Shown here one piece after another: positions 1-64,000 of a stretch of 64,000 bases of DNA. Location of the stretch: assembly GCF_021021475.1 (NCBI RefSeq), contig NZ_JAINWL010000001.1, positions 992,001 to 1,056,000 of the forward strand, in the 5' to 3' direction. Below the pieces are notes generated by a model. The model saw only the letters and a list, made by a program, of their open reading frames with translations. It did no database searches and was not told where the DNA came from. Made by a program: the position numbers and the translations under genes. Position 1 is the stretch's first letter. Each line of letters opens with the position of its first letter. This DNA comes from Citromicrobium bathyomarinum (lineage in GTDB: Bacteria; Pseudomonadota; Alphaproteobacteria; Sphingomonadales; Sphingomonadaceae).

Positions 1-1439
1 ACCCGGAAGCTGCCGTAATAGTCGTCGATCTCGCTCTGGAGCAGGCGGATGCGGTTCGCCGCCCGTTCGAGTCGCTTGGTCGTGCGCACGATGCCGACAT
101 AGTTCCACATGAAGCGGCGGATCTCGGTCCAGTTCTGCTTGATGACGACGGCCTCGTCCGAATCGGTCACCCGGCTCGCGTCCCACGGGCGGATTTCCGG
201 CGGCGCGTCGAGCTCGTCCCACATCGACAGGATATCGCGCGCCGCCGCCTCGCCGAAGACGAAGCATTCGAGCAGGCTGTTGGAGGCGAGGCGGTTGGCC
301 CCGTGCAGCCCGCTTTCGATACACTCGCCCGCCGCCCACAGGCCGGGCAGATCGGTGCGCGCATAGAGGTCCACCAGAACCCCGCCGCAGGTATAGTGCT
401 GCGCGGGCACCACCGGGATCGGTCCGGTGGTCATGTCGATGCCGAGGCCGAGCAGCTTCTCGTGGATCGTGGGGAAATGCTCCTTCACGAATTCGGGCGG
501 CTGGTGGCTGATGTCGAGATGGACGTAGTCGAGCCCGAAGCGCTTGATCTCGGCATCGATCGCGCGGGCCACGACGTCGCGCGGCGCCAGCTCCAGCCGC
601 TCGGGATCATAGAACTCCATGAACCGCTTGCCCGTGCGCGGGTTGTAGAGCCGCCCGCCCTCGCCCCGCACCGCTTCGGTAATCAGGAAGTTCTTGACCT
701 CGAGGTTATAGAGGCAGGTCGGGTGGAACTGCATCATTTCCATGTTGGCGACCCGCGCGCCCCCGCGCCACGCCATCGCGATGCCATCGCCGGTCGCTCC
801 GCGCGGCGCAGTGCTGAACAGGTAGCAGCGCCCCGCCCCGCCTGCCGCGAGCACGGTCGCGCGCGCGACATGTGCCTCGACCTCGCCGGTTTCCTCGTTG
901 AGCGCATAGGCACCCCACACCTGGCCTGCGCCCGAATAGCGCAGCTCGTGTCGCCCGGTGATCAGGTCGACGCAGGTGCGGCCCGGCAGCAGGGTGATGT
1001 TGGGGTTTTCCTCCGCCGCCTTGAGCAGCGCGGACTGCACCGCCCAGCCGGTGGCATCGTTCACATGCACGATCCGGCGATGCGAGTGCCCGCCCTCGCG
1101 GGTCAGATGCAGCGCACCGCTTTCCTTGTTGAAGGGCACGCCCAGCTCGATCAGCCGGTCGATCGCATGGGGCGCGCGTTCGATCACGAATTCGACCGTC
1201 TCGCGATCATTGAGCCCCGCGCCAGCGACCATCGTATCGCGGATATGATCTTCGAAGGTGTCGCCCGCGTCGAGCACGGCGGCGATCCCGCCCTGCGCCC
1301 AAGCCGTGCTGCCCCCGGTGAGCGAGCCCTTGGCGAGCACCAGCACCTTCTTCTCTTCGGCAAGGGCCAGCGCCGCGGTGAGGCCAGCCGCGCCCGAGCC
1401 GATCACGAGGACATCATGTTGCGCGCTTTGCTGTGTCAT
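1..1439 (-). CDS. nadB: L-aspartate oxidase NadB (3' end cut by window edge)
   Basis: This flavoprotein oxidises L-aspartate to iminoaspartate, the first step of de novo NAD synthesis in the cytoplasm. The ATG at 1437-1439 on the minus strand opens a frame that stays open to base 1, giving about 479 residues; the family is usually near 530, so the C-terminal part is missing. The N-terminus carries a Rossmann FAD motif (VIGSGAAGLTAALALA). Further on come GGIAAVLDAGDTFEDHI, HVNDATGWAV, the active-site region RGEGGRLYNP, and ECIESGLHGANRLASNSLLE, which are typical of NadB and the succinate dehydrogenase flavoprotein superfamily. SdhA/FrdA is the main alternative, but the GANRLASNSLLE tail of the flavin domain and the short N-terminus favour NadB. 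No nadA or nadC is visible in the window. Confidence 0.9.
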   Translation of the reverse strand, partial: MTQQSAQHDVLVIGSGAAGLTAALALAEEKKVLVLAKGSLTGGSTAWAQGGIAAVLDAGDTFEDHIRDTMVAGAGLNDRETVEFVIERAPHAIDRLIELGVPFNKESGALHLTREGGHSHRRIVHVNDATGWAVQSALLKAAEENPNITLLPGRTCVDLITGRHELRYSGAGQVWGAYALNEETGEVEAHVARATVLAAGGAGRCYLFSTAPRGATGDGIAMAWRGGARVANMEMMQFHPTCLYNLEVKNFLITEAVRGEGGRLYNPRTGKRFMEFYDPERLELAPRDVVARAIDAEIKRFGLDYVHLDISHQPPEFVKEHFPTIHEKLLGLGIDMTTGPIPVVPAQHYTCGGVLVDLYARTDLPGLWAAGECIESGLHGANRLASNSLLECFVFGEAAARDILSMWDELDAPPEIRPWDASRVTDSDEAVVIKQNWTEIRRFMWNYVGIVRTTKRLERAANRIRLLQSEIDDYYGSFR

Positions 1440-1531
1440 ATCCGATGCAGCTATGACGGCTTTTGTCATTGGACAAGCAAGAAGGGATTGGGTGAAGCGA
1501 AGATAGACCGACACCACCGGGGATCGCATCA

Positions 1532-2080
1532 ATGTCCAGCAAGCTTTTCGCCGCACTCTTCGCGAGCCTCGCCATCGCCGCATCGGCGGCAAGTGCGCAG
1601 CAGCCTGCCGAGGAGGTACTCCTTCAGTTTACGGACGGGGCCGAATTCGCGACGGTCAGCCGCACGGAGACGACCTGTTCGATGCTGTTCGGGAACGAGG
1701 CGGACAAGACCGCCGTCACGCTCCTGATCGGTAAGACGACTGTCACGAGCCAATTGTACATCATAAGTTTGGCAGATGTCGGGGCCAATGCCGAACAGTT
1801 CGACTTCAGGCGCCTGACGCCCGACGGGATCGTCACCGATCGCAAGGCCTTTTTCAAAACGGAGCAGGGTCCGGGCATCTTCGAATATGCGTCATCCCTC
1901 GAGGCGCTGCAGCTCGATTTCGACGATATCCAGAAGACCGGCGGTTTTCTGATAACCAAACCGGGCGACGAAAGCGCAGCCGTTCTGGTGAAGTTCAACG
2001 GCGTCGCGCGCGACCGGACCATCGCGGCGATGGGCGAATGCCTCGCCAGCCAGCCCTCGCACTGGTCGTTGGACGACTAG
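1532..2080 (+). CDS. Sec-exported protein of unknown function, 182 aa
   Basis: I do not recognise a named family. The first 22 residues form a clear Sec signal peptide (basic start, hydrophobic core, cleavage near ASAQQ), so the mature protein should be periplasmic. The mature part has two cysteines, one about 25 residues after the cleavage site and one near the C-terminus, which could form a disulphide. It starts 92 bases from the divergent nadB and stands alone. Its architecture (signal peptide, acidic EE near the mature N-terminus, early and late Cys, similar length) resembles the protein at 4985-5512, and the two may be distant paralogues. That is only a visual similarity. Confidence 0.75.
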   Translation: MSSKLFAALFASLAIAASAASAQQPAEEVLLQFTDGAEFATVSRTETTCSMLFGNEADKTAVTLLIGKTTVTSQLYIISLADVGANAEQFDFRRLTPDGIVTDRKAFFKTEQGPGIFEYASSLEALQLDFDDIQKTGGFLITKPGDESAAVLVKFNGVARDRTIAAMGECLASQPSHWSLDD

Positions 2081-2138
2081 GCCTGCCGCGCGGGCACTTT
2101 TCGCTTGATCGCGCCCGGTTCGCGGTGTGCAAACACTC

Positions 2139-2654
2139 ATGGACCCGGGAAAGCGAAAGCAGCTGGAAGAACGGCGCGCGGCGCTGAAGGCGAACCCGCC
2201 ACCGCCCAGCGTGAAGGGGACCATCATCCCGCGCCTTGTGGAACGCGGAGTTCCGCACGAGCCTCGCTTCGACGGGATCTGGACACCGCCTTACATCCGG
2301 ATCGCAGGCAATGGCGTGTGGTGGCCCGATTGCCCCGAGCCTGCCGATAGCGACCACTGCTGGCTCAATGACGCGGACGACCCCGATGGCAGCCGGACCG
2401 CGCAAAAGCGCATCGATGTGATCGGCGCGATGATCGCCCGCGCGACCGGCCCCGACACCACGATTCGCTTCTCCTACGATACCGGTCTCGAAACCGACGT
2501 CTCGCTGGCGGCGAGCGATGGAATCGCCCATCTCGACGTGCTGCTCGATTTCGGCTGGACGATCTGGATCACGGGTTATCCCGAGAACTGGCTGATCGAG
2601 CTGGATGGCGAACATATCGCGCGACTCGCCCTGCCGCCCGGCTCGTCGGGCTAG
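2139..2654 (+). CDS. Hypothetical cytoplasmic protein, 171 aa
   Basis: This gene has no recognised family. An in-frame GTG at 2127 would add four residues, but the ATG at 2139 (MDPGKRKQLEERRAALKA) is the more natural start. The N-terminus is a short charged helix followed by a Pro-rich stretch (NPPPPS). The body is rich in Trp and acidic residues, with GIWTPPYIRIAGNGVWWPDCPE in the middle and a C-terminal segment LDFGWTIWITGYPENWLIELDG. There is no signal peptide and no membrane helix. It lies between a secreted protein on the same strand and a convergent diguanylate cyclase. Codon use matches the neighbours, which supports it as a real gene. Confidence 0.65.
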   Translation: MDPGKRKQLEERRAALKANPPPPSVKGTIIPRLVERGVPHEPRFDGIWTPPYIRIAGNGVWWPDCPEPADSDHCWLNDADDPDGSRTAQKRIDVIGAMIARATGPDTTIRFSYDTGLETDVSLAASDGIAHLDVLLDFGWTIWITGYPENWLIELDGEHIARLALPPGSSG

Positions 2655-2682
2655 GAGCAGCCCCAGCGCGATCGGGAGGTGG

Positions 2683-4629
2683 TCACGCGGCCCGCGCGGA
2701 ACCTGAGCCGGTGCCTGAGACGCCGCTGGAAGGAGGAGGAGTCGGCGCGGGAGGTCCGGCCCATGCGATGCCCGCATCGATACAGGTCCGGTTCCTGCCA
2801 TTATGCTTCGCCGCATAGAGGCGCCGGTCGGCCAGCTTGATACACGCATCGGTGACGCCGCCCGTCTCGCTCGGCATCGCGATACCCGCGCTGAACCGCA
2901 GCCGGTAGCCGGGGGCGAAATCGAACTCCTCCAGCGCCGCCTCGCTTCGGACCCGTTCGATGATGTCGAGCGCATCCTTCAGCCCGGTCGCGGGCAGGAT
3001 GACGAGGAATTCCTCCCCACCCCAGCGCCCGACGATGTCGGTCGGACGGACGCATCGCTCGACCACCCGGGCGAACTGGCTCAGCACCTGGTCGCCCGCG
3101 TCGTGACCGAAGGTGTCGTTGCACGATTTGAAATGGTCGATGTCGAGCAGCGCGAACGAGGCACGCGGCTGCGGGGCATCCGGTCCGGGCAAGGCCGCGT
3201 CAACCCGCTCCAGCGTCGCGCGACGATTGGCGAGTCCCGTCAGCGGGTCGGTCATCGCAAGGCGGCGGAAGCGGCGGCGGTTCCGCAGGAGGAAGAAGAT
3301 CAGCGTGCCGAGCAGGAGCAGCGTGGTGGTCGAGCCCGCGATCACCGCGATCGCGAGCCGCAGGCGCGTGCTGCTCGCTCGCTCTTCCTCGGCCAGCCGA
3401 TTCTGCAGCTCGCGGGTCTGGAAGCGCGCCTGAAGGGCAGCCGCTCCACTTTGCATGTCGGCGTTATGGAAGGTTTTGGTAGCCTCGTTCGCCTCGCGCA
3501 TCTGTTCGTAAGCCTGCGCGTTGCGTCCAAGCGCGAAAAGAGCCTGCGCCCGGGTCTCCAGCGCCATGACCCAGTCGTCGGAAGCGTTCTCCTGCTTGCC
3601 CTTCGCGATCACGGGATCGAGGATCGCAAGAGCCCTCCCCGGATTGCCGCGCTCGACAAACAGTTTCGCCATCAGCGCGGTGGCGGGCAGGGCCATCGCC
3701 TCGTCCGGTTTGCCCAGGCCCTGATAGGCACGCTCGCATTCGGGCGCCGCATCGGCGATCTTGCCCCCTTCGAGCGCGGCCTGGCACACGCCGAGCAGCG
3801 CGTAATCGACGGCATACTGATTGTCGTAACTGCGGGCCTGCTTTGCCGACTCCCTGAAATCGGCAACGGCCTTGGTCCAGTCCCCGTCTTTGAGCTCGGT
3901 ATATCCGCGCACGAGCAGCTCGTTCGCGGCGAGGTCGCTCATCCCCAACTTCAGCTGGATGGCGAGCGCTTCGGAGTGCAGCTGTTTCGCATAGTCGAAA
4001 TCGTGACTGTTGGAGACCAGATAGGCGAGCGCCGAAGCCGCCTCCGCGCGCGCGGGCGAGGACTTGTCGTCTGCGCTGTTGAGATAGGCCTGCGAGGCGA
4101 ACGTGAAGGCTTCGCGCGGTTTTTCCTGAAAGCTGTAGTTGAAGGCCAGATCGACCGCGCGGCAGGTTTTGGCGCTGCTCCCATCCGGCAAAGAGCGATA
4201 GCCGCGCAGGAGCGAGGGCATCGCGCGCCGTTTTGCGGCCTCGTCCGGCAGATCGTAATAGGCGTTCATCTGCAGCAGGATATTGGCCGGTGCCCGCTCT
4301 GAGAGCTCGCTCGCCGCGCTGCGCGCCTTCTTGAGCGCGGGCGCGGAATCCGCACCGCCCATCATCAGTGCCTTGGCCTGGACGATATACAATTCGGCCA
4401 GCCGACGCTTGTCCAGCGGATCGGTATCCGCGATTTCCTGTGCAATGCTGTCGAGCGCGGCGAGCGGGTTGCGGCCGACCTCGATTTCAAGCCGGGTTAT
4501 GACCGGATCGGCGCTTCCCACGCAGGCGCTGGCCTGTCCGGCGCAAACGGCGCATGTCAGCGCAATCAGGAAAGAGGCCTGACGCAGCCATGCGGGCCGC
4601 AGGTGATACAAAGGTGGCAAATGTGCCAT
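2683..4629 (-). CDS. Diguanylate cyclase with periplasmic TPR-like sensor domain
   Basis: The protein of 648 aa makes c-di-GMP from two GTP. It begins with an N-terminal export signal or anchor (hydrophobic residues about 15-35). About 380 residues of helical, TPR-like repeats follow and should sit in the periplasm as a sensor. Next come a transmembrane helix near 422-447 and a cytoplasmic GGDEF domain. The active site reads GGEEF near residue 536. An RPTD I-site lies five residues before it, so allosteric product inhibition is expected. DPLTGLANRR and DIDHFKSCNDTFGHDAGD are the usual GTP- and metal-binding motifs. The C-terminal 30 residues are Pro/Gly/Ser-rich and probably disordered. It is a single gene, convergent with the upstream hypothetical gene. 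Confidence 0.9.
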   Translation of the reverse strand: MAHLPPLYHLRPAWLRQASFLIALTCAVCAGQASACVGSADPVITRLEIEVGRNPLAALDSIAQEIADTDPLDKRRLAELYIVQAKALMMGGADSAPALKKARSAASELSERAPANILLQMNAYYDLPDEAAKRRAMPSLLRGYRSLPDGSSAKTCRAVDLAFNYSFQEKPREAFTFASQAYLNSADDKSSPARAEAASALAYLVSNSHDFDYAKQLHSEALAIQLKLGMSDLAANELLVRGYTELKDGDWTKAVADFRESAKQARSYDNQYAVDYALLGVCQAALEGGKIADAAPECERAYQGLGKPDEAMALPATALMAKLFVERGNPGRALAILDPVIAKGKQENASDDWVMALETRAQALFALGRNAQAYEQMREANEATKTFHNADMQSGAAALQARFQTRELQNRLAEEERASSTRLRLAIAVIAGSTTTLLLLGTLIFFLLRNRRRFRRLAMTDPLTGLANRRATLERVDAALPGPDAPQPRASFALLDIDHFKSCNDTFGHDAGDQVLSQFARVVERCVRPTDIVGRWGGEEFLVILPATGLKDALDIIERVRSEAALEEFDFAPGYRLRFSAGIAMPSETGGVTDACIKLADRRLYAAKHNGRNRTCIDAGIAWAGPPAPTPPPSSGVSGTGSGSARAA

Positions 4630-4713
4630 GCAGCCGTTCTAACGGCTGGTGATTGACCAATGGTTATCGCGCCGTGCACCAGTTTGCGGACAAACCGATG
4701 CAAAGTCAGCTTG

Positions 4714-4807
4714 TTACCCCGCGCCGGTCAGCTGGACGAACACGTCCTCCAGATCGGGTTCGAGGGTCGAGACATCCTGGATCGCGTAGCCGTGGCCCTG
4801 GGCGATG
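4714..4807 (-). pseudogene. Remnant of a second ABC-ATPase 3' end (gene-end scar)
   Basis: Read on the minus strand, this segment encodes QGHGYAIQDVSTLEPDLEDV followed by FVQLTGAG and a TAA stop. That is the C-terminus of the intact ABC ATPase at 5509-6456. A 35-bp block (4766-4800) is identical at nucleotide level to the intact gene. In the remaining 3' part every difference I could align up to the shared LTG is synonymous (about a dozen codons). The reading frame has no start and loses homology upstream of 4807. The pattern indicates a piece of a functional, diverged orthologue left behind by recombination rather than a decayed local duplicate. Confidence 0.85.
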
Positions 4808-4984
4808 AAGCCATGACGCGGCACGCTGGAGTCCGCAGATGTAACTCTTCAGCGGCCAGGCGGCATATTCTTGCGCAGGTGCCCGTTGGCCTAACAGTCA
4901 TTGTCAATTGAATGCGTTCGAATGCCGCATATCACGGCTCTGCTGGTATTTTGCCAAGATGTAACGCGGAAGAAGGATGCAGCC
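4808..4984. other. Intergenic stretch between gene-end scar and secreted protein
   Basis: No coding frame or known RNA is seen here. The stretch holds a purine-rich ribosome binding site (GAAGAAGGA, about 4968-4976) for the gene starting at 4985, and no clear promoter. The in-frame extension back to 4901 would put a non-signal-like sequence in front of a good signal peptide, so it is treated as non-coding. Confidence 0.5.
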
Positions 4985-5512
4985 ATGAAAGCCCGGAACC
5001 CAATCACATTGCTTGCTGCTATCGCGGCAACGGCGGCATCCGCACAAACCGCCCCCGAGGAACCACTGCAACTGTTCCAGGAGGTCGAAGGCGCGTACAT
5101 GATGAACGTGCGCAAGGCAGCCGGGATCGAGTGTCAGATCGCGCAATTTACGGGACCCGGCGTGACGATGCTGATGATCGCGCAAACCGGATCGGGCGAC
5201 TCCTACGTTTCGATCTTCACGCCGATCAATCCGAATGCTCCGTCATTCCGCCAGAACATCCGGCTAGAGCTGTCGGCCGCCGCGGCGAAGTTCGATCTGG
5301 ATGTGGACATGGAAATCAAGCCGCATCCGAACACGGCCGATCACTGGGTTTTGTCCGGCAAGATTTCCCCTAACGAAGCAACGGCAATACTTATCAGCGA
5401 ACGCGTCACGGTGAAGACCAGCGAAGGCAGCTTCCTTGCGACGATAGCTGCCCCATCGACCCTGAAGGCCGAAGCAATGCGTGCCTATAATGCTTGCAAA
5501 GCAACGCTCTAG
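4985..5512 (+). CDS. Sec-exported protein of unknown function, 175 aa
   Basis: The ATG at 4985 has a good Shine-Dalgarno sequence about eight bases upstream and starts a signal peptide (MKARNPITLLAAIAATAASA, then QTAPEE). The frame is open further upstream to 4901, but that would bury the signal. The mature protein of about 155 residues has one Cys near residue 47 and one four residues from the end, with no recognised domain. Its stop codon overlaps the stop of the convergent ABC ATPase by four bases. The gene sits exactly between the intact 3' end of that ATPase and the remnant 3' end at 4714-4807, so it probably arrived with, or was flanked by, the recombining DNA. It may be distantly related to the protein at 1532-2080. 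Confidence 0.75.
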   Translation: MKARNPITLLAAIAATAASAQTAPEEPLQLFQEVEGAYMMNVRKAAGIECQIAQFTGPGVTMLMIAQTGSGDSYVSIFTPINPNAPSFRQNIRLELSAAAAKFDLDVDMEIKPHPNTADHWVLSGKISPNEATAILISERVTVKTSEGSFLATIAAPSTLKAEAMRAYNACKATL

Positions 5513-6456
5513 CGGTCCTGCCCTGTGCCGGTGAGCTGAACAAAGACATCTTCGAGATCCGGCTCCAATGTCGAGACATCCTGGATCGCGTAGCCGTGGC
5601 CCTGCACGATCGTCAGCACCTGGCCTGCGGTCATCCTGTCGCGGTCGTATGTGACCTCCAGCGTGCGCGGCGCGGTGACTTCGGACCGGGTGAAGGCCGG
5701 GTCCATCAGCGCGCCCGCCAGCGGCTTGTCCACGTCCAGCCGGATGATCTTCTCGCGCGCCATGCTGACCAGTTCGCGGGTCGGCTTGTTCGCGATCAGC
5801 TCGCCATGGTTGATGATCGCGATCCGGTCGCACAGCTGCTCGGCCTCTTCGAGGTAGTGCGTGGTCAGGACCACGGTGACGCCTTCCTTGTTCAGCTGGG
5901 TCACCAGTTCCCACAGCTGGCGGCGCAGTTCGACGTCGACGCCCGCGGTCGGCTCGTCCAGCACCAGGATCGGCGGGGAATGGACCATCGCCTTGGCGAT
6001 CAGCAGGCGGCGTTTCATACCGCCCGACAGCGTGCGGGCGTAGGCATCGCGCTTGTCCCACAGATGGACCGCTTTCAGCAGTTCCTCGCTGCGCCGCTCG
6101 GCTTTCGGGATCCCGTAGAAGCCGCCCTGATTCTCCAGCACCTCGAACGGGGTGAAGAACGGGTCGAACACAATTTCCTGCGGCACGATGCCGATCGCGC
6201 GCTTGGCATTGCGCGGGTTTTTCGCGGTGTCGAAGCCCCAGATCTGCGCGCTGCCGCTGGTCCGCGTGACCAGCCCGGCGAGGATGTTGATCAGCGTGGA
6301 CTTGCCCGCGCCATTGGGGCCCAGCAGGCCGAAAATGCCGCCCTGCGGGACATCGAAGCTGACTCCTTTGAGCGCCAGTTTGCCCTCGCTCTCCCCCTTG
6401 GCGGGGGCATAGCGTTTGGTCAGGTTGTCGATCGAAATTGCGGGCCGGTTTTCCAT
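5509..6456 (-). CDS. ABC-2 type transporter ATP-binding protein (CcmA/DrrA-like)
   Basis: This is the 315-aa ATPase subunit of an ABC-2 exporter. Visible motifs are Walker A GPNGAGKST (about residue 47), Q-loop VPQE, signature LSGGMKRRL, Walker B ILVLDEPTAGVD and the H-loop TTHYLEEAEQ. The C-terminal 80 residues form the usual accessory domain of DrrA/NatA-type ATPases, ending in DVFVQLTGTGQDR. The partner permease is not in the window: the downstream neighbour is the convergent secreted protein, and upstream is a divergent zinc-finger gene. The substrate is unknown. A second, synonymously diverged copy of its last 30 codons is at 4714-4807. Confidence 0.9.
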   Translation of the reverse strand: MENRPAISIDNLTKRYAPAKGESEGKLALKGVSFDVPQGGIFGLLGPNGAGKSTLINILAGLVTRTSGSAQIWGFDTAKNPRNAKRAIGIVPQEIVFDPFFTPFEVLENQGGFYGIPKAERRSEELLKAVHLWDKRDAYARTLSGGMKRRLLIAKAMVHSPPILVLDEPTAGVDVELRRQLWELVTQLNKEGVTVVLTTHYLEEAEQLCDRIAIINHGELIANKPTRELVSMAREKIIRLDVDKPLAGALMDPAFTRSEVTAPRTLEVTYDRDRMTAGQVLTIVQGHGYAIQDVSTLEPDLEDVFVQLTGTGQDR

Positions 6457-6560
6457 GCCGCCGCCCTAAAACGCATCGCCCCGCTTGGCCACCGCTTTGC
6501 GCGCGTCCTGTTGCGCACATGCTCTTGCCGTGCGGCAAGCACGAAGATATGCGCGTGCCT

Positions 6561-6827
6561 ATGTCGATCATGCCGCCCCCGCCCGAGATCTCCAAGGTGA
6601 CCACCCGCCGCGTCTGGTGCGATGGCGCGACCGACATTCGCACGGGCGAGAACTACAAGCCCGCAGCCCTCGGCCATCCGAAGATCTATCTCGAAATCGA
6701 CGAGCACGGCTATGTCGATTGCGGCTATTGCGACCGGCGTTTCGTGCTCGAAGGCGGGCCTGCCGACGGTGTCGACCAGGCCAGCTTGCGCGATATTTCC
6801 GAAGGCGCGGACCCGGGGCACCCCTAG
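6561..6827 (+). CDS. Zinc-finger domain protein (zf-CHCC, NDUFS6-like)
   Basis: This small protein of 88 aa resembles the CHCC zinc-finger family, which includes the mitochondrial complex I accessory subunit NDUFS6. The visible metal-ligand pattern is a Cys in TRRVWCDG, a His in ALGHPKIYLEI, and a C-x2-C pair in YVDCGYCDRRF. The bacterial versions are about 65-90 residues long. The start is uncertain: ATGs at 6549, 6561 and 6570 are all in frame and none has a strong ribosome binding site. 6561 was chosen because it gives the compact MSIMPPPPEISKV start. It is divergent from the ABC ATPase. Confidence 0.8.
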   Translation: MSIMPPPPEISKVTTRRVWCDGATDIRTGENYKPAALGHPKIYLEIDEHGYVDCGYCDRRFVLEGGPADGVDQASLRDISEGADPGHP

Positions 6828-6963
6828 GGGCCCATCCCCAAATATCGGCAGAGCGCCCCCGGGGGCAGGCCCGCCGGGAGCATCGGCGATTCTCAGGCGT
6901 TGTTCAGACTGGGTGCGCTATCACGCTCGCCTCAGAGGGACGATTTTTGCCGAGGATATCGCC

Positions 6964-7368
6964 ATGACCAATCGTTTTCGTTTCGCCATCCCCATGCTTG
7001 CCGCGCTTGCCGTCGCCAGCACCCCCGCGCTCGCCGAAAGGCAGACGGGAGAGGAAAAACTCGCCAAGATGCTCGAAGGTCGCGAGGCAGGTCAGCCGCA
7101 GAAATGCATCATGGCCCGCCCGGTACGCAGCACGAAGATCATCGACGGTACCGCGATCGTCTACGATGCCGGCGGCACGCTCTACGTCAATTACACCCAG
7201 AATCCCGAGGATCTGGACGATGATGACTATCTGGTCGTACGCCGCCAGGGCATCAACCTGTGCCGCAGCGACATCGTGACCACGCGCACCCCGGCCGGTA
7301 ATTTCTATTCCGGCAACGTCTTTCTGACCGATTTCATCCCCTACAAGCGGGTCGAACGCGGCAGCTAA
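6964..7368 (+). CDS. Sec-exported small protein, possibly DUF6491-like
   Basis: This 134-aa protein starts with a signal peptide ending near TPALA-ERQ. The mature part has a Cys in KCIMARPVRSTKIIDG, a run IVYDAGGTLYVNYTQ, then a DDDD acidic patch and a second Cys in INLCRSDIV. The Cys-Ile, 'I-D-G', 'L-Y-V-N' and late 'L-C' pattern resembles the DUF6491 family of exported alphaproteobacterial proteins. The family call is tentative and the function is unknown. A strong rho-independent terminator follows at 7392-7426, so it is probably transcribed alone or with the zinc-finger gene upstream. Confidence 0.7.
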   Translation: MTNRFRFAIPMLAALAVASTPALAERQTGEEKLAKMLEGREAGQPQKCIMARPVRSTKIIDGTAIVYDAGGTLYVNYTQNPEDLDDDDYLVVRRQGINLCRSDIVTTRTPAGNFYSGNVFLTDFIPYKRVERGS

Positions 7369-7391
7369 ACCGCCCCATTATTTCTCAAACC

Positions 7392-7426
7392 AAAAGGCCG
7401 TCCGGAGCAATCCGGGCGGCCTTTTT
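7392..7426 (+). terminator. Rho-independent terminator
   Basis: The stem AAAAGGCCGTCCGGA pairs with TCCGGGCGGCCTTTTT around a GCAA loop, with one G-T pair. It ends in five Ts and lies 24 bases after the stop of the exported protein. The A-run on the left arm means it could also serve the convergent gene at 7449. Confidence 0.9.
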
Positions 7427-7448
7427 CGTGTGAGCGGCAGATATGCGT

Positions 7449-8156
7449 CTAGCCTGCCCGCGCACGCCCGGTTCCGCAAAGTGCCTGCGCCGGACACTCA
7501 CCGCACGCCATGCTGGCGGGGCGACAGAAGGCACGGCCGATCTCCTTCATCAGCAGATGATGCTCGTCGTAATCGGCGGCGCTCCATTCGGACGGCATTG
7601 CTGACATGATCGCCGCGTAGGCGCGCGCGGTATCGGCCTTTTGCGGGACCAAACCCATCCGCTGGAGCACCCGGCGGTGGTGCGAATCGAGCACCAGAGC
7701 CTTGCGGTCGAGCGTGGAGGCATTGACCACCCCTGCCGCGATCTTGCGCCCCACGCCGGGCAGCTGCTCCAGCCACGCCATCGCCGCGTCGGTCTCCATC
7801 GGTTAGAGATGCGACAGGTCGACCGCGCCGCGCCGCGCGACCAGATCGGTGAGGCACGCTTTCAGCCGCTCGCCCGCAACATTGGGGTAGGTCTGGGTGG
7901 CGAGCTGCGCCTGCAAGGCTTCGAGCGGCGCATCGGCCACAGCCTCCCACGATCCATATTCGGCCAGCAGCCGGTCGGTCGCCGCATTGGAGGTTTCCGA
8001 GCGCGTGCGCGCGCCGATCACACCCTGCACCAGCACCCATTCGGGCGCGCGCCTCTCCCTCGGCGCACGCTCGATCCGCCCGAACCGCTGGATCAGCCGC
8101 GGCTGAAGCTGGCGTAGCGTTTCGGTCCGCGGATCATCGCCAAGGGGAAGCTGCAT
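7449..8156 (-). pseudogene. Endonuclease III-like DNA glycosylase, split by an in-frame TAA
   Basis: The frame beginning at ATG 8156 encodes an HhH-GPD base-excision glycosylase of the Nth family but hits TAA at 7803-7805. The same frame resumes at once with CCG ATG and runs to 7449, so this is one nonsense codon and not a frameshift. All catalytic features lie after the stop. They are the helix-hairpin-helix LPGVGRKIAAG with the catalytic Lys, the Asp in VLDSHHRRVL, and the iron-sulphur cluster C-x6-C-x2-C-x5-C near the C-terminus. Without the stop the protein would be about 235 residues, normal for the family. Two separate peptides (117 and 116 aa) are possible because ATG 7799 directly follows the stop. 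A sequencing error is the other explanation. Confidence 0.85.
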
Positions 8157-8211
8157 CGCCCCGGCATAGGCTGGCGCTCGCAAGGACCGCAAGCGGCCTG
8201 GCAGATGATGG

Positions 8212-8412
8212 TCAGCCGCCCAGACCCGTCTTGGCGACGATCTTGCGGCCGACGAACCACGAGATCGGAACCGCGAGAACGAAGCCCGCCGCCGAGGCGA
8301 CCGCAATCGGCCGCCACCCGGCCTGCATATCCATCGACAGGACGGCGATAACGGCGATGCCCATGAGAGTGGTCGCTACGATCGGTAAAAGGATCAGCGT
8401 TATTCGAAACAT
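8212..8412 (-). CDS. Two-helix membrane protein (family often mislabelled 'CTP synthetase')
   Basis: This protein of 66 aa has two transmembrane helices, about residues 4-25 and 33-55, and a basic C-terminal tail (GRKIVAKTGLGG). The sequence MFRITLILLPIVATTLMGI and the motif FVLAVPISWFVGRKI match a small membrane-protein family of alphaproteobacteria that databases often call 'CTP synthetase'. It has none of the CTP synthase domains (normally about 540 aa), so that name is wrong. The ATG at 8412 is preferred over the open frame to 8448, because it puts the hydrophobic helix at the N-terminus. The function is unknown. Confidence 0.7.
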   Translation of the reverse strand: MFRITLILLPIVATTLMGIAVIAVLSMDMQAGWRPIAVASAAGFVLAVPISWFVGRKIVAKTGLGG

Positions 8413-8510
8413 CAAACGGCTCCCGCATTGATGGCGATTGTGCCTCAATACAGCGGGCCTGCCGCAAGATCATTGACGCCGATCAAATCCGCGCGAGTCT
8501 TCGAGACGCG

Positions 8511-9512
8511 TCAGATGTCGATCGCAATCTTGCCGAAGTGCTTCTGATCCTGCTCGTGACGGAAGGCATCGGCCAGATCGGCAAGCGCAAAGCGGTCCGA
8601 GATCACCGGCTCGATCCCCGTAGCCTCGATCGCGGCGATCATGCGCAGCTGCATCGCGCGGCTGCCCACGGTCAGGCCCTGCAACCGCCCCATCTTGCGC
8701 ATCAGTGCGGCGGTTTCGACCTCGCCCTTCTGTCCGGTGAGCACCCCAATGAGGTGGATGTGCCCGCCCGGACGGATCGCCTTGATCGCCTGATTGACCG
8801 TACCCGGCCCGCCGACCTCGACCACGTGATCGACACCTCCCGACCAGTCGAACGCCTCGTCGCCCCAGTCGTCATTGCTCTTGTAGTTGATCGTATGATC
8901 GGCACCCAACTCGCGCGCCCTCGCCAGCTTCTCGTCCGAGCTGGAGGTGATGATCACCCGCGCGCCCGCCGCCTTGGCGATCCTGAGCGCGAAGATCGAG
9001 ACGCCGCCGGTGCCCTCCAGCAGCACGGTCTGCCCGGCCTGAAGATTGCCGTCCTCCATCAGCGCGCGCCAGGCGGTCAGCCCGGCGCACGGCAGACACG
9101 CCGCCTGCGCGAAGTCGAGATTGTCGGGCATCCGGGTGAAGGCACGCGCGGGCTTCACCACGGACTCGCAGGCGAACCCGTCGATCCCGTCGCCCGGCGT
9201 GGTCTCGAAACTGCCCATGGGTGGACGTCCATCCTGCCATTCGGGGAAGAAGACCGACATCACCCGGTCGCCGACCGCGAACTCCTCGACGCCCTCGCCA
9301 ACCGCCTCGACCTCGCCCGCGCCATCGGACAGCGGAATGCGCCCGTCGTCGGTGGGGATCATCCCCGCGACGACCGCATAATCGTGGAAGTTGAGCGAAG
9401 AGGCGTGCAGCTTCACCCGCACCTCGCCCGGGCCGGGCTCGCCCGGAGCGTCGATGTCGACGACCTCGAGCGAGTCGAGACTGGCAGGATTGCGGACTTT
9501 GACGGCTTTCAT
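8511..9512 (-). CDS. Zinc-independent MDR oxidoreductase (quinone-reductase-like)
   Basis: This is a 333-aa member of the medium-chain dehydrogenase/reductase superfamily. The N-terminal GroES-like domain includes the HASSLNFHDYAVVAG and PLSDGAGEVEAVGEGV segments. The catalytic zinc ligands of true alcohol dehydrogenases are absent, as in NADPH:quinone reductases. The Rossmann NADPH-binding part carries LLEGTGGVSIFALRIAKAAGA and later ELGADHTINYK. It probably reduces quinones, enals or similar carbonyl compounds using NADPH. It lies directly downstream of an old yellow enzyme homologue on the same strand (52-base gap). The two may form an operon for dealing with electrophiles or for alkene reduction. 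Confidence 0.88.
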   Translation of the reverse strand: MKAVKVRNPASLDSLEVVDIDAPGEPGPGEVRVKLHASSLNFHDYAVVAGMIPTDDGRIPLSDGAGEVEAVGEGVEEFAVGDRVMSVFFPEWQDGRPPMGSFETTPGDGIDGFACESVVKPARAFTRMPDNLDFAQAACLPCAGLTAWRALMEDGNLQAGQTVLLEGTGGVSIFALRIAKAAGARVIITSSSDEKLARARELGADHTINYKSNDDWGDEAFDWSGGVDHVVEVGGPGTVNQAIKAIRPGGHIHLIGVLTGQKGEVETAALMRKMGRLQGLTVGSRAMQLRMIAAIEATGIEPVISDRFALADLADAFRHEQDQKHFGKIAIDI

Positions 9513-9564
9513 ATCGGGCTCCAGTGTCTGGAAAAATGGCGTGCTGATGAGTGGTTTCGCGTTC

Positions 9565-10707
9565 TTAGGCCGGGACCGGCAGCGGGTCCGTGACGCGGTC
9601 GAGCGTGGGATAATCGACGTACCCCTCGGCCCCGCCGCCGTAGAAGGTGTCTTCGTTGGCCTCTTCGTAGGGGCCGCCCGCTGCGATGCGGGCGGGCAGA
9701 TCGGGGTTGGCGATGAACAGCCGGCCGAAGGCGATCGCGTCGGCATGGCCGTCGGCGACCCATTGCGCGGCTTCCTCGGTCGAGAATTCGCCATTGGCGA
9801 CGAACACACCGTCGAACCGCTTGCGCATGTCCTTGACGATCGCGTTGCCCTCGTCCGATCCGCCACTGCCGGTATGGCCGTTGGGGCGCACGACGTGCAG
9901 ATAGGCGAGCCCGCGCCCGGCGAGCTTGGCGGCGGCTGCGGGGTAGGTGTCTTCCGGCTTGGCATCGGACGAACCGCCCGGCCCGCCCATGGGCGACAGG
10001 CGCACGCCGACGCGGCCTGCGGGCAATACTTCGGTCACTGCGGCGACCACTTCGTCCAGCAGGCGCAGACGATTTTCGAGGCTCCCGCCGTACTCGTCCT
10101 CACGCCGGTTGGTGCTGCTGCGCAAGAACTGGTCGATCAGGTATCCGTTCGCCGCGTGCACCTCCACACCGTCGAACCCCGCGCGCGCCGCGCAGCGCGC
10201 GGCATGGCGGTAATCGTCGAGCAGGCGGGGAATCTCGCTCAGTTGGAGCGCGCGTGCCTCGGGGAAGGGCACGGTCGGGCCTTCGCTCAGCCGGTCGCCG
10301 ACGAAGGCCTCGCCCTCGGGCGTCCACACGCTGGCGGAGACGGGCGCGCCGCCTTCGGGCTGGAACACCTGATGACTGATCGCGCCGACATGCCACAGCT
10401 GGCAGAAGATCCGTCCACCCGCATTATGCACCGCGTCGGTCACCAGCTTCCAGCTTTCGACCTGCTCGTCGGTAAAGATCCCCGGCGTCCAGGCATAGCC
10501 TTGCCCTTCGTGGCTGATCTGCGTGGCCTCGGAAACGATCAGGCCCGCGCCCGCCCGCTGCGCATAGTAGAGCGCGTGGAGCGGCGTCTGCTCGCAGTCG
10601 CCCGCCGTCGAGCGGCTGCGGGTGAGCGGGGCCATCCACACCCTGTTGGGCGTGGTGATATCCGCCATGTCGAGCGGGTCGAGCAGCGGTGCGAGGGTAT
10701 CGGTCAT
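9565..10707 (-). CDS. Old yellow enzyme family alkene reductase (NemA-like)
   Basis: This protein of 380 aa is an FMN-dependent (beta/alpha)8-barrel ene-reductase. Visible family motifs are NRVWMAPLTRSRS at the first strand, QLWHVGAISH, the catalytic pair His...Asn in FDGVEVHAANGYLIDQFLR, and NRREDEYGGSLENRLRLLDE with FVANGEFS near the FMN phosphate site. It reduces activated C=C bonds with NAD(P)H; NemA-type members also act on N-ethylmaleimide and nitrate esters. The physiological substrate cannot be read from sequence. It probably forms a transcription unit with the quinone-reductase-like gene that follows. Confidence 0.92.
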   Translation of the reverse strand: MTDTLAPLLDPLDMADITTPNRVWMAPLTRSRSTAGDCEQTPLHALYYAQRAGAGLIVSEATQISHEGQGYAWTPGIFTDEQVESWKLVTDAVHNAGGRIFCQLWHVGAISHQVFQPEGGAPVSASVWTPEGEAFVGDRLSEGPTVPFPEARALQLSEIPRLLDDYRHAARCAARAGFDGVEVHAANGYLIDQFLRSSTNRREDEYGGSLENRLRLLDEVVAAVTEVLPAGRVGVRLSPMGGPGGSSDAKPEDTYPAAAAKLAGRGLAYLHVVRPNGHTGSGGSDEGNAIVKDMRKRFDGVFVANGEFSTEEAAQWVADGHADAIAFGRLFIANPDLPARIAAGGPYEEANEDTFYGGGAEGYVDYPTLDRVTDPLPVPA

Positions 10708-10839
10708 GGAAAGCTCCGGGATAGCTGGCGCCGCGCAGGAATTGGCGGCTGTTCGCCAATCACAACGCGAGCGCAAAGCGGAGCGTTCCGGTCATCTTGC
10801 GCGAGAGCGCCGGGCGTATTCCAGGCTGATCCTCCCGCT

Positions 10840-12309
10840 TCAGGCCGGGCCGAGAATCTCCGCTCGGCAAGTGTCGCGGGACCTACCGCCCTCAATCGCG
10901 AAGCGCACCGTGCCGGAGGGCCCCTGCATCGCGACCACGCAGCGCGGCCGGGTCAGCGCCATCGGATTGAGCACCTGTCCCTGAACGACATAGCGCGCCA
11001 GATCGCTGTCGAATTGCGTGCCGATCCGTCGCGCCATTGCCGCGTGGATCCGCGCATCGGTCAGCTCTGCAGCGCCGCCCTCGTCGATCAGGTCGGCGAT
11101 CGCCGCGTCGAGCGATGCGCCCCGCGCGCGGGCAAGCATGTCCCAGTGCCAGGCCAGCAGCGCGCCGCGCTGATAGGGCAGGCGCTGCGCCTCCTCGCTT
11201 TCGAAGATGCGCTCCGCCAGCTCGCCCGCAGGCAGCTCCCTCACGGGTGAGGAGAGGTACTCGTTCGCCAGATCGGACATGCCGGCGAGAAAGGCCTGCG
11301 TGTCGATCAGCCCGGCGGCGAGTTGCAGCTTCCACGCGAAGTACTCGGTCGCGCCTTCGGTGAACCACATGCGCTGCGCGTCGGTCGCTTCGTCGGTGGG
11401 CCCCATCCGGCGCGTGATCCATTCGTGCACGATCTCGTGCGCGATCGTGTGGCGCAGCCGCTCGGCATCGGCATTCTCGCTCGCCAGCAGCAGGAAGCTG
11501 CGATGCAGGCCGGTGCCCACGACCGCCGAACCCTGCGGCGGCGCGGGGATCGGGTTCACGGCGAAGAGGTAGGATGCGAAGGGCGCGTCGTCGAACCGCT
11601 TCGCCCCCTGGTCGAGCATTCCGGCCAGCACGCCGGACATTGCGTCCGCGTCCATCGCGAAGGAACCGCGAATGGCGCTGCGGACCGTGGTGTCCCCGGC
11701 CTGCCTCGTATCGAAGGCGAAGTCGCCGAGCGCGAGCACCGAATTCGCCAGATCGTCGAGAGCACAGCCGGTCGCGCAATCGCCGCGCGCAAAGCTGAAG
11801 GCCGCGCGCTGCGGGAGCGATTGCAGGTCGAGCGTCAGCGGCACGCCGCCCTGCGACCATGTGGGAAGGACAGTCTGGCCGAGGAGGAAGGCGTGGCTCT
11901 GTGCGGTCCGGGCCCGCATCCCGGGCAGCCGGTGGGTCTGCCAGTCGGGCTCCCCGTCGTAATCCTGCGCCACCGTATAGGCGATCCAGCCGCCGCCGGG
12001 AGCGACGCGGTAGGCCTCCCCCTCACCGGGCAGCCGTTCCAGCCCGCGAGTCGCGGTGTCTCTGCGCAATTGCGACAGGTCTTCTTCCGGCCCCCAGGAT
12101 TCGGGAAAGGACAGCACCGATCCCGCCGCGGAAGCCGGCAGGTCGAGCCTTACCGTAACCGCCTCGAACCGGCCCGGCTGCGCGATGCCGAGCGAGAGCA
12201 CGCCTAACTCCGCAGCGGCGCGGTCACTGGCATCGGGCTGAGGAGCAAGGGGAGCGCATGCAGCAAGCGCCAGAATGCCAAGAGCTGCCACCATCGCGCG
12301 AACCATCAT
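10840..12309 (-). CDS. Lipoprotein gluzincin metallopeptidase (M1/M61-like)
   Basis: This 489-aa protein has a lipobox LAAC at residue 18, so it should be an anchored lipoprotein on the periplasmic side. A zinc-peptidase core is clear: HEIVHEWITRRMGP near residues 288-301, then WFTEGATEYFAW about 20 residues later. This is the HExxH...E arrangement of gluzincins of the M1/M61 clan. The N-terminal 270 residues would form the beta-rich domain usual in these enzymes. The peptide specificity cannot be inferred. It lies immediately downstream of guaA on the same strand with a 21-base gap. A second gluzincin-like protein is at 54772-56172. Confidence 0.82.
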   Translation of the reverse strand: MMVRAMVAALGILALAACAPLAPQPDASDRAAAELGVLSLGIAQPGRFEAVTVRLDLPASAAGSVLSFPESWGPEEDLSQLRRDTATRGLERLPGEGEAYRVAPGGGWIAYTVAQDYDGEPDWQTHRLPGMRARTAQSHAFLLGQTVLPTWSQGGVPLTLDLQSLPQRAAFSFARGDCATGCALDDLANSVLALGDFAFDTRQAGDTTVRSAIRGSFAMDADAMSGVLAGMLDQGAKRFDDAPFASYLFAVNPIPAPPQGSAVVGTGLHRSFLLLASENADAERLRHTIAHEIVHEWITRRMGPTDEATDAQRMWFTEGATEYFAWKLQLAAGLIDTQAFLAGMSDLANEYLSSPVRELPAGELAERIFESEEAQRLPYQRGALLAWHWDMLARARGASLDAAIADLIDEGGAAELTDARIHAAMARRIGTQFDSDLARYVVQGQVLNPMALTRPRCVVAMQGPSGTVRFAIEGGRSRDTCRAEILGPA

Positions 12310-12330
12310 CGTACCCCCCGATACGCCCGG

Positions 12331-13905
12331 CTATTCCCATTCGATCGTGCCGGGCGGCTTGCTCGTATAGTCGTAGACCACCCGGTTGATCCCGCGCACC
12401 TCGTTTACGATGCGCGTCGCCACGCGTCCGATGAACGCCCCGTCGAAGGGGTAGACGTCGGCGGTCATCCCGTCGGTGCTGGTCACGGCGCGCAGGGCGC
12501 ACACGCTGTCGTAGGTGCGTCCGTCGCCCATCACGCCGACCGTCTTCACTGGCAGCAGCACCGCGAAGGCCTGCCAGATCGCATCGTAGAGGCCCGCATT
12601 GCGGATTTCCTCGAGATAGATCGCGTCCGCCTTGCGCAGGATGTCGCAGCGTTCCTTGGTCACTTCGCCCGGGATGCGGATCGCGAGGCCGGGTCCGGGG
12701 AACGGGTGGCGGCCGACGAACATGTCGGGCAGGCCCAGCTCACGGCCCAGATCGCGGACCTCGTCCTTGAACAGCTCGCGCAGCGGCTCGACCAGTTTCA
12801 TGTTCATGCGTTCGGGCAGGCCGCCGACATTGTGGTGGCTCTTGATCGTGACCGAAGGCCCGCCGGTGAAGGAGACCGACTCGATCACGTCGGGATAGAG
12901 CGTGCCCTGCGCGAGGAAATCCGCGCCGCCGATCTTGTTCGCCTCTTCCTCGAACACATTGATGAACTCGCCGCCGATGAACTTGCGCTTCTTCTCGGGG
13001 TCGGTCTGGCCCGCGAGGCCCGCCATGAAGCGCTCCTCTGCGTCCACCACCACCAGCGGGATGTTGTAGTGGTCGCGGAACATGGTCTCGACCTGTTCGC
13101 GCTCGCCCATCCGCAGCAGACCGTGATCGACGAACACGCAGGTCAGCTGCTCGCCAATCGCTTCGTGGATCAGGATCGCGGCGACCGAGGAATCGACCCC
13201 GCCGCTGAGGCCACAAATGACCTTCGCATCGCCCACCTGCTCGCGGATTTCGGCGATCTTGGTCGCGCGGTATTCGGCCATCGTCCAGTCGCCCGACAGG
13301 CCGCAGACATGGCGCGCGAAATTGGCGAGCAGCTTCGCGCCATCCGGCGTGTGGAACACCTCGGGGTGGAACTGCGTGCCGTAATAGCGCCGCTCGTCAT
13401 CGGCGATCAGCGCGAAGGGCGCCCCGTCGCTGGTGGCGACGATGCGGAAGCCCTCGGCGAACTGCGTCACCTTGTCGCCGTGGCTCATCCACACCTGGTG
13501 CCGCTCGCCGACGTTCCACAGGCCTTCGAACAATACGCAGGGCTCGGTCACGGTCAGGAAGGCGCGGCCGAATTCGCCGCCTTCGCCGGTTTCGTGCCCC
13601 GGCTTCACCTCGCCGCCCAGCTGGGTGGTCATCACCTGCTGGCCGTAACAGATGCCGAGAATCGGGAGCCCCGAGTCGAAGAGCACCTGCGGCGCGCGGG
13701 GCGAGCCTTCGTCGCACACGCTGGCGGGCGATCCGGACAGGATGATGCCCTTCGGCTTCATCCGCTCGAACGCCTCTTCGGCCTGGGTGAAAGGCGCAAT
13801 CTCGGAATAGACGCCCGCTTCGCGCACGCGGCGCGCAATCAGCTGGGTCACCTGGCTGCCGAAATCGACGATAAGGATGGAATCGGGGAGATGGTCTGGC
13901 TGCAT
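12331..13905 (-). CDS. guaA: GMP synthase (glutamine-hydrolysing)
   Basis: GuaA converts XMP to GMP using glutamine and ATP. The 524-aa protein has a class I glutamine amidotransferase domain, with nucleophile in GICYGQQ near residue 95 and His/Glu in FHPEVFH. It then has the ATP-pyrophosphatase domain with P-loop SGGVDSSVA (about 232), and the dimerisation domain ending in [17 protein letters not shown] is the usual C-terminal signature. The ATG at 13905 gives [18 protein letters not shown]; the longer open frame upstream is not protein-like. It is divergent from the region with hairpins at 14.17-14.33 kb. Confidence 0.97.
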
Positions 13906-14170
13906 GGCCGCGCGGTAAGTGCTGCCCCGCCGCCTGTCCAGCGGGTGCCGTAGCGGTGCAGGTGAGGCTTTATACCGCGAGTTGCATCGGATCGAACCTG
14001 ACGCCCTCCTCCCAAATTTCCGAAAGCCTGGCGCAAAAGCAATATTGATGCCCATACCGGGCCCGAAAATGACCTGAAGCCAGCCCATAGAGTTGGTTGC
14101 AAAAAACTGCACTGCCCTGCGTGTTTTCTCACTTTCATAAAGCAGGGCGTAAGATTATTTCCCTTCTCGA

Positions 14171-14223
14171 GCCGGCGGTGGATCGACCTCTCCCCCCCCT
14201 AAGATCCCCGCCGGCCAATTTTT
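14171..14223 (+). terminator. Terminator-like hairpin with T5 tail, no gene upstream on this strand
   Basis: GCCGGCGGTGGATC (14171-14184) pairs with GATCCCCGCCGGC (14203-14215), with one bulged T. An 18-base C-rich loop separates the arms, and CAATTTTT follows. It has the form of a rho-independent terminator on the plus strand, yet the nearest upstream gene (guaA) is transcribed the other way. It may therefore end a small RNA or an aborted leader transcript. Confidence 0.6.
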
Positions 14224-14245
14224 CCTCCAGGCTGATGCGCCCCAA

Positions 14246-14330
14246 GCGGGCCTGCGTTGCCGGAGGGCGGTCCCTCTCTCTCCAAGGGGACCTCAAGGCC
14301 CGCGTGCTCCTCAGGGCGCGCGGGCCTTTT
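14246..14330 (+). promoter_or_regulatory. Possible attenuator: mutually exclusive hairpins before the PIG-L gene
   Basis: The arm AAGGCCCGCG (14295-14304) can pair perfectly with CGCGGGCCTT (14319-14328), followed by TT, as a terminator. The same arm can pair with GCGGGCCT (14246-14253) upstream, enclosing a second stem GGTCCC/GGGACC (14269-14274 and 14287-14292). The two folds exclude each other, which is the layout of an attenuator or riboswitch expression platform. No known riboswitch class was recognised. Confidence 0.45.
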
Positions 14331-14402
14331 CGCGTGTGCGCTCGACATTGCGAAACGCGAGAGGCAGGGTTTCGCGCGGGAATGGAACAGGGGAGAATCG
14401 CA

Positions 14403-15188
14403 ATGTCCAAGCCGCTTCTTGCAGGCGTGCCCGCCCTGCTGCTCGCCAGCGCGGCGCTGGCCCAGCCGTCCGGCGATGCGCGCCCGGTGATGGTGATTCT
14501 CGCGCACCCGGACGACGAGCTGCCGATGGCCCCCGCGCTCTCCGCCCTCGCCCGCGCCGAAGCCGACGTACGGCTGGTCTATGCGACCAGCGGCGATGCC
14601 GGGCCGGGCGTCTCTCAGCTGGAACCGGGCGAAGCGCTGGCCGCCGCGCGCGAGGATGAAGCGCGCTGCTCCGCCAAGGCGCTGGGCCTCGGTGCGCCGA
14701 TGATGCTCGGCTATGGCGACGGAAAGCTGGCGGACGAGGCGCGCGGCAATCCCGATGGCGATGGCCTGATCGCCCGGCTCGCCAGCGAAATCGCGGCGGC
14801 CGATCCGGAGACGATCATCACCTGGGGGCCGGACGGCGGATATGGCCATGCCGACCACCGGCTGGTCAGCGCGTTTACCAGCCAGCTGGTCGAGGCGATG
14901 CCCACAGACAAGCGCCCCGCGCTGCTCTATTTCGGCATCCGGGCGGATCGGCAGGCACCGGTCGCGGAACTGGCCAACTGGGCGAAGACCGACCCCGCAC
15001 TGCTTAGCGTGCGAATCGGCTATGACGAGACCGACCTGGCCGCTGCCGCCGCCGCAACCCAGTGCCACGCGACCCAGTTCGACGCCGCGAGTCGCGCCAT
15101 GCTCGCCCCGGTATTCGATCAGGCAATCTGGCAGGGCGCGGTCGATTTCCGCCCCGCCTTCGCTTCGGGAGGCGGCTCCGCGGACTGA
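14403..15188 (+). CDS. Exported PIG-L (LmbE-like) family deacetylase
   Basis: This 261-aa protein starts with a signal peptide (MSKPLLAGVPALLLASAALA, then QPSG), so it should act in the periplasm. The core is a PIG-L/LmbE domain. The zinc site is AHPDDE near residue 34 (His, Asp and Asp of the HPDDE motif), and the third ligand is in GHADHR near residue 160. Family members remove N-acetyl groups from GlcNAc-like sugars or from glycosides such as mycothiol precursors; the substrate here is unknown. The Shine-Dalgarno sequence GGGGAG lies about ten bases upstream. The gene is convergent with sdaA and preceded by the attenuator-like leader. Confidence 0.88.
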   Translation: MSKPLLAGVPALLLASAALAQPSGDARPVMVILAHPDDELPMAPALSALARAEADVRLVYATSGDAGPGVSQLEPGEALAAAREDEARCSAKALGLGAPMMLGYGDGKLADEARGNPDGDGLIARLASEIAAADPETIITWGPDGGYGHADHRLVSAFTSQLVEAMPTDKRPALLYFGIRADRQAPVAELANWAKTDPALLSVRIGYDETDLAAAAAATQCHATQFDAASRAMLAPVFDQAIWQGAVDFRPAFASGGGSAD

Positions 15189-15203
15189 GCGCGCGTCAGC
15201 CGG

Positions 15204-16601
15204 TCAACACTCCACCACGTTGACCGCGAGCCCGCCCTGGCTGGTTTCCTTGTACTTGTTGCTCATGTCGAGCCCGGTCTGGCGCATCGTCTCGATAACC
15301 TGATCCAGCGTGACGAGGCTTTCCGCGCCCGTCCGGTGCAGTGCGAGGCGCGCGGCGTTGACCGCCTTGACCGCGCCGATCGCGTTGCGTTCGATGCACG
15401 GCACCTGCACCAGCCCGCCAACCGGATCGCAGGTCAGGCCGAGGTTGTGTTCCATCCCGATTTCCGCCGCGCTGGCGACTTGATGCGGGGTCGCACCCCA
15501 TAGCGCGGCGAGGCCACCGGCGGCCATCGAGCACGCCACGCCGACCTCACCCTGACAGCCCATTTCCGCGCCCGAGATGCTCGCCCGCTGCTTGTACAGC
15601 AGGCCGACCGCACCTGCGGTCAGCAGGAACAGCCGTCGCTTCTCCGCACAGTCGGCATCATCGGCGGTCTTGCAATAGAAGCGGATCACCGCCGGGATGA
15701 TTCCCGCCGCGCCATTGGTCGGCGCGGTCACCACGCGGCCTCCGGCGGCGTTCTCCTCGTTCACCGCCATCGCGTAGCAGTTGAGCCAGTCGAACAGCTG
15801 TTCGCGCTCGTTCGACAGGGGATTGCCGGAAAGCTTGTCCCACAGGTCGGGCGCGCGGCGCTGGACCTTGAGGCCGCCAGGCAGGATGCCGCGCTGGGTG
15901 AGCCCGCGATCGATGCACCCGTCCATCGCCTGCGCAATCCGGTCGAACCCAGCGACAGTTTGCTCGCGCGGGCGCATCGCGTCTTCATTGGCGAGGATCA
16001 GCTCGGCGACGGACAGGCCGTGCGCATCGCACAGCGCGAGCAGCTCCTGCGCCGAGCCGAACGGGTGCGGCACCTTCGCGCCCGCCTTCACCTGATCGTC
16101 CTTCGGCGGCTTCTTGAGCTGCGCCTGCGAGGCGACGAAACCGCCGCCGGTGGAGAAATAGGTGCCCTCGCGCAGCAGTTTGCCCGACGCATCGTAGGCG
16201 CGCAGGACCATGCCATTGGGGTGCAGATCGGGGATCACGTGGCCCGCCAGATCGATGTCTTTCGCCCGCTCGAAGCGGATCCGGCGATGGCCACCGTCAA
16301 CCCCGCCGAGCGCGAGGCACTTGTCCGCATCGACCCCGCGCAGCGCGGCAGCCGCCTCGTCCGGGTCGGTCCGCTCGGGCCGGAAGCCCGCGAGGCCCAG
16401 AATGGTCGCATCGACCGTGCCGTGCCCGATCCCGGTCAGCGCGAGCGATCCCTGCAGTTCGACCGCCACCCGCTCGACCTGCGGCAATTCGCCTGCTTTT
16501 TCGAGAGCACGGACAAAGCGCCGGGCGATCCGCATCGGCCCGACCGTGTGCGAGGAGGACGGGCCGATCCCGATCCGGAAGATGTCGAGTACTGAGAGCA
16601 T
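15204..16601 (-). CDS. sdaA: L-serine ammonia-lyase, iron-sulphur dependent, single chain
   Basis: SdaA deaminates L-serine to pyruvate and ammonia in the cytoplasm. The 465-aa length matches the fused (alpha plus beta) bacterial form. The N-terminal part carries [20 protein letters not shown], a hallmark of the family. The [4Fe-4S] cysteines are expected in [18 protein letters not shown] and VQVPCIERN, all present. Typical segments [13 protein letters not shown] and [15 protein letters not shown] are also intact. The gene is followed by a convergent PIG-L gene 15 bases away and preceded by a ZIP transporter gene on the same strand. Confidence 0.96.
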
Positions 16602-16641
16602 GCCCGTGCCGATGGGGCACGCCTTCCGCTACGTCAATCGC

Positions 16642-20052
<3,411 letters not shown>

Positions 20053-20056
<4 letters not shown>

Positions 20057-21174
20057 GCGGGTGCGCCCTCGCGCGCGCCCACCAGCAGGCCCCAGCCGCG
20101 CTGCTGCGGACGCACGCCGTTGAGCAGCCAAAGCGCCAGGGGGCTGCGGCGGACCAGCCGGTGCGCGGCATAGGGCAGCGCGAAAGCGCCCAGGCAGATC
20201 GCGATCCACGCCAGCAGTGGCGGAACCGCGGCGGTGATGCACACAATCACCAACCCGACCACCACCGGGTGGTGCAGCAGGTAGATCGTGAAAGAGGCGT
20301 CGACCATCCGGTCGACCCGCGCCGAAGGCTTGCTGAACAGGCGCAGCAAGAGTGCGAGGATGGTCTGCACGAGGCACACCGACGACAGCCCGTCGAACAG
20401 GATGTCGAGCGCCATCCCGATCGTCGAGCGATCCTCCCACAGGCCGACATGCAGCACCAGCGCGAGCAGCCCGATGAACGCCACCGCCGGATCGAACCGA
20501 GCGAAGCGATTCCACAGCGCGGGCGACCGCCGCATCGCGACACCCAGCGCAAAGAACGGCAGGAAGATCGCCAGCGATCGCAGATCCAGATATCCGCCTG
20601 CAAAGCTCAGATCGCTGTCCAGCACGTGCTCGGCGACGACCAGACCCAGCTCGTACACCGCCAGCCCCGCCGCCAGTGCGGTCACCGGCGGGGCGGCAAA
20701 GGCTCTTGCGCGGGCGACCAGCGGCCACACCGCCGCGAGCAGCGCGCACAGGATGAGCAGAGTGGGCAGGAACCACAGGTGCGCCAGCGGATGGGCCGCG
20801 GCAGCGGGGTCGACGATCCCGCGCGGCGCATATCGCAGGATCGCGGCCTGCAGCGGCAGGATGATCGCCATCCCGGTCAGCAGCGGCACGCCCAGACGCT
20901 CGGCCCGGCCCTTGAGCCACGCGCCGCGAGAGCGCCGCTCCAGCAGCATAGCGGCGAAGAACCCGGCGATCAGGAAGAACCCGGGCATGCGGAAATCGCT
21001 AAGCAGCGGCGGGACCAGCGCCAGCACCGGATCGCGCGATCCGCTCATCACCAGCCAGTGCCCGCCTGCGAAGGCAAGGCTCGCATGGAAGGGAATGCCC
21101 AGCAGCATGAACAGCGCACGCGCGGCGTCGAGGTGGTGGTAGCGCTGCGCGCCGGAGGGCGACCCGGGGTCCAT
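20053..21174 (-). CDS. Membrane acyltransferase (acyltransferase-3 / OpgC-like)
   Basis: This integral membrane protein of 373 aa has about ten transmembrane helices. The N-terminus YHHLDAARALFMLLGIPFHA has the Asp-Ala-x-Arg and following His typical of acyltransferase-3 and glucan-modifying OpgC enzymes. FRMPGFFLIAGFFAAMLLERR and the late FTIYLLHHPVVV support the family. It would transfer an acyl group to an extracytoplasmic sugar, but the acceptor is unknown. The ATG at 21174 was chosen; the open frame further up is low-quality. It is convergent with gyrB and divergent from the BaiN-like gene, and its end abuts the duplicated gyrB tail. Confidence 0.85.
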
Positions 21175-21307
21175 GGATCGCCGTTGCACCGGACCCGGCG
21201 CAATGTCGCGCGCGCGAAATGCACCGTCTCCGGATAGGACGATGCGCGCGCCAATCCCTACCGCCCCCGCTCGACATGCGCGCGGGGAAGGTCCACGGCG
21301 CTGGCCC

Positions 21308-22489
21308 ATGGATCATGATGCAATCATCCTCGGCGGTGGGGCCGCCGGGCTGTTCTGCGCAGCCGTCGCAGGCCAGCGTGGGCGGCGCGTGCTGGTGCTC
21401 GAAAAGGCCGACGCGGTGGGGAAGAAGATCCTCATATCGGGCGGGGGGCGGTGCAATTTCACCAATCTGGGCGCGGGGCCGGAGAATTACCTCTCCGCCA
21501 ATCGCCATTTCGCCAAGTCTGCGCTGGCCCGCTACACGCCGCGCGATTTCCTCGATCTGGTCGAGCGGCACGGGATTGCTTGGCACGAAAAGACGCTCGG
21601 CCAGCTGTTCTGCGACGGGTCGGCGCGGCAGATCGTCGACCTGCTGCTGGCCGAGTGCGAAAAGGGCGGCGTCGAAATCCGCACCGGGCAGGAAATCGGC
21701 AGGATCGCGCGCGACGACGCAGGCTTCTCGGTCGAGGCGAACGGCGAAACCCACCGCGCGCCTGCGCTGGTGATTGCCACGGGCGGCCCGTCGATCCCGA
21801 AGATGGGCGCGACCGGCTTTGCCTATGATCTCGCGCGCCAGTTCGGCCTCAAGGTGGTCGAGCCGCGCCCCGCCCTCGTCCCTCTGACGCTGGGCGGGGA
21901 AGACGTGCTGTTCCGCGAGCTTTCGGGCGTCTCCGCCCCGGTCGAAGCCACCGCCGGCCAGGGGAAAACGGCTGCGAAATTCCGCGAGGCCGCGCTGCTG
22001 ACGCACAAGGGCCTCTCCGGCCCCGCGATCCTGCAGGCCAGTTCCTACTGGCGGCATGGCGAGGTGCTGCGGATCGATTTCCTGCCCGATCTCGCGCCCG
22101 GCTGGCTGAGCGAGCGCAAGGCGAAGACCCCGCAGACGAGCATGGCGCAGGTGCTGCGCGAGCATCTGCCCGAGCGACTCGCGGTCACGCTGGCCGAGCG
22201 GCTGGGCCTCACCGGCCCGCTCCAGGGCCTCTCCGACAAGGCGCTGGTTCAGGCGGAGGAGCGGCTGCGCGGCTGGCAATTCCACCCCAACGGCACAGAA
22301 GGCTTCGCCAAGGCCGAGGTGACCGCAGGCGGCATCTCCACCGCCGAGCTTTCCTCGCAGACGATGGAGGCCAAGAAGGTCCCCGGCCTGTTCGCGATCG
22401 GCGAGGCGGTGGATGTGACGGGGTGGCTGGGTGGCTACAATTTCCAGTGGGCCTGGGCGAGCGGGCAGGCCTGCGGCGAGGCGCTGTAG
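21308..22489 (+). CDS. NAD(P)/FAD-dependent oxidoreductase, BaiN/HI0933-like
   Basis: This 393-aa flavoprotein has a dinucleotide-binding start ILGGGAAGLFCAAVAGQRG and the hallmark VGKKILISGGGRCNFTNLG. ATGGPSIPKMGATGFAYDLA and the C-terminal GEAVDVTGWLGGYNFQWAWASG are characteristic of the HI0933/YhiN group. One characterised member (BaiN) reduces bile-acid intermediates, but most have no known substrate, so no reaction is proposed. The ATG at 21308 follows the divergent acyltransferase by about 130 bases. A nucleotidase gene follows on the same strand. Confidence 0.88.
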   Translation: MDHDAIILGGGAAGLFCAAVAGQRGRRVLVLEKADAVGKKILISGGGRCNFTNLGAGPENYLSANRHFAKSALARYTPRDFLDLVERHGIAWHEKTLGQLFCDGSARQIVDLLLAECEKGGVEIRTGQEIGRIARDDAGFSVEANGETHRAPALVIATGGPSIPKMGATGFAYDLARQFGLKVVEPRPALVPLTLGGEDVLFRELSGVSAPVEATAGQGKTAAKFREAALLTHKGLSGPAILQASSYWRHGEVLRIDFLPDLAPGWLSERKAKTPQTSMAQVLREHLPERLAVTLAERLGLTGPLQGLSDKALVQAEERLRGWQFHPNGTEGFAKAEVTAGGISTAELSSQTMEAKKVPGLFAIGEAVDVTGWLGGYNFQWAWASGQACGEAL

Positions 22490-22559
22490 CGGAGCGCTCC
22501 GTCCCCGCGCGGCTCATCGCGCGCCAACTGCCTTCTTGAACTTGCAACAGCGCTCGCGC

Positions 22560-24281
22560 ATGCCGCGTCCCATGACCTTCGCAAAAGTTCTCGCCCCGCT
22601 CTTCGCGCTTTCGCTTGCCGCCTGCGCCACCGTCCCCGACCAGCGCGCGGCCGAGCCTGTCACCATCGGCATCGTCGGGCTCAACGATTTCCACGGCAAT
22701 CTGGAGCCGATCACCCGGCCCGTGAAGCTGGGCGACGGGCGCGAGGCGAAGGCCGGCGGCGCGGCCTGGCTGGCCTCTGCGGTCGATGCGGTGCGGGCAA
22801 AGCACAAAAACACGATGGTGATCGCAGCCGGCGACCTGATCGGGGCGAGCCCGCTGGTCTCCTCGCTGTTCCTCGATGAGCCGACGATCGGCGCGATGAA
22901 CCGCATCGGGCTGGATTTCAACGCGGTCGGCAACCACGAATTCGACAAGGGCTGGCGCGAACTCAAGCGCGTGCAGGATGGCGGCTGCGAGAAGCTGACC
23001 CTGCGCGATCCGTGCGCGGTCGAGCCGGATTTTGCAGGCGCGGACTTCGCCTTCCTCGCCGCGAACGTCGCGATGGAGGATGGCGGCACGCTGTTCCCCG
23101 CCTACGGGATCAAGACGTTCGAGACCCCCGCGGGCGAGATAAAGATCGGCGTGATCGGCCTGACGCTGAAGGAAACCCCCACGCTGGTGACGCCCAGCGG
23201 GGTCGACGGGCTGACCTTCGGCGACGAGGCGGCAGCGATCAACCGCACCGTGCCGCTGCTGGAGGAACAGGGCGCGGATGCGATCGTGGTCGCGATCCAC
23301 CAGGGCCTGTACACCGATGTCGGCTTCAATGACAAAAGCTGTGGCGGCGTTGCCGGGCCGCTGATCGACATTCTCAAGCAGGTCGATCCGCGCGTGAATT
23401 TGGTCCTCTCGGGCCATACCCACGCCGCCTATGTGTGCGATTTTTCGAAGATCGACCCGGCGCGCAGCTTCCTCGTCACCAGTGCGGGCTATGGCGGTTC
23501 GCTGCTGACCGACATTGCGCTCACCTTCGATCCGGCGACGCATGATGTGGTGGGGGTCACCGCAGACAACGTCGTGGTGCAGAGCGCCGCGCCGCAAGAC
23601 GCCAACCCCGACTTCGCCACGCTGATTCCGCGCAGCGACCTCACCGAATATGTCGCGCGCTACAGCAAGGCGGCGAGTGCGGCGGAGCAGCGCCCGGTCG
23701 GCCGGATCAGCGGCAATCCTGCGGCCCCCGGTCCCGCGACCGAGGAAACCCAGCTGGGCAATTTCATCGCCGACGCGCAGCTTTTCGCGACCCGCGATGC
23801 GGGCGCGCAGATTGCCTTCATGAACAATTCGGGCATTCGCGGCGCGGGGCTGGAGCCTGCGGCGGACGGCACGATCACCTTCGGCAGCATCTATTCGGTC
23901 CAGCCCTTCGGCAACACGCTGGTGACCAAGACCTTCACCGGCGCGCAATTGCTCGCGCTGCTCGAACAGCAGTTCGACGATGACGGCTTCGTGCAGACCT
24001 TCAGCCCGTCCGAAGGCTTTGCGCTTGTCTACGATATGAGCCGCCCGGTGGGATCGCGCGTCGTCTCGGTCACGCTCGATGGCAAGCCGATCGATCCCCA
24101 AGCCGATTACCGCGTCACGATGAACAGCTTCCTCGCCGCAGGCGGCGACAGCTTCACCGTGTTCAAGGACGGCACCGACGTGGTCACCGGCCCGGTCGAT
24201 CTCGACGCGATCGAGGCCTACCTGGCGGGCAAGGACATGGTCGCCCTCCCCGCAACCGGGCGGATCACTGCGGTCGAGTAG
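22560..24281 (+). CDS. Lipoprotein 5'-nucleotidase / 2',3'-cyclic phosphodiesterase (UshA-like)
   Basis: This 573-aa protein has a lipobox LAAC around residue 21, so it is a predicted lipoprotein outside the cytoplasmic membrane. The N-terminal calcineurin-like metallophosphatase domain shows GLNDFHGNLEP, AAGDLIGASP, AVGNHEFDKGW and LSGHTHAAYVC, the two-metal site motifs. The C-terminal 5'-nucleotidase domain has AFMNNSGIRG, YSVQPFGNTLVT and MNSFLAAGGDSFTVF, which bind the nucleoside. It would salvage nucleotides or phosphate from the periplasm. ATGs at 22560 and 22572 are both possible starts. Confidence 0.92.
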   Translation: MPRPMTFAKVLAPLFALSLAACATVPDQRAAEPVTIGIVGLNDFHGNLEPITRPVKLGDGREAKAGGAAWLASAVDAVRAKHKNTMVIAAGDLIGASPLVSSLFLDEPTIGAMNRIGLDFNAVGNHEFDKGWRELKRVQDGGCEKLTLRDPCAVEPDFAGADFAFLAANVAMEDGGTLFPAYGIKTFETPAGEIKIGVIGLTLKETPTLVTPSGVDGLTFGDEAAAINRTVPLLEEQGADAIVVAIHQGLYTDVGFNDKSCGGVAGPLIDILKQVDPRVNLVLSGHTHAAYVCDFSKIDPARSFLVTSAGYGGSLLTDIALTFDPATHDVVGVTADNVVVQSAAPQDANPDFATLIPRSDLTEYVARYSKAASAAEQRPVGRISGNPAAPGPATEETQLGNFIADAQLFATRDAGAQIAFMNNSGIRGAGLEPAADGTITFGSIYSVQPFGNTLVTKTFTGAQLLALLEQQFDDDGFVQTFSPSEGFALVYDMSRPVGSRVVSVTLDGKPIDPQADYRVTMNSFLAAGGDSFTVFKDGTDVVTGPVDLDAIEAYLAGKDMVALPATGRITAVE

Positions 24282-24485
24282 GCGTATTCGCCGGGCCCAC
24301 TGAGCTGGTGATCGGCGCGCCCGGGCCGACCTTCAGGCAACGGATTTTCCTACCTGCGTCCGGGGCGCTAGGGTGCGGACGGCTCTTTCCCATCGTCGTC
24401 CCTCACCTTCGCATATCCGCACGGCGTGAAAACCGTAAAAGCGTCACCCGAATGCAGATATCCCTTTGATTTCACGGAGACTTTT

Positions 24486-24507
24486 CAGGGTGACACGTGT
24501 CACCCTG
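24486..24507. repeat. 22-bp perfect palindrome between convergent genes
   Basis: CAGGGTGACAC joined to GTGTCACCCTG is a perfect 22-bp inverted repeat without a loop. It lies 17 bases beyond the stop of the carboxylase gene and 205 bases beyond the nucleotidase gene. There is no T-run on either side, so a classic terminator is not obvious. A protein-binding site or an extruded hairpin are alternatives. The core TGACAC recurs at several other gene boundaries in the window. Confidence 0.7.
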
Positions 24508-24523
24508 CGTCAGTCGCCTCGCG

Positions 24524-26131
24524 CTACATCCGGAACACGCCGAAGCGCGGGCGATCCTCGATCGGGGCTTCGAGACACGCCGCAAACGCGAGGCCCAGCA
24601 CGTCGCGGGTCTGCACCGGGTCGATCACGCCGTCGTCCCACATCCGCGCGGTGGCGTAGTAGGGATTGCCCTCGTCCTCGTATTTCTGGCGGATGGGGGC
24701 CTTGAACTCCTCGGCCTGTTCCTCGGTCCATGAATCCGCGTCGCGGTGGACTGTCGCGAGCACGGAAGCCGCCTGTTCGCCGCCCATCACCGAGATGCGG
24801 CTGTTGGGCCAGCTGAACAGGAAGCGCGGCGAGTACGCCCGGCCCGCCATGCCGTAATTGCCCGCGCCGAAGCTGCCGCCGATCAGGATGGTGACCTTGG
24901 GCACGCTCGCGGTGGCGACCGCCGTCACCAGCTTCGCACCGTGCTTGGCGATGCCTTCCGCCTCGTACTTGCCCCCGACCATGAAGCCGGAGATGTTCTG
25001 CAGGAACAGCAGCGGGATGCGCCGCTGGCAGGCGAGTTCGATGAAGTGCGCCCCCTTCACCGCGCTTTCCGAGAACAGCACGCCATTATTGGCGAGGATC
25101 GCCACCGGCATGCCCCAGATATGCGCGAAGCCGCACACCAGCGTGGAGCCATAGTCCTTCTTGAACTCGTGGAACTCGCTGCCGTCGACCAGCCGCGCGA
25201 TTACCTCGTGCACGTCGTAGGGTGCGCGCACATCCTCGGGGATCAGCGCGTAGAGGTCTTCCGCGTCGAACTTCGGCGGCACCGGCTCCTGAAGGTCGAT
25301 ATTGGTCGCGGCATCGGTGTTCGCACCGAGATGGCTGACGATATCGCGCACGATGGTCAGCGCGTGCTCGTCGTTCTCCGCAAGATGGTCGACCACGCCC
25401 GATTTCTTGGCGTGCAAGTCGCCGCCGCCCAGATCCTCGGCGCTGATTTCCTCGCCCGTCGCGGCCTTCACCAGCGGCGGGCCTGCGAGGAAGATAGTGC
25501 CCTGATTGCGCACGATCACGCTCTCGTCGCTCATCGCGGGCACGTAGGCCCCGCCCGCGGTGCAACTGCCCATCACGCAGGCGATCTGCGGAATGCCGAG
25601 GCTGCTCATCTGCGCCTGGTTGAAGAAGATGCGCCCGAAGTGCTCCTTGTCGGGGAAAACCTCAGCCTGGTAGGGCAGGTTCGCCCCGCCGCTATCGACC
25701 AGATAGATGCACGGCAAGCGGTTCTCCTGCGCGATTTCCTGCGCGCGCAGGTGCTTCTTGACCGTCATCGGGTAGTACGAGCCACCCTTCACGGTCGGAT
25801 CGTTGCACACGATCATCACCTGCCGCCCGGACACGCGACCGACGCCGCAGATCATCGAGGCGCCGTTGACGTCGCCTTCGTACATGCCGTTCGCGGCGAG
25901 CTGCCCGATCTCGAGGAAGGGCGAGCCCGGATCGAGCAGCCGCTCGACCCTTTCGCGAGGCAGCAGCTTGCCGCGCGAGACATGCCGCTCGCGGTGCTTC
26001 TCGCTCCCCCCCAGCGCCGCCTCGGCGACCTTCTCGCGCAGCTCGCTTGCCAGCGCCTTGTTATGATCGAAGCGCGCCTTGGCATCGGGCGCTTCACGGT
26101 CGAGCATCGAGGTGAGTACAGGTGCGGTCAT
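24524..26131 (-). CDS. mccB: Acyl-CoA carboxylase beta subunit, probably methylcrotonyl-CoA carboxylase
   Basis: This is the 535-aa carboxyltransferase subunit. Typical segments are the N-terminal [24 protein letters not shown], then [56 protein letters not shown] and [21 protein letters not shown]. These match the MccB/AtuC group better than propionyl-CoA carboxylase. In leucine breakdown it would carboxylate 3-methylcrotonyl-CoA together with a biotin-bearing alpha subunit. The alpha subunit is not in the window. An isovaleryl-CoA dehydrogenase gene lies 960 bases upstream on the same strand, which supports the leucine assignment. The intervening GNAT gene on the other strand breaks a simple operon. 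Confidence 0.9.
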
Positions 26132-26216
26132 AGTGTGATCGCCTAGCGGCTTGGCGGCGCGCTGAAAAGTTCGCGCGGCGTTTTCCTACGGCGAGCGTCT
26201 GTGCAATGGGCCGGTC

Positions 26217-26768
26217 ATGGACCCCCGCCTGACCATCCGCACCGCCACCTCCGCCGACATTCCCGCGCTCAAGGCCATCATGGACCTCGCGATCGAACAA
26301 TTGCAGGCGGGCTTCCTCTCGCCCGAACAGGTCGTCGCCAGCCGCGCGGTCATGGGGCTCGACACCCAGCTGGTGACCGATGGCACCTATCTGGTGGTGG
26401 AGGACGGCGGTACTCCGGTCGGCTGCGGCGGATGGAGCCGGCGCGCGACGCTGTATGGCGGCGACCACAGCACGTACTTGCGCAACGAAGCCCTGCTCGA
26501 TCCGGCACGCGACGCCGCGCGGGTGCGGGCGATGTACACCCATCCCGACCACGCCCGGCGCGGGATCGGTCGCGCGATCCTCGACGAATGCGAAGCGCGG
26601 GCCGCCGCGGAAGGATACCGCACGGTCGAGCTGATGGCCACGATGAGCGGGCGCCCGCTCTATGCCGCCTGCGGCTATGCCGAGATCGAACCCGCCTTTG
26701 CCGACGTGGACGGCGTCGAAGTCCCACTGATGAAGATGGCCAAGCCGCTGGAACGCCAGCGCGTCTAG
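26217..26768 (+). CDS. GNAT family N-acetyltransferase
   Basis: This 183-aa acetyltransferase has the GNAT fold. The acetyl-CoA loop reads VRAMYTHPDHARRGIGRAIL (R/Q-x-x-G-x-G/A as RRGIGRA) around residue 115. The N-terminus RLTIRTATSADIPALKAIMD and the late PLYAACGYAEIEP are typical. It probably acetylates a small molecule or a protein N-terminus; nothing in the context identifies the substrate. It is inserted between two leucine-catabolism genes but on the opposite strand. Confidence 0.88.
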   Translation: MDPRLTIRTATSADIPALKAIMDLAIEQLQAGFLSPEQVVASRAVMGLDTQLVTDGTYLVVEDGGTPVGCGGWSRRATLYGGDHSTYLRNEALLDPARDAARVRAMYTHPDHARRGIGRAILDECEARAAAEGYRTVELMATMSGRPLYAACGYAEIEPAFADVDGVEVPLMKMAKPLERQRV

Positions 26769-26790
26769 CGCCCCGCGGCGAGGCCGATCG

Positions 26791-27096
26791 TCACCGCTTC
26801 TTCACGAATTCCGCGCGCAGGACGAGGCCCTTGATGCCGGGGTACTTGCAGTCGATCTCCTGCGGGTCGCCGGTCAGGCGGATCGATTTGATCAGTGTGC
26901 CCTGCTTGAGCGTCTGGCCTGCGCCCTTGACCTCCAGATCCTTGATTAGCGTCACCTGGTCGCCATCGGCAAGCAGGTTGCCGACCGCGTCGCGCACTTC
27001 GACCGTGTCCGCCGCAGCCTGCTTCGCCGCCAGCTCCGAGGCGGGCATCCACTCGCCGCTTTCCTCGTCGTAGACGTAATCTTCGCTATCGCTCAC
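26791..27096 (-). CDS. PhnA/YjdM-like protein
   Basis: This protein of 101 aa has the C-terminal PhnA (SH3-like) core: VRDAVGNLLADGDQVTLIKDLEVKGAGQTLKQGT and GTLIKSIRLTG. The N-terminal zinc ribbon of YjdM is missing and is replaced by an acidic stretch (DYVYDEESGEWMPASEL). Despite the name, YjdM is not known to act in phosphonate breakdown. The start is a GTG at 27096 whose last bases overlap the TGA stop of the dehydrogenase gene (GTGA), which suggests translational coupling. Why it should be coupled to isovaleryl-CoA dehydrogenase is unclear. Confidence 0.8.
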   Translation of the reverse strand: MSDSEDYVYDEESGEWMPASELAAKQAAADTVEVRDAVGNLLADGDQVTLIKDLEVKGAGQTLKQGTLIKSIRLTGDPQEIDCKYPGIKGLVLRAEFVKKR

Positions 27097-28262
27097 CCTG
27101 CGGCTCCTATCAGTTCGCGGCCGATCAGCATGCGGCGAATCTCGTTCGTTCCCGCGCCAATGTCGAGCAGCTTGGCATCGCGCATATAGCGTTCCACCGG
27201 CCAGTCGAGCGTATAGCCCGCACCGCCCAGCGCCTGCACGCTTTCCGCCGCGACGCGGAAGGCATTCTCGCTCGCCAGCAGGATCGCGCCCGCCGCATCG
27301 AACCGCGTCGTCTTGTTCGCATCGCAGCTCTTGGCGACCGCGTAGGTATAGGCCCGCGCCGATTGCAGCGCGACATACATGTCCGCCACCTTGGCCTGCA
27401 TCAGCTGGAACGAACCGATCGGCTTGCCGAACTGGGTGCGTTCGCGAAGATAGGGGATCACGGTATCGAGGCAGGCCTGCATGATGCCCAGCTGAAGCCC
27501 GGCGAGCACGACGCGCTCGTAATCGAGCCCGCTCATCAGCACGCCCACGCCGCCGCCGACCGGGCCCATCACGCGGTCCTCGGGGACGAAGCAGTCGTCG
27601 AACACCAGCTCTGCCGTAGGCGAGCCACGCATGCCGACCTTTTCGATCTTCTGGCCGATCGAGAAGCCCTCGTCGCCATTCTCGATCAGGAAGGCGGTGA
27701 TCCCGCGCGATCCGGCCTCGCTGTCGGTCTTGGCATAGACAACCAGCGTATCGGCATAGGGCGCGTTGGTGATCCAGAACTTGGTGCCGTTCAGGCGGTA
27801 GCCGCCATCGACAGCGTCGGCCTTCAGCTTCATCGAGACGACGTCCGATCCCGCGCTCGCCTCGCTCATCGCCAGCGAGCCGACGTGTTCGCCACTGATC
27901 AGCCCGGGCAGATATTTCGCCTTCTGCTCCTCGTTGCCCCAGCGGCGGATCTGGTTGATGCACAGGTTGGAGTGTGCGCCGTAGCTGAGCCCCAGCGAAG
28001 CACTCGCCCGGCTGACTTCCTCGACCGCGATCACATGTTCGAGATAGCCGAGGCCAAGCCCGCCATCTTCGGGATCGACGGTGATGCCGTGCAGGCCCAG
28101 CTCGCCCATCTGCGCCCACAGCGCGTCCTTGGGAAACCAGTCCTCGCGGTCGATCTTCTCTGCCAGCGGGGCGATCTGCTCGTCGGCGAAGCGGCCGACG
28201 CTCTCGCGGATCATCTCCGCGCTTTCACCAAGCTGGAAGTCGAATTCAGGGGTTGCGCGCAT
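27093..28262 (-). CDS. ivd: Isovaleryl-CoA dehydrogenase (acyl-CoA dehydrogenase family)
   Basis: The 389-aa FAD enzyme would oxidise isovaleryl-CoA to 3-methylcrotonyl-CoA, passing electrons to ETF. Family motifs are SLGLSYGAHSNLCINQI, LAMSEASAGSDVVSMKLKA, WITNAPYADTLVVYAKT, QFGKPIGSFQLMQAKVADM and LLDIGAGTNEIRRMLIGREL. YERVVLAG in the middle carries the Glu used as catalytic base in the isovaleryl/long-chain group (E in LDYERVVLA). The following mccB-like gene supports the leucine assignment. The ATG at 28262 gives MRATPEFDFQLGESAEMIR. Its stop overlaps the start of the PhnA-like gene. Confidence 0.93.
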   Translation of the reverse strand: MRATPEFDFQLGESAEMIRESVGRFADEQIAPLAEKIDREDWFPKDALWAQMGELGLHGITVDPEDGGLGLGYLEHVIAVEEVSRASASLGLSYGAHSNLCINQIRRWGNEEQKAKYLPGLISGEHVGSLAMSEASAGSDVVSMKLKADAVDGGYRLNGTKFWITNAPYADTLVVYAKTDSEAGSRGITAFLIENGDEGFSIGQKIEKVGMRGSPTAELVFDDCFVPEDRVMGPVGGGVGVLMSGLDYERVVLAGLQLGIMQACLDTVIPYLRERTQFGKPIGSFQLMQAKVADMYVALQSARAYTYAVAKSCDANKTTRFDAAGAILLASENAFRVAAESVQALGGAGYTLDWPVERYMRDAKLLDIGAGTNEIRRMLIGRELIGAAG

Positions 28263-28406
28263 GGGGGTATCCTTCTGTTTGCGGGTGCGCATAGCAAGCC
28301 CGCGAGCCCCCGCAAACCGGCCGGCAAAGTTTAACAAATATCATGCAATATAAACCTTTGGTGGCGGAACCGGTGCTGATGGTTATATCCTGTCGCTGAC
28401 GGGATC

Positions 28407-29918
28407 ATGGACACTCTTTTCGAAACCAAGAGCGCGGACGCGAATCGTCCGGATGCAGCGGTCAGTGCGCCGGGGGACCGCGCGCGTGAGCTTGCGCCCT
28501 TCGGTATCGATTCGCTGGAAGACGACTTCGAGCTCGAATCGATAGCCACCTTCGCCGCCAGACTGTGCGGCACACCAAACGCCAGCGTCACCATCGTCGA
28601 GGAACGCCGCCAGCGGTTCCTCGCCCGCCATGGGCTCGAGAGCAACGAGACGCCGCGCTCGGTCAGCTTCTGCGCCCATGCGATGCAGGGGGACGAGCTG
28701 TTCGTGGTGCCCGATGCCACGAAAGATCCGCGCTTTGCCGATAATGATCTGGTCACGGGCGAGACGCACCTGCGCTTCTACGCGGGTGCCCCGCTGGTGA
28801 CCGAGGACGGGACCGAGCTGGGCGCGCTGTGCGTGATCGACACCGAGCCGCATCCCGAGGGCCTGAACGAATTACAGCAGGAGGGGTTGCGTGTGCTCGC
28901 CCGCTCCGCCGTGCGCCGCTTCGTCAACGAGCGCGAGGCACTGCGCTCTCGCGACCAGGCGAAGGAGCGCGCGCGGATGCTCAATCTGGTGCTCGATTCG
29001 GTGCCGGGCATTGCATGGTCCGCCGACGAGGATCTGACCTTCGATTTCTTCAACGCGCGCTGGGACGAAGTCACCGGCGCCGAACCTCCCCGCTCCACCG
29101 CCGCTTGGGAGGCGCACATTCACCCCGAGGACTTCGGCAGGACCATTGCCAAGTTCGAGGCGGCGGTGCAGCAAACGCGCGTGTTCGACGACGAGTGGCG
29201 ACTGCGTCTGGCCGACGGATCATACCGCTGGGCGCTGAGCCGTGCGGTGCCGATCCAGCTGGGCAATGGCCGCTGGCGGTGGGTCGGCACGATCATCGAT
29301 ATCGACGATGCGCACCGCCTGTCCGAAAGCCGCGATCTGCTGGCGCGCGAGCTATCGCACCGGATCAAGAATATCTTCGCGGTGGTCGCCAGCCTGATCA
29401 CCCTGTCGGCCCGGCGCGATCCGGACCTGCGCTATTTCGCGCAGGAAATGACCGACAAGATCGCCGCGCTGGGCCGCGCGCACGAATTCGTCGCGCCCAC
29501 CGGCATGGTCCGCGAAAACACGCTGCACGGCCTGCTCGGACAGATCTTCGCGCCCTATAATTCTCAGCACGAACGGCGGATCACGGTGACCGGCTCCAAT
29601 CCCACGATCCAGGCGCGCGCGGCGACTCCGCTGGCGCTGGTGTTCCACGAGCTGGCCACCAATTCAGCGAAGTACGGCGTGCTCGCGAACGAGGAAGGCG
29701 CGGTCGACGTCACCATTTCGCAGGCAGATCACGACATGCTGCGGATCGAATGGCGCGAACCCGGCGTGGCTCCGCAGGAGACCGGCGGCGAAGGCTTCGG
29801 CTCGCGCCTGCTCAAGATGAGCGTCGAGGGGCAGATGCAGGGGCGGATCGACCGCCAGTGGAGCGACGACGGCCTGTCCGTGGTGCTCGACCTGTCGCTT
29901 GCCGCGCTGGCGGGATAA
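28407..29918 (+). CDS. GAF-PAS sensor histidine kinase of the HWE type
   Basis: This protein of 503 aa has no transmembrane helix and should be cytoplasmic. Residues about 40-180 form a GAF domain (CAHAMQGDELFVVPDA, FYAGAPLVTEDGTELGALCVID). A PAS domain spans about 190-305 (LDSVPGIAWSADEDLTFDFF, EWRLRLADGSYRWALSRAVP). The kinase core starts with ELSHRIKNIFAVVASLI as phospho-His region. VFHELATNSAKYG follows as N-box, with IEWRE supplying the WxE of the HWE name. HWE kinases in alphaproteobacteria often feed the general stress response through PhyR-type regulators; no such partner is adjacent. An osmoprotectant importer follows within 12 bases, so the kinase may be cotranscribed with it. Confidence 0.9.
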   Translation: MDTLFETKSADANRPDAAVSAPGDRARELAPFGIDSLEDDFELESIATFAARLCGTPNASVTIVEERRQRFLARHGLESNETPRSVSFCAHAMQGDELFVVPDATKDPRFADNDLVTGETHLRFYAGAPLVTEDGTELGALCVIDTEPHPEGLNELQQEGLRVLARSAVRRFVNEREALRSRDQAKERARMLNLVLDSVPGIAWSADEDLTFDFFNARWDEVTGAEPPRSTAAWEAHIHPEDFGRTIAKFEAAVQQTRVFDDEWRLRLADGSYRWALSRAVPIQLGNGRWRWVGTIIDIDDAHRLSESRDLLARELSHRIKNIFAVVASLITLSARRDPDLRYFAQEMTDKIAALGRAHEFVAPTGMVRENTLHGLLGQIFAPYNSQHERRITVTGSNPTIQARAATPLALVFHELATNSAKYGVLANEEGAVDVTISQADHDMLRIEWREPGVAPQETGGEGFGSRLLKMSVEGQMQGRIDRQWSDDGLSVVLDLSLAALAG

Positions 29919-29929
29919 CGGCCCGCCGC

Positions 29930-30685
29930 ATGGCAGCATCGCTCACGTTCGATAGCGTCACCAAACGCTATGATACGACCGAGGCACTGTCCGGTATCGA
30001 CCTGACGATCGAGCCTGGCAGCTTCGTCGCGCTGGTCGGCGCGTCGGGCTCCGGCAAATCGACCCTGCTCAAGACCATCAACCGGCTGGTCGAGCCTACC
30101 ACCGGGCGCGTACTGCTGGACGGCGAAGACGTCACCACCCGCGATGCGACCGCGATGCGGCGCCAGATGGGCTATGTATTCCAGCGCATCGGCCTCTTCC
30201 CGCATATGCGCGTGGGCGAGAACATCGCGATCGGCCCGCGGCTGGTCGGCGACAACCTGAGCCGGGAGCGGATCGGCGAACTGCTCGAACTGGTCGACCT
30301 CGACCCGGCGATGGCCAGCCGTCTGCCCGAGGAACTCTCGGGCGGCCAGCAGCAGCGCGTGGGCGTGGCCCGCGCGCTCGCGGGCGATCCCGATCTGCTG
30401 TTGATGGACGAACCGTTCGGCGCGCTCGACCCGGTCACCCGCGATGCGCTGGGCACCCGCGTGCGCGATCTGCACGACCGGCTCGAACTGACGACGCTGA
30501 TGGTCACGCACGACATGGCCGAGGCGCTGATCCTCGCCGACCGCGTTCTGGTTATGGATGCAGGCAGGATCGTCGCAGACGAGACCCCGCAGGCACTCGC
30601 CAGCGGCGGCGGCGGAGAGGTCGCGCAGGGGCTGGTCGCGGTTCCGCGCCATCAGGCCGAACGGCTCAAGGAGCTTGAGACGTGA
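29930..30685 (+). CDS. Osmoprotectant ABC importer ATP-binding protein (OpuCA/ProV-like)
   Basis: This 251-aa ATPase has Walker A GASGSGKSTLL, Q-loop YVFQRIGLFPHMRVGEN, signature LSGGQQQRVGVARAL, Walker B DLLLMDEPFGALDP and the H-loop VTHDMAEA. The 'NRLVEPTTGRVLLDGEDV' and 'RQMGYVFQ' segments resemble the glycine-betaine/choline family. It lacks the C-terminal CBS pair of the full OpuCA/OpuAA, so gating by ionic strength through CBS is not expected. The stop overlaps the GTG start of the permease gene (GTGA), so the two are translationally coupled. The Sec-independent cytoplasmic subunit would energise uptake by the fused permease. Confidence 0.92.
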   Translation: MAASLTFDSVTKRYDTTEALSGIDLTIEPGSFVALVGASGSGKSTLLKTINRLVEPTTGRVLLDGEDVTTRDATAMRRQMGYVFQRIGLFPHMRVGENIAIGPRLVGDNLSRERIGELLELVDLDPAMASRLPEELSGGQQQRVGVARALAGDPDLLLMDEPFGALDPVTRDALGTRVRDLHDRLELTTLMVTHDMAEALILADRVLVMDAGRIVADETPQALASGGGGEVAQGLVAVPRHQAERLKELET

Positions 30686-32232
30686 GCGGCGTGTGGGCCG
30701 CGCTGATGGGGCTTGGCGGCGTGCTCGCGCAGCATGTCATCCTGGCTGCCTGCGCAATCGGCCTGGGCATCGCGGTCGCGCTGCCGCTGGCGGTGTGGGC
30801 GAGCCGCAGTCAGGCTGTGTCGCGCGCCGCGCTGGGTTTCGCGAGCCTCGTTCAGACGATTCCTGCGCTCGCGCTGCTGGCGCTGTTCTTCCCGATCCTG
30901 CTGAGCCTGCGCGCGGTCTTCGGCGAAGACCTGCCAACGCTCGGCTTTCTGCCCGCACTGCTCGCGCTGGCGCTCTATGCATTGTTGCCGATTTTGCGCA
31001 ACGCGGTGACCGCCCAGACCAATCTCGACCCCGGCGTGATCGAGGCGGCGGACGGCGTGGGGATGAGCTTCTGGCAAAGACTGCGGCTGGTCGAGGCACC
31101 GCTCACCGCGCCCTATATCATGGCGGGGATCCGCACCGCAGCGGTGTGGACCATCGGCGCGGCAACGCTTGCCACCACCATCGGCCAGCCGAGCCTTGGC
31201 GATCCGATCTTCGCCGGATTGCAGACGCAGAACTGGTCGCTGGTGCTGGCGGGTTGCATCGCCAGCGCAGGGCTGGCGATCATCGCCGACGCGCTGCTCG
31301 GCACGATCGAAGCGGGCTTCCGCCGCCGCGCCCGCCGCCTATGGCTGGGCGGTGCGATCGCGGTCGCCATCGGCGTTGCAGCGGCCTTCGTCAGCCAAGT
31401 CGACTGGAGCCGGGACGACGGGCGCGACACGGTGGTCATCGGGACCAAGCAATTCTCCGAACAGCTGATCCTCGGCCGACTGGTGGGGGCGCAGCTGGAG
31501 GAGGCGGGCTACAACGTCGAATATCGCGAAGGCCTCGGCTCGGCAGTGGTTGCGCAGGCTGTCGCCGATGGGTCGATCGACCTCTATTTCGACTATACCG
31601 GCACGATCTGGGCCAACCAGATGAAGCGGACCGACAATCCGGGCCGCGATGCGATGTACGAAGCGATCCGGAAATGGGAGCGCGAGGTGCAAGGCACCCG
31701 CGTGCTCGGCAAGCTGGGGTTCGAAAACGCCTATGCCTTTGCAATGCGCGAAGATCGCGCAAACGAGCTGGGCATTCGCACGATCGAGGATCTGGCGCGC
31801 GCGGGCCCCCAACTGGTCGCGGGCGGCGATCCCGAATGGTTCGAGCGGCCCGAATGGTTCGCGGTGCGCGATGCCTATGGCCTGAAATTCGCCAACCAGC
31901 GCAATTTCTCGCCCACCTTCATGTACGACGCGCTGCGCTCCAGCGAAGCCGACGTGATCACCGCCTATACCTCGGACGGGCGGATTGCGGCGGACAAGCT
32001 GCGCGTGCTCGAAGACCCGCGCGAGGCGCTGCCCAGCTACGACACGCTGATCATCCTCTCGCCGGAGCGGGCGAACGACGAGCGGCTGCTCGCCGCGCTA
32101 CGTCCGTTGCTGGGCACGATCAATGTGGAAGCGATGCGCGAGGCCAACTTCTCTGTCGACCGCACCGACGGCGAGAAGAAAACTCCGCGCGAAGCGGCGC
32201 GCTGGCTCGCGAAAGAGGTCGGTCTGGAATAA
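30682..32232 (+). CDS. Osmoprotectant ABC importer: fused permease and substrate-binding protein
   Basis: This 516-aa protein combines two parts. Residues 1-230 are a BPD-type permease (about six helices) with the EAA loop EAADGVGMSFWQRLRLVEAPL. After a seventh helix (about 215-235) comes an OpuAC-type periplasmic binding domain: TVVIGTKQFSEQLILGRLVG, EYREGLGSAVVAQAVADGSIDLYFDYTGT, ITAYTSDGRIAADKL. Such permease-SBP fusions are known for quaternary-amine importers (OpuF/EgtU-like systems), where the tethered binding domain feeds the channel. The likely substrates are glycine betaine, choline or related compounds. The start is GTG at 30682. Confidence 0.92.
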   Translation: MSGVWAALMGLGGVLAQHVILAACAIGLGIAVALPLAVWASRSQAVSRAALGFASLVQTIPALALLALFFPILLSLRAVFGEDLPTLGFLPALLALALYALLPILRNAVTAQTNLDPGVIEAADGVGMSFWQRLRLVEAPLTAPYIMAGIRTAAVWTIGAATLATTIGQPSLGDPIFAGLQTQNWSLVLAGCIASAGLAIIADALLGTIEAGFRRRARRLWLGGAIAVAIGVAAAFVSQVDWSRDDGRDTVVIGTKQFSEQLILGRLVGAQLEEAGYNVEYREGLGSAVVAQAVADGSIDLYFDYTGTIWANQMKRTDNPGRDAMYEAIRKWEREVQGTRVLGKLGFENAYAFAMREDRANELGIRTIEDLARAGPQLVAGGDPEWFERPEWFAVRDAYGLKFANQRNFSPTFMYDALRSSEADVITAYTSDGRIAADKLRVLEDPREALPSYDTLIILSPERANDERLLAALRPLLGTINVEAMREANFSVDRTDGEKKTPREAARWLAKEVGLE

Positions 32233-32254
32233 GTGGCGTCAGCGCGCTGTCACG

Positions 32255-32680
32255 TCAGGGCCGCGTCCACACCTGCGTCTGGCAGAAGACGGTAACGCAG
32301 CCTTTCACCTCAAGCTCGTTGGGGCCCTTACGCTGGATGACCGAGCGGTAGGTCTTGCCCGACTTGGGATCGTAGATTTCGCCACGCCACTCGTCACCGT
32401 CCTGCCTGAAGCCGGTCAGCACCGGCAGGCCCATCAGCTTGCGGCTGCGCAGGGACTTCTTCGGGTTGTTGATGTCGCGCTGGTCCACTCCGCCGGGCGG
32501 GGTTTCGAGGAACTTGGTGATCTTGCCGCACACGCTGGTGCCGCAATCGCCGATCGTGACGACCGCGTCCTTGTCCTCGGTTACCCACTTCCCGCCGATC
32601 GGATCGGCAGCAAGCGCGGGGACGGCGAGTGCGGCCAGACCGGCAGCACCTGCAAGCATGGCGGGAAGGAGCTTTTTCAT
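32255..32680 (-). CDS. DUF2147 exported protein
   Basis: This protein of 141 aa starts with MKKLLPAMLAGAAGLAALAV and is cleaved near ALA-ADPIGG. The mature domain, PIGGKWVTEDKDAVVTIGDC through LEVKGCVTVFCQTQVWTR, matches the DUF2147 family: a small beta-barrel with 'G.W...D......I..C...CG.I' at the start and 'Y......L.V.GC....C....W.R' at the end. DUF2147 proteins are periplasmic; their role is unknown. A TTG at 32689 would extend it by three residues, but the ATG at 32680 fits the signal peptide. It is convergent with the importer operon. Confidence 0.9.
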   Translation of the reverse strand: MKKLLPAMLAGAAGLAALAVPALAADPIGGKWVTEDKDAVVTIGDCGTSVCGKITKFLETPPGGVDQRDINNPKKSLRSRKLMGLPVLTGFRQDGDEWRGEIYDPKSGKTYRSVIQRKGPNELEVKGCVTVFCQTQVWTRP

Positions 32681-32726
32681 GATGGTCAAACACCTAGAGC
32701 CTTACGGTGTTCCGCAAGATGAACGG

Positions 32727-33791
32727 CTAGGCCAGCCCCGCGCCCATAGGCCAATCGGGTTGAGCGATTCCCAGAACCTTGAACAGGTCGCCCATCTGTT
32801 CGTCCGCGACGAGCCGGTGACGCGCCGCTTCGATCTCCTCCGCGCGCTGCGGCGCGGCCTGCGCCAGCGCGGCTGCGCGCGCGTCGATCCCCAGCGCGGA
32901 AAGAAACGCGCCCTGCGTAGCCGAGCCTAGCACCCGCGACCCTTCGCGCTGGGCGATCTCGGCCAGCGCGGCGAAATCGACATGCGCGGTGAGGTCCGCC
33001 GCGCCAGGCATCGCGAGCGGGTCGATCTTTTCATGCCGCGCGATCGCCTGAAGGGTGGAACCGGTGCGCGCGGCGAGATGGCCGTAGTCGATCGCCAGCG
33101 CCGCGCCGCCCTGCGCCACCAGCCGCCGGGCGATCTCTTGCATCACCGCTGCCGCTCCCGGGCACGTCTCGAGTATCGTGCCGGTCGGCGCATCGGACCA
33201 ATCGGCGGGGACCGCGCTGTCCATCGGCTGGTCGCCGGACACGAAGAGGAATGCGTCATCCTCCCCCAGCCCGACCATGCGTTCGCGCCAGCCTTGTTCT
33301 GTACGGACTAGCTGGCGGACCGGAAGTGCGTCGAAGAACTCGTTTGCCACCAGCAGCAGCGGGCGGCCATTCGGCAGGCTGGTCGGGTCGTTGTGAAAGC
33401 GTGCGCCGGGCACGGATGCGGCCTGCAATGCCCGCAGCGGCGGCGATCCCTCGACGAAGTGCACTTCCGGCTGCAGGCCGAAGCGCGCCATGCTGCGCAG
33501 CGCGTCCGCCGCCAGAGTGCCCCGCCCCGGCCCCAGCTCAACATAGATCGCATCGGGCGGGCTGCCCGCGCGGGTCCAGATATCGGCCAGCCACAGGCCG
33601 ACCAGCTCGCCGAACATCTGGCTGATCTCCGGCGCAGTGGTGAAGTCGCCCGCGCTGCCAAGCGGATCGCGCGCGGCGTAATAATGCGCGTTGCTCTCCC
33701 CCATGAAGCGCGCGACCGGCATGGGCCCGTGCGTCGCGATCAGCCGCCGGAACCGATCGCCCAGATCGCTGCGCTCATTGCTGTCGGTCAG
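32727..33791 (-). CDS. MidA/NDUFAF7-family SAM-dependent methyltransferase
   Basis: The mitochondrial homologue (NDUFAF7/MidA) methylates an arginine of a complex I subunit; bacterial members are presumed protein arginine methyltransferases. The 354-residue frame shows the family features IATHGPMPVARFMGESN, YYAARDPLGSAGDFTTAPE, SQMFGELVGLWLADIW and the SAM loop VELGPGRGTLAADAL. LVANEFFDALPVRQ follows, with DYGHLAARTGSTLQA later. No ATG, GTG or TTG exists at the expected start. The best candidate is CTG at 33791, overlapping the lgt TGA stop (CTGA), which gives LTDSNERSDLGDRFRRLIATHG. The first ATG-coded Met lies inside the conserved domain. Translation is probably coupled to lgt. Confidence 0.88.
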   Translation of the reverse strand: MTDSNERSDLGDRFRRLIATHGPMPVARFMGESNAHYYAARDPLGSAGDFTTAPEISQMFGELVGLWLADIWTRAGSPPDAIYVELGPGRGTLAADALRSMARFGLQPEVHFVEGSPPLRALQAASVPGARFHNDPTSLPNGRPLLLVANEFFDALPVRQLVRTEQGWRERMVGLGEDDAFLFVSGDQPMDSAVPADWSDAPTGTILETCPGAAAVMQEIARRLVAQGGAALAIDYGHLAARTGSTLQAIARHEKIDPLAMPGAADLTAHVDFAALAEIAQREGSRVLGSATQGAFLSALGIDARAAALAQAAPQRAEEIEAARHRLVADEQMGDLFKVLGIAQPDWPMGAGLA

Positions 33792-34672
33792 GATTCGCTC
33801 GTCGCGGGCGCATCGACGCGGCCCGTCTTGTTCTGCATCGCGTAGACGATCACCGCGATTCCGACGAGGATCATCGGAATGCTCAGCCACTGGCCCATCG
33901 ACAGCCCGGTGCGCATCGCGAATTCGGTTAGCTGCGCATCTGGCTGGCGGAAGAATTCGTTGATGAAGCGCGCGGTTGCGATTCCGGCGGTGAACACGCC
34001 GACCAGCAGGCCCGGCTTCCAGCGAGCTTTGGTGAGCCAGAACAACGACAACATGATCGCCATCATCGCCAATCCTTCCAGCCCAGCCTGATAGAGCTGG
34101 CTGGGATGGCGCGCGAGCTGGCTTGGGTCCGACGGGAAGACCATCGCCCATGGCACGTCGGTCGGGCGGCCCCACAGCTCGCCGTTCACGAAATTGGCGA
34201 GTCGGCCGAAGAACATGCCGAAGGGCACGTTGACCGCGATGTAATCCGACACCCGCAACCAGTTGAGCTTGTTGCGATAGCTCACCCACAGCAGCGCCAG
34301 AACCACGCCGATCACCCCGCCGTGGAAGCTCATGCCGCCATCCCACAGGCGCGGCAGGCCCCATGGCATCCAGCCTTCATGGCTGAAATCGACGAACAGT
34401 TCGGGGCGGTAGAAGATCGCGTAGCCCAGCCGCCCGCCGAAGATCACGCCCAGCGTACAGTAAAACAGCAGGTCGTCGACATGGGCCTGATTCATCGGCG
34501 CGCCGGGCGCCTTGATCATCCGCGAGAGGTGCCAATAGGCGAGGACGATGCCCGCGATATAGGCCAGCGAGTACCACCGCAGCGTGAAGAAGCCGAGGTC
34601 GATCCCCGGCGTCAGGCCAAGGTCCGACCAGTAAATCGGCTGGTTTGCAGCTTCTGCCAGTAGTGACAGCAT
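33788..34672 (-). CDS. lgt: Prolipoprotein diacylglyceryl transferase
   Basis: Lgt adds diacylglycerol to the lipobox Cys of prolipoproteins in the inner membrane. The 294-aa protein has about seven transmembrane helices. The Lgt signature GRLANFVNGELWGRPTDVPW is present near residue 150, and the preceding WDGGMSFHGGVIGV is the other conserved patch with the catalytic His. ARHPSQLYQAGLEG and TARFINEFFRQPD complete the family motifs. Two lipoproteins in this window (peptidase at 10.8 kb, nucleotidase at 22.6 kb) and PstS would be its substrates. It is followed by a MidA-like gene with overlapping stop and start. Confidence 0.97.
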   Translation of the reverse strand: MLSLLAEAANQPIYWSDLGLTPGIDLGFFTLRWYSLAYIAGIVLAYWHLSRMIKAPGAPMNQAHVDDLLFYCTLGVIFGGRLGYAIFYRPELFVDFSHEGWMPWGLPRLWDGGMSFHGGVIGVVLALLWVSYRNKLNWLRVSDYIAVNVPFGMFFGRLANFVNGELWGRPTDVPWAMVFPSDPSQLARHPSQLYQAGLEGLAMMAIMLSLFWLTKARWKPGLLVGVFTAGIATARFINEFFRQPDAQLTEFAMRTGLSMGQWLSIPMILVGIAVIVYAMQNKTGRVDAPATSES

Positions 34673-34812
34673 TCCATCGACCCCTTAGAGATGCGCCCGA
34701 ACGATCCCGCCTTGCGCCAACGCGGCTTGCATTGGCACAGGCGGATGTCAGAAAAAAGGACATTGCTCGCACGGCCACAGCGGTCGGCGGGTCACCCGGA
34801 GAGAGGAAATCA

Positions 34813-36500
<1,688 letters not shown>

Positions 36501-36504
<4 letters not shown>

Positions 36505-39269
36505 GCGCTCCGCCCCTCTCCAACCAGCGCGCCATCGTCGACCGGCGCAAGCTCGCCCAGAAGATCGGTGAAACGATCGGCCAGGCGGACGGCGATGGCC
36601 GCAGCGCGCGTGACGCGGTGCTCGCCCTGCTGCGCAAGGCGTTGGAGAACGGGCGTACGGAACTGTCGCGCCGGCTGGCAGAGCATCCCTCTGCCGGCCA
36701 CGCGCAATGCGGGGGGCAAAGCTTCCTGATCGACCAGCTGCTGCGGCTGATCCACGATTTCGCGAGCGACCACCTCGCCCCCGTGCCCGAGGGCAAGCCC
36801 GCACGGGCGATCACTCTGGTCGCCGCCGGCGGCTATGGGCGTGAGGAACTCGCCCCCCACTCCGACATCGACATCGCCTTCTTCGTCGAGCGGGCGGACG
36901 ACCCGCGCACGGTCAAGCTGATCGAGGCGATCCTCTACCTGATGTGGGATCTGGGCCTGACCGTCGGCCATTCGGTGCGCACGGTGGACGACATTGTGAG
37001 CATGTCAAAATCCGACGGCACGATCCTCACCTCGCTGCTCGAATGCCGTTATTTGTGGGGCGACGAAGCGCTTTACGAAGAGGCACGGCGGCGCTTCTAC
37101 GCCGAGGTGGTCGACGGGACCGAGCGGCAGTTCGTCGCCGACAAGCTGCGCGAGCGCGATGCCCGGCACAAGCGGATGGGCGACACGCGCTATGTGGTCG
37201 AACCCAATGTGAAGGAAGGCAAGGGCGGCCTGCGCGATCTGCAGGCGCTTTACTGGATCGGCAAATATATCCACCGGGTGCGCGACGCCGCCGAGCTGGT
37301 CGACGCAGGGCTTTTCACCAAGGCCGAGTACCGCAGCTTCCGCCGCGCCGAGGGCTTCCTGCTGGCAGTGCGCTGCCACCTGCACGAAATCACCGGCCGG
37401 GCGGAAGACCGCCTCACCTTCGACCTGCAGAAGGAGATAGCGCGGCGGATGCATTTCGCCGACCGGCAGGGCAAGGCCGCGGTCGAGCGGTTCATGCAGT
37501 ACTATTTCCTGCAGGCGAAGCGGGTTGGCTCGCTGACCGGCGTGTTCCTCGGCCAGCTGGAGGAACAGTTCGCGAAGAAGCGCGCGCGGCGCGGCCTGCT
37601 CGCCGGGTTCAACGCGCGCCCGCGCATGGTCCGCGGCTACACCGCCTTCGCCGGCAAGCTCGCCGCGCCGGGTGACGACTGGTTCCGCAAGGACCCGATC
37701 CGCCTGATCGAGATCTTTCAGGTGGCCGAGTCCGAACAGCTGGAGATCGACCCGCGCACGATGCGCCAGGCCGATCGAGACAGCGGGCTGATCAACGACG
37801 AGGTGCGCGAATCCCCGCGCGCCAACGCCCTGTTCCTCGATCTGCTGTGCGGGCGCAACGACCCCGAAACCGTGCTGCGGTGGATGAACGAGGCGGGCGT
37901 GTTCGGCCGCTTCGTGCCCGATTTCGGGCGGGTCAACGCGCAGATGCAGTTCAACATGTACCACCACTACACGGTGGACGAGCATACCATCCGCGCGATC
38001 GGTTTCCTCAACGGAATCGAGAAAGGCTCGCTGTCGGAGGAGCATCCGCGTGCGAGCAGGGAGATCCACCGGCTCAAGAGCCGCCGGGCGCTGTTCGTCG
38101 CCACGCTGCTGCACGATATCGCCAAGGGGCGCGGGGGCGACCACTCCGTTCTGGGTGCCGAAGTGGCGGAGAAGCTGTGCCCGCGTTTCGGCCTGACCGA
38201 GGACGAAACCGCACTGGTCGCCTGGATGGTGCGGCAGCATCTGCTGATGAGCCACACCGCCTTCAAGCGCGACATCGCCGACCCCAAGACGGTCGAGGAT
38301 TTCGTGGCCGAGGTCCAGACGCTGGAGCGGCTGCGCCAGCTCGCGATCCTGACCGCGGTCGATATCCGCGCGGTGGGGCCGGGCACGTGGAACAGCTGGA
38401 AAGGCCAGCTGCTTGGCGAACTCTACGACCTCTCGCACGAGCGGCTGCGGCTGGGCCACGCGACCAGCGGGCGCAAGGGCCGGGTCGCGGCCAAGAAGGA
38501 AGCGGTCCGCGCCGAACTGGGCGACAAGGCTGCGCTGATGGACACGCATGAGGACCTGTTCACGGCCCCCTACTGGATCGCCGAACCGCCCGACATCGCG
38601 GCGCGCAACATCGTCCAATATACGGTCGCGCGCGAGCTGGGCGAGGCACTGTCGGTCCATTGCGAGGCGGACGAGGAACGCGGCGCGACGCTGGTCACCG
38701 TGATCGCGGCGGACCATCCGGGCATCTTCATGCGGATCGCGGGCGCGATCCATCTGGTCGGCGGCAACATCATCGACGCGCGCATTCACACCACGCGCAC
38801 CGGCTATGCGGTCGACAATTTCCTGGTGCAGGACCCGCTCGGTCGCCCCTTCGGCGAGGACGACCAGCTCGCCCGGATCGAGCGCAGCATTGCCGACGGT
38901 CTGACCGGCGGCGTGCAGCTGGTGCCCAAGCTGGCCAAGCGCCCGCTGCCCCGGCGCGGCGCGGGCGCGTTCGAGGTGCAACCCTTCGTCGCGTTCGACA
39001 ACGACGCCTCGCACCGCTTCACCGTGATCGAGGTCGGCGCCCGCGACCGCCCCGCCCTGCTCAACCGGCTGGCGCGCGCGCTGTTCGAACAGCACGCGAT
39101 GATCCGCTCCGCCCACATCACCCACTACGGCGAGCGCGCGGCGGACACCTTCTACGTAACCGACCTGACCGGCGACAAGATCACCGATCCCGGCCGCCTC
39201 GAGGCACTGCGCGCCGCCCTCTCCGACGCGGCCAGCGACGAGATGCAGGCCGAGCTAGAGCCTGCTTAG
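36501..39269 (+). CDS. glnD: [Protein-PII] uridylyltransferase / uridylyl-removing enzyme
   Basis: GlnD senses glutamine and adds or removes UMP on PII proteins (GlnB/GlnK), setting nitrogen assimilation. The 922-aa protein has the nucleotidyltransferase site GGYGREELAPHSDIDIAFF (about 112). It also has the GlnD linker and the HD hydrolase domain (HHYTVDEHTIRAIG, LLHDIAKGRGGDHS). Two ACT domains bind glutamine (LVTVIAADHPGIFMRIAGAI and FTVIEVGARDRPALLNRLA). The start is a TTG at 36501 overlapping the stop of the acyl-CoA synthetase gene. In many sphingomonads murJ follows glnD; here an accessory MBL gene follows instead. Confidence 0.97.
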
Positions 39270-39761
39270 AGTCCGGTGGGACGCTCGCTTGCGCAAAACG
39301 CAAGTTGATGAAGCACATGCAGCGCAGCGCGTTTGACAGAGCGCGCGTGGAGGCGGCGCGAATTACGATGTAAAAGAGCGGACCTGCGACGCTAGCACCG
39401 GGCGAGCGAGTAGGAAAACGCGCGGTGGAGATTGTGTTCGGAAGACGGATGGCTGGTTTGCGCTCCACTTTCAGCCCTCAGAGTGCATGTCCGTTCATTC
39501 CGCAAGCGAACCTTCTGACACGAACTTCTTACACCGGTGGACCGGCACAAAGCAGTTCTTTGGTAGCAGTGTCAGAACCGTTAAATTGTAACACAAAGAC
39601 CCATGGCAGAAGGCCGCTGCGCGGCAGGGCGTCTGGCGGTGAGGTAGCGAGCTTGAGTTTAGGTTTGTCCTGCAGCAACGGGAGCAGACAATAGTGTGCC
39701 CTGTCAGGAGTATTGCTTGGGAGAAAGAGACATCAACCGTGGCAGCTGCTACACTCCACCG
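39270..39761. other. Low-GC intergenic stretch at the edge of an accessory insertion
   Basis: The GC content drops visibly from about 39400 on. Short open frames occur (for instance around 39425-39694) but have no recognisable protein character and no good start context. A small hairpin CTTGCG/CGCAAG lies just after glnD (39288-39304). No tRNA or attachment site was recognised. Confidence 0.5.
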
Positions 39762-41348
39762 ATGACTGCTTCAAACCCGCTGACAATCGAAGAGATCGGC
39801 CTCATTAAGGGGCTTACACGCCGAGGTAACCTCACCCAGCAGGCTGTGATTGCGCACTTCTCGCACCCGTCGCGCACCGTCAGTCACAACCTCGTCTCCC
39901 AGATCGCTCGCGGTGTGAGCTACAGCAGCGACATCGCCTACCCGCCAGCGTCCGAAGCCGCCTGCGATTTCTTTCTTCAGCGAGCAAAGGACGGCCTTGT
40001 CGACGAATGCCTCCTATCTCTGGTTGCAGTGGCATCCAACCGCCGAGCGGACCCCGATGTCTATTCGTTCGCCTACTTCTACCACCCGGTCGGGCAGGGC
40101 CTGTTCTGCTCTGGACGCTTCTCGCGCCCCCATCAGCAGCCCTTCCGCTGGGTCTATGACTGCGGCACTGACCTCGGCCGACGCGGCGTCAAGCGCGGCG
40201 AACATGTGCACCGCGAAATCGCGCGGCTCGCCTCCGAACAAGCCGGTGACCCGCCCCATCTCGATCTAGTGACCCTGTCGCACTTCGATGAGGATCATCT
40301 GAGCGGCATTCTCGATCTCGTCGGAACCTTCACCATTGGCACCCTGCTGCTGCCCTACCTCACCCCTTGGCACCGGCTTGAGATTGCGCTCATTGAGGGC
40401 GCGGCTGTCGGGGACGACCTGCTCGACTTCCTCGCCGAACCGACAGCCTTTCTTCTTGAGCGCGCGGAGGGCAGGATCGAGCGCATCGTCCTTGTTCCGG
40501 CGAGTGGTGACGGACCAGCGCTACCGCCGCTGCTCGGACCGGATGAATCTCCGCCTGAGGGACGCGCGCCCGAGGGTGAGCCCGAAATCGAGATCAAGGC
40601 CGAGCCCGCCAAGGGCGAACCAGACGACGCCGCGGGCGCGGATGGCGGCCTTTCCGATCCGAAAGTATCCGTCTTGGTCCGCGGTGGCACAATCACCGTC
40701 GGACGGGCTTGGGAGTTCCTTCCCTATAACGACGCCATCTTCGCCAAGAGCGCCGACGCCGCGTTCCGCGCCAAGGCGCAGCCGCTTGCTGACCAGTTGC
40801 GTCGCTCAACGCCCGCCGCAGCTCGCAAGACCGCGCTCGATACCTTGCTGGCTTTATACGATGTAACCTTCAAGAAGGGGGCCAAGGTCACTCCGTTCGA
40901 GCGTAACGTAATCACACTGTTCCTCTACTCGGGGCCAATCGGACGCGTTGCTCTGCTCGACATCGTTGACCAGATTCCTCGTCATCGCCTCAAACCGATC
41001 GCGGTTTCTCCTTATCGATATTGGGAACATAATCGCTTTGGTCAGTTCCTCACCGGGGACGGCTACCTTAAAACACCCGCGCAGTGGGCGAGCTTCGAGA
41101 CTTTCTACGGAGCCCAGCGCCTCAGCAGGGGCGGCATCTTTCAAGTCATGCATCATGGCTCAGCCAAGAACTGGCATAAGGGGATCGCTGCCAAGCTCGA
41201 TCCGCAGGTGAGCGTGTTCTGCTCAGATCCGGCCAGCAAGCACGGTCACCCGGACTGGGACGTACTCAAGGATTTCTCCGGTTATAATCCGAAACAGGTT
41301 GATTATTGCCACGGGTGGGCCGTTGAAGGAAATTACAGGTTCCTCTGA
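39762..41348 (+). CDS. HTH-like plus ComEC-type MBL-fold metallohydrolase, accessory
   Basis: Residues 1-65 resemble a helix-turn-helix unit (LTIEEIGLIKGLTRRGNLTQQAVIAHF...TVSHNLVSQIARG). From about residue 115 on there is a metallo-beta-lactamase fold of the ComEC/Rec2 kind: WVYDCGTD, then TLSHFDEDHLSGI as the HxxDxDH-like metal site, and near the C-terminus VMHHGSAKNWH and SKHGHPDWDVL. An acidic low-complexity segment (about 240-285) interrupts the fold. ComEC-type MBL domains are nucleases or hydrolases, and orphan forms are common in defence islands; a defence role here is only a guess. The ATG at 39762 lacks a ribosome binding site; TTG at 39717, with AGGAG upstream, is an alternative. 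It sits between glnD and yggS with no partner gene. Confidence 0.75.
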   Translation: MTASNPLTIEEIGLIKGLTRRGNLTQQAVIAHFSHPSRTVSHNLVSQIARGVSYSSDIAYPPASEAACDFFLQRAKDGLVDECLLSLVAVASNRRADPDVYSFAYFYHPVGQGLFCSGRFSRPHQQPFRWVYDCGTDLGRRGVKRGEHVHREIARLASEQAGDPPHLDLVTLSHFDEDHLSGILDLVGTFTIGTLLLPYLTPWHRLEIALIEGAAVGDDLLDFLAEPTAFLLERAEGRIERIVLVPASGDGPALPPLLGPDESPPEGRAPEGEPEIEIKAEPAKGEPDDAAGADGGLSDPKVSVLVRGGTITVGRAWEFLPYNDAIFAKSADAAFRAKAQPLADQLRRSTPAAARKTALDTLLALYDVTFKKGAKVTPFERNVITLFLYSGPIGRVALLDIVDQIPRHRLKPIAVSPYRYWEHNRFGQFLTGDGYLKTPAQWASFETFYGAQRLSRGGIFQVMHHGSAKNWHKGIAAKLDPQVSVFCSDPASKHGHPDWDVLKDFSGYNPKQVDYCHGWAVEGNYRFL

Positions 41349-41494
41349 CGTGTATTGGGCCTGAGCCCGCCATCGACCCGGTAGAGTACGTGATGTTAAA
41401 TGTTCCGCCCCGCAGTCCGACATGATCGCGCATATCAGGCTAGAACCAGTTATCTGATGGTGTCAAAGTCGGCGATTTGTGACACGCGCCAAGT

Positions 41495-41529
41495 GGCAGC
41501 TTTCTGCCGTTCCCGAACGGGAAGCTGCC
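41495..41529. repeat. Intergenic hairpin downstream of the MBL gene
   Basis: GGCAGCTT (41495-41502) pairs with AAGCTGCC (41522-41529), with an inner CGTTC/GAACG stem. There is no T-run, so it is not a standard terminator. A TGTGACACGCG motif lies 15 bases to its left. It lies at the right border of the accessory insertion. Confidence 0.55.
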
Positions 41530-41564
41530 TGTCAGCATGCGACCCCAAGAGCTGCCCCGCCGAG

Positions 41565-42236
41565 TCACCCCCGCTCACCAAACAGCGCGGACCCCACACG
41601 GATATGCGTCGCGCCGAGCATGATCGCGGTCTCGTAGTCTGAGCTCATCCCCATGCTCAGGCCCCAAGCACCCGGCTTGGGTTCGTGGCGCTTGGCCAGT
41701 TCGCCCAGCAGCGCGAAAAAGGGCGCGGGTTCCTTGTCCGCGGGCGGAATGCACATCAGGCCGAGCAGCGGGATCTCCGCCTCGCGCGCCTGATCGATCA
41801 GCGCGGGCAGATCGGCAATCGCGCAGCCGCCCTTCTGGTCTTCCTCGCCGACATCGACCTGGATGAAGCACAGCACGCGCCTGCCCAGCTTGTCATACGC
41901 CTTGGCCAGCGCCTTGAGCAGGCTGGGCCGGTCGAGCGAGTGAATGACGTCGAACAGCGCGGCGGCATCTTCCGCCTTGTTCGATTGCAGTTGCCCGATC
42001 AGGTGTAGTTCCACATCCGGGTACTGCTCGCGCAGGGTGGGCCACTTGTCCTGCGCCTCCTGCACGCGGTTTTCGCCGAACAGGCGCTGGCCTGCTTCCA
42101 GCACCGGTTCGATCCGGTCGACCGGGTGGGTCTTGCTGACCGCGATCAGGTTCACCTCTTCCCGCTCGCGCTTGGCGATTGTGCAGGCGCGGGCGATCCG
42201 CTCTTCGACTTGTGTAAGGGCTGCTGCGCTATCCAT
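41565..42236 (-). CDS. PLP-binding homeostasis protein (YggS/PROSC family)
   Basis: This 223-aa single-domain TIM-barrel protein binds pyridoxal phosphate and helps keep the free PLP pool in balance. Motifs are LIAVSKTHPVDRIEPVLEAG with the PLP-binding Lys, FGENRVQEAQDKW, LHLIGQLQSNKAEDA, GLMCIPP and LSMGMSSDYETAIMLGATHIRVGSALFG. It is one of the universally conserved small families, and length and motifs are normal. It is divergent from the thiE-like gene (25 bases apart), so the two may share a promoter region. Confidence 0.96.
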   Translation of the reverse strand: MDSAAALTQVEERIARACTIAKREREEVNLIAVSKTHPVDRIEPVLEAGQRLFGENRVQEAQDKWPTLREQYPDVELHLIGQLQSNKAEDAAALFDVIHSLDRPSLLKALAKAYDKLGRRVLCFIQVDVGEEDQKGGCAIADLPALIDQAREAEIPLLGLMCIPPADKEPAPFFALLGELAKRHEPKPGAWGLSMGMSSDYETAIMLGATHIRVGSALFGERG

Positions 42237-42261
42237 CGCGGGCCGCTATAGCGGCTGGGCG

Positions 42262-42804
42262 ATGCCGATCCAGCCCCGACCCGAAGAACTGCCACGTCTG
42301 TGGCTGATGTCCGATGCCCGCAACGACGCCGTGCTGGAGGATGCCTTGGCGCGCCTGCCGGAAGGTTCTGCGCTCGTCTTCCGGCACTATCATCTGGGCA
42401 GCGTGGCGCGGCGGGAGCGGTTCGAAATGCTGCGCAGCATTTGCCGCAGCAAAGGCCTGCGCCTGATCCTGTCGGATAGCGCATCAGAGGCGCGTGCGTG
42501 GGGTGCGGACGGTGTCTACGGCCCGCCCGGCAGGCTCGGCGATGCTGCGGATATGCTGCGCATCACCACCGCGCATGATGGCGTCGAGCTTGCCGCTGCC
42601 GGGGCCGCAGATGCGCACGCGGTGATGATCTCCCCCGTGTTCGCTACGCGCAGCCATCCCGGTGCACCCGCATTGGGTCCGGAGGGCTTCCACGATCTCG
42701 CGCGGCGCACTTCACTGCCCGTTATCGCGCTGGGCGGGATGACGGCGGAGCGCGCCCGCGACCTTGGCGTTGCGCGCTGGGCGGCGATCGACGGGCTTTC
42801 CTGA
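42262..42804 (+). CDS. Thiamine phosphate synthase-like protein (ThiE/TenI fold)
   Basis: This protein of 180 aa is somewhat shorter than ThiE (about 205-215). The C-terminal half matches the family well: VMISPVFATRSHPGAPALGPEGFHDLARR followed by PVIALGGMTAERARDLG, the phosphate-binding end of the barrel. The N-terminal half is divergent. It lacks the obvious QLR..K and D(R/N)...A.....G.H.G motifs of canonical ThiE, so it may be a TenI-like or specialised member rather than the housekeeping thiamine-phosphate synthase. Such short forms recur in sphingomonads. The ATG at 42262 is chosen. ftsK follows on the same strand. Confidence 0.78.
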   Translation: MPIQPRPEELPRLWLMSDARNDAVLEDALARLPEGSALVFRHYHLGSVARRERFEMLRSICRSKGLRLILSDSASEARAWGADGVYGPPGRLGDAADMLRITTAHDGVELAAAGAADAHAVMISPVFATRSHPGAPALGPEGFHDLARRTSLPVIALGGMTAERARDLGVARWAAIDGLS

Positions 42805-42899
42805 GGCTCTCCGCAGCCCAAAAGCCTTGACCCGGCACCAGCCGAGGATTCATGATGCGTTCCCGTATTCCCCCCGCCCTTCCCTCGGGAGACTTCGCA

Positions 42900-45266
42900 A
42901 TGGCCAGCAAGGCACTCGTTACGACCGAACAGGTCGACTGGCGCGACGCGCTGCGCCACTCGGTCAAGCGCGCGCTGCAGATGACCGGCGCGGTGATCCT
43001 GCTGGGCGCGATGCTGTTCCTCGCGCTGTCGCTGATCAGCTACACCCAGACCGACCCCAGCCCCTCCACCGCCGCTGCGCCCGATGGGCCGATCGGCAAC
43101 TGGATGGGCACCGCCGGAGCATGGGCGGCGGAGCGCGCGCTGTTCCTGTTTGGCTGGATCAGCGTGCTCGCCCTGCCGCTGCTCTATATCGGCGCGCGCG
43201 GGCTGTGGCGTGCGGCGAACGACGACGAGACGGTGGAGCGGCACACGCGCTGGTGGCGCCCGGCGGCCGCACTCCTGCTGGCGATGACGCTGCTGTCGAC
43301 CGTGGCCGCACTGACCTTCGCCAATGCAGCGATGGCGCTGCCTGCGGGTGCCGGCGGACTGACCGGGCTGCTCGGCGCGACTCTGACCGAGGGGATCGCA
43401 ACGCGGCTGGTCGGCCCTGCGGCGGGCTGGCTGATCCTGGCCGTCGCGCTGGTGTTGCTGGCGGTCGGGACGACGCTGGTCGCGCGGGTCTTCGCGATCG
43501 ACTGGCGCGGGCTGCTGACCCTGCCCAGCCTGCCGCGCCGGATGCAGCGCGAACGGGCCGAGCCCGCCCCTGCCAGACCCAAGCCGGACCGGCGCACGGC
43601 GAAGCGCGCTCCGGTCGAGGAACCCGCGATGGAGGAGCCTGCTGCCGAGCCTGCCGCAGCCCGCCGCGCGCCCAGGATCGTCGACCCCAAGGTCGCCCCG
43701 CGCAAGGCCGATGGCCACGCGATCACGCGGCAGAAGGACATGTTCGCCGCGTTCGACCTGCCCAGCCTCGAGCTGCTGTCCGACCGTGGGGAGGCCAACG
43801 TGGTCCCGCTCGACCGGCAGGCGCTGGAGCGCAATGCGCGGCTGCTCGAATCGGTGCTCGACGATTTCAACGTGAAGGGCGAAGTCACCGCCGTGCGCAC
43901 CGGCCCAGTGGTCACCATGTACGAACTGGAGCCGGCGCCCGGCACCAAGGCCGCGCGCGTGATCGGCCTGTCGGAAGACATCGCCCGCAACATGAGCGCG
44001 ATTTCGGCGCGCGTCAGTACGATCCCGGGCAAGACCGTGATGGGCATCGAACTGCCCAATGCCGAACGCCAGATGGTCGGCTTCAAGGAACTGGCCGCCT
44101 GCGCCGACTTCGTCGATGCGCCGGGCGACCTGCCGATCATCCTGGGCAAGGACATCGCGGGCGAACCCGTGATCGCAGACCTTGCCGCGATGCCCCACCT
44201 GCTGGTCGCGGGGACCACCGGCAGCGGTAAATCGGTCGGCCTCAACACGATCATCCTCTCGCTGCTCTACCGCTTCACGCCCGCCGAGTGCCGCCTGATC
44301 ATGGTCGACCCCAAGGTCCTGGAGCTGAAGAGCTACGAGGATATTCCCCACCTCCTCTCCCCCGTCGTGACCGAGCCGGAGAAGACCATCCGCGCCTTGA
44401 AGTGGACCATCGAGGAGATGGAGCAGCGCTATCGCAAGATGAGCGAGGTCGGCGCGCGCAACCTCACGGGCTTCAACGAACGCGTGCGCTCCGCAAAGGC
44501 CAAGGGCGAACCGCTGGGACGGCGCATCCAGACCGGCTACGATCCCGAAACCGGCGAGGAGATCGTCGAGGAGAAGGAGCTCGATTACGAGGAGCTGCCG
44601 CTGATCGTGGTGATCGTCGACGAGCTCGCGGACCTGATGGCGGTGGTGGGCAAGGACATCGAGATCCTGATCCGCCGCCTGACGCAGAAGAGCCGCGCGG
44701 CGGGCATCCACCTGATCATGGCGACGCAGCGCCCTTCGGTGGACGTCATCACCGGCGTCATCAAGGCCAACCTGCCCACCCGGATCAGCTTCAAGGTCAC
44801 CAGCCGGATCGACAGCCGCACGATCCTGGGCGAACAGGGCGCCGAAACGCTGCTCGGCAAGGGCGACATGCTGTTCAAACCCAATATCGGCAACCTCACC
44901 CGCGTCCACGGCCCGTTCGTGAGCGACGAGGAAGTGGAGGCCGTGGCCGAGCACTGGCGCCAGCAAGGCTCGCCCGCCTATGTCGACGCGGTCACCGAAG
45001 AGCCGATGGATGGCGGCGGCGGCTTCGCCTTCGAGGACGAACTGACCGCGAGCGACAATCCCGAAGAGCGCAAGTACCGGCAGGCGTGCCAGGTCGTGTT
45101 CGAGAACCAGAAGGCGAGCGGCAGCTGGCTCCAGCGCCAGATGGGCGTGGGCTACAACACCGCCGCCAAGTGGATCGAGCGGATGGAGAGCGAAGGCCTG
45201 GTCGGCCCCGCCAACCACGTCGGCCGCCGCGACGTCTACCGCGACAAGGATGGCAACCCGCTCTGA
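42900..45266 (+). CDS. ftsK: DNA translocase FtsK
   Basis: FtsK anchors at the division septum and pumps chromosome ends toward dif for XerCD resolution. The 788-aa protein has four transmembrane helices in the first 200 residues. A Pro/Ala/Glu linker with DNA-translocase alpha domain follows. The beta motor has Walker A AGTTGSGKSVGLNTII and Walker B LIVVIVDELADLM, and the gamma winged helix (YNTAAKWIERMESEGLVGPA) ends the protein. The ATG at 42900 (MASKALV) has a GGGAG sequence about eight bases upstream. ATGs at 42852/42855 would add 15-16 residues. The linker is short compared with E. coli. Confidence 0.95.
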   Translation: MASKALVTTEQVDWRDALRHSVKRALQMTGAVILLGAMLFLALSLISYTQTDPSPSTAAAPDGPIGNWMGTAGAWAAERALFLFGWISVLALPLLYIGARGLWRAANDDETVERHTRWWRPAAALLLAMTLLSTVAALTFANAAMALPAGAGGLTGLLGATLTEGIATRLVGPAAGWLILAVALVLLAVGTTLVARVFAIDWRGLLTLPSLPRRMQRERAEPAPARPKPDRRTAKRAPVEEPAMEEPAAEPAAARRAPRIVDPKVAPRKADGHAITRQKDMFAAFDLPSLELLSDRGEANVVPLDRQALERNARLLESVLDDFNVKGEVTAVRTGPVVTMYELEPAPGTKAARVIGLSEDIARNMSAISARVSTIPGKTVMGIELPNAERQMVGFKELAACADFVDAPGDLPIILGKDIAGEPVIADLAAMPHLLVAGTTGSGKSVGLNTIILSLLYRFTPAECRLIMVDPKVLELKSYEDIPHLLSPVVTEPEKTIRALKWTIEEMEQRYRKMSEVGARNLTGFNERVRSAKAKGEPLGRRIQTGYDPETGEEIVEEKELDYEELPLIVVIVDELADLMAVVGKDIEILIRRLTQKSRAAGIHLIMATQRPSVDVITGVIKANLPTRISFKVTSRIDSRTILGEQGAETLLGKGDMLFKPNIGNLTRVHGPFVSDEEVEAVAEHWRQQGSPAYVDAVTEEPMDGGGGFAFEDELTASDNPEERKYRQACQVVFENQKASGSWLQRQMGVGYNTAAKWIERMESEGLVGPANHVGRRDVYRDKDGNPL

Positions 45267-45599
45267 CGCCTGCGATTGCGCCCGTAGGGTTCCTGACACA
45301 CCTGACACACTGTCCTGGGGGAGAAAAACCCCGCCCCTGGTGAGGCGCGATTCCGGCAGGGGATCGACGATATGAAAGAGCGCTGAGGAGGATAGCTCGA
45401 GCGGCGCGTGTAGGACAGGGGGTGCTTTGAGCTCGTAGCAAACTCACGGAAAGCCTCCCATCTAAAACCTCGAAATTGACACCTCAGATTAAACCCGCAT
45501 GCTGCCGGAAATTTACTTATCATTATCGATCCGTCTGACTTCTACATGCGGCACATCTGAAGACACCATCGAGACCGCGCTGAGGTGCTGCCCTTGTGC
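45267..45599. other. Gene-free 333-bp region between ftsK and the PIN-like gene
   Basis: No protein frame is seen. Directly after the ftsK stop is a perfect 9-bp tandem repeat CCTGACACA x2 (45292-45309), then GGGG-N8-CCCC. The right half is A/T-rich. No terminator with a clear T-run was found. Confidence 0.5.
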
Positions 45600-46808
45600 T
45601 TACCGGCTTCGTTCGCGGAGCATCTGATCGATTCTTCCGACCAGTTCGGACGGAACGGACACAACGCGTTCCGACCACTTGGGTAGGGCTCCGCGCACCA
45701 GAGAGCCAAAACGACGGTCGGCCCTCCATAGATCAACGTGCGGAAGGTAAAGTGTGTGCACGAGATCTCCCCCGAAACTGTGCTCTATTTTCGGTGCGCC
45801 TTCTCCTCCAACCATAATCTGTCGGGTATACGCAGCTAAGAGAGTTCCGACGACCTGCCCCGCCGGTATCGCAGATGCAGCTTCAGGATCGGACGCCACG
45901 TCCTCAAGCTGATCCGCGCTTAGTCCGAATTCAGATAGGGACGAGGAGGCTAACGTGACTGTAGCGCGAGCCAATCTCGGCCCCGAATCCAATAAGAGCC
46001 CCTCAAGCGCAGACTTTGCCTCCGGGAGATCAATAAAAGGTAGCATGAGCTCTCTCATTTGCTCGAAAATTTCTTGAAATCGCATCCCAAAAATGCGCAT
46101 CCAGTCCGGAAGAGCGCACTCAGACTCTACGTGTTCGAAATAGATTTGCACAAACTTGGTCGGCTCAGCGATCGCTCCGAACAGCTGCTGACTAGCCTCT
46201 TCCGCCGTCGCCCGACCTGAAAGATAAGCCACAATAGAGCGGCGGAAGACGCTTTCGGGCAGACCGTAGGTGGCCGCCATCTCCGGTGCAGCCTCTCGCG
46301 CCACCTTCGCAGGATTCATCTTTCGCGCCATACTGGCAACACCCCGCCGCGCTTTGCGCGAGGTCAAGCCCATCGCGAGCACCTCTTGCGGAACTCTGGC
46401 CCTGATTCGCTCCCCAAAGCCGACTAACTGGTCTGATAGGTCAGGAAACCAGTAGCGCTCGGCGGAGAGAATTCCGATCTCATCGGCGCGGGCGGAGGGA
46501 TCGCGACCACGCGTGTATGCAGCAAGCTCAGCAGCGACCAGCCGAGAGGGGTAAGCAAGAGCCCACCCGCCGCAAAGCCGTTCGACCGCCTCTGCTTTAC
46601 GCAGCGTGGTTTCGCGAAAATCCGGGTGATATTGTAGAAGTTCTGCGAGCAGTGGCATGGAGGTAGCAAAGACCACTCCTTCCGCGTTCCTCCGCTCCTC
46701 CAAGGCTCGGAAAAGGCCCTCTGATGTCTGATCGCCTTTTCCCCTAAGGACATCTCCGAACCGGGAGAAGTCTTGGCTATCAAGGTACACCACCAATGGC
46801 CGCATCAT
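45600..46808 (-). CDS. PIN-like domain protein with large helical insert, accessory
   Basis: I do not recognise this 402-aa protein by name, but both ends look like a PIN-type nuclease. The N-terminus PLVVYLDSQDFSRF gives a strand with Asp residues. The C-terminal part FGGDLVHTLYLPHVDLWRADRRF has the spaced Asp/His and terminal Asp-Arg pattern of PIN active sites. Between them lie about 270 mostly helical residues. The acidic set would coordinate a metal for RNA or DNA cleavage. No antitoxin-like gene is next to it, so a classic VapBC pair is unlikely. GC content is clearly lower than in ftsK and DUF983 on either side, which points to transfer. The start is ATG 46808 or 46805. Confidence 0.65.
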   Translation of the reverse strand: MMRPLVVYLDSQDFSRFGDVLRGKGDQTSEGLFRALEERRNAEGVVFATSMPLLAELLQYHPDFRETTLRKAEAVERLCGGWALAYPSRLVAAELAAYTRGRDPSARADEIGILSAERYWFPDLSDQLVGFGERIRARVPQEVLAMGLTSRKARRGVASMARKMNPAKVAREAAPEMAATYGLPESVFRRSIVAYLSGRATAEEASQQLFGAIAEPTKFVQIYFEHVESECALPDWMRIFGMRFQEIFEQMRELMLPFIDLPEAKSALEGLLLDSGPRLARATVTLASSSLSEFGLSADQLEDVASDPEAASAIPAGQVVGTLLAAYTRQIMVGGEGAPKIEHSFGGDLVHTLYLPHVDLWRADRRFGSLVRGALPKWSERVVSVPSELVGRIDQMLRERSR

Positions 46809-47024
46809 TTATCGAAACTATCTTGCAGAGCCTAAGTCGGCAATCACCCAATGGGCCACCGAACGATTGTCAAGAATAACTGCCCACGGTCACACCAATG
46901 CGCCCCGCGCAACCCGCATGAACGTCAACGCAATTGCGCTTTGCCCGCCGAACCTCCACGGTCGGCCACAAAAGCGCGTGCCGCATGGCAGGGCGATGGT
47001 CGCGCATACGCCTGGAGGCGAGAG

Positions 47025-47459
47025 ATGAAATTCGAAGTCAACGAACATGCCGCATGGGTGTTCAAGGCCGGCTGGAAGGGGCTGTGCCCGCGGTGCGGCA
47101 AGGGCAAGATGTTCAAGTCGTGGCTCAAGGTCAGCGACAAGTGCGATGTGTGTGGGCTGGATTACCGCTTCGCCTCCCCCGATGATGGCCCTGCCTTCTT
47201 CTCGCTGTGCTTCGTCGCCTTTCCGCTGGTCTTCCTGATGGTCTGGGTGCAGGTTGCGCTGGAACCCCCGATCTGGCTGCTGCTGATCATCGCGGTGCCG
47301 CTGATAAGCCTCGGCTGCTTGCTGCCGCTGCGCCCGATCAAGGGCTGGCTGGTCGCCTCGCAGTATGTGAACCGTTCGGTCGAGGCAGGCACCGAGAAGC
47401 TGTGGGCGGAAATGCACGCGCGCGAGGACGAGCAGAAGCGCGGTGAGCGCCGCGACTGA
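47025..47459 (+). CDS. DUF983 membrane protein with zinc ribbon
   Basis: This 144-aa protein matches the DUF983 family. Two CxxC pairs (LCPRCGKGKMFKSWLKVSDKCDVCGLDY) form a probable zinc ribbon near residues 20-47. FASPDDGPAFF follows, then two transmembrane helices (about 60-80 and 85-105). The function is unknown; relatives sit near cytochrome oxidase genes in some alphaproteobacteria, but no such gene is here. GGAGGCGAG lies just upstream of the ATG at 47025 and makes the start secure. Confidence 0.92.
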   Translation: MKFEVNEHAAWVFKAGWKGLCPRCGKGKMFKSWLKVSDKCDVCGLDYRFASPDDGPAFFSLCFVAFPLVFLMVWVQVALEPPIWLLLIIAVPLISLGCLLPLRPIKGWLVASQYVNRSVEAGTEKLWAEMHAREDEQKRGERRD

Positions 47460-47483
47460 GCGGCACGCGCCCCGCCCGCGCCC

Positions 47484-48275
47484 TCAGCCGCCGAACCAGC
47501 GCCTGAGGCCGGCCGATCGCAGGCCGATCGCCGCGCCGGCAATCACCAGCAGCGCCGCGACACCCGTCGCGATGGCGACCGGCTCCGAGCGCTGTCCGCC
47601 CGCGGCGTAGATCGCCGAAAGCGCCCACAGGAACACCACCGCGTAGAACGGATTGCCCCGCCCCCTGACGAGCGCGAGACAGGCGATGATCCCGCCGGTC
47701 AGCACCACCAGCGCCGAAATCAGCGGCGCGGCCTCTCCGCCATCGACGCCGTAGAACAGCAGCGTGGCGGCAATGTTGACGATGGTCGCGGCGGTCAGCC
47801 ACGCGGCCAGCGCGCTCAATGGCAGGACCGCGAGCCAGCGCTCTCCGGTCGAGAACTTCGGCTCCCACCGGGCGAACACGCGGTAGATCGCGATGAGGCA
47901 TGACAGGGTGAGGATGATGATCACTGCGGAGAACACCGCCAGCCCGAAGAACTGCGTGTAAAGCGCCCACAGCGCATTGCCGAGGAAGGCACCCGCTGCA
48001 GGCAGGCGGATCTGCGCCAGAAGCCTGTTCGTCCGCTGCCCGGGCAGGGCCTGGTAGATCGCGAAGGCGATCGTACCGGCAAACAGCGGCCCCCAGATAG
48101 AGAAGGCCCAGCCCGCGGGCGTGATCAGCGTGCGCACCGCATTCGACTGCGAGCCGATCGGGTCGCCGATCCCTAGCGCGGGCAGAGAGGTCGTGACGAT
48201 CTGGAGCAGGGCCGCGACGATCACGGCCCCGACCAGTGCGGGATTGGCGGTTATCCGGGTGTCGCTGGGTTTCAT
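47484..48275 (-). CDS. TspO/MBR-related tryptophan-rich membrane protein
   Basis: This protein of 263 aa has about seven or eight transmembrane helices. The segment TPAGWAFSIWGPLFAGTIAFAIYQALPG is characteristic of a long-form family annotated as tryptophan-rich sensory proteins, distantly related to TspO. NALWALYTQFFGL in the next helix pair fits. TspO proteins bind tetrapyrroles and sterol-like ligands, but whether this long form does is unknown. The ATG at 48275 (MKPSDTRITANP) is preferred; the frame extends to 48356 without signal-like sequence. It is convergent with DUF983. Confidence 0.72.
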   Translation of the reverse strand: MKPSDTRITANPALVGAVIVAALLQIVTTSLPALGIGDPIGSQSNAVRTLITPAGWAFSIWGPLFAGTIAFAIYQALPGQRTNRLLAQIRLPAAGAFLGNALWALYTQFFGLAVFSAVIIILTLSCLIAIYRVFARWEPKFSTGERWLAVLPLSALAAWLTAATIVNIAATLLFYGVDGGEAAPLISALVVLTGGIIACLALVRGRGNPFYAVVFLWALSAIYAAGGQRSEPVAIATGVAALLVIAGAAIGLRSAGLRRWFGG

Positions 48276-48339
48276 GATGGGAAAACCGCGGCGTACCGAT
48301 TTCGTTTCTGCATATGCGCGTGCGAAAGCCCCTGCAGGC

Positions 48340-48558
48340 TCAGCCCTGTGTGTCATCCACCGCCAGCGGGTCGATCAGCTGCGCCATCGCGCCCCGCGCC
48401 ACGCCCAGCGCCCGTTCGCTGTGCCACGCATCGGCCAGAAGCCGCTGCGTGTAGCGCGCGCCCAGGAAATAGAGCGCGGCGATCCCCTGCAACGCCACGA
48501 AGGCGGAGGCGGCGAGCGCAGCCCGGCGCTCGGCCGGATTTCGGCGGCCTCGGTCCAT
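48340..48558 (-). CDS. Small possible membrane protein, 72 aa
   Basis: A short frame with one convincing helix (AALAASAFVALQGIAALYFLGA, given here only for its residues 14-35) and a polar C-terminus. It has no recognised family and no good ribosome binding site. Its ATG lies at the point where the plus-strand COG4705 fragment begins, so the frame may itself be cut at a deletion junction. The coding potential is moderate. Confidence 0.4.
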   Translation of the reverse strand: MDRGRRNPAERRAALAASAFVALQGIAALYFLGARYTQRLLADAWHSERALGVARGAMAQLIDPLAVDDTQG

Positions 48559-48939
48559 ACCCGCGAGGCGGAACTGTTCTACTGGATCACGATCACCTTC
48601 TCGCAGACGCTGGGGACGGCGCTGGGCGACTGGGTCGCGGACGGGCGGCTGGGCTATCTGGGCGCAGCGGGCATCTTCGGCGGCGCGCTCGCGCTGGTGG
48701 CACTGGCGCACTACACCATGCGCATCTCCAAGCCGCTGCTGTTCTGGTCGGCCTTCATCCTGACCCGCCCGCTGGGCGCTGTGGTCGGCGATTTCCTCGA
48801 CAAGCCGGTGGCGCATGGCGGGCTCGAACTGAGCAGGCTGGCGGCATCGGCCGTGCTCGCCGCAGCAATCGTGCTGCTGGTGACGCTGCTGCCGCAGCGG
48901 CCCGAAACGGTAACGCAGCAGGAGCGGCTGGAGAGCTGA
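48559..48939 (+). pseudogene. 3' half of a COG4705-type membrane protein
   Basis: The frame reads HTREAELFYWITITFSQTLG, ALGDWVADGRLGYLGAA and FWSAFILTRPLGAVVGDFLD, then DKPVAHGGLELSRLAAS. This is the C-terminal half of the COG4705 family of repeat membrane proteins, which normally have about 250 residues in two similar halves. No in-frame start codon exists near the beginning of homology, and the upstream sequence encodes something else on the other strand. The N-terminal half is therefore missing, probably by deletion. The original stop and a terminator are still present downstream. Confidence 0.75.
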
Positions 48940-48960
48940 CCCGTCGCGGCGAGGCACACG

Positions 48961-48999
48961 AAAAGGCCGCCACGCTCGAGAAGAGCGGGCGGCCTTTTT
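48961..48999 (+). terminator. Rho-independent terminator
   Basis: AAAAGGCCGCC pairs with GGCGGCCTTTTT around an inner CGCTC/GAGCG stem and GAGAA loop. It ends in five Ts after the COG4705 fragment. Because of its A-run it can also act for the convergent pstS. Confidence 0.9.
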
Positions 49000-49023
49000 A
49001 TTAGCAGTGGGTGGCGGCGGGCC

Positions 49024-50133
49024 CTACTCGGCCGCTTCGCCCTGCGTGCCGTTGGCGGTCTGCGCCTCGGCCCGCTCCGCCTCGAGCACGCTGTCGCTCT
49101 CGAGATCGGCGGCGGTCAGCTTGGGGTGCTGTTTGATGCGGCTGGCCATTTCTTCCATCGTGCCGGCAGGCAGCGCGACGAGGCCGATCTTGGCCAGCGG
49201 CCCGTCACGGTTCCACATATCCATCCACTGGTCGAGATAGGCCTGCAGCCCGGGAATCGCCTGCAAGTGGGCCAGCTTGACGTAGATGTAGAGCGGGCGC
49301 GCGCCCGGATACTTGAAGCTGGCGATGTTGTCGTAGGTCGGCTCGACCCCGTTCATCGGCAGGCCCTGCACCTTGCCCTCGTTCTCTTCGAGGTAGGAAT
49401 AGCCGAAGATGCCGACGGCGTTCTTGTTGCCCTGGATCTTCTGGACGATCAGATTGTCCTGCTCGCCCTGGTCGACATATTTGCCGTCGGAGCGGACTTC
49501 GGTGCAGGTCCGCTCGAACGCGTCCTTGTCGCTGTCCTTCAGGGCTTCCATCGCCGGGTCGGTTTCGCAACCCGCGGTCAGGACCAGTTCCTTCAGCGCG
49601 TCGCGCGTGCCGCTGGTCGAGGGCGGGCCGTAGACCAGGATCGGGGTGGCGGGCAGCGAGGGGTCGACATCGGCCCAGGTCTCGTTGGTCTGTTCCTTGC
49701 CGTAAGGATTGGCGGCGAGCGCCTTGTACACGATTTCCGGCGTCAGGTTCATCATGATCCCGCCCTGCGCGCTGGCAAAGGCGATCCCGTCCAGCCCGAC
49801 CTGGATTTCGGTAATATCGTTCACGCCGTTCGACTGGCAGGTTTCGAACTCGCTCACCTTCATCCGGCGCGAGGCATTGGCCATATCGGGCGTATCCGCG
49901 CCCACGCCCTTGCAGAACAGCGCGATGCCGCCGCCGCTACCGGTCGATTCGATCAGCGGCGAACGCATGCCGGGATTGGAGCGCGAGAAGCTCTCCGACA
50001 CCAGCTTGGCGAAGGGATAGACGGTGGACGAGCCGACCGCGCGGATCGATTCGCGGGTGCCGCCGCTGCTGTCGCACCCGGTCAGCATCAGGCCGGCAGC
50101 CGCCGCCATCGCCAGAACATGCGTGATTTTCAT
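49024..50133 (-). CDS. pstS: Phosphate ABC transporter substrate-binding lipoprotein PstS
   Basis: PstS captures phosphate outside the inner membrane for the PstCAB importer. The 369-aa precursor has a lipobox LTGC at residue 20. The mature N-terminus IRAVGSSTVYPFAKLVSESF and IESTGSGGGIALFCKG supply the Ser/Thr/Gly phosphate cage, and GPPSTSGTRDALKELV the second half of the site. GIFGYSYLEENEGKVQGLPM is typical of alphaproteobacterial PstS. No pstC, pstA, pstB or phoU lies in the window, so this is an orphan or displaced pstS. A Pho-box-like element is located 63-80 bases upstream. The C-terminal 40 residues are Ala/Glu-rich and probably disordered. Confidence 0.93.
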   Translation of the reverse strand: MKITHVLAMAAAAGLMLTGCDSSGGTRESIRAVGSSTVYPFAKLVSESFSRSNPGMRSPLIESTGSGGGIALFCKGVGADTPDMANASRRMKVSEFETCQSNGVNDITEIQVGLDGIAFASAQGGIMMNLTPEIVYKALAANPYGKEQTNETWADVDPSLPATPILVYGPPSTSGTRDALKELVLTAGCETDPAMEALKDSDKDAFERTCTEVRSDGKYVDQGEQDNLIVQKIQGNKNAVGIFGYSYLEENEGKVQGLPMNGVEPTYDNIASFKYPGARPLYIYVKLAHLQAIPGLQAYLDQWMDMWNRDGPLAKIGLVALPAGTMEEMASRIKQHPKLTAADLESDSVLEAERAEAQTANGTQGEAAE

Positions 50134-50195
50134 TGGGAAACGCCTTTCTCTCAAATTGGTAAGGCCTGCAAAGCCGGGACGGCTAGAGTGCAAGT

Positions 50196-50213
50196 GTGAC
50201 ACTCATATGACCG
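50196..50213 (-). promoter_or_regulatory. Candidate Pho box upstream of pstS
   Basis: On the minus strand the sequence CGGTCAT-ATGA-GTGTCAC has two heptamers spaced by four bases. Each differs from the PhoB consensus (CTGTCAT/C) at one position. It lies about 63 bases before the pstS ATG, the usual place for PhoB activation. Confidence 0.5.
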
Positions 50214-50328
50214 GACCGGTGGTGATCGCTCCTGCTCGCGCCGTCGCACTCGTGCCCGCTTTGCCTTGCCGTGGACCGCGCGCCAACCTAACGAGCGCGA
50301 CGTAACGGAAAAAAGGCTTTTCTCACCC

Positions 50329-51444
50329 ATGCGCATCGGATGCCCGAAGGAAATCAAGAACCACGAATACCGGGTCGGGCTGACCCCCGAAAGCGCCGGC
50401 GAGCTGGCGCGCCACGGCCACGAGGTTTGGATCGAAAGCGGTGCCGGCCTCGGCATCGACGCGACCGACGCGGAGTACACGGCCGCCGGTGCGCGGATCG
50501 TCGACGGGCCCGACCCGATCTTCGCCGAGTGCGAGATGGTGGTGAAGGTGAAGGAACCCCAGGCGGTCGAGCGCAAGAAGCTGCGCGAAGGCCAGATCCT
50601 CTACACCTACCTGCACCTTGCGCCCGACCGCGAGCAGACGGTCGATCTGGTCGATTCGGGCGTCACCGCGATCGCCTACGAAACGGTCACCGGGCCCAAC
50701 CGCTCGCTCCCGCTCTTGAAGCCGATGAGCCAGGTGGCAGGGCGCATGAGCGTGCAGGCGGGCGCGACCGCGCTGGAGAAGGCGCATGGCGGACGCGGCG
50801 TGCTGCTGGGCGGCGTGCCGGGCGTGATGCCGGGCAAGGTCGTGGTGATCGGCGGCGGCGTGGTCGGCTTCAACGCGGCGCAGATGGCCGCGGGCGTCGG
50901 CGCGGACGTGACCATCCTCGACCGCGATCCCGAAGTGCTGGAGCGGGTCGGCACCCATTTCGAAACCCGCGCCAAGACGCGCTTCTCCAACGCCGCCAAC
51001 CTGCACGCGGCAGTGTGCGAGGCGGACCTGGTGATCGGCGCGGTGCTGATCCCCGGCGCGGCGGCACCCAAGCTCGTCACGCGCGAGATGCTGCGCGACA
51101 TGCAGAAGGGCGCGGTGCTGGTCGATGTCGCGATCGACCAGGGCGGCTGCTTCGAAACCAGCCAGGCGACCACCCACGACAACCCGACCTATGTGGTCGA
51201 CGGCATCGTCCACTACTGCGTCGCCAACATGCCCGGCGCGGTCGCACGCACCAGCACCTATGCGCTCAACAACGTGACCCTGCCCCACGCGCTGCAGATT
51301 GCGGATAACGGCTGGAAGGCCGCGATGCGCGCCAATCCGCACCTCGCCGAAGGGCTCAACGTGTGGGACGGCAAGGTCACCTACAAGGCGGTGGCCGAAG
51401 ACCTGGGATACGAATATGTTCCGGTCGAAAAGGCACTTGCCTGA
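50329..51444 (+). CDS. ald: Alanine dehydrogenase
   Basis: Ald interconverts L-alanine and pyruvate plus ammonia with NAD. The 371-aa protein has the N-terminal substrate domain beginning [20 protein letters not shown] and the VKVKEPQ motif with substrate-binding Lys. YLHLAPD carries the catalytic His. The Rossmann part reads [23 protein letters not shown], and [21 protein letters not shown] with [18 protein letters not shown] completes the active site. It shares the intergenic region with pstS on the other strand. An SDR gene follows 30 bases downstream on the same strand. Confidence 0.97.
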
Positions 51445-51474
51445 TACGACAATGACCTGAGCGGGAGAGAGACG

Positions 51475-52470
51475 ATGGGCATCCAGCAACCGGTGAATTC
51501 GGGCTTCGGCCGGACGAGTGAACCGCAGGAGGTGCTGGACGGCATCGATCTCTCCGGCAAGGTCGCGATCGTTACCGGCGGCTATTCGGGCATCGGGGTG
51601 GAAACCGTGCGCGGGCTCGCCGGTGCGGGCGCGACAGTGATCGTGCCCGCGCGCGACCATGCCAAGGCGGTGGGCAACCTCTCCGATGTGGTGGGCGACG
51701 TCACGATCATGGCGATGGACCTCGCCGACCTCGCCACGGTGCGCGCCTTCGCTGCCGAGTTCATGGCACAGCACGACCGGCTCGATCTGCTGATCAACAA
51801 TGCCGGGATCATGGCGTGCCCGCTGACCCGATTGGATCAGGGTGGGGGCCCGGGCTGGGAACAGCAGTTCGGCGTCAATCACCTCGGCCACTTCGCGCTG
51901 GCACAGGCGCTGATGCCGCTGCTCGTCAAGACCGCCGACCAGCCGGACAGCGACGTGCGCGTGGTCGCGCTGTCCTCCACCGGCCACAAGCTCTCGGATA
52001 TCCGCTGGGACGATCCGCACTGGGAATCGGGCGAATACGACAAGTGGAAGGCCTACGGACAGGCCAAGACCGCCGACGCGCTGTTTGCCGTGGGCATGAA
52101 CACGCGGCTGGCCGAGCATGGCGGACGCGCGTTCTCGGTCCACCCCGGCGGGATCATGACCCCGCTGCAACGCCACCTCGATACCGAGGAAATGACCGCA
52201 CTGGGCTGGATGAACGAGGATGGCGAGCTGTCCGAACAAGCCGCCAAGATGTTCAAGAGCGTGACGCAGGGTGCCTCGACCACTCTGTGGGCCGCGACCT
52301 CGCCGGCGCTGAAGGACCGCGGCGGCGAGTATTGCGAGGACTGCGACATCGCACAGCTGGCCGATCCGGAGAACCGCAGCCGCTACAACAAAGTGCAGCC
52401 CTACGCGGTCGACGAGGACAACGCGCAGCGCCTGTGGGCGATGAGCGAGGAGATGGTCGCGGCGGTGTGA
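51475..52470 (+). CDS. Short-chain dehydrogenase/reductase (WWOX/retinol-dehydrogenase-like)
   Basis: This 331-aa SDR has the cofactor motif TGGYSGIGVETVRGLAGAGA near residue 35, LLINNAGIMACP, and the NHLGHFALAQALMPLL helix. The catalytic Ser/Tyr/Lys region is ALSSTGHKLSDI...YDKWKAYGQAKTADALF (Y-G-Q-A-K in the place of YxxxK). SVHPGGIMTPLQRHL is the usual post-site loop. It resembles 'extended' SDRs annotated as oxidoreductases of unknown substrate. GGGAGAGA precedes the ATG at 51475. It could be cotranscribed with ald, without a known link. A 32-codon frame overlaps its stop. Confidence 0.9.
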   Translation: MGIQQPVNSGFGRTSEPQEVLDGIDLSGKVAIVTGGYSGIGVETVRGLAGAGATVIVPARDHAKAVGNLSDVVGDVTIMAMDLADLATVRAFAAEFMAQHDRLDLLINNAGIMACPLTRLDQGGGPGWEQQFGVNHLGHFALAQALMPLLVKTADQPDSDVRVVALSSTGHKLSDIRWDDPHWESGEYDKWKAYGQAKTADALFAVGMNTRLAEHGGRAFSVHPGGIMTPLQRHLDTEEMTALGWMNEDGELSEQAAKMFKSVTQGASTTLWAATSPALKDRGGEYCEDCDIAQLADPENRSRYNKVQPYAVDEDNAQRLWAMSEEMVAAV

Positions 52471-52565
52471 TTGGTCGAGAAAAGCTCAAGGCGGACGGAG
52501 CGACATCTATCCCCTCGGACGAGATCAAAAATATGAAGGGCTATTTCGGCGGCGGCGTTCGCTAA
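52467..52565 (+). CDS. Possible 32-aa peptide coupled to the SDR gene
   Basis: A GTG overlapping the SDR stop (GTGA) opens a frame of 32 codons with genome-like codon use. It reads IGREKLKADGATSIPSDEIK and ends in KNMKGYFGGGVR. No family is recognised. It could be a small coupled protein or the leftover 3' end of a gene removed when the downstream accessory DNA entered. Confidence 0.3.
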   Translation: MIGREKLKADGATSIPSDEIKNMKGYFGGGVR

Positions 52566-52630
52566 ATGCGATAAGTCACACAATAGCGTACGCAACGCTT
52601 TGTGAGGGCGCCCCCTCTGACAACTCCCCC

Positions 52631-52683
52631 ATACCGCGACACCGTGACACCGCGATACCCTGACACCGTGATACCGCGATACC
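52631..52683. repeat. 8-bp direct tandem repeats, about 6.6 units (iteron-like)
   Basis: The unit is AYACCGYG (for example ATACCGCG, ACACCGTG), repeated without spacers. One unit ends in CTG rather than GYG. An A/T-rich stretch follows immediately. The repeats are too short and unspaced for CRISPR. Iterons of replication initiators or a simple slipped repeat are the two main readings. Confidence 0.75.
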
Positions 52684-52728
52684 ATTATAATCCATAATTA
52701 GCTTATTTAACAATGCCTTGAGGCAAAC

Positions 52729-52748
52729 TTTGCGCGTATACGCGCAAA
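52729..52748. repeat. 20-bp perfect palindrome
   Basis: TTTGCGCGTA joined to TACGCGCAAA forms a perfect palindrome, 272 bases upstream of the winged-helix gene. It lies in otherwise low-GC sequence. It is a plausible dimeric operator, possibly for the downstream winged-helix protein itself. Confidence 0.75.
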
Positions 52749-52974
52749 CTGGCGAAGCGGGCTGGTAGATATGCGCGGACTCAATTCTTGGAAAAGTCAG
52801 AAAAATGTCGTGTTGAAGTCAAAACTACTGAAAGTCCGCATTGGACTTTTGATTCGCTTGCTGCGATATTGCAATCATCGTGAACGTCGAGAGGGTTAGC
52901 CAGGGTCCAAACCTGTGCCGGACCTCCTAAAGCCAGCATTCTTCACGGTGGTGATGGCGAGACTGCGTAGCGAA

Positions 52975-53003
52975 GGGTCCGGCGTCAAACCCGGACCCGT
53001 TTT
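52975..53003 (+). terminator. Leader terminator-like hairpin just before the winged-helix gene
   Basis: GGGTCCGG (52975-52982) pairs with CCGGACCC (52991-52998) around an 8-base loop and is followed by GTTTT. It ends 16 bases before the ATG at 53020. In this position it would attenuate transcription into the gene. It also argues that the frame upstream of 53020 is not translated. Confidence 0.6.
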
Positions 53004-53019
53004 AATTCTGGGGATCGAG

Positions 53020-53628
53020 ATGGCCAACCGACGCGCAAGTGCAGTTTTAAAGCGTCAGCTTAAAACACGCGCTCGGCTGTGGCCCGATGTTCGCAGCGAG
53101 GAATTATGGAGCCTCGATAATGAGGGTTGGGCCCCGCTGCCCCGACTAATGCCTTTAATGATGAGCATTATGGATGATTTGGCGGGAAAGGGGACACCCG
53201 TCAGTCGAGTATATCTTGAGTTATGGTCACGGCTTCGCGAAGAAGCGTTCCTCTCACTTGGCAATGCTCAAGAAATGGCGTTTCATGCTGGGTTTGAGGG
53301 GCAAAGGGCGCTCCGGACATGGCGTGATCGCGTCGCAAGGTTAGCCGAGCTTGGCTTTATCGAGTTGAAAGACGGCCCTTTTGGTGAACAGTCCTATGCA
53401 CTGTTTCCTAACCCTTACCATGTGGTGAAACGGCATTTTTTGAAGGGCAATGTGCAGGAACGCAAATGGCAGGCGCTCCTTGTGCGGGCAGAAGAGATTC
53501 CGGCATTAGACATCGATGATATTGATGATCAGGGAAACCTCATCCTTGAAGAGGAGGATGATCCCAAAGAGAGCGAGAAACCTGAGAAGAGGATCATCCG
53601 GCGGACTGTAAAGCGCCCGGCTAAGTGA
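53020..53628 (+). CDS. Winged-helix protein of unknown function, possibly replication-initiator-like
   Basis: No named family is recognised for this 202-aa protein. The N-terminus is basic (MANRRASAVLKRQLKTRARL). The centre, about residues 85-145, looks like a winged helix: RALRTWRDRVARLAELGFIE as recognition region, then KDGPFGEQSYALFPNPYHVV as the wing. The C-terminus is an acidic then basic tail (EEEDDPKE...RRTVKRPAK). GGGATCGAG precedes the ATG at 53020. GC content is lower than that of both neighbours. The iteron-like repeats, palindrome and leader hairpin upstream suggest a plasmid-type Rep or a self-regulated DNA-binding protein. Its last eight bases overlap the 3' end of the convergent thioesterase gene. 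Confidence 0.7.
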   Translation: MANRRASAVLKRQLKTRARLWPDVRSEELWSLDNEGWAPLPRLMPLMMSIMDDLAGKGTPVSRVYLELWSRLREEAFLSLGNAQEMAFHAGFEGQRALRTWRDRVARLAELGFIELKDGPFGEQSYALFPNPYHVVKRHFLKGNVQERKWQALLVRAEEIPALDIDDIDDQGNLILEEEDDPKESEKPEKRIIRRTVKRPAK

Positions 53629-54043
53629 AATCGCGAAACGGCGCCGCAATCTCCGCCGTGATCCGCGCCGGGCGCATGGTCTCGCGGTCGAGCATCGCCC
53701 AGCGGGTCACCGCCGCGACCAGCACCTTGCCCGCGTCGTCAACGAACTGCACCTCGCGCCCGAACTGCGCGCCTTTTGGTTCGCCATGCACGCGGGTTCT
53801 GCCATGCGCCGTCTCGCCCGCCTTGATGTTGCCGCGATAGTCGATCTCGTGCCGGGTCACGACCCAGATGTAACGCTCGCGGTGCTCCTCGGGTGCGACC
53901 GCGTGCCAGTGCGACACCGCGATGTCCTGAATCCAGCGGACCCACTCGGCATTGTTCACATGGCCGAGCTCGTCGATATGCTCGGGGCTTGCGGTGTAGT
54001 CGCGCTCGAAGGCCCAGCTATTTTCGGAAGTCTCGTCGCTCAC
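53621..54043 (-). CDS. Hotdog-fold acyl-CoA thioesterase (YbgC/FadM-like)
   Basis: This 140-aa protein matches the 4-hydroxybenzoyl-CoA thioesterase group. YTASPEHIDELGHVNNAEWVRWIQDIA carries the D-x-x-GHVNN variant of the active-site Asp motif. VVTRHEIDYRGNIKAGET is the second conserved strand pair. It would hydrolyse an acyl-CoA, but the substrate is unknown. The start is GTG at 54043, ten bases after the HAD hydrolase stop, so the two are probably one operon. The 3' end overlaps the accessory winged-helix gene. Confidence 0.9.
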   Translation of the reverse strand: MSDETSENSWAFERDYTASPEHIDELGHVNNAEWVRWIQDIAVSHWHAVAPEEHRERYIWVVTRHEIDYRGNIKAGETAHGRTRVHGEPKGAQFGREVQFVDDAGKVLVAAVTRWAMLDRETMRPARITAEIAAPFRDFT

Positions 54044-54053
54044 GCCATCCTCC

Positions 54054-54698
54054 TCACGCCGCCTCCAGCTGGGCGTCCGGGTCGACGTGGATGCTGCGCA
54101 GGTCCGCCTCCGCCTGCGCGGTGGTGGTGAAGACGAAGCTTTCCATTCCCACCGCCTTCGCGCCCGCCACGTTCTTGGGCAGGTCGTCGAAGAACACGCA
54201 TTCCTCCGGCACCAGATCGTAGGTTTCGGTCAGCCAGGTATACATGCGCGGATCGGGTTTGAGCGTGGAGTGATCGGCGGAGACGCACGCACCGTCGAAC
54301 AAAGGCCAGAAGTCGTAGCGCCCGCGGAGGTAGGCGACGATTTCGTGCACATTGTCGGTGATCGCATAGATGCCATATCCGCTCGCCTTGAGGCGGCGCA
54401 TCAGTTTGGGCGTCTCCTCGATCAGCACGAGGCTTTCGAACAGCGCGGAAACCAGCCGGTCGCAGGTCTTGCGATCGAAGCCGTGGCGCTCGCCGAACAT
54501 GCGCTGGGTTTCGGTGAGGCTCATAGCGCCGCGGTTGAGCGCGCGGAAGATGTCGCCGCCGAACAGGTCCTGGCTGGTGATCCCGGCGGGCAGATCGTGG
54601 CCGAAGGCTAGCTCCACGATCGTCTGCGGCTCCCACCGGACGATCACGTTGCCGACATCGAAGACGATGTTGCGGATGGGGGTGGCGCGCTCGGTCAT
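54054..54698 (-). CDS. HAD family hydrolase (haloacid dehalogenase/YihX-like)
   Basis: This protein of 214 aa has HAD motif I IVFDVGNVIVRW, which lacks the usual second Asp (DxD) and has Asn as in the YihX/haloacid dehalogenase-like group. Motif II is ITDN, motif III the Lys in LKPDPRMY, and motif IV FFDDLPKNVAGAKAVGM. These enzymes hydrolyse sugar phosphates or haloacids; YihX acts on alpha-glucose-1-phosphate. The substrate here is not evident. It is followed by the thioesterase on the same strand. Confidence 0.9.
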   Translation of the reverse strand: MTERATPIRNIVFDVGNVIVRWEPQTIVELAFGHDLPAGITSQDLFGGDIFRALNRGAMSLTETQRMFGERHGFDRKTCDRLVSALFESLVLIEETPKLMRRLKASGYGIYAITDNVHEIVAYLRGRYDFWPLFDGACVSADHSTLKPDPRMYTWLTETYDLVPEECVFFDDLPKNVAGAKAVGMESFVFTTTAQAEADLRSIHVDPDAQLEAA

Positions 54699-54771
54699 GC
54701 GGTCTCGCTATGGCTGGAGGGTTCTGGTCTCAGCCGGTCCCATAGAAGCGCAAGCCGCGCCGATCCACCGC

Positions 54772-56172
54772 TCAGTCGGCTACCGCGGCGCATCCGGGGG
54801 CTGCGCGGTCCACGCGGGCGAGCATCGCGCACAGATCGCCCTGCGGATCGTCGGTGCCCTGATAGACGAAGGCCTTCAGCTGCGCCGCCAGCTCCGCATC
54901 GCCACTCTCCGCGACCAGCTGGCCGAGCCAGTCGTCGACCGAGACGACACCGTCGCCGCCCGCATCCTCGCGGTTGGCCGCGACCAGTGCGGCGACGAAA
55001 TCGAAGAAGTCGCGCCCGCCGTTTGTCTGCGCGGCGCCTTCGGCGATCATGCCGAGCACCGTTCCGCAGGCGTAATTGGCGTCGTAGTCGCGCCGCGCGC
55101 TCGCTTCCGCCAGCGGCTTGTCGACCGACATCGCGAGGCAGGTCTGCCAGCTGTTCGCCAGTTCGGTGCCAGCGTTATATTCGGGATCGATCTGCTCGAT
55201 CAGCCGGAAGGCGAGCAGGTTGGCTCCGCCCTCCATGATCCACGCATCGGCATCGGTTTCGTATTCGACTGTCTGGCCGAGCCAGAAATGCGCGCCTTCG
55301 TGGGCGATGAACCAGCGCATTCCCTGCAGGGCCTGCGTGCTCTCATTTACCAGCCCCTCGCCCTCCAGTCGCACGGTCAGCAGGCCCGGAAGCACACTGC
55401 CGCCCTGGCTGTACAGCTCCGGCGTGGGCCCAGCCCAGCTGGACAGCACCATCGGCTTGCCGTTACCGGCCTGATCGCCCAGCCGGTCGGCATAGATGGC
55501 GAAGGTCTGCGGAAGGAAATCGAGCATCTCGCGGCGCAGCCACGCGGGCGTCTGCGGGTCGATGATTGCGGTCAGGTGATCGGTGCTGATCGGCTGCGGA
55601 TCGCCGAAGACCACGTAGGTGGAATCGTCGCGCGTGCTCGCGCTGTCGTAGGGCAGGCCCTTGTAAAGCAGCGGGCCGTCCGCATCGCGGAAGATCATCT
55701 CCACGACCGGGCCGTCTTCGGCCATCTCCCGCGTATCGCGCAGCCAGGGCATGACCGCGAAGTGGCCCGTAAACAGCGCGAGCGTGCCGTCGGTGAACTG
55801 CAGCGCGGGGTCGTAATCGGCCATCAGATCGTCGGCGAAGGGCACGAAGCGGACGGTCACTTCGTGCGGCAGCGCCCCGCCATCATCGGCCAGCAGCACA
55901 TCGGTCTCGTCGATCCGCTGGAGCGAGACGCCGTCCGTCTCCACCGTCCAGCTCAATTCGCGCCAGCCGGTGTCCTGTCTTCGCGCCCGGTTGGAGCGGG
56001 GGAAGGCCCAGCCCTGCGCATCGGCGGGGAAGTGAAACGTCGCACTCCAGCCGTCCGCATCGTGCAGCACCTCGACTCGCACGGGCGTTTCGTCCGGCGC
56101 ATCCTGCGCGGTGGCGATGGCCGGGACGAGGAGCGCGAGAAGCGCGACGACCATCACCACCAGGCGCTTCAC
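54772..56172 (-). CDS. Exported gluzincin-like metallopeptidase
   Basis: This 466-aa protein has a signal peptide (MKRLVVMVVALLALLVPAIA, then TAQDAP). A zinc-peptidase-like site is visible: FIAHEGAHFWLGQTVEY (HExxH) and, about 15 residues later, WIMEGGANLLAFRL with the third ligand Glu. The arrangement is that of the M1/M61 clan, and the fold is likely shared with the lipoprotein at 10840-12309. An EF-hand-like loop may be present near DAGGDGVVSVDDW, suggesting calcium binding. The start is GTG at 56172, one base after the stop of the S9 peptidase gene, so the two are cotranscribed. Both would degrade peptides in the periplasm. Confidence 0.75.
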   Translation of the reverse strand: MKRLVVMVVALLALLVPAIATAQDAPDETPVRVEVLHDADGWSATFHFPADAQGWAFPRSNRARRQDTGWRELSWTVETDGVSLQRIDETDVLLADDGGALPHEVTVRFVPFADDLMADYDPALQFTDGTLALFTGHFAVMPWLRDTREMAEDGPVVEMIFRDADGPLLYKGLPYDSASTRDDSTYVVFGDPQPISTDHLTAIIDPQTPAWLRREMLDFLPQTFAIYADRLGDQAGNGKPMVLSSWAGPTPELYSQGGSVLPGLLTVRLEGEGLVNESTQALQGMRWFIAHEGAHFWLGQTVEYETDADAWIMEGGANLLAFRLIEQIDPEYNAGTELANSWQTCLAMSVDKPLAEASARRDYDANYACGTVLGMIAEGAAQTNGGRDFFDFVAALVAANREDAGGDGVVSVDDWLGQLVAESGDAELAAQLKAFVYQGTDDPQGDLCAMLARVDRAAPGCAAVAD

Positions 56173-56173
56173 G

Positions 56174-58339
56174 TCAGTCCACCACGTCCAGCTGGGTCAG
56201 GATGAAGGCGAATTCCTCCGCCGTCTCGTAGAGCGAGGCGAAGCGGCCGGACTTGCCGCCGTGTCCTGCGCCCATGTTAGTCTTGAGCAGCAGCGCGTTG
56301 TCGTCGGTCTTGGTCGCGCGCAGCTTGGCGACCCACTTGGCGGGCTCCCAGTAGGTGACGCGCGGATCGTTGAGGCCGGCGGTGACCATGAGCGGCGGGT
56401 AATCCTGCGCCACCACCTGATCGTAGGGGCTGTAGCTGAGCATGTAGGCAAAGGCCTGCTTGCTCAGAATCGGGTTGCCCCATTCGGGCCATTCGCCAGG
56501 CGTCAGCGGCAGATCCTTGTCGAGCATGGTGTTGAGCACGTCGACGAAGGGCACATCGGCGACCACCGCGCCCCACAGGTCGGGATCGGTGTTGACCACC
56601 ACGCCCATCAGCTCGCCCCCGGCGCTGCCGCCGCTGGCGCTGATCTTGCCCTTTTCGGTGTAGCCCGCGTCGATCAGGCCCTTGGCCACGTCGACGAAGT
56701 CTTCGAACGTGTTGGTCCGCTCGTTCAGCTTGCCCTGCAGGTACCAGCGGCGGCCCAGATCGTCGCCGCCGCGAATATGCGCGATGGCGTAGGCCATGCC
56801 GCGATCGACCAGGCTGAGGCGGCTGGTCGAGAAGCCCGGGGGGACCGCATAACCATAGGCGCCATAGGCATAGAGGTGCAGCGGTCCGCCCATCGGACGG
56901 TCCTTGCGCATCACCACGCTGACCGGAACCTGCGTGCCGTCGCGCGCGGTGATCGTCAGCCGCTCGGTCTTGTAGAGCGTTGCGTCGTAGCCGCTCGGGA
57001 TTTCCTGCTGCTTGAGCAGTTCGAGCGCGCCCGTCTTCACATCGTAGTCGTAGACCGAGCCGGGTGTGACCATGCTCTGGTACGACAGGCGCAGCTTCTG
57101 CATGTCGTATTCGGGGTTGTTGGAGAGGCCCGCGACGAAGCTCGCCTCAGGGAAGCGAATCGGGGTCATGTCGTCCGCATCGTCGTAGGCGCGCAGCTGC
57201 ACCTGATCGAGCCCGGCGAGCCGCCCCTCGGTGACGTAGAAGTCCTTGAACAGCTCGAAATCGGTCAGGTAGAAATCGTCCGAGCCTTCGATCAGCGTGG
57301 TCCACTCGCCCGGAGCCGCGAGCGTCGCGGTCGCAAGGCGGAAGTTGATGTGATCATCGTTGGTGTGGACGAACAGCGTGCCGTCGCGCACGTCGACGTC
57401 GTACTCCACGCCCTTCTCGCGCGGCTTGACCAGAATCTGCTCCCCGGTCGGATTGTCGGCGCTGACCAGCCGGATTTCGCTCGTCTCGTTATCGCCGGTG
57501 GCGATCACGAGCCAGTCTTCCTGCGCGGTCAGCCCCGTGCCGACACCGAAGCTTTCATCGGCTTCCTTGTAGAGCGTCACGTCGCTCGCAACCGGCGTGC
57601 CGATCACATGGAGCTTGGCCTCCAGCGTGCGCCATTCTTCGGTCGACGGGCCGTAGACGAGCGCGCTGTCGTTCGCGACCCAGGTGAGGCCGCCGCGCAG
57701 GTTGGTCAGTTCGTCGGGCAGCAGTTCGCCCGTCTCGAGATCCTTAATCCGCGCGGTGTACCGCTCCGACCCGTTATCGTCCGACGAGTAGGCGAGGAAG
57801 CGTCCGTCCTTGCTGATCGAGAAGGCACCAAGGCGGAAATAGTCCTTGCCCTCTGCCAGCTGGTTCTCGTCCAGCAGCAGCTGCGGCTCGCCGCCCGCGA
57901 CCGGCTTGCGGTAGTGCAGGCGGTATTCCTTGCCCTCTTCGAATTCGGACCAGTAGAGCCAGTCGCCATCCTTCTGCGGGACCGTGGAATCGTCTTCCTT
58001 GATGCGGCCCTTCATCTCTTCGAACAGCGTGTCGACCAGCGCCTGATGCGGCGCCATCTGCGCTTCGAACCAGGCGTTCTCCGCCTTGACGTAGGCAAGC
58101 ACGTCCTCGTCATCGACGGTCGGGTAGGACGGGTCCTTCAGCCAGTGGTAGGGATCGGAGAGCGTGATCCCGTGGTGCGTATAGGTATGCTCGCGCCGCT
58201 CCGCCACGGGGGGAGAAGTAGGCGCCTGTTCGCTCGAATTATCGCTCACGCTGGTATCGGCTCCGTTGGATTGCGCCACTGCGCCGACCGGCAGGGAGAG
58301 CGCGGTCAAGGCGATTGCGGCGGTAAAAAGCTTGCTCAT
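56174..58339 (-). CDS. Exported S9A prolyl oligopeptidase (oligopeptidase B-like)
   Basis: This protein of 721 aa has a signal peptide (MSKLFTAAIALTALSLPVGA), so it should be periplasmic. The N-terminal seven-bladed propeller starts with GITLSDPYHWLKDPSYP. The C-terminal alpha/beta hydrolase domain has the nucleophile in ASGGSAGGELMG. The catalytic Asp lies in TAGLNDPRVTYWEPAKW and the His in GAGHGGKSGR. YGAYGYAVPPGFS and HIRGGDDLGRRWY fit oligopeptidase B (PtrB), which cleaves short peptides after Arg/Lys. E. coli PtrB is cytoplasmic, so an exported form is typical of this group only. It is followed at one base distance by the gluzincin gene. Confidence 0.93.
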   Translation of the reverse strand: MSKLFTAAIALTALSLPVGAVAQSNGADTSVSDNSSEQAPTSPPVAERREHTYTHHGITLSDPYHWLKDPSYPTVDDEDVLAYVKAENAWFEAQMAPHQALVDTLFEEMKGRIKEDDSTVPQKDGDWLYWSEFEEGKEYRLHYRKPVAGGEPQLLLDENQLAEGKDYFRLGAFSISKDGRFLAYSSDDNGSERYTARIKDLETGELLPDELTNLRGGLTWVANDSALVYGPSTEEWRTLEAKLHVIGTPVASDVTLYKEADESFGVGTGLTAQEDWLVIATGDNETSEIRLVSADNPTGEQILVKPREKGVEYDVDVRDGTLFVHTNDDHINFRLATATLAAPGEWTTLIEGSDDFYLTDFELFKDFYVTEGRLAGLDQVQLRAYDDADDMTPIRFPEASFVAGLSNNPEYDMQKLRLSYQSMVTPGSVYDYDVKTGALELLKQQEIPSGYDATLYKTERLTITARDGTQVPVSVVMRKDRPMGGPLHLYAYGAYGYAVPPGFSTSRLSLVDRGMAYAIAHIRGGDDLGRRWYLQGKLNERTNTFEDFVDVAKGLIDAGYTEKGKISASGGSAGGELMGVVVNTDPDLWGAVVADVPFVDVLNTMLDKDLPLTPGEWPEWGNPILSKQAFAYMLSYSPYDQVVAQDYPPLMVTAGLNDPRVTYWEPAKWVAKLRATKTDDNALLLKTNMGAGHGGKSGRFASLYETAEEFAFILTQLDVVD

Positions 58340-58451
58340 TGGTGTCGGTCCCCCTGTGCGCGATGGCTCACGGCTTTGAAAGCCTTGCGTTGCTGGGGTA
58401 TGACCCCAGATCGGGGGCAGAGCCAGACACAAGAACCACAGGATCGACAAA

Positions 58452-60296
58452 ATGCTGATGCAGACCCACGAAGCCCGCCTTTCCGCCCTGCGCGAGGAAC
58501 TCAAGCGGCGGGGTCTGGACGGGTTTGTCGTCCCCATCGCCGATGCGCACATGAGCGAATATGTCGGCGAGGATGCGCAGCGGCTGCGCTGGCTGACCGG
58601 TTTCGGCGGCTCGGCAGGCAGCGCGGCGGTGCTCCAGAACAAGGCGGCGATCTTCGTCGACGGGCGCTACACCGTGCAGGTGCGCGACCAGGTGGAAGAA
58701 CGCCTGTTCGAATATCGCGGCGTGCCCAAGGACAATCCGGCGAACTGGCTCGCCGAGAATGCCGGTGAAGGCGCGCAGATCGGCTACGACGCATGGCTCG
58801 CGACGCCGGGCTGGGTCCGCTCCACTAAGGCTGCGCTGGAAAAGGTCGGCGCGAAGCTGGTCCCGGTCGATGGCAACCCGATCGACGCCGTGTGGCAGGA
58901 CCAGCCCGCGCAGAGCGATGCCGAGGCGCGCGTCCATACCGACACGCATGCCGGCCGCAATGCGCAGGAAAAGCGGCAGGCTATCGCCGACTGGCTGGGC
59001 GAGGAAAAGCTCGACGGCGTGGTGCTGAGCGCGCTCGATTCGGTCGGCTGGGCGTTCAACATCCGCGGCGGCGACATCGCGCATACGCCGGTGACCATGG
59101 CCTTCGCGCTCGTCCAGCAGGACGGCACGGCGCAGCTCTTCATCGAAGAGAACAAGGTCGGGCCCGAGCTCAAGCAGCACCTCGGCAATGCGGTGACCAT
59201 CCGTCCGCGCAGCGAGTTCGAAAGCGCGCTGGGTTCGTTCGAAGGCAAGCGCATCGCGCTCGATCCCGAATATGGCGTCGCCGCGATTGCCCAGGCGCTC
59301 GAGGCGGGCGGCGCGAAGGTGATCGAGACGCGCGATCCCACGATCCTGCCGCGCGCGATCAAGAACGAGGCGGAGGTCGACGGCCACCGCGATGCGCAGG
59401 CGCGCGACGGTGCCGCGGTCTCCCGCTTCCTCGCGTGGATCGAGGCGGAGGCGCCCTCGGGCAAAATCGACGAGCTGACCGCAGCGGCCAAGCTGCTCGA
59501 ATTCCGCTCGGTCGACGGCGGGCTGAAAGATACTTCGTTCGACACGATCTCGGCCGCAGCGGGCCACGCCGCGCTGCCGCACTACAAGGTGGACGAAGAC
59601 AGCAACATCGCGATCCCGCCGGGCAGCATCTTCCTGTGCGATTCGGGCGGCCAGTATATTGGCGACGAGCGCGCGGGCACGACCGACATCACCCGCACCG
59701 TGTGGGTCGGCAGCGCCGACGGCAAGGCCGAGCCGAGCGCGGAAATGAAGGACCGCTTCACACGCGTGCTCAAGGGCCACATTTCCATCGCACGCGCGGT
59801 CTTCCCCGAAGGCACCACCGGCGGCCAGCTCGATACGCTGGCGCGCATGCACCTGTGGGAAGCGGGCTGCGACTATGCGCACGGCACCGGTCACGGCGTC
59901 GGCAGCGCACTGGGCGTGCACGAGGGCCCGCAGCGGATCGCCAAGACCACCGGATCGCAGGGCGGCACGATGGAACCGCTCGCCGCGGGCATGATCTGCT
60001 CGAACGAGCCGGGCTACTACAAGGCGGGCGAATACGGCATCCGGATCGAGAACCTGGTCCTGATCGAGGAGCGCACGATCGAGAATGCGGACGAGGGCAC
60101 GTGGTTCGGGTTCGAGAACCTGACCTGGGTGCCGATCGACCGCACGCTCATCGACGTCGACCTGCTGACGCCCGAGGAACGCGACTGGGTCGACCACTAC
60201 CACGCCTGCTGCCGCGAAATTCTCAAGCAGCGCGTCGCCGAGACCGGCGACGAGCGGGCGGCGGACTGGCTGGAGCGGCACACCCAGCCGCTCTGA
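58452..60296 (+). CDS. Xaa-Pro aminopeptidase (aminopeptidase P, long form)
   Basis: This 614-aa M24B peptidase removes an N-terminal residue before proline. Two creatinase-like N-terminal domains (TGFGGSAGSAAVLQNKAAIF and DSVGWAFNIRGGDIAHTP) precede the pita-bread catalytic domain. The dinuclear metal ligands are visible: FLCDSGGQY, GTTDITRTVW, the His in HGTGHGVGS, ICSNEPGYY and ENLVLIEE. The three-domain length matches the eukaryotic-type APP1. There is no signal peptide, so it is cytoplasmic. It is divergent from the S9 peptidase and could share a regulatory region with it. Confidence 0.95.
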   Translation: MLMQTHEARLSALREELKRRGLDGFVVPIADAHMSEYVGEDAQRLRWLTGFGGSAGSAAVLQNKAAIFVDGRYTVQVRDQVEERLFEYRGVPKDNPANWLAENAGEGAQIGYDAWLATPGWVRSTKAALEKVGAKLVPVDGNPIDAVWQDQPAQSDAEARVHTDTHAGRNAQEKRQAIADWLGEEKLDGVVLSALDSVGWAFNIRGGDIAHTPVTMAFALVQQDGTAQLFIEENKVGPELKQHLGNAVTIRPRSEFESALGSFEGKRIALDPEYGVAAIAQALEAGGAKVIETRDPTILPRAIKNEAEVDGHRDAQARDGAAVSRFLAWIEAEAPSGKIDELTAAAKLLEFRSVDGGLKDTSFDTISAAAGHAALPHYKVDEDSNIAIPPGSIFLCDSGGQYIGDERAGTTDITRTVWVGSADGKAEPSAEMKDRFTRVLKGHISIARAVFPEGTTGGQLDTLARMHLWEAGCDYAHGTGHGVGSALGVHEGPQRIAKTTGSQGGTMEPLAAGMICSNEPGYYKAGEYGIRIENLVLIEERTIENADEGTWFGFENLTWVPIDRTLIDVDLLTPEERDWVDHYHACCREILKQRVAETGDERAADWLERHTQPL

Positions 60297-60368
60297 ATGC
60301 CGCTTGCGGGTCGGTCAGTGTTCTCGTAATGTTCCTTTCGCGACATTCGCGATTCGGGAGACAGTTCG

Positions 60369-60767
60369 ATGATCGGTTACGTAACGCTGGGCACCAATGA
60401 CCTACAGGGCAACGCGCCCTTCTACGATGCCATCGCCAAGGAGATGGGCGTGGGGCGGATGATGGACTTCGACATGTACATCGCTTGGGGTGAGCCCGGC
60501 GGTGCGGCAGGTGTCGCGCTGACCAAGCCATTCGACGGGAACGAGGCGACCGTCGGCAACGGCACGATGGTCGCCTTCGAGGCGAAGGATAAGCAACAGG
60601 TCCACCGCCTGCACGAGATCGCGCTGGCCAATGGCGGCACCGACGAGGGCGCGCCCGGCCCGCGCGGCGAGGCGGACGAGAACGGGCTGGTGTTCTACGC
60701 GTCCTACTTCCGCGACCGCGACGGCAACAAGCTCAATGCCTTCTGCATGGCCCCTGCGGATGGCTAA
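60369..60767 (+). CDS. VOC family protein (glyoxalase/bleomycin-resistance fold)
   Basis: This protein of 132 aa has one vicinal-oxygen-chelate domain: MIGYVTLGTNDLQGNAPFYDAIAKEMG as first module, and FYASYFRDRDGNKLNAFC as second, with an Arg-Asp-Gly-Asn turn. Such proteins include lyases and dioxygenases, but no function can be inferred. GGGAGACAG precedes the ATG at 60369. Its stop overlaps the start of the cupin gene by eight bases, so the pair is cotranscribed. Confidence 0.9.
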   Translation: MIGYVTLGTNDLQGNAPFYDAIAKEMGVGRMMDFDMYIAWGEPGGAAGVALTKPFDGNEATVGNGTMVAFEAKDKQQVHRLHEIALANGGTDEGAPGPRGEADENGLVFYASYFRDRDGNKLNAFCMAPADG

Positions 60768-61158
60768 GGTGCGAAAGCTCTCCGAAAACCCGGTCCACCT
60801 CGGCCTGGGGGCGACTGCGCAGGCGCAGCCGCCCTTCACCGGGATGGACTGGTATGCGGATTATGCGCAGCGCACCGCCGCCGATGGCGTGGAGGGCCGG
60901 CTGGTCTCGCTGCATTCCTTCGCCGAGAGCTGGGACAGCTGGGAAATGCACCCGCGCGGGCACGAAGTGGTGGTCTGCACCGCGGGCACGATCGTGCTGA
61001 CGCAGGAATTTCCCGACGGGCGGATCGAACAGGTCACACTGACGGCAGGGGAATACGCAATCAACGACCCGGGCGTGTGGCACACCGCCGATGTCGAGGC
61101 AGAGGCGACCGCACTGTTCATCACCGCTGGCGAAGGCACGCGACACCGCCCGCGCTGA
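60760..61158 (+). CDS. Cupin-domain protein
   Basis: This 132-aa protein has a single cupin barrel: WEMHPRGHEVVVCTAGTIVLTQ corresponds to cupin motif 1 (His-x-Glu-like, here H-P-R-G-H-E) and GEYAINDPGVWHTADVE to motif 2 with the last His. It may bind a metal and a small molecule. The ATG at 60760 lies within the VOC gene, giving an overlap of eight bases. The function is unknown. Confidence 0.85.
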   Translation: MAKVRKLSENPVHLGLGATAQAQPPFTGMDWYADYAQRTAADGVEGRLVSLHSFAESWDSWEMHPRGHEVVVCTAGTIVLTQEFPDGRIEQVTLTAGEYAINDPGVWHTADVEAEATALFITAGEGTRHRPR

Positions 61159-61296
61159 GCAGCCCTGCGAGAGCCGCGCCCCTGCCCCGCTCCATTGCAC
61201 CTGGGTGAACGGGGCACCGATCCTGCGACAATTCGTTACAAAGCGGCCGGTTCGTGGCAAACCGGCGCGACAATGCGCGGGTAGAAGAGGTGTCAT

Positions 61297-61352
61297 GAGC
61301 TGCGAGGCGGGTTTTCGATCTCCCCCTAATCCCCCTGCCCGTCTCGCAGCTC
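61297..61352 (+). promoter_or_regulatory. Long leader hairpin upstream of the EF-hand gene
   Basis: GAGCTGCGAGGCGGG (61297-61311) pairs with CCCGTCTCGCAGCTC (61338-61352) at 14 of 15 positions, with a 26-base pyrimidine-rich loop. It ends 22 bases before the ATG and leaves AACAGGAG as ribosome binding site. There is no T-run, so an mRNA-stability or translational element is more likely than a terminator. Confidence 0.6.
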
Positions 61353-61374
61353 TTCCACCAACAGGAGCACCCCT

Positions 61375-61965
61375 ATGAAAACCCCCATTCTCGCCCTCGC
61401 AGGCATTTCGCTGCTGGCAGGCACCGCCGCGCTGGCTCAACCCGGCGATCGCACCCCCGGCCCGATGACCCGCGCCGAAGTCTCCCAGAAGGCCGCCGAG
61501 CGCTTCCAACGCATGGACATGAACAGCGACGGCGTGCTCGATCTCGCCGACCGCGAATTGCGCCGCGAACAGCGGATCGCGCGCCTCGATACCGACGGCA
61601 ACGGCGCGATCAGCAAGGCCGAACGCGATGCTGCCCGCGAAGCTCGCCAGGAACGACGCGCCCAGCGGATGGCCGAACGCGGACAGAGCGCCGAAGCGGG
61701 CGAACGTCGGGCTCGCGGCAAGCATCATCGCGGGATGCGCGGCTGGAATCGCGGCGGCGGCATGATGGCCAAGGCCGACACCAATGGCGATGGTCGCCTG
61801 ACGCTGGAGGAGTTCCAGACCCATGCGCTGGCCCGGTTCGACCGCGCCGATGCGGATAGCGACGGCACCGTGACCCAGGCCGAACGCAAGGCCGCGCGTG
61901 AGGCGATGCGCGCCCAGATGGCCGAGCGCCGCGAAGCGCGCCGCGCCGAGCGTGCAGGCCAGTAA
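61375..61965 (+). CDS. Exported EF-hand calcium-binding protein
   Basis: This 196-aa protein starts with a signal peptide (MKTPILALAGISLLAGTAAL, then AQPGDRT). Four EF-hand loops are visible: DMNSDGVLDLADRE, DTDGNGAISKAERD, DTNGDGRLTLEEF and DADSDGTVTQAERK. The linkers are Arg/Ala/Glu-rich helices. It should bind calcium in the periplasm and is of the EF-hand type common in sphingomonads and relatives. A two-component system starts five bases after its stop, so the three genes probably form an operon and the protein may feed or report the sensor. Confidence 0.92.
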   Translation: MKTPILALAGISLLAGTAALAQPGDRTPGPMTRAEVSQKAAERFQRMDMNSDGVLDLADRELRREQRIARLDTDGNGAISKAERDAAREARQERRAQRMAERGQSAEAGERRARGKHHRGMRGWNRGGGMMAKADTNGDGRLTLEEFQTHALARFDRADADSDGTVTQAERKAAREAMRAQMAERREARRAERAGQ

Positions 61966-61969
61966 CCCG

Positions 61970-62713
61970 ATGACGATGGCCGCGCACGCAGCCGACACGG
62001 CCGTCACCATCCTGCTCGTCGACGACGAGCGCACCTTGCGCGAACCCCTGGTCGACTACCTCGTCGGTCAGGGGTTCGTGGTGCTGGAGGCGGACAGCGC
62101 GGCGAGCGCGCGCAGCCTCCTGCGCGAAAAGAAGGCCGACCTCGCGCTGGTCGATATCATGATGCCGGGCGAGGACGGCCTCTCACTGACCCGCCACCTG
62201 ATCGAAACCCAGAACCTGCCCACCATTCTGCTAACCGCGATGAGCGAGGCGACCGACCGGATCGTCGGGCTGGAAATCGGCGCGGACGACTACGTGACCA
62301 AGCCGTTCGAGCCGCGCGAACTGGTCGCACGCATCCGCTCGGTCCTGCGCCGCGCGGGCCGCGCCGCCGCCGGGGACGAGAGCGAGGACGCGCATTACCT
62401 CTTCGAAGGCTGGCGGCTCGATCCGCTCAAGCAGCGGCTGACCGATCCCGAGGGCGCGGTGATCCCGATCTCGACCGCAGAATTCCGCATGCTGCGCGCC
62501 TTCCTCGACCACCCGCGCGCCGTGCTCGACCGTGATCGCCTGCTCGACATGGTGCAGGGGCGCGAGGCGCATCTGTTCGATCGTGCGGTCGACAACCAGG
62601 TTTCGCGCCTGCGCCGCAAGATCGAAGACGACAGCAAACAGCCGCATTTCATCCAGACCGTGCGCGGCGGGGGCTATCGCTTCGCCGCCGATGTCACCCG
62701 GGTGCCGGGCTGA
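61970..62713 (+). CDS. OmpR-family response regulator
   Basis: This 247-aa protein has a receiver domain: ILLVDDERTLREPL with acidic pocket, phospho-Asp in LALVDIMMPGEDG (about residue 58), Thr/Ser in LLTAMSE, and Lys in DDYVTKPFEPREL. The C-terminal winged helix shows EFRMLRAFLDHPRAVLDRDRLLDMV and DRAVDNQVSRLRRKIED with FIQTVRGGGYRFAAD. It is a DNA-binding activator or repressor; the target genes are unknown. ATGs at 61970 and 61976 are both possible. The stop overlaps or abuts the start of the kinase gene. Confidence 0.95.
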   Translation: MTMAAHAADTAVTILLVDDERTLREPLVDYLVGQGFVVLEADSAASARSLLREKKADLALVDIMMPGEDGLSLTRHLIETQNLPTILLTAMSEATDRIVGLEIGADDYVTKPFEPRELVARIRSVLRRAGRAAAGDESEDAHYLFEGWRLDPLKQRLTDPEGAVIPISTAEFRMLRAFLDHPRAVLDRDRLLDMVQGREAHLFDRAVDNQVSRLRRKIEDDSKQPHFIQTVRGGGYRFAADVTRVPG

Positions 62714-62718
62714 AACCA

Positions 62719-64000
62719 TTGGCCCGCTTCTTCCCGAAAAGCCTGTTGGGCCAGAGCCTGCTTGCGATCGCGGTCACCCTGCTGATCGGGCAGGCGGTTT
62801 CCGGCCTGCTGCTGTACCGCGCGGCGCAGGACCGACGCGATGCGGCGACCGTCAATGCCGCCGCGTTCCACCTGCTGCGGATGGTCAACCGCGAAACCGA
62901 TTCGCCGCGCGACATCCGCCGCGCGCTGCGCCGCGCAGAGCCTGAGCGGCGGATCGACATCGGGCGCGGCAGAGGCGAGCGGCGACGCGGCCTTCCCCCG
63001 CGCCTCTCCGGCATGATTGCCGATGCTTCACCACTGCTGCCCGGGGAGCGGCGCGCAGCGGGCGAGGAGGCGCAGCTGCGCGAGATACTGGCACGGCAGG
63101 GCGTCGCTGCGGAGGCGCTCGTGGTCACTATCCGCCCCGTTGCACAAGATACGCTGCTCGCCTCGCTTGCGGACGAATTCCCGCGCTTCCGCGCCCGCTG
63201 GCGCGATGGCCTGAGCGAGCGCGAGGTGATGGTCGCCGCGCTGCGCATGCCGGGCGAGAGTCGCTGGATCGTCGCGCGCGCGCTGCGCCCCCCGGTAGAG
63301 GCGGGCGTGCTGTGGCTGATCGCGGCGCAGACCGTGCTGCTGTTCCTGGTGCTGCTCGCCGCGACGTATCTGGTGCTGCGCCGGATCACCCGCCCGCTCG
63401 CCCGCCTGACCGACCGGGTCGAGAGCTTTGCCCGCACGCACGAGGCGCGCGAGCCGCTGCCTGAGCGCGGGCCGGAGGATGTCAGCCGGCTGATCGCGGC
63501 GCACAACCTGCTCGAACACCGGATTGCCGCGCTGCTGGACGAGAAGGACGTGATGCTCGGCGCGATCGGGCACGATCTCAAGACGCCGCTCGCCGCTCTG
63601 CGGGTGCGGATCGAATCGGTCGCGGACGAGACACAGCGCGCGCGGATGGCCGAAGTGATCGAGGATCTGCGCCGCTCGCTCGACGACATCCTCTCGCTCG
63701 CGCGGATCGGTCGCGCGAAGGACCCGCCCGAGGCCGCCCAGCTCGCCGCGCTGGTCGCAAGCGTGGTCGAGGAGTTCGAGGACATGGACCGGCCCGTCGC
63801 CATCGCCCACACCGATCGGATCGTCGCCCCGGTGCAGGTCACCTGGCTGCGGCGCGCGCTGCGCAACCTGATCGAAAATGCGCTGCGCTACGGCGGCACC
63901 GCACAGATCTCGCTCTCCCGCGAGGGCAGTGCGGCGGTGATCGCGGTGGAGGACGAGGGGCCGGGCATCCCGCCGGAAGACATGGCGGCGATGCTCGAGC
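62719..64000 (+). CDS. Sensor histidine kinase, 3' end cut by window edge
   Basis: About 427 residues are visible. A first transmembrane helix (LLGQSLLAIAVTLLIGQAVS) and a second near residue 203 (LWLIAAQTVLLFLVLLAA) enclose a periplasmic sensor loop of about 165 residues. This is followed by HAMP (RRITRPLARLTDRVESFA) and HisKA with phospho-His in LGAIGHDLKTPLAALRV. The ATPase starts with RNLIENALRYGG (N-box) and VEDEGPGIPPED (G1). The start is TTG at 62719, or CTG at 62710 overlapping the regulator stop. It is the partner of the response regulator upstream. The last 20-40 residues lie beyond the window. Confidence 0.93.
   Translation, partial: MARFFPKSLLGQSLLAIAVTLLIGQAVSGLLLYRAAQDRRDAATVNAAAFHLLRMVNRETDSPRDIRRALRRAEPERRIDIGRGRGERRRGLPPRLSGMIADASPLLPGERRAAGEEAQLREILARQGVAAEALVVTIRPVAQDTLLASLADEFPRFRARWRDGLSEREVMVAALRMPGESRWIVARALRPPVEAGVLWLIAAQTVLLFLVLLAATYLVLRRITRPLARLTDRVESFARTHEAREPLPERGPEDVSRLIAAHNLLEHRIAALLDEKDVMLGAIGHDLKTPLAALRVRIESVADETQRARMAEVIEDLRRSLDDILSLARIGRAKDPPEAAQLAALVASVVEEFEDMDRPVAIAHTDRIVAPVQVTWLRRALRNLIENALRYGGTAQISLSREGSAAVIAVEDEGPGIPPEDMAAMLE

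Follow-up and report, generated by a model that had tools for sequence, protein, structure and literature searches.

A winged-helix gene with a direct-repeat array and a structured leader in Citromicrobium bathyomarinum is probably a portable control module present as an orphan

Among the described systems closest to the locus studied here are the omega-epsilon-zeta toxin-antitoxin (TA) systems, in which omega binds short repeats. In these three-component systems, as in PaaR-PaaA-ParE, a separate DNA-binding protein joins the TA pair, according to the sections of the source considered here (PMC5086665). BrxR is a winged helix-turn-helix (wHTH) regulator that lies beside many unrelated defence systems, and 48% of its homologues occur together with known systems in the portion of the report used (PMC9122601). 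Finally, in the excerpted part of its report, StbA of plasmid R388 binds 9-bp direct repeats that precede its gene and confers stability on the plasmid (PMC3098194).

We looked at a 64,000-nucleotide stretch of the C. bathyomarinum genome (contig NZ_JAINWL010000001.1, positions 992,001 to 1,056,000; hereafter the window, to which all coordinates refer), which holds one member of an undescribed DNA-binding family for which Pfam, NCBIfam, PHROG and PADLOC offer no model. Like BrxR and the WYL regulators, as these appear in the excerpts considered, the family has a wHTH domain, here predicted by AlphaFold, and diverse defence neighbours; the WYL domain, however, is theirs, and Pfam gave no WYL match at E ≤0.1 in 21 family members. 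In the same excerpts (PMC9122601) BrxR binds inverted repeats near its promoter, whereas the family has a direct-repeat array far upstream, and the structured leader found in part of the family is a further difference from that description. As in the three-component TA systems, a toxin, an antitoxin and a separate regulator are linked at all 12 loci with yafQ, but here, compared with the layouts given in the sections considered, the antitoxin gene is transcribed divergently, the regulator gene adjoins that of the toxin, and members of this regulator family head non-TA cargo as well. The stbDR repeats of R388, in the excerpt used, are short direct repeats 5' of a DNA-binding-protein gene, as are those found here (PMC3098194); StbA itself has no sequence relation to the family.

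The gene lies in an inserted segment (52473-53636). When 52301-53900 was compared by blastn with the interval between the SDR and thioesterase genes of eight relatives, homology broke off at about 52459-52472 and restarted at about 53634-53637 in all eight, and neither the array nor the gene had a match in these intervals. The SDR and thioesterase flanks are kept across the genus, and the interval between them ranged from 692 to 4156 bp in the eight relatives, with other DNA inside (relative G004, whose flanks were only partly present, was left out of this comparison, and G118 entered by blastn only). A sequence-only reading of the window had pointed to a lower GC content and to an overlap with the neighbour's 3' end, and both were borne out: GC per bin was 0.50-0.57 within the insert compared with 0.61-0.73 around it, and the gene, whose stop is at 53628, runs by 8 bp into the 3' end of the thioesterase ORF, which converges on it and has its stop at 53621. 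In the relatives set the family gene was present in the genome of the window and in one of 117 others, and in the class it was present in 3 of 385 genomes, that of the window counted. Because the segment is absent from the intervals of eight relatives and the gene is rare in the wider sample, this 1.16-kb segment seems to have arrived recently, as a compact unit, in an interval that varies. Neither an integrase nor a transposase gene was seen in it. Of the mobile unit without integrase that had been suggested, the compact insert in a variable interval stands, but no mechanism of movement was found. A 32-codon open stretch (52467-52562) was considered as a cargo remnant and rejected; it had no plasmid match and, among family loci, only chance matches. 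In the relative G007 (L104) the same variable interval holds a duplicated thioesterase 3' end (856-1045 and 1775-2039) with about 0.7 kb of other DNA between the copies.

The gene itself (53020-53628, plus strand) encodes a 202-aa protein with a basic N-terminal helix, a winged helix and a charged C-terminal tail; this length depends on the chosen start, the mechanical ORF beginning at 52915. The AlphaFold model, a basic N-terminal helix followed by a winged helix (mean pLDDT 86.6), agrees with the DNA-binding protein gene that had been proposed. The family protein had no match in PHROGs, NCBIfam or PADLOC, its best Pfam match (E 0.0094, and 0.0095 in the scan of 21 members) was under the cut-off, none of these being an initiator, and the PDB held no sequence relative below E 1. 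Structural neighbours of the window protein are general wHTH proteins; Foldseek gave no significant hit (best E 0.03), and the Foldseek and VIA lists contained no significant single match, a result that leaves room for kinship. No description of the family was found among the matches listed from titles and abstract starts of the open-licence literature, preprints excluded, nor was a paper found on one enteric accession carrying the gene.

Plasmid homologues of the protein, which would set it apart from a gene confined to chromosomes at the same place, were found on 164 of 72,556 plasmid records (tblastn, E ≤0.01). The 60 that were listed have rhizobial megaplasmids at one end and enteric plasmids of 3.4-6.6 kb at the other, and 21 records were examined as regions. 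Another 50 family loci came from the species-level genome collection, scanned with an 8-sequence alignment of alpha-type members as query, the gamma and beta plasmid members coming from elsewhere. Among 50,697 phage records one, a P2-group Burkholderia phage, carries the family gene; three pattern matches in viral contigs included no relative. In this phage, Musica (L024), we observed a repeat array upstream of the family gene and an AlbA_2/Schlafen-like gene downstream (gap 205). The starts of L025-L074 were picked by script score, and the upstream analyses were made without L012 (gene incomplete in the alignment) and L073 (partial, with no upstream).

An array, an A/T-rich stretch, a palindrome and a leader all lie within 450 bases 5' of the gene, and the first three had been anticipated from the sequence as tandem 8-mers, a melting-prone segment and an operator-like palindrome; each proved to be present. 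The direct-repeat array (52631-52683, plus strand, unit GNGAYACC) was reported by Tandem Repeats Finder with period 8, 6.6 copies and 77% matches, and as 16- and 24-mers too. Its direct-repeat score of 23 was equalled by 0 of 100 dinucleotide shuffles (18.1 ± 1.0), and its pattern is unique to the locus in the 3.2-Mb genome (five overlapping matches with at most 2 mismatches; 0 for the reversed control). In the first 30 bp past the array (52684-52713) GC falls to 0.20, compared with 0.33-0.57 in the bins after. The perfect 20-bp palindrome TTTGCGCGTATACGCGCAAA (52729-52748), a possible second operator, was matched by none of 60 shuffles; as a family element the palindrome was rejected, 11 of 56 loci passing (≤3/60 shuffles reaching the score) with about 4 expected by chance.

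Promoter-like sites were also seen. A leftward TTGTTA-18-TATAAT site on the minus strand (52684-52713) abuts the array and points through it. It is strong in the window (0/60 shuffles), but as a family feature the leftward promoter was rejected, with a mean of 6.27 compared with 6.21 in shuffles over 55 loci (one-sided Wilcoxon P 0.05) and 6.50 on the plus strand. A putative rightward promoter region (52831-52870, plus strand) comprises an inverted repeat, AAAGTCC-GCATT-GGACTTT (52831-52849), and the hexamers TTGGAC (−35-like, 52841-52846) and GATATT (−10-like, 52865-52870), which, like their spacing, were read by eye; a consensus scan did not find the promoter placed at 52841-52870.

The array is a property of the family. 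In 63 of 72 loci no more than 5 of 100 shuffles equalled the array score. The units are AGCAC-like with a spacing of 8-11 or, in the clade of the window gene, ATACC-like with one of about 8. When a fixed unit pattern was used, 14 of 18 sequences had an array cluster of at least three units, in every case in front of the gene and on its strand, and two more three-unit clusters were located elsewhere in these sequences. The geometry is fixed where a conserved AAGTCATTG-like motif, itself promoter-like, occurs: 20 of 23 motif instances lie 142-164 bp past the array end (median 153), the distances grouping near 143, 153 and 164, that is, about one helical turn apart, and the three exceptions are at 34, 55 and 180 bp. 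The DNA 3' of the array is A/T-rich on average, with mean GC of 0.33-0.44 in 30-bp bins compared with 0.52-0.62 before it (56 loci). The array ends behind these figures were entered by hand for 56 of the 73 loci for geometry and GC, 56 for the palindrome and 55 for the leftward promoter.

The unit is also clade-specific. In a maximum-likelihood tree, from which five loci had been dropped beforehand and the unknown residues of L071 deleted, the clade of the window gene comprised 17 rows with a support of 100/100, and the ATACC unit was present in 17 of 17 of its members compared with 1 of 51 of the rest. Such a match of clade and unit is what a protein-operator pair would give, as a single evolutionary split rather than 68 independent cases.

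Between the putative promoter and the gene, the window clade has a conserved, structured 5' leader RNA (model R1; 52876-53000, plus strand), identified by a 17-sequence alignment, folding, covariation and a genome search. The leader aligns throughout the clade and contains, in order, the conserved AUCGUGAAGG, hairpin 1 (52899-52918, loop GUCCAAA), hairpin 2 (52932-52958, loop CUUCACGGU), AGCGAAGG and hairpin 3 (52975-52998), all three hairpins being on the plus strand. Hairpin 3 is terminator-like, with GUCAAA in a loop that is one base shorter in the window than in relatives, and is followed by the short T-run GTTTTAATTC, so that the hairpin and T-run noticed before the start codon in the sequence-only reading are indeed there. 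Hairpins 1 and 3, drawn from fold and covariation, showed both-sided changes in 13 of 16 pairs, with a covariation score reached by none of 500 shuffles. Hairpin 2 was drawn from hand-anchored segments: in 16 of them 84.4% of cells were paired compared with 58.5% in shuffles (0/500), and double-change cells numbered 24 compared with 10.3 (0/500). For this set L067 was left out and six segments were shifted by hand by 9 bases to the second GGT, a choice that favours the structure. The number of its pairs with a both-sided change did not exceed that of shuffles (288/500).

Of the 63 non-redundant upstreams (reduced from 71) 31 contain the 8-mer GTCCAAAC, compared with 2 of 63 gene bodies. In a hairpin scan of 23 sequences it formed the loop of sense-strand hairpins and was never found on the minus strand; four looser-loop matches lay on the plus strand, far from the gene. 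The last hairpin with this loop is usually 36-48 bases 5' of the start codon, and the loop is missing from enteric, YafQ and some other members. A covariance-model search of 385 genomes gave four hits, of which three immediately precede a family gene: G000 and G456 (whose gene is that of L068) are in or identical to the model set, G146 is new and adjoins a family gene with only 29 bases covered, and the fourth, G365, is weak and in a genome without the family gene. Rfam gave no match at gathering score in the window, the leader region reaching E values of 1.7 and 3.7, far below gathering, and the window leader taken singly had an ordinary fold energy (z −0.43), with no extra stability. The minimum-energy fold of 52877-53030 pairs hairpin 1 with hairpin 3 rather than forming the covarying local hairpins; either this is a two-state attenuator or the energy model is misleading.

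The cargo next to the family gene varies. By a mechanical rule (co-directional, gap ≤90, score ≥3.4) a partner was present in 36 of 73 loci, with L015 and L016 as doubtful cases and an IS gene as the partner at L051, and 37 had no close co-directional partner; the yafQ loci L038 and L074 fell just under the score. Where yafQ comes next after the gene (12 loci, gap −4 to +5), a divergent dinJ match always lies upstream, with its start 394-417 bp from the gene start, and the array passed the shuffle test in 11 of the 12 (at L039, 9/100 shuffles reached its score). With the antitoxin and toxin genes on either side of the array, this split DinJ-YafQ layout is an unusual three-gene TA arrangement (L020, L034, L036-L039, L044, L046, L047, L050, L064 and L074). 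By eye, loci without yafQ have no consistent divergent gene. Inside the yafQ clade other genes occupy the same place, a PHP-ATPase at L035 and, at L056, a protein of 1334 aa whose AAA match is below threshold, and since both nest within this clade, cargo has been swapped behind the regulator.

In the part of the loci scanned for partner families, the downstream genes included AbiJ (L014, L049), an Abi_C protein (L041; below the cut-off at L054), PD-T7-1 (L062), GajA/OLD (L070), NYN (L017), DUF3800 (L045) and an Mrr-like gene (L011, gap 161), and genes without a Pfam match (L002, L003, L006, L009, L042 and L058). These defence and toxin neighbours were counted in family loci alone, and the neighbours of mobile genes are frequently defence genes by chance, which counts against a defence association. 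On the small enteric ColE1-like plasmids L002, L006-L008, L019 and L023 the family gene is closely coupled with a single partner gene, the partner proteins being of two dissimilar kinds; one partner of each kind was scanned (L002, L006) and had no Pfam match. By eye, L026, L032 and L066 have an opposite-strand ORF of about 305-321 aa, similar in wording, downstream of the family gene. The window copy has no defence or toxin neighbours, and neither a toxin nor an antitoxin gene was recognised next to it. In its clade 13 of 17 members, the window among them, have no partner and one more has an IS gene only, and Hirschia maritima (L067) is apparently another orphan amid ordinary genes, going by gene names read by eye.

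Looking at the array and the A/T-rich DNA that follows it, averaged over 56 loci, an origin comes to mind: in an integrated small-plasmid replicon, as the sequence-only reading had proposed, the protein would bind iterons, the A/T-rich segment would melt and the leader would limit copy number. We consider this improbable. Repeats of 8-11 bp are short for iterons, a DnaA-box-like match was found by a simple pattern in only 1 of 73 upstreams, and Pfam recognised no initiator domain in the family protein (21 members), even though the plasmid initiator domains PDB 4pt7 and 5kbj, which we take to be staphylococcal RepA_N, share its wHTH arrangement with middling Z values (5.6-5.9) tied with those of unrelated wHTH proteins. 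Most of the examined plasmids, moreover, have other origins. RNAI, the copy-control RNA of ColE1-type plasmids, was detected in seven of eight scanned sources (six enteric ColE1-like plasmids and one Aeromonas plasmid), and RepA or TrfA is annotated on L003, L004, L009, L015 and L021; L005, by contrast, is without RNAI, and a Pfam scan of 19 proteins of the L005 and L014 plasmids gave no initiator, which leaves room for the replicon there. The presence of the family gene in a P2-like phage and beside toxins also argues against it. An array that is cis-linked, on a single strand and mostly present once per plasmid would equally suit a segregation module without its own motor, in which the array is a centromere, the protein a plasmid-positioning adaptor and the cargo incidental. 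The precedent is R388 StbA, yet an hmmsearch of all R388 frames gave a best E of 4.8, several carriers have ParA systems or are ColE1 types, and such a module would be useless to the chromosomal orphans, so that we hold this explanation to be unlikely.

The window copy, as distinct from the family, might be the decaying relic of a larger element, its leader and array persisting only through recent arrival. The lack of cargo, the absence of any integrase seen, the variable interval among relatives, the shortened hairpin 3 loop and a GC content unlike the host's all go in this direction, but the open frame, the array, the hairpins and the conserved protein residues are all intact. We regard the relic as a tentative possibility; it can be compatible with the explanation that we prefer, namely a portable control switch.

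Altogether, the insert is supported as foreign, plasmid-type DNA with an autoregulator-like anatomy, the self-regulated regulator being the best fitting of the alternatives offered by the sequence-only reading. The unit is probably a portable control switch, the window copy having been left without cargo. We think it reasonably likely that a portable module, an autoregulated controller of toxin and defence cargo, is present here as an orphan copy; we infer its binding and regulation, in which it would resemble BrxR or the third gene of three-component TA systems while not being a WYL protein. The protein would bind the direct repeats side by side and, from the array and the promoter sites, would repress its own transcript and the neighbouring cargo, which would include co-directional genes such as yafQ and also the antitoxin gene dinJ, transcribed divergently from the far side of the array. 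In the window clade the leader RNA may add a second layer, the last hairpin, by the ribosome-binding region, stopping transcription or hiding the start. If a plasmid entered a cell without the protein, or if the protein were lost, cargo expression would go up. The window copy, having no cargo, would be either a relic or self-controlling only. Two observations weaken the portable switch: direct repeats 150 bp from a promoter are unusual for a simple repressor, and close partners are lacking at 37 of 73 loci and, in the window clade, at 13 of 17. A bolder version, which we put forward as quite doubtful, is that one protein reads both DNA and RNA: the winged helix would coat an array kept at a fixed, helix-phased distance from the promoter and the basic N-terminal helix would recognise the GUCCAAA-loop hairpins of its own leader, making a two-layer switch for any toxin or defence gene, and orphan chromosomal copies would serve as immunity by silencing the cargo of incoming plasmids with the same array type.

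Defence and toxin cargo on a plasmid has to be kept low but available when the plasmid reaches a new cell. With its readable cis array, fixed geometry and structured leader, a control module shared across the family would be a marker for cargo that has gone unrecognised; several of the partners found here have no known domain. The module also occurs on small enteric plasmids, whose annotation calls both the gene and its partner hypothetical. It would further offer a model, open to testing, of the way in which one switch comes to govern unrelated defence genes.
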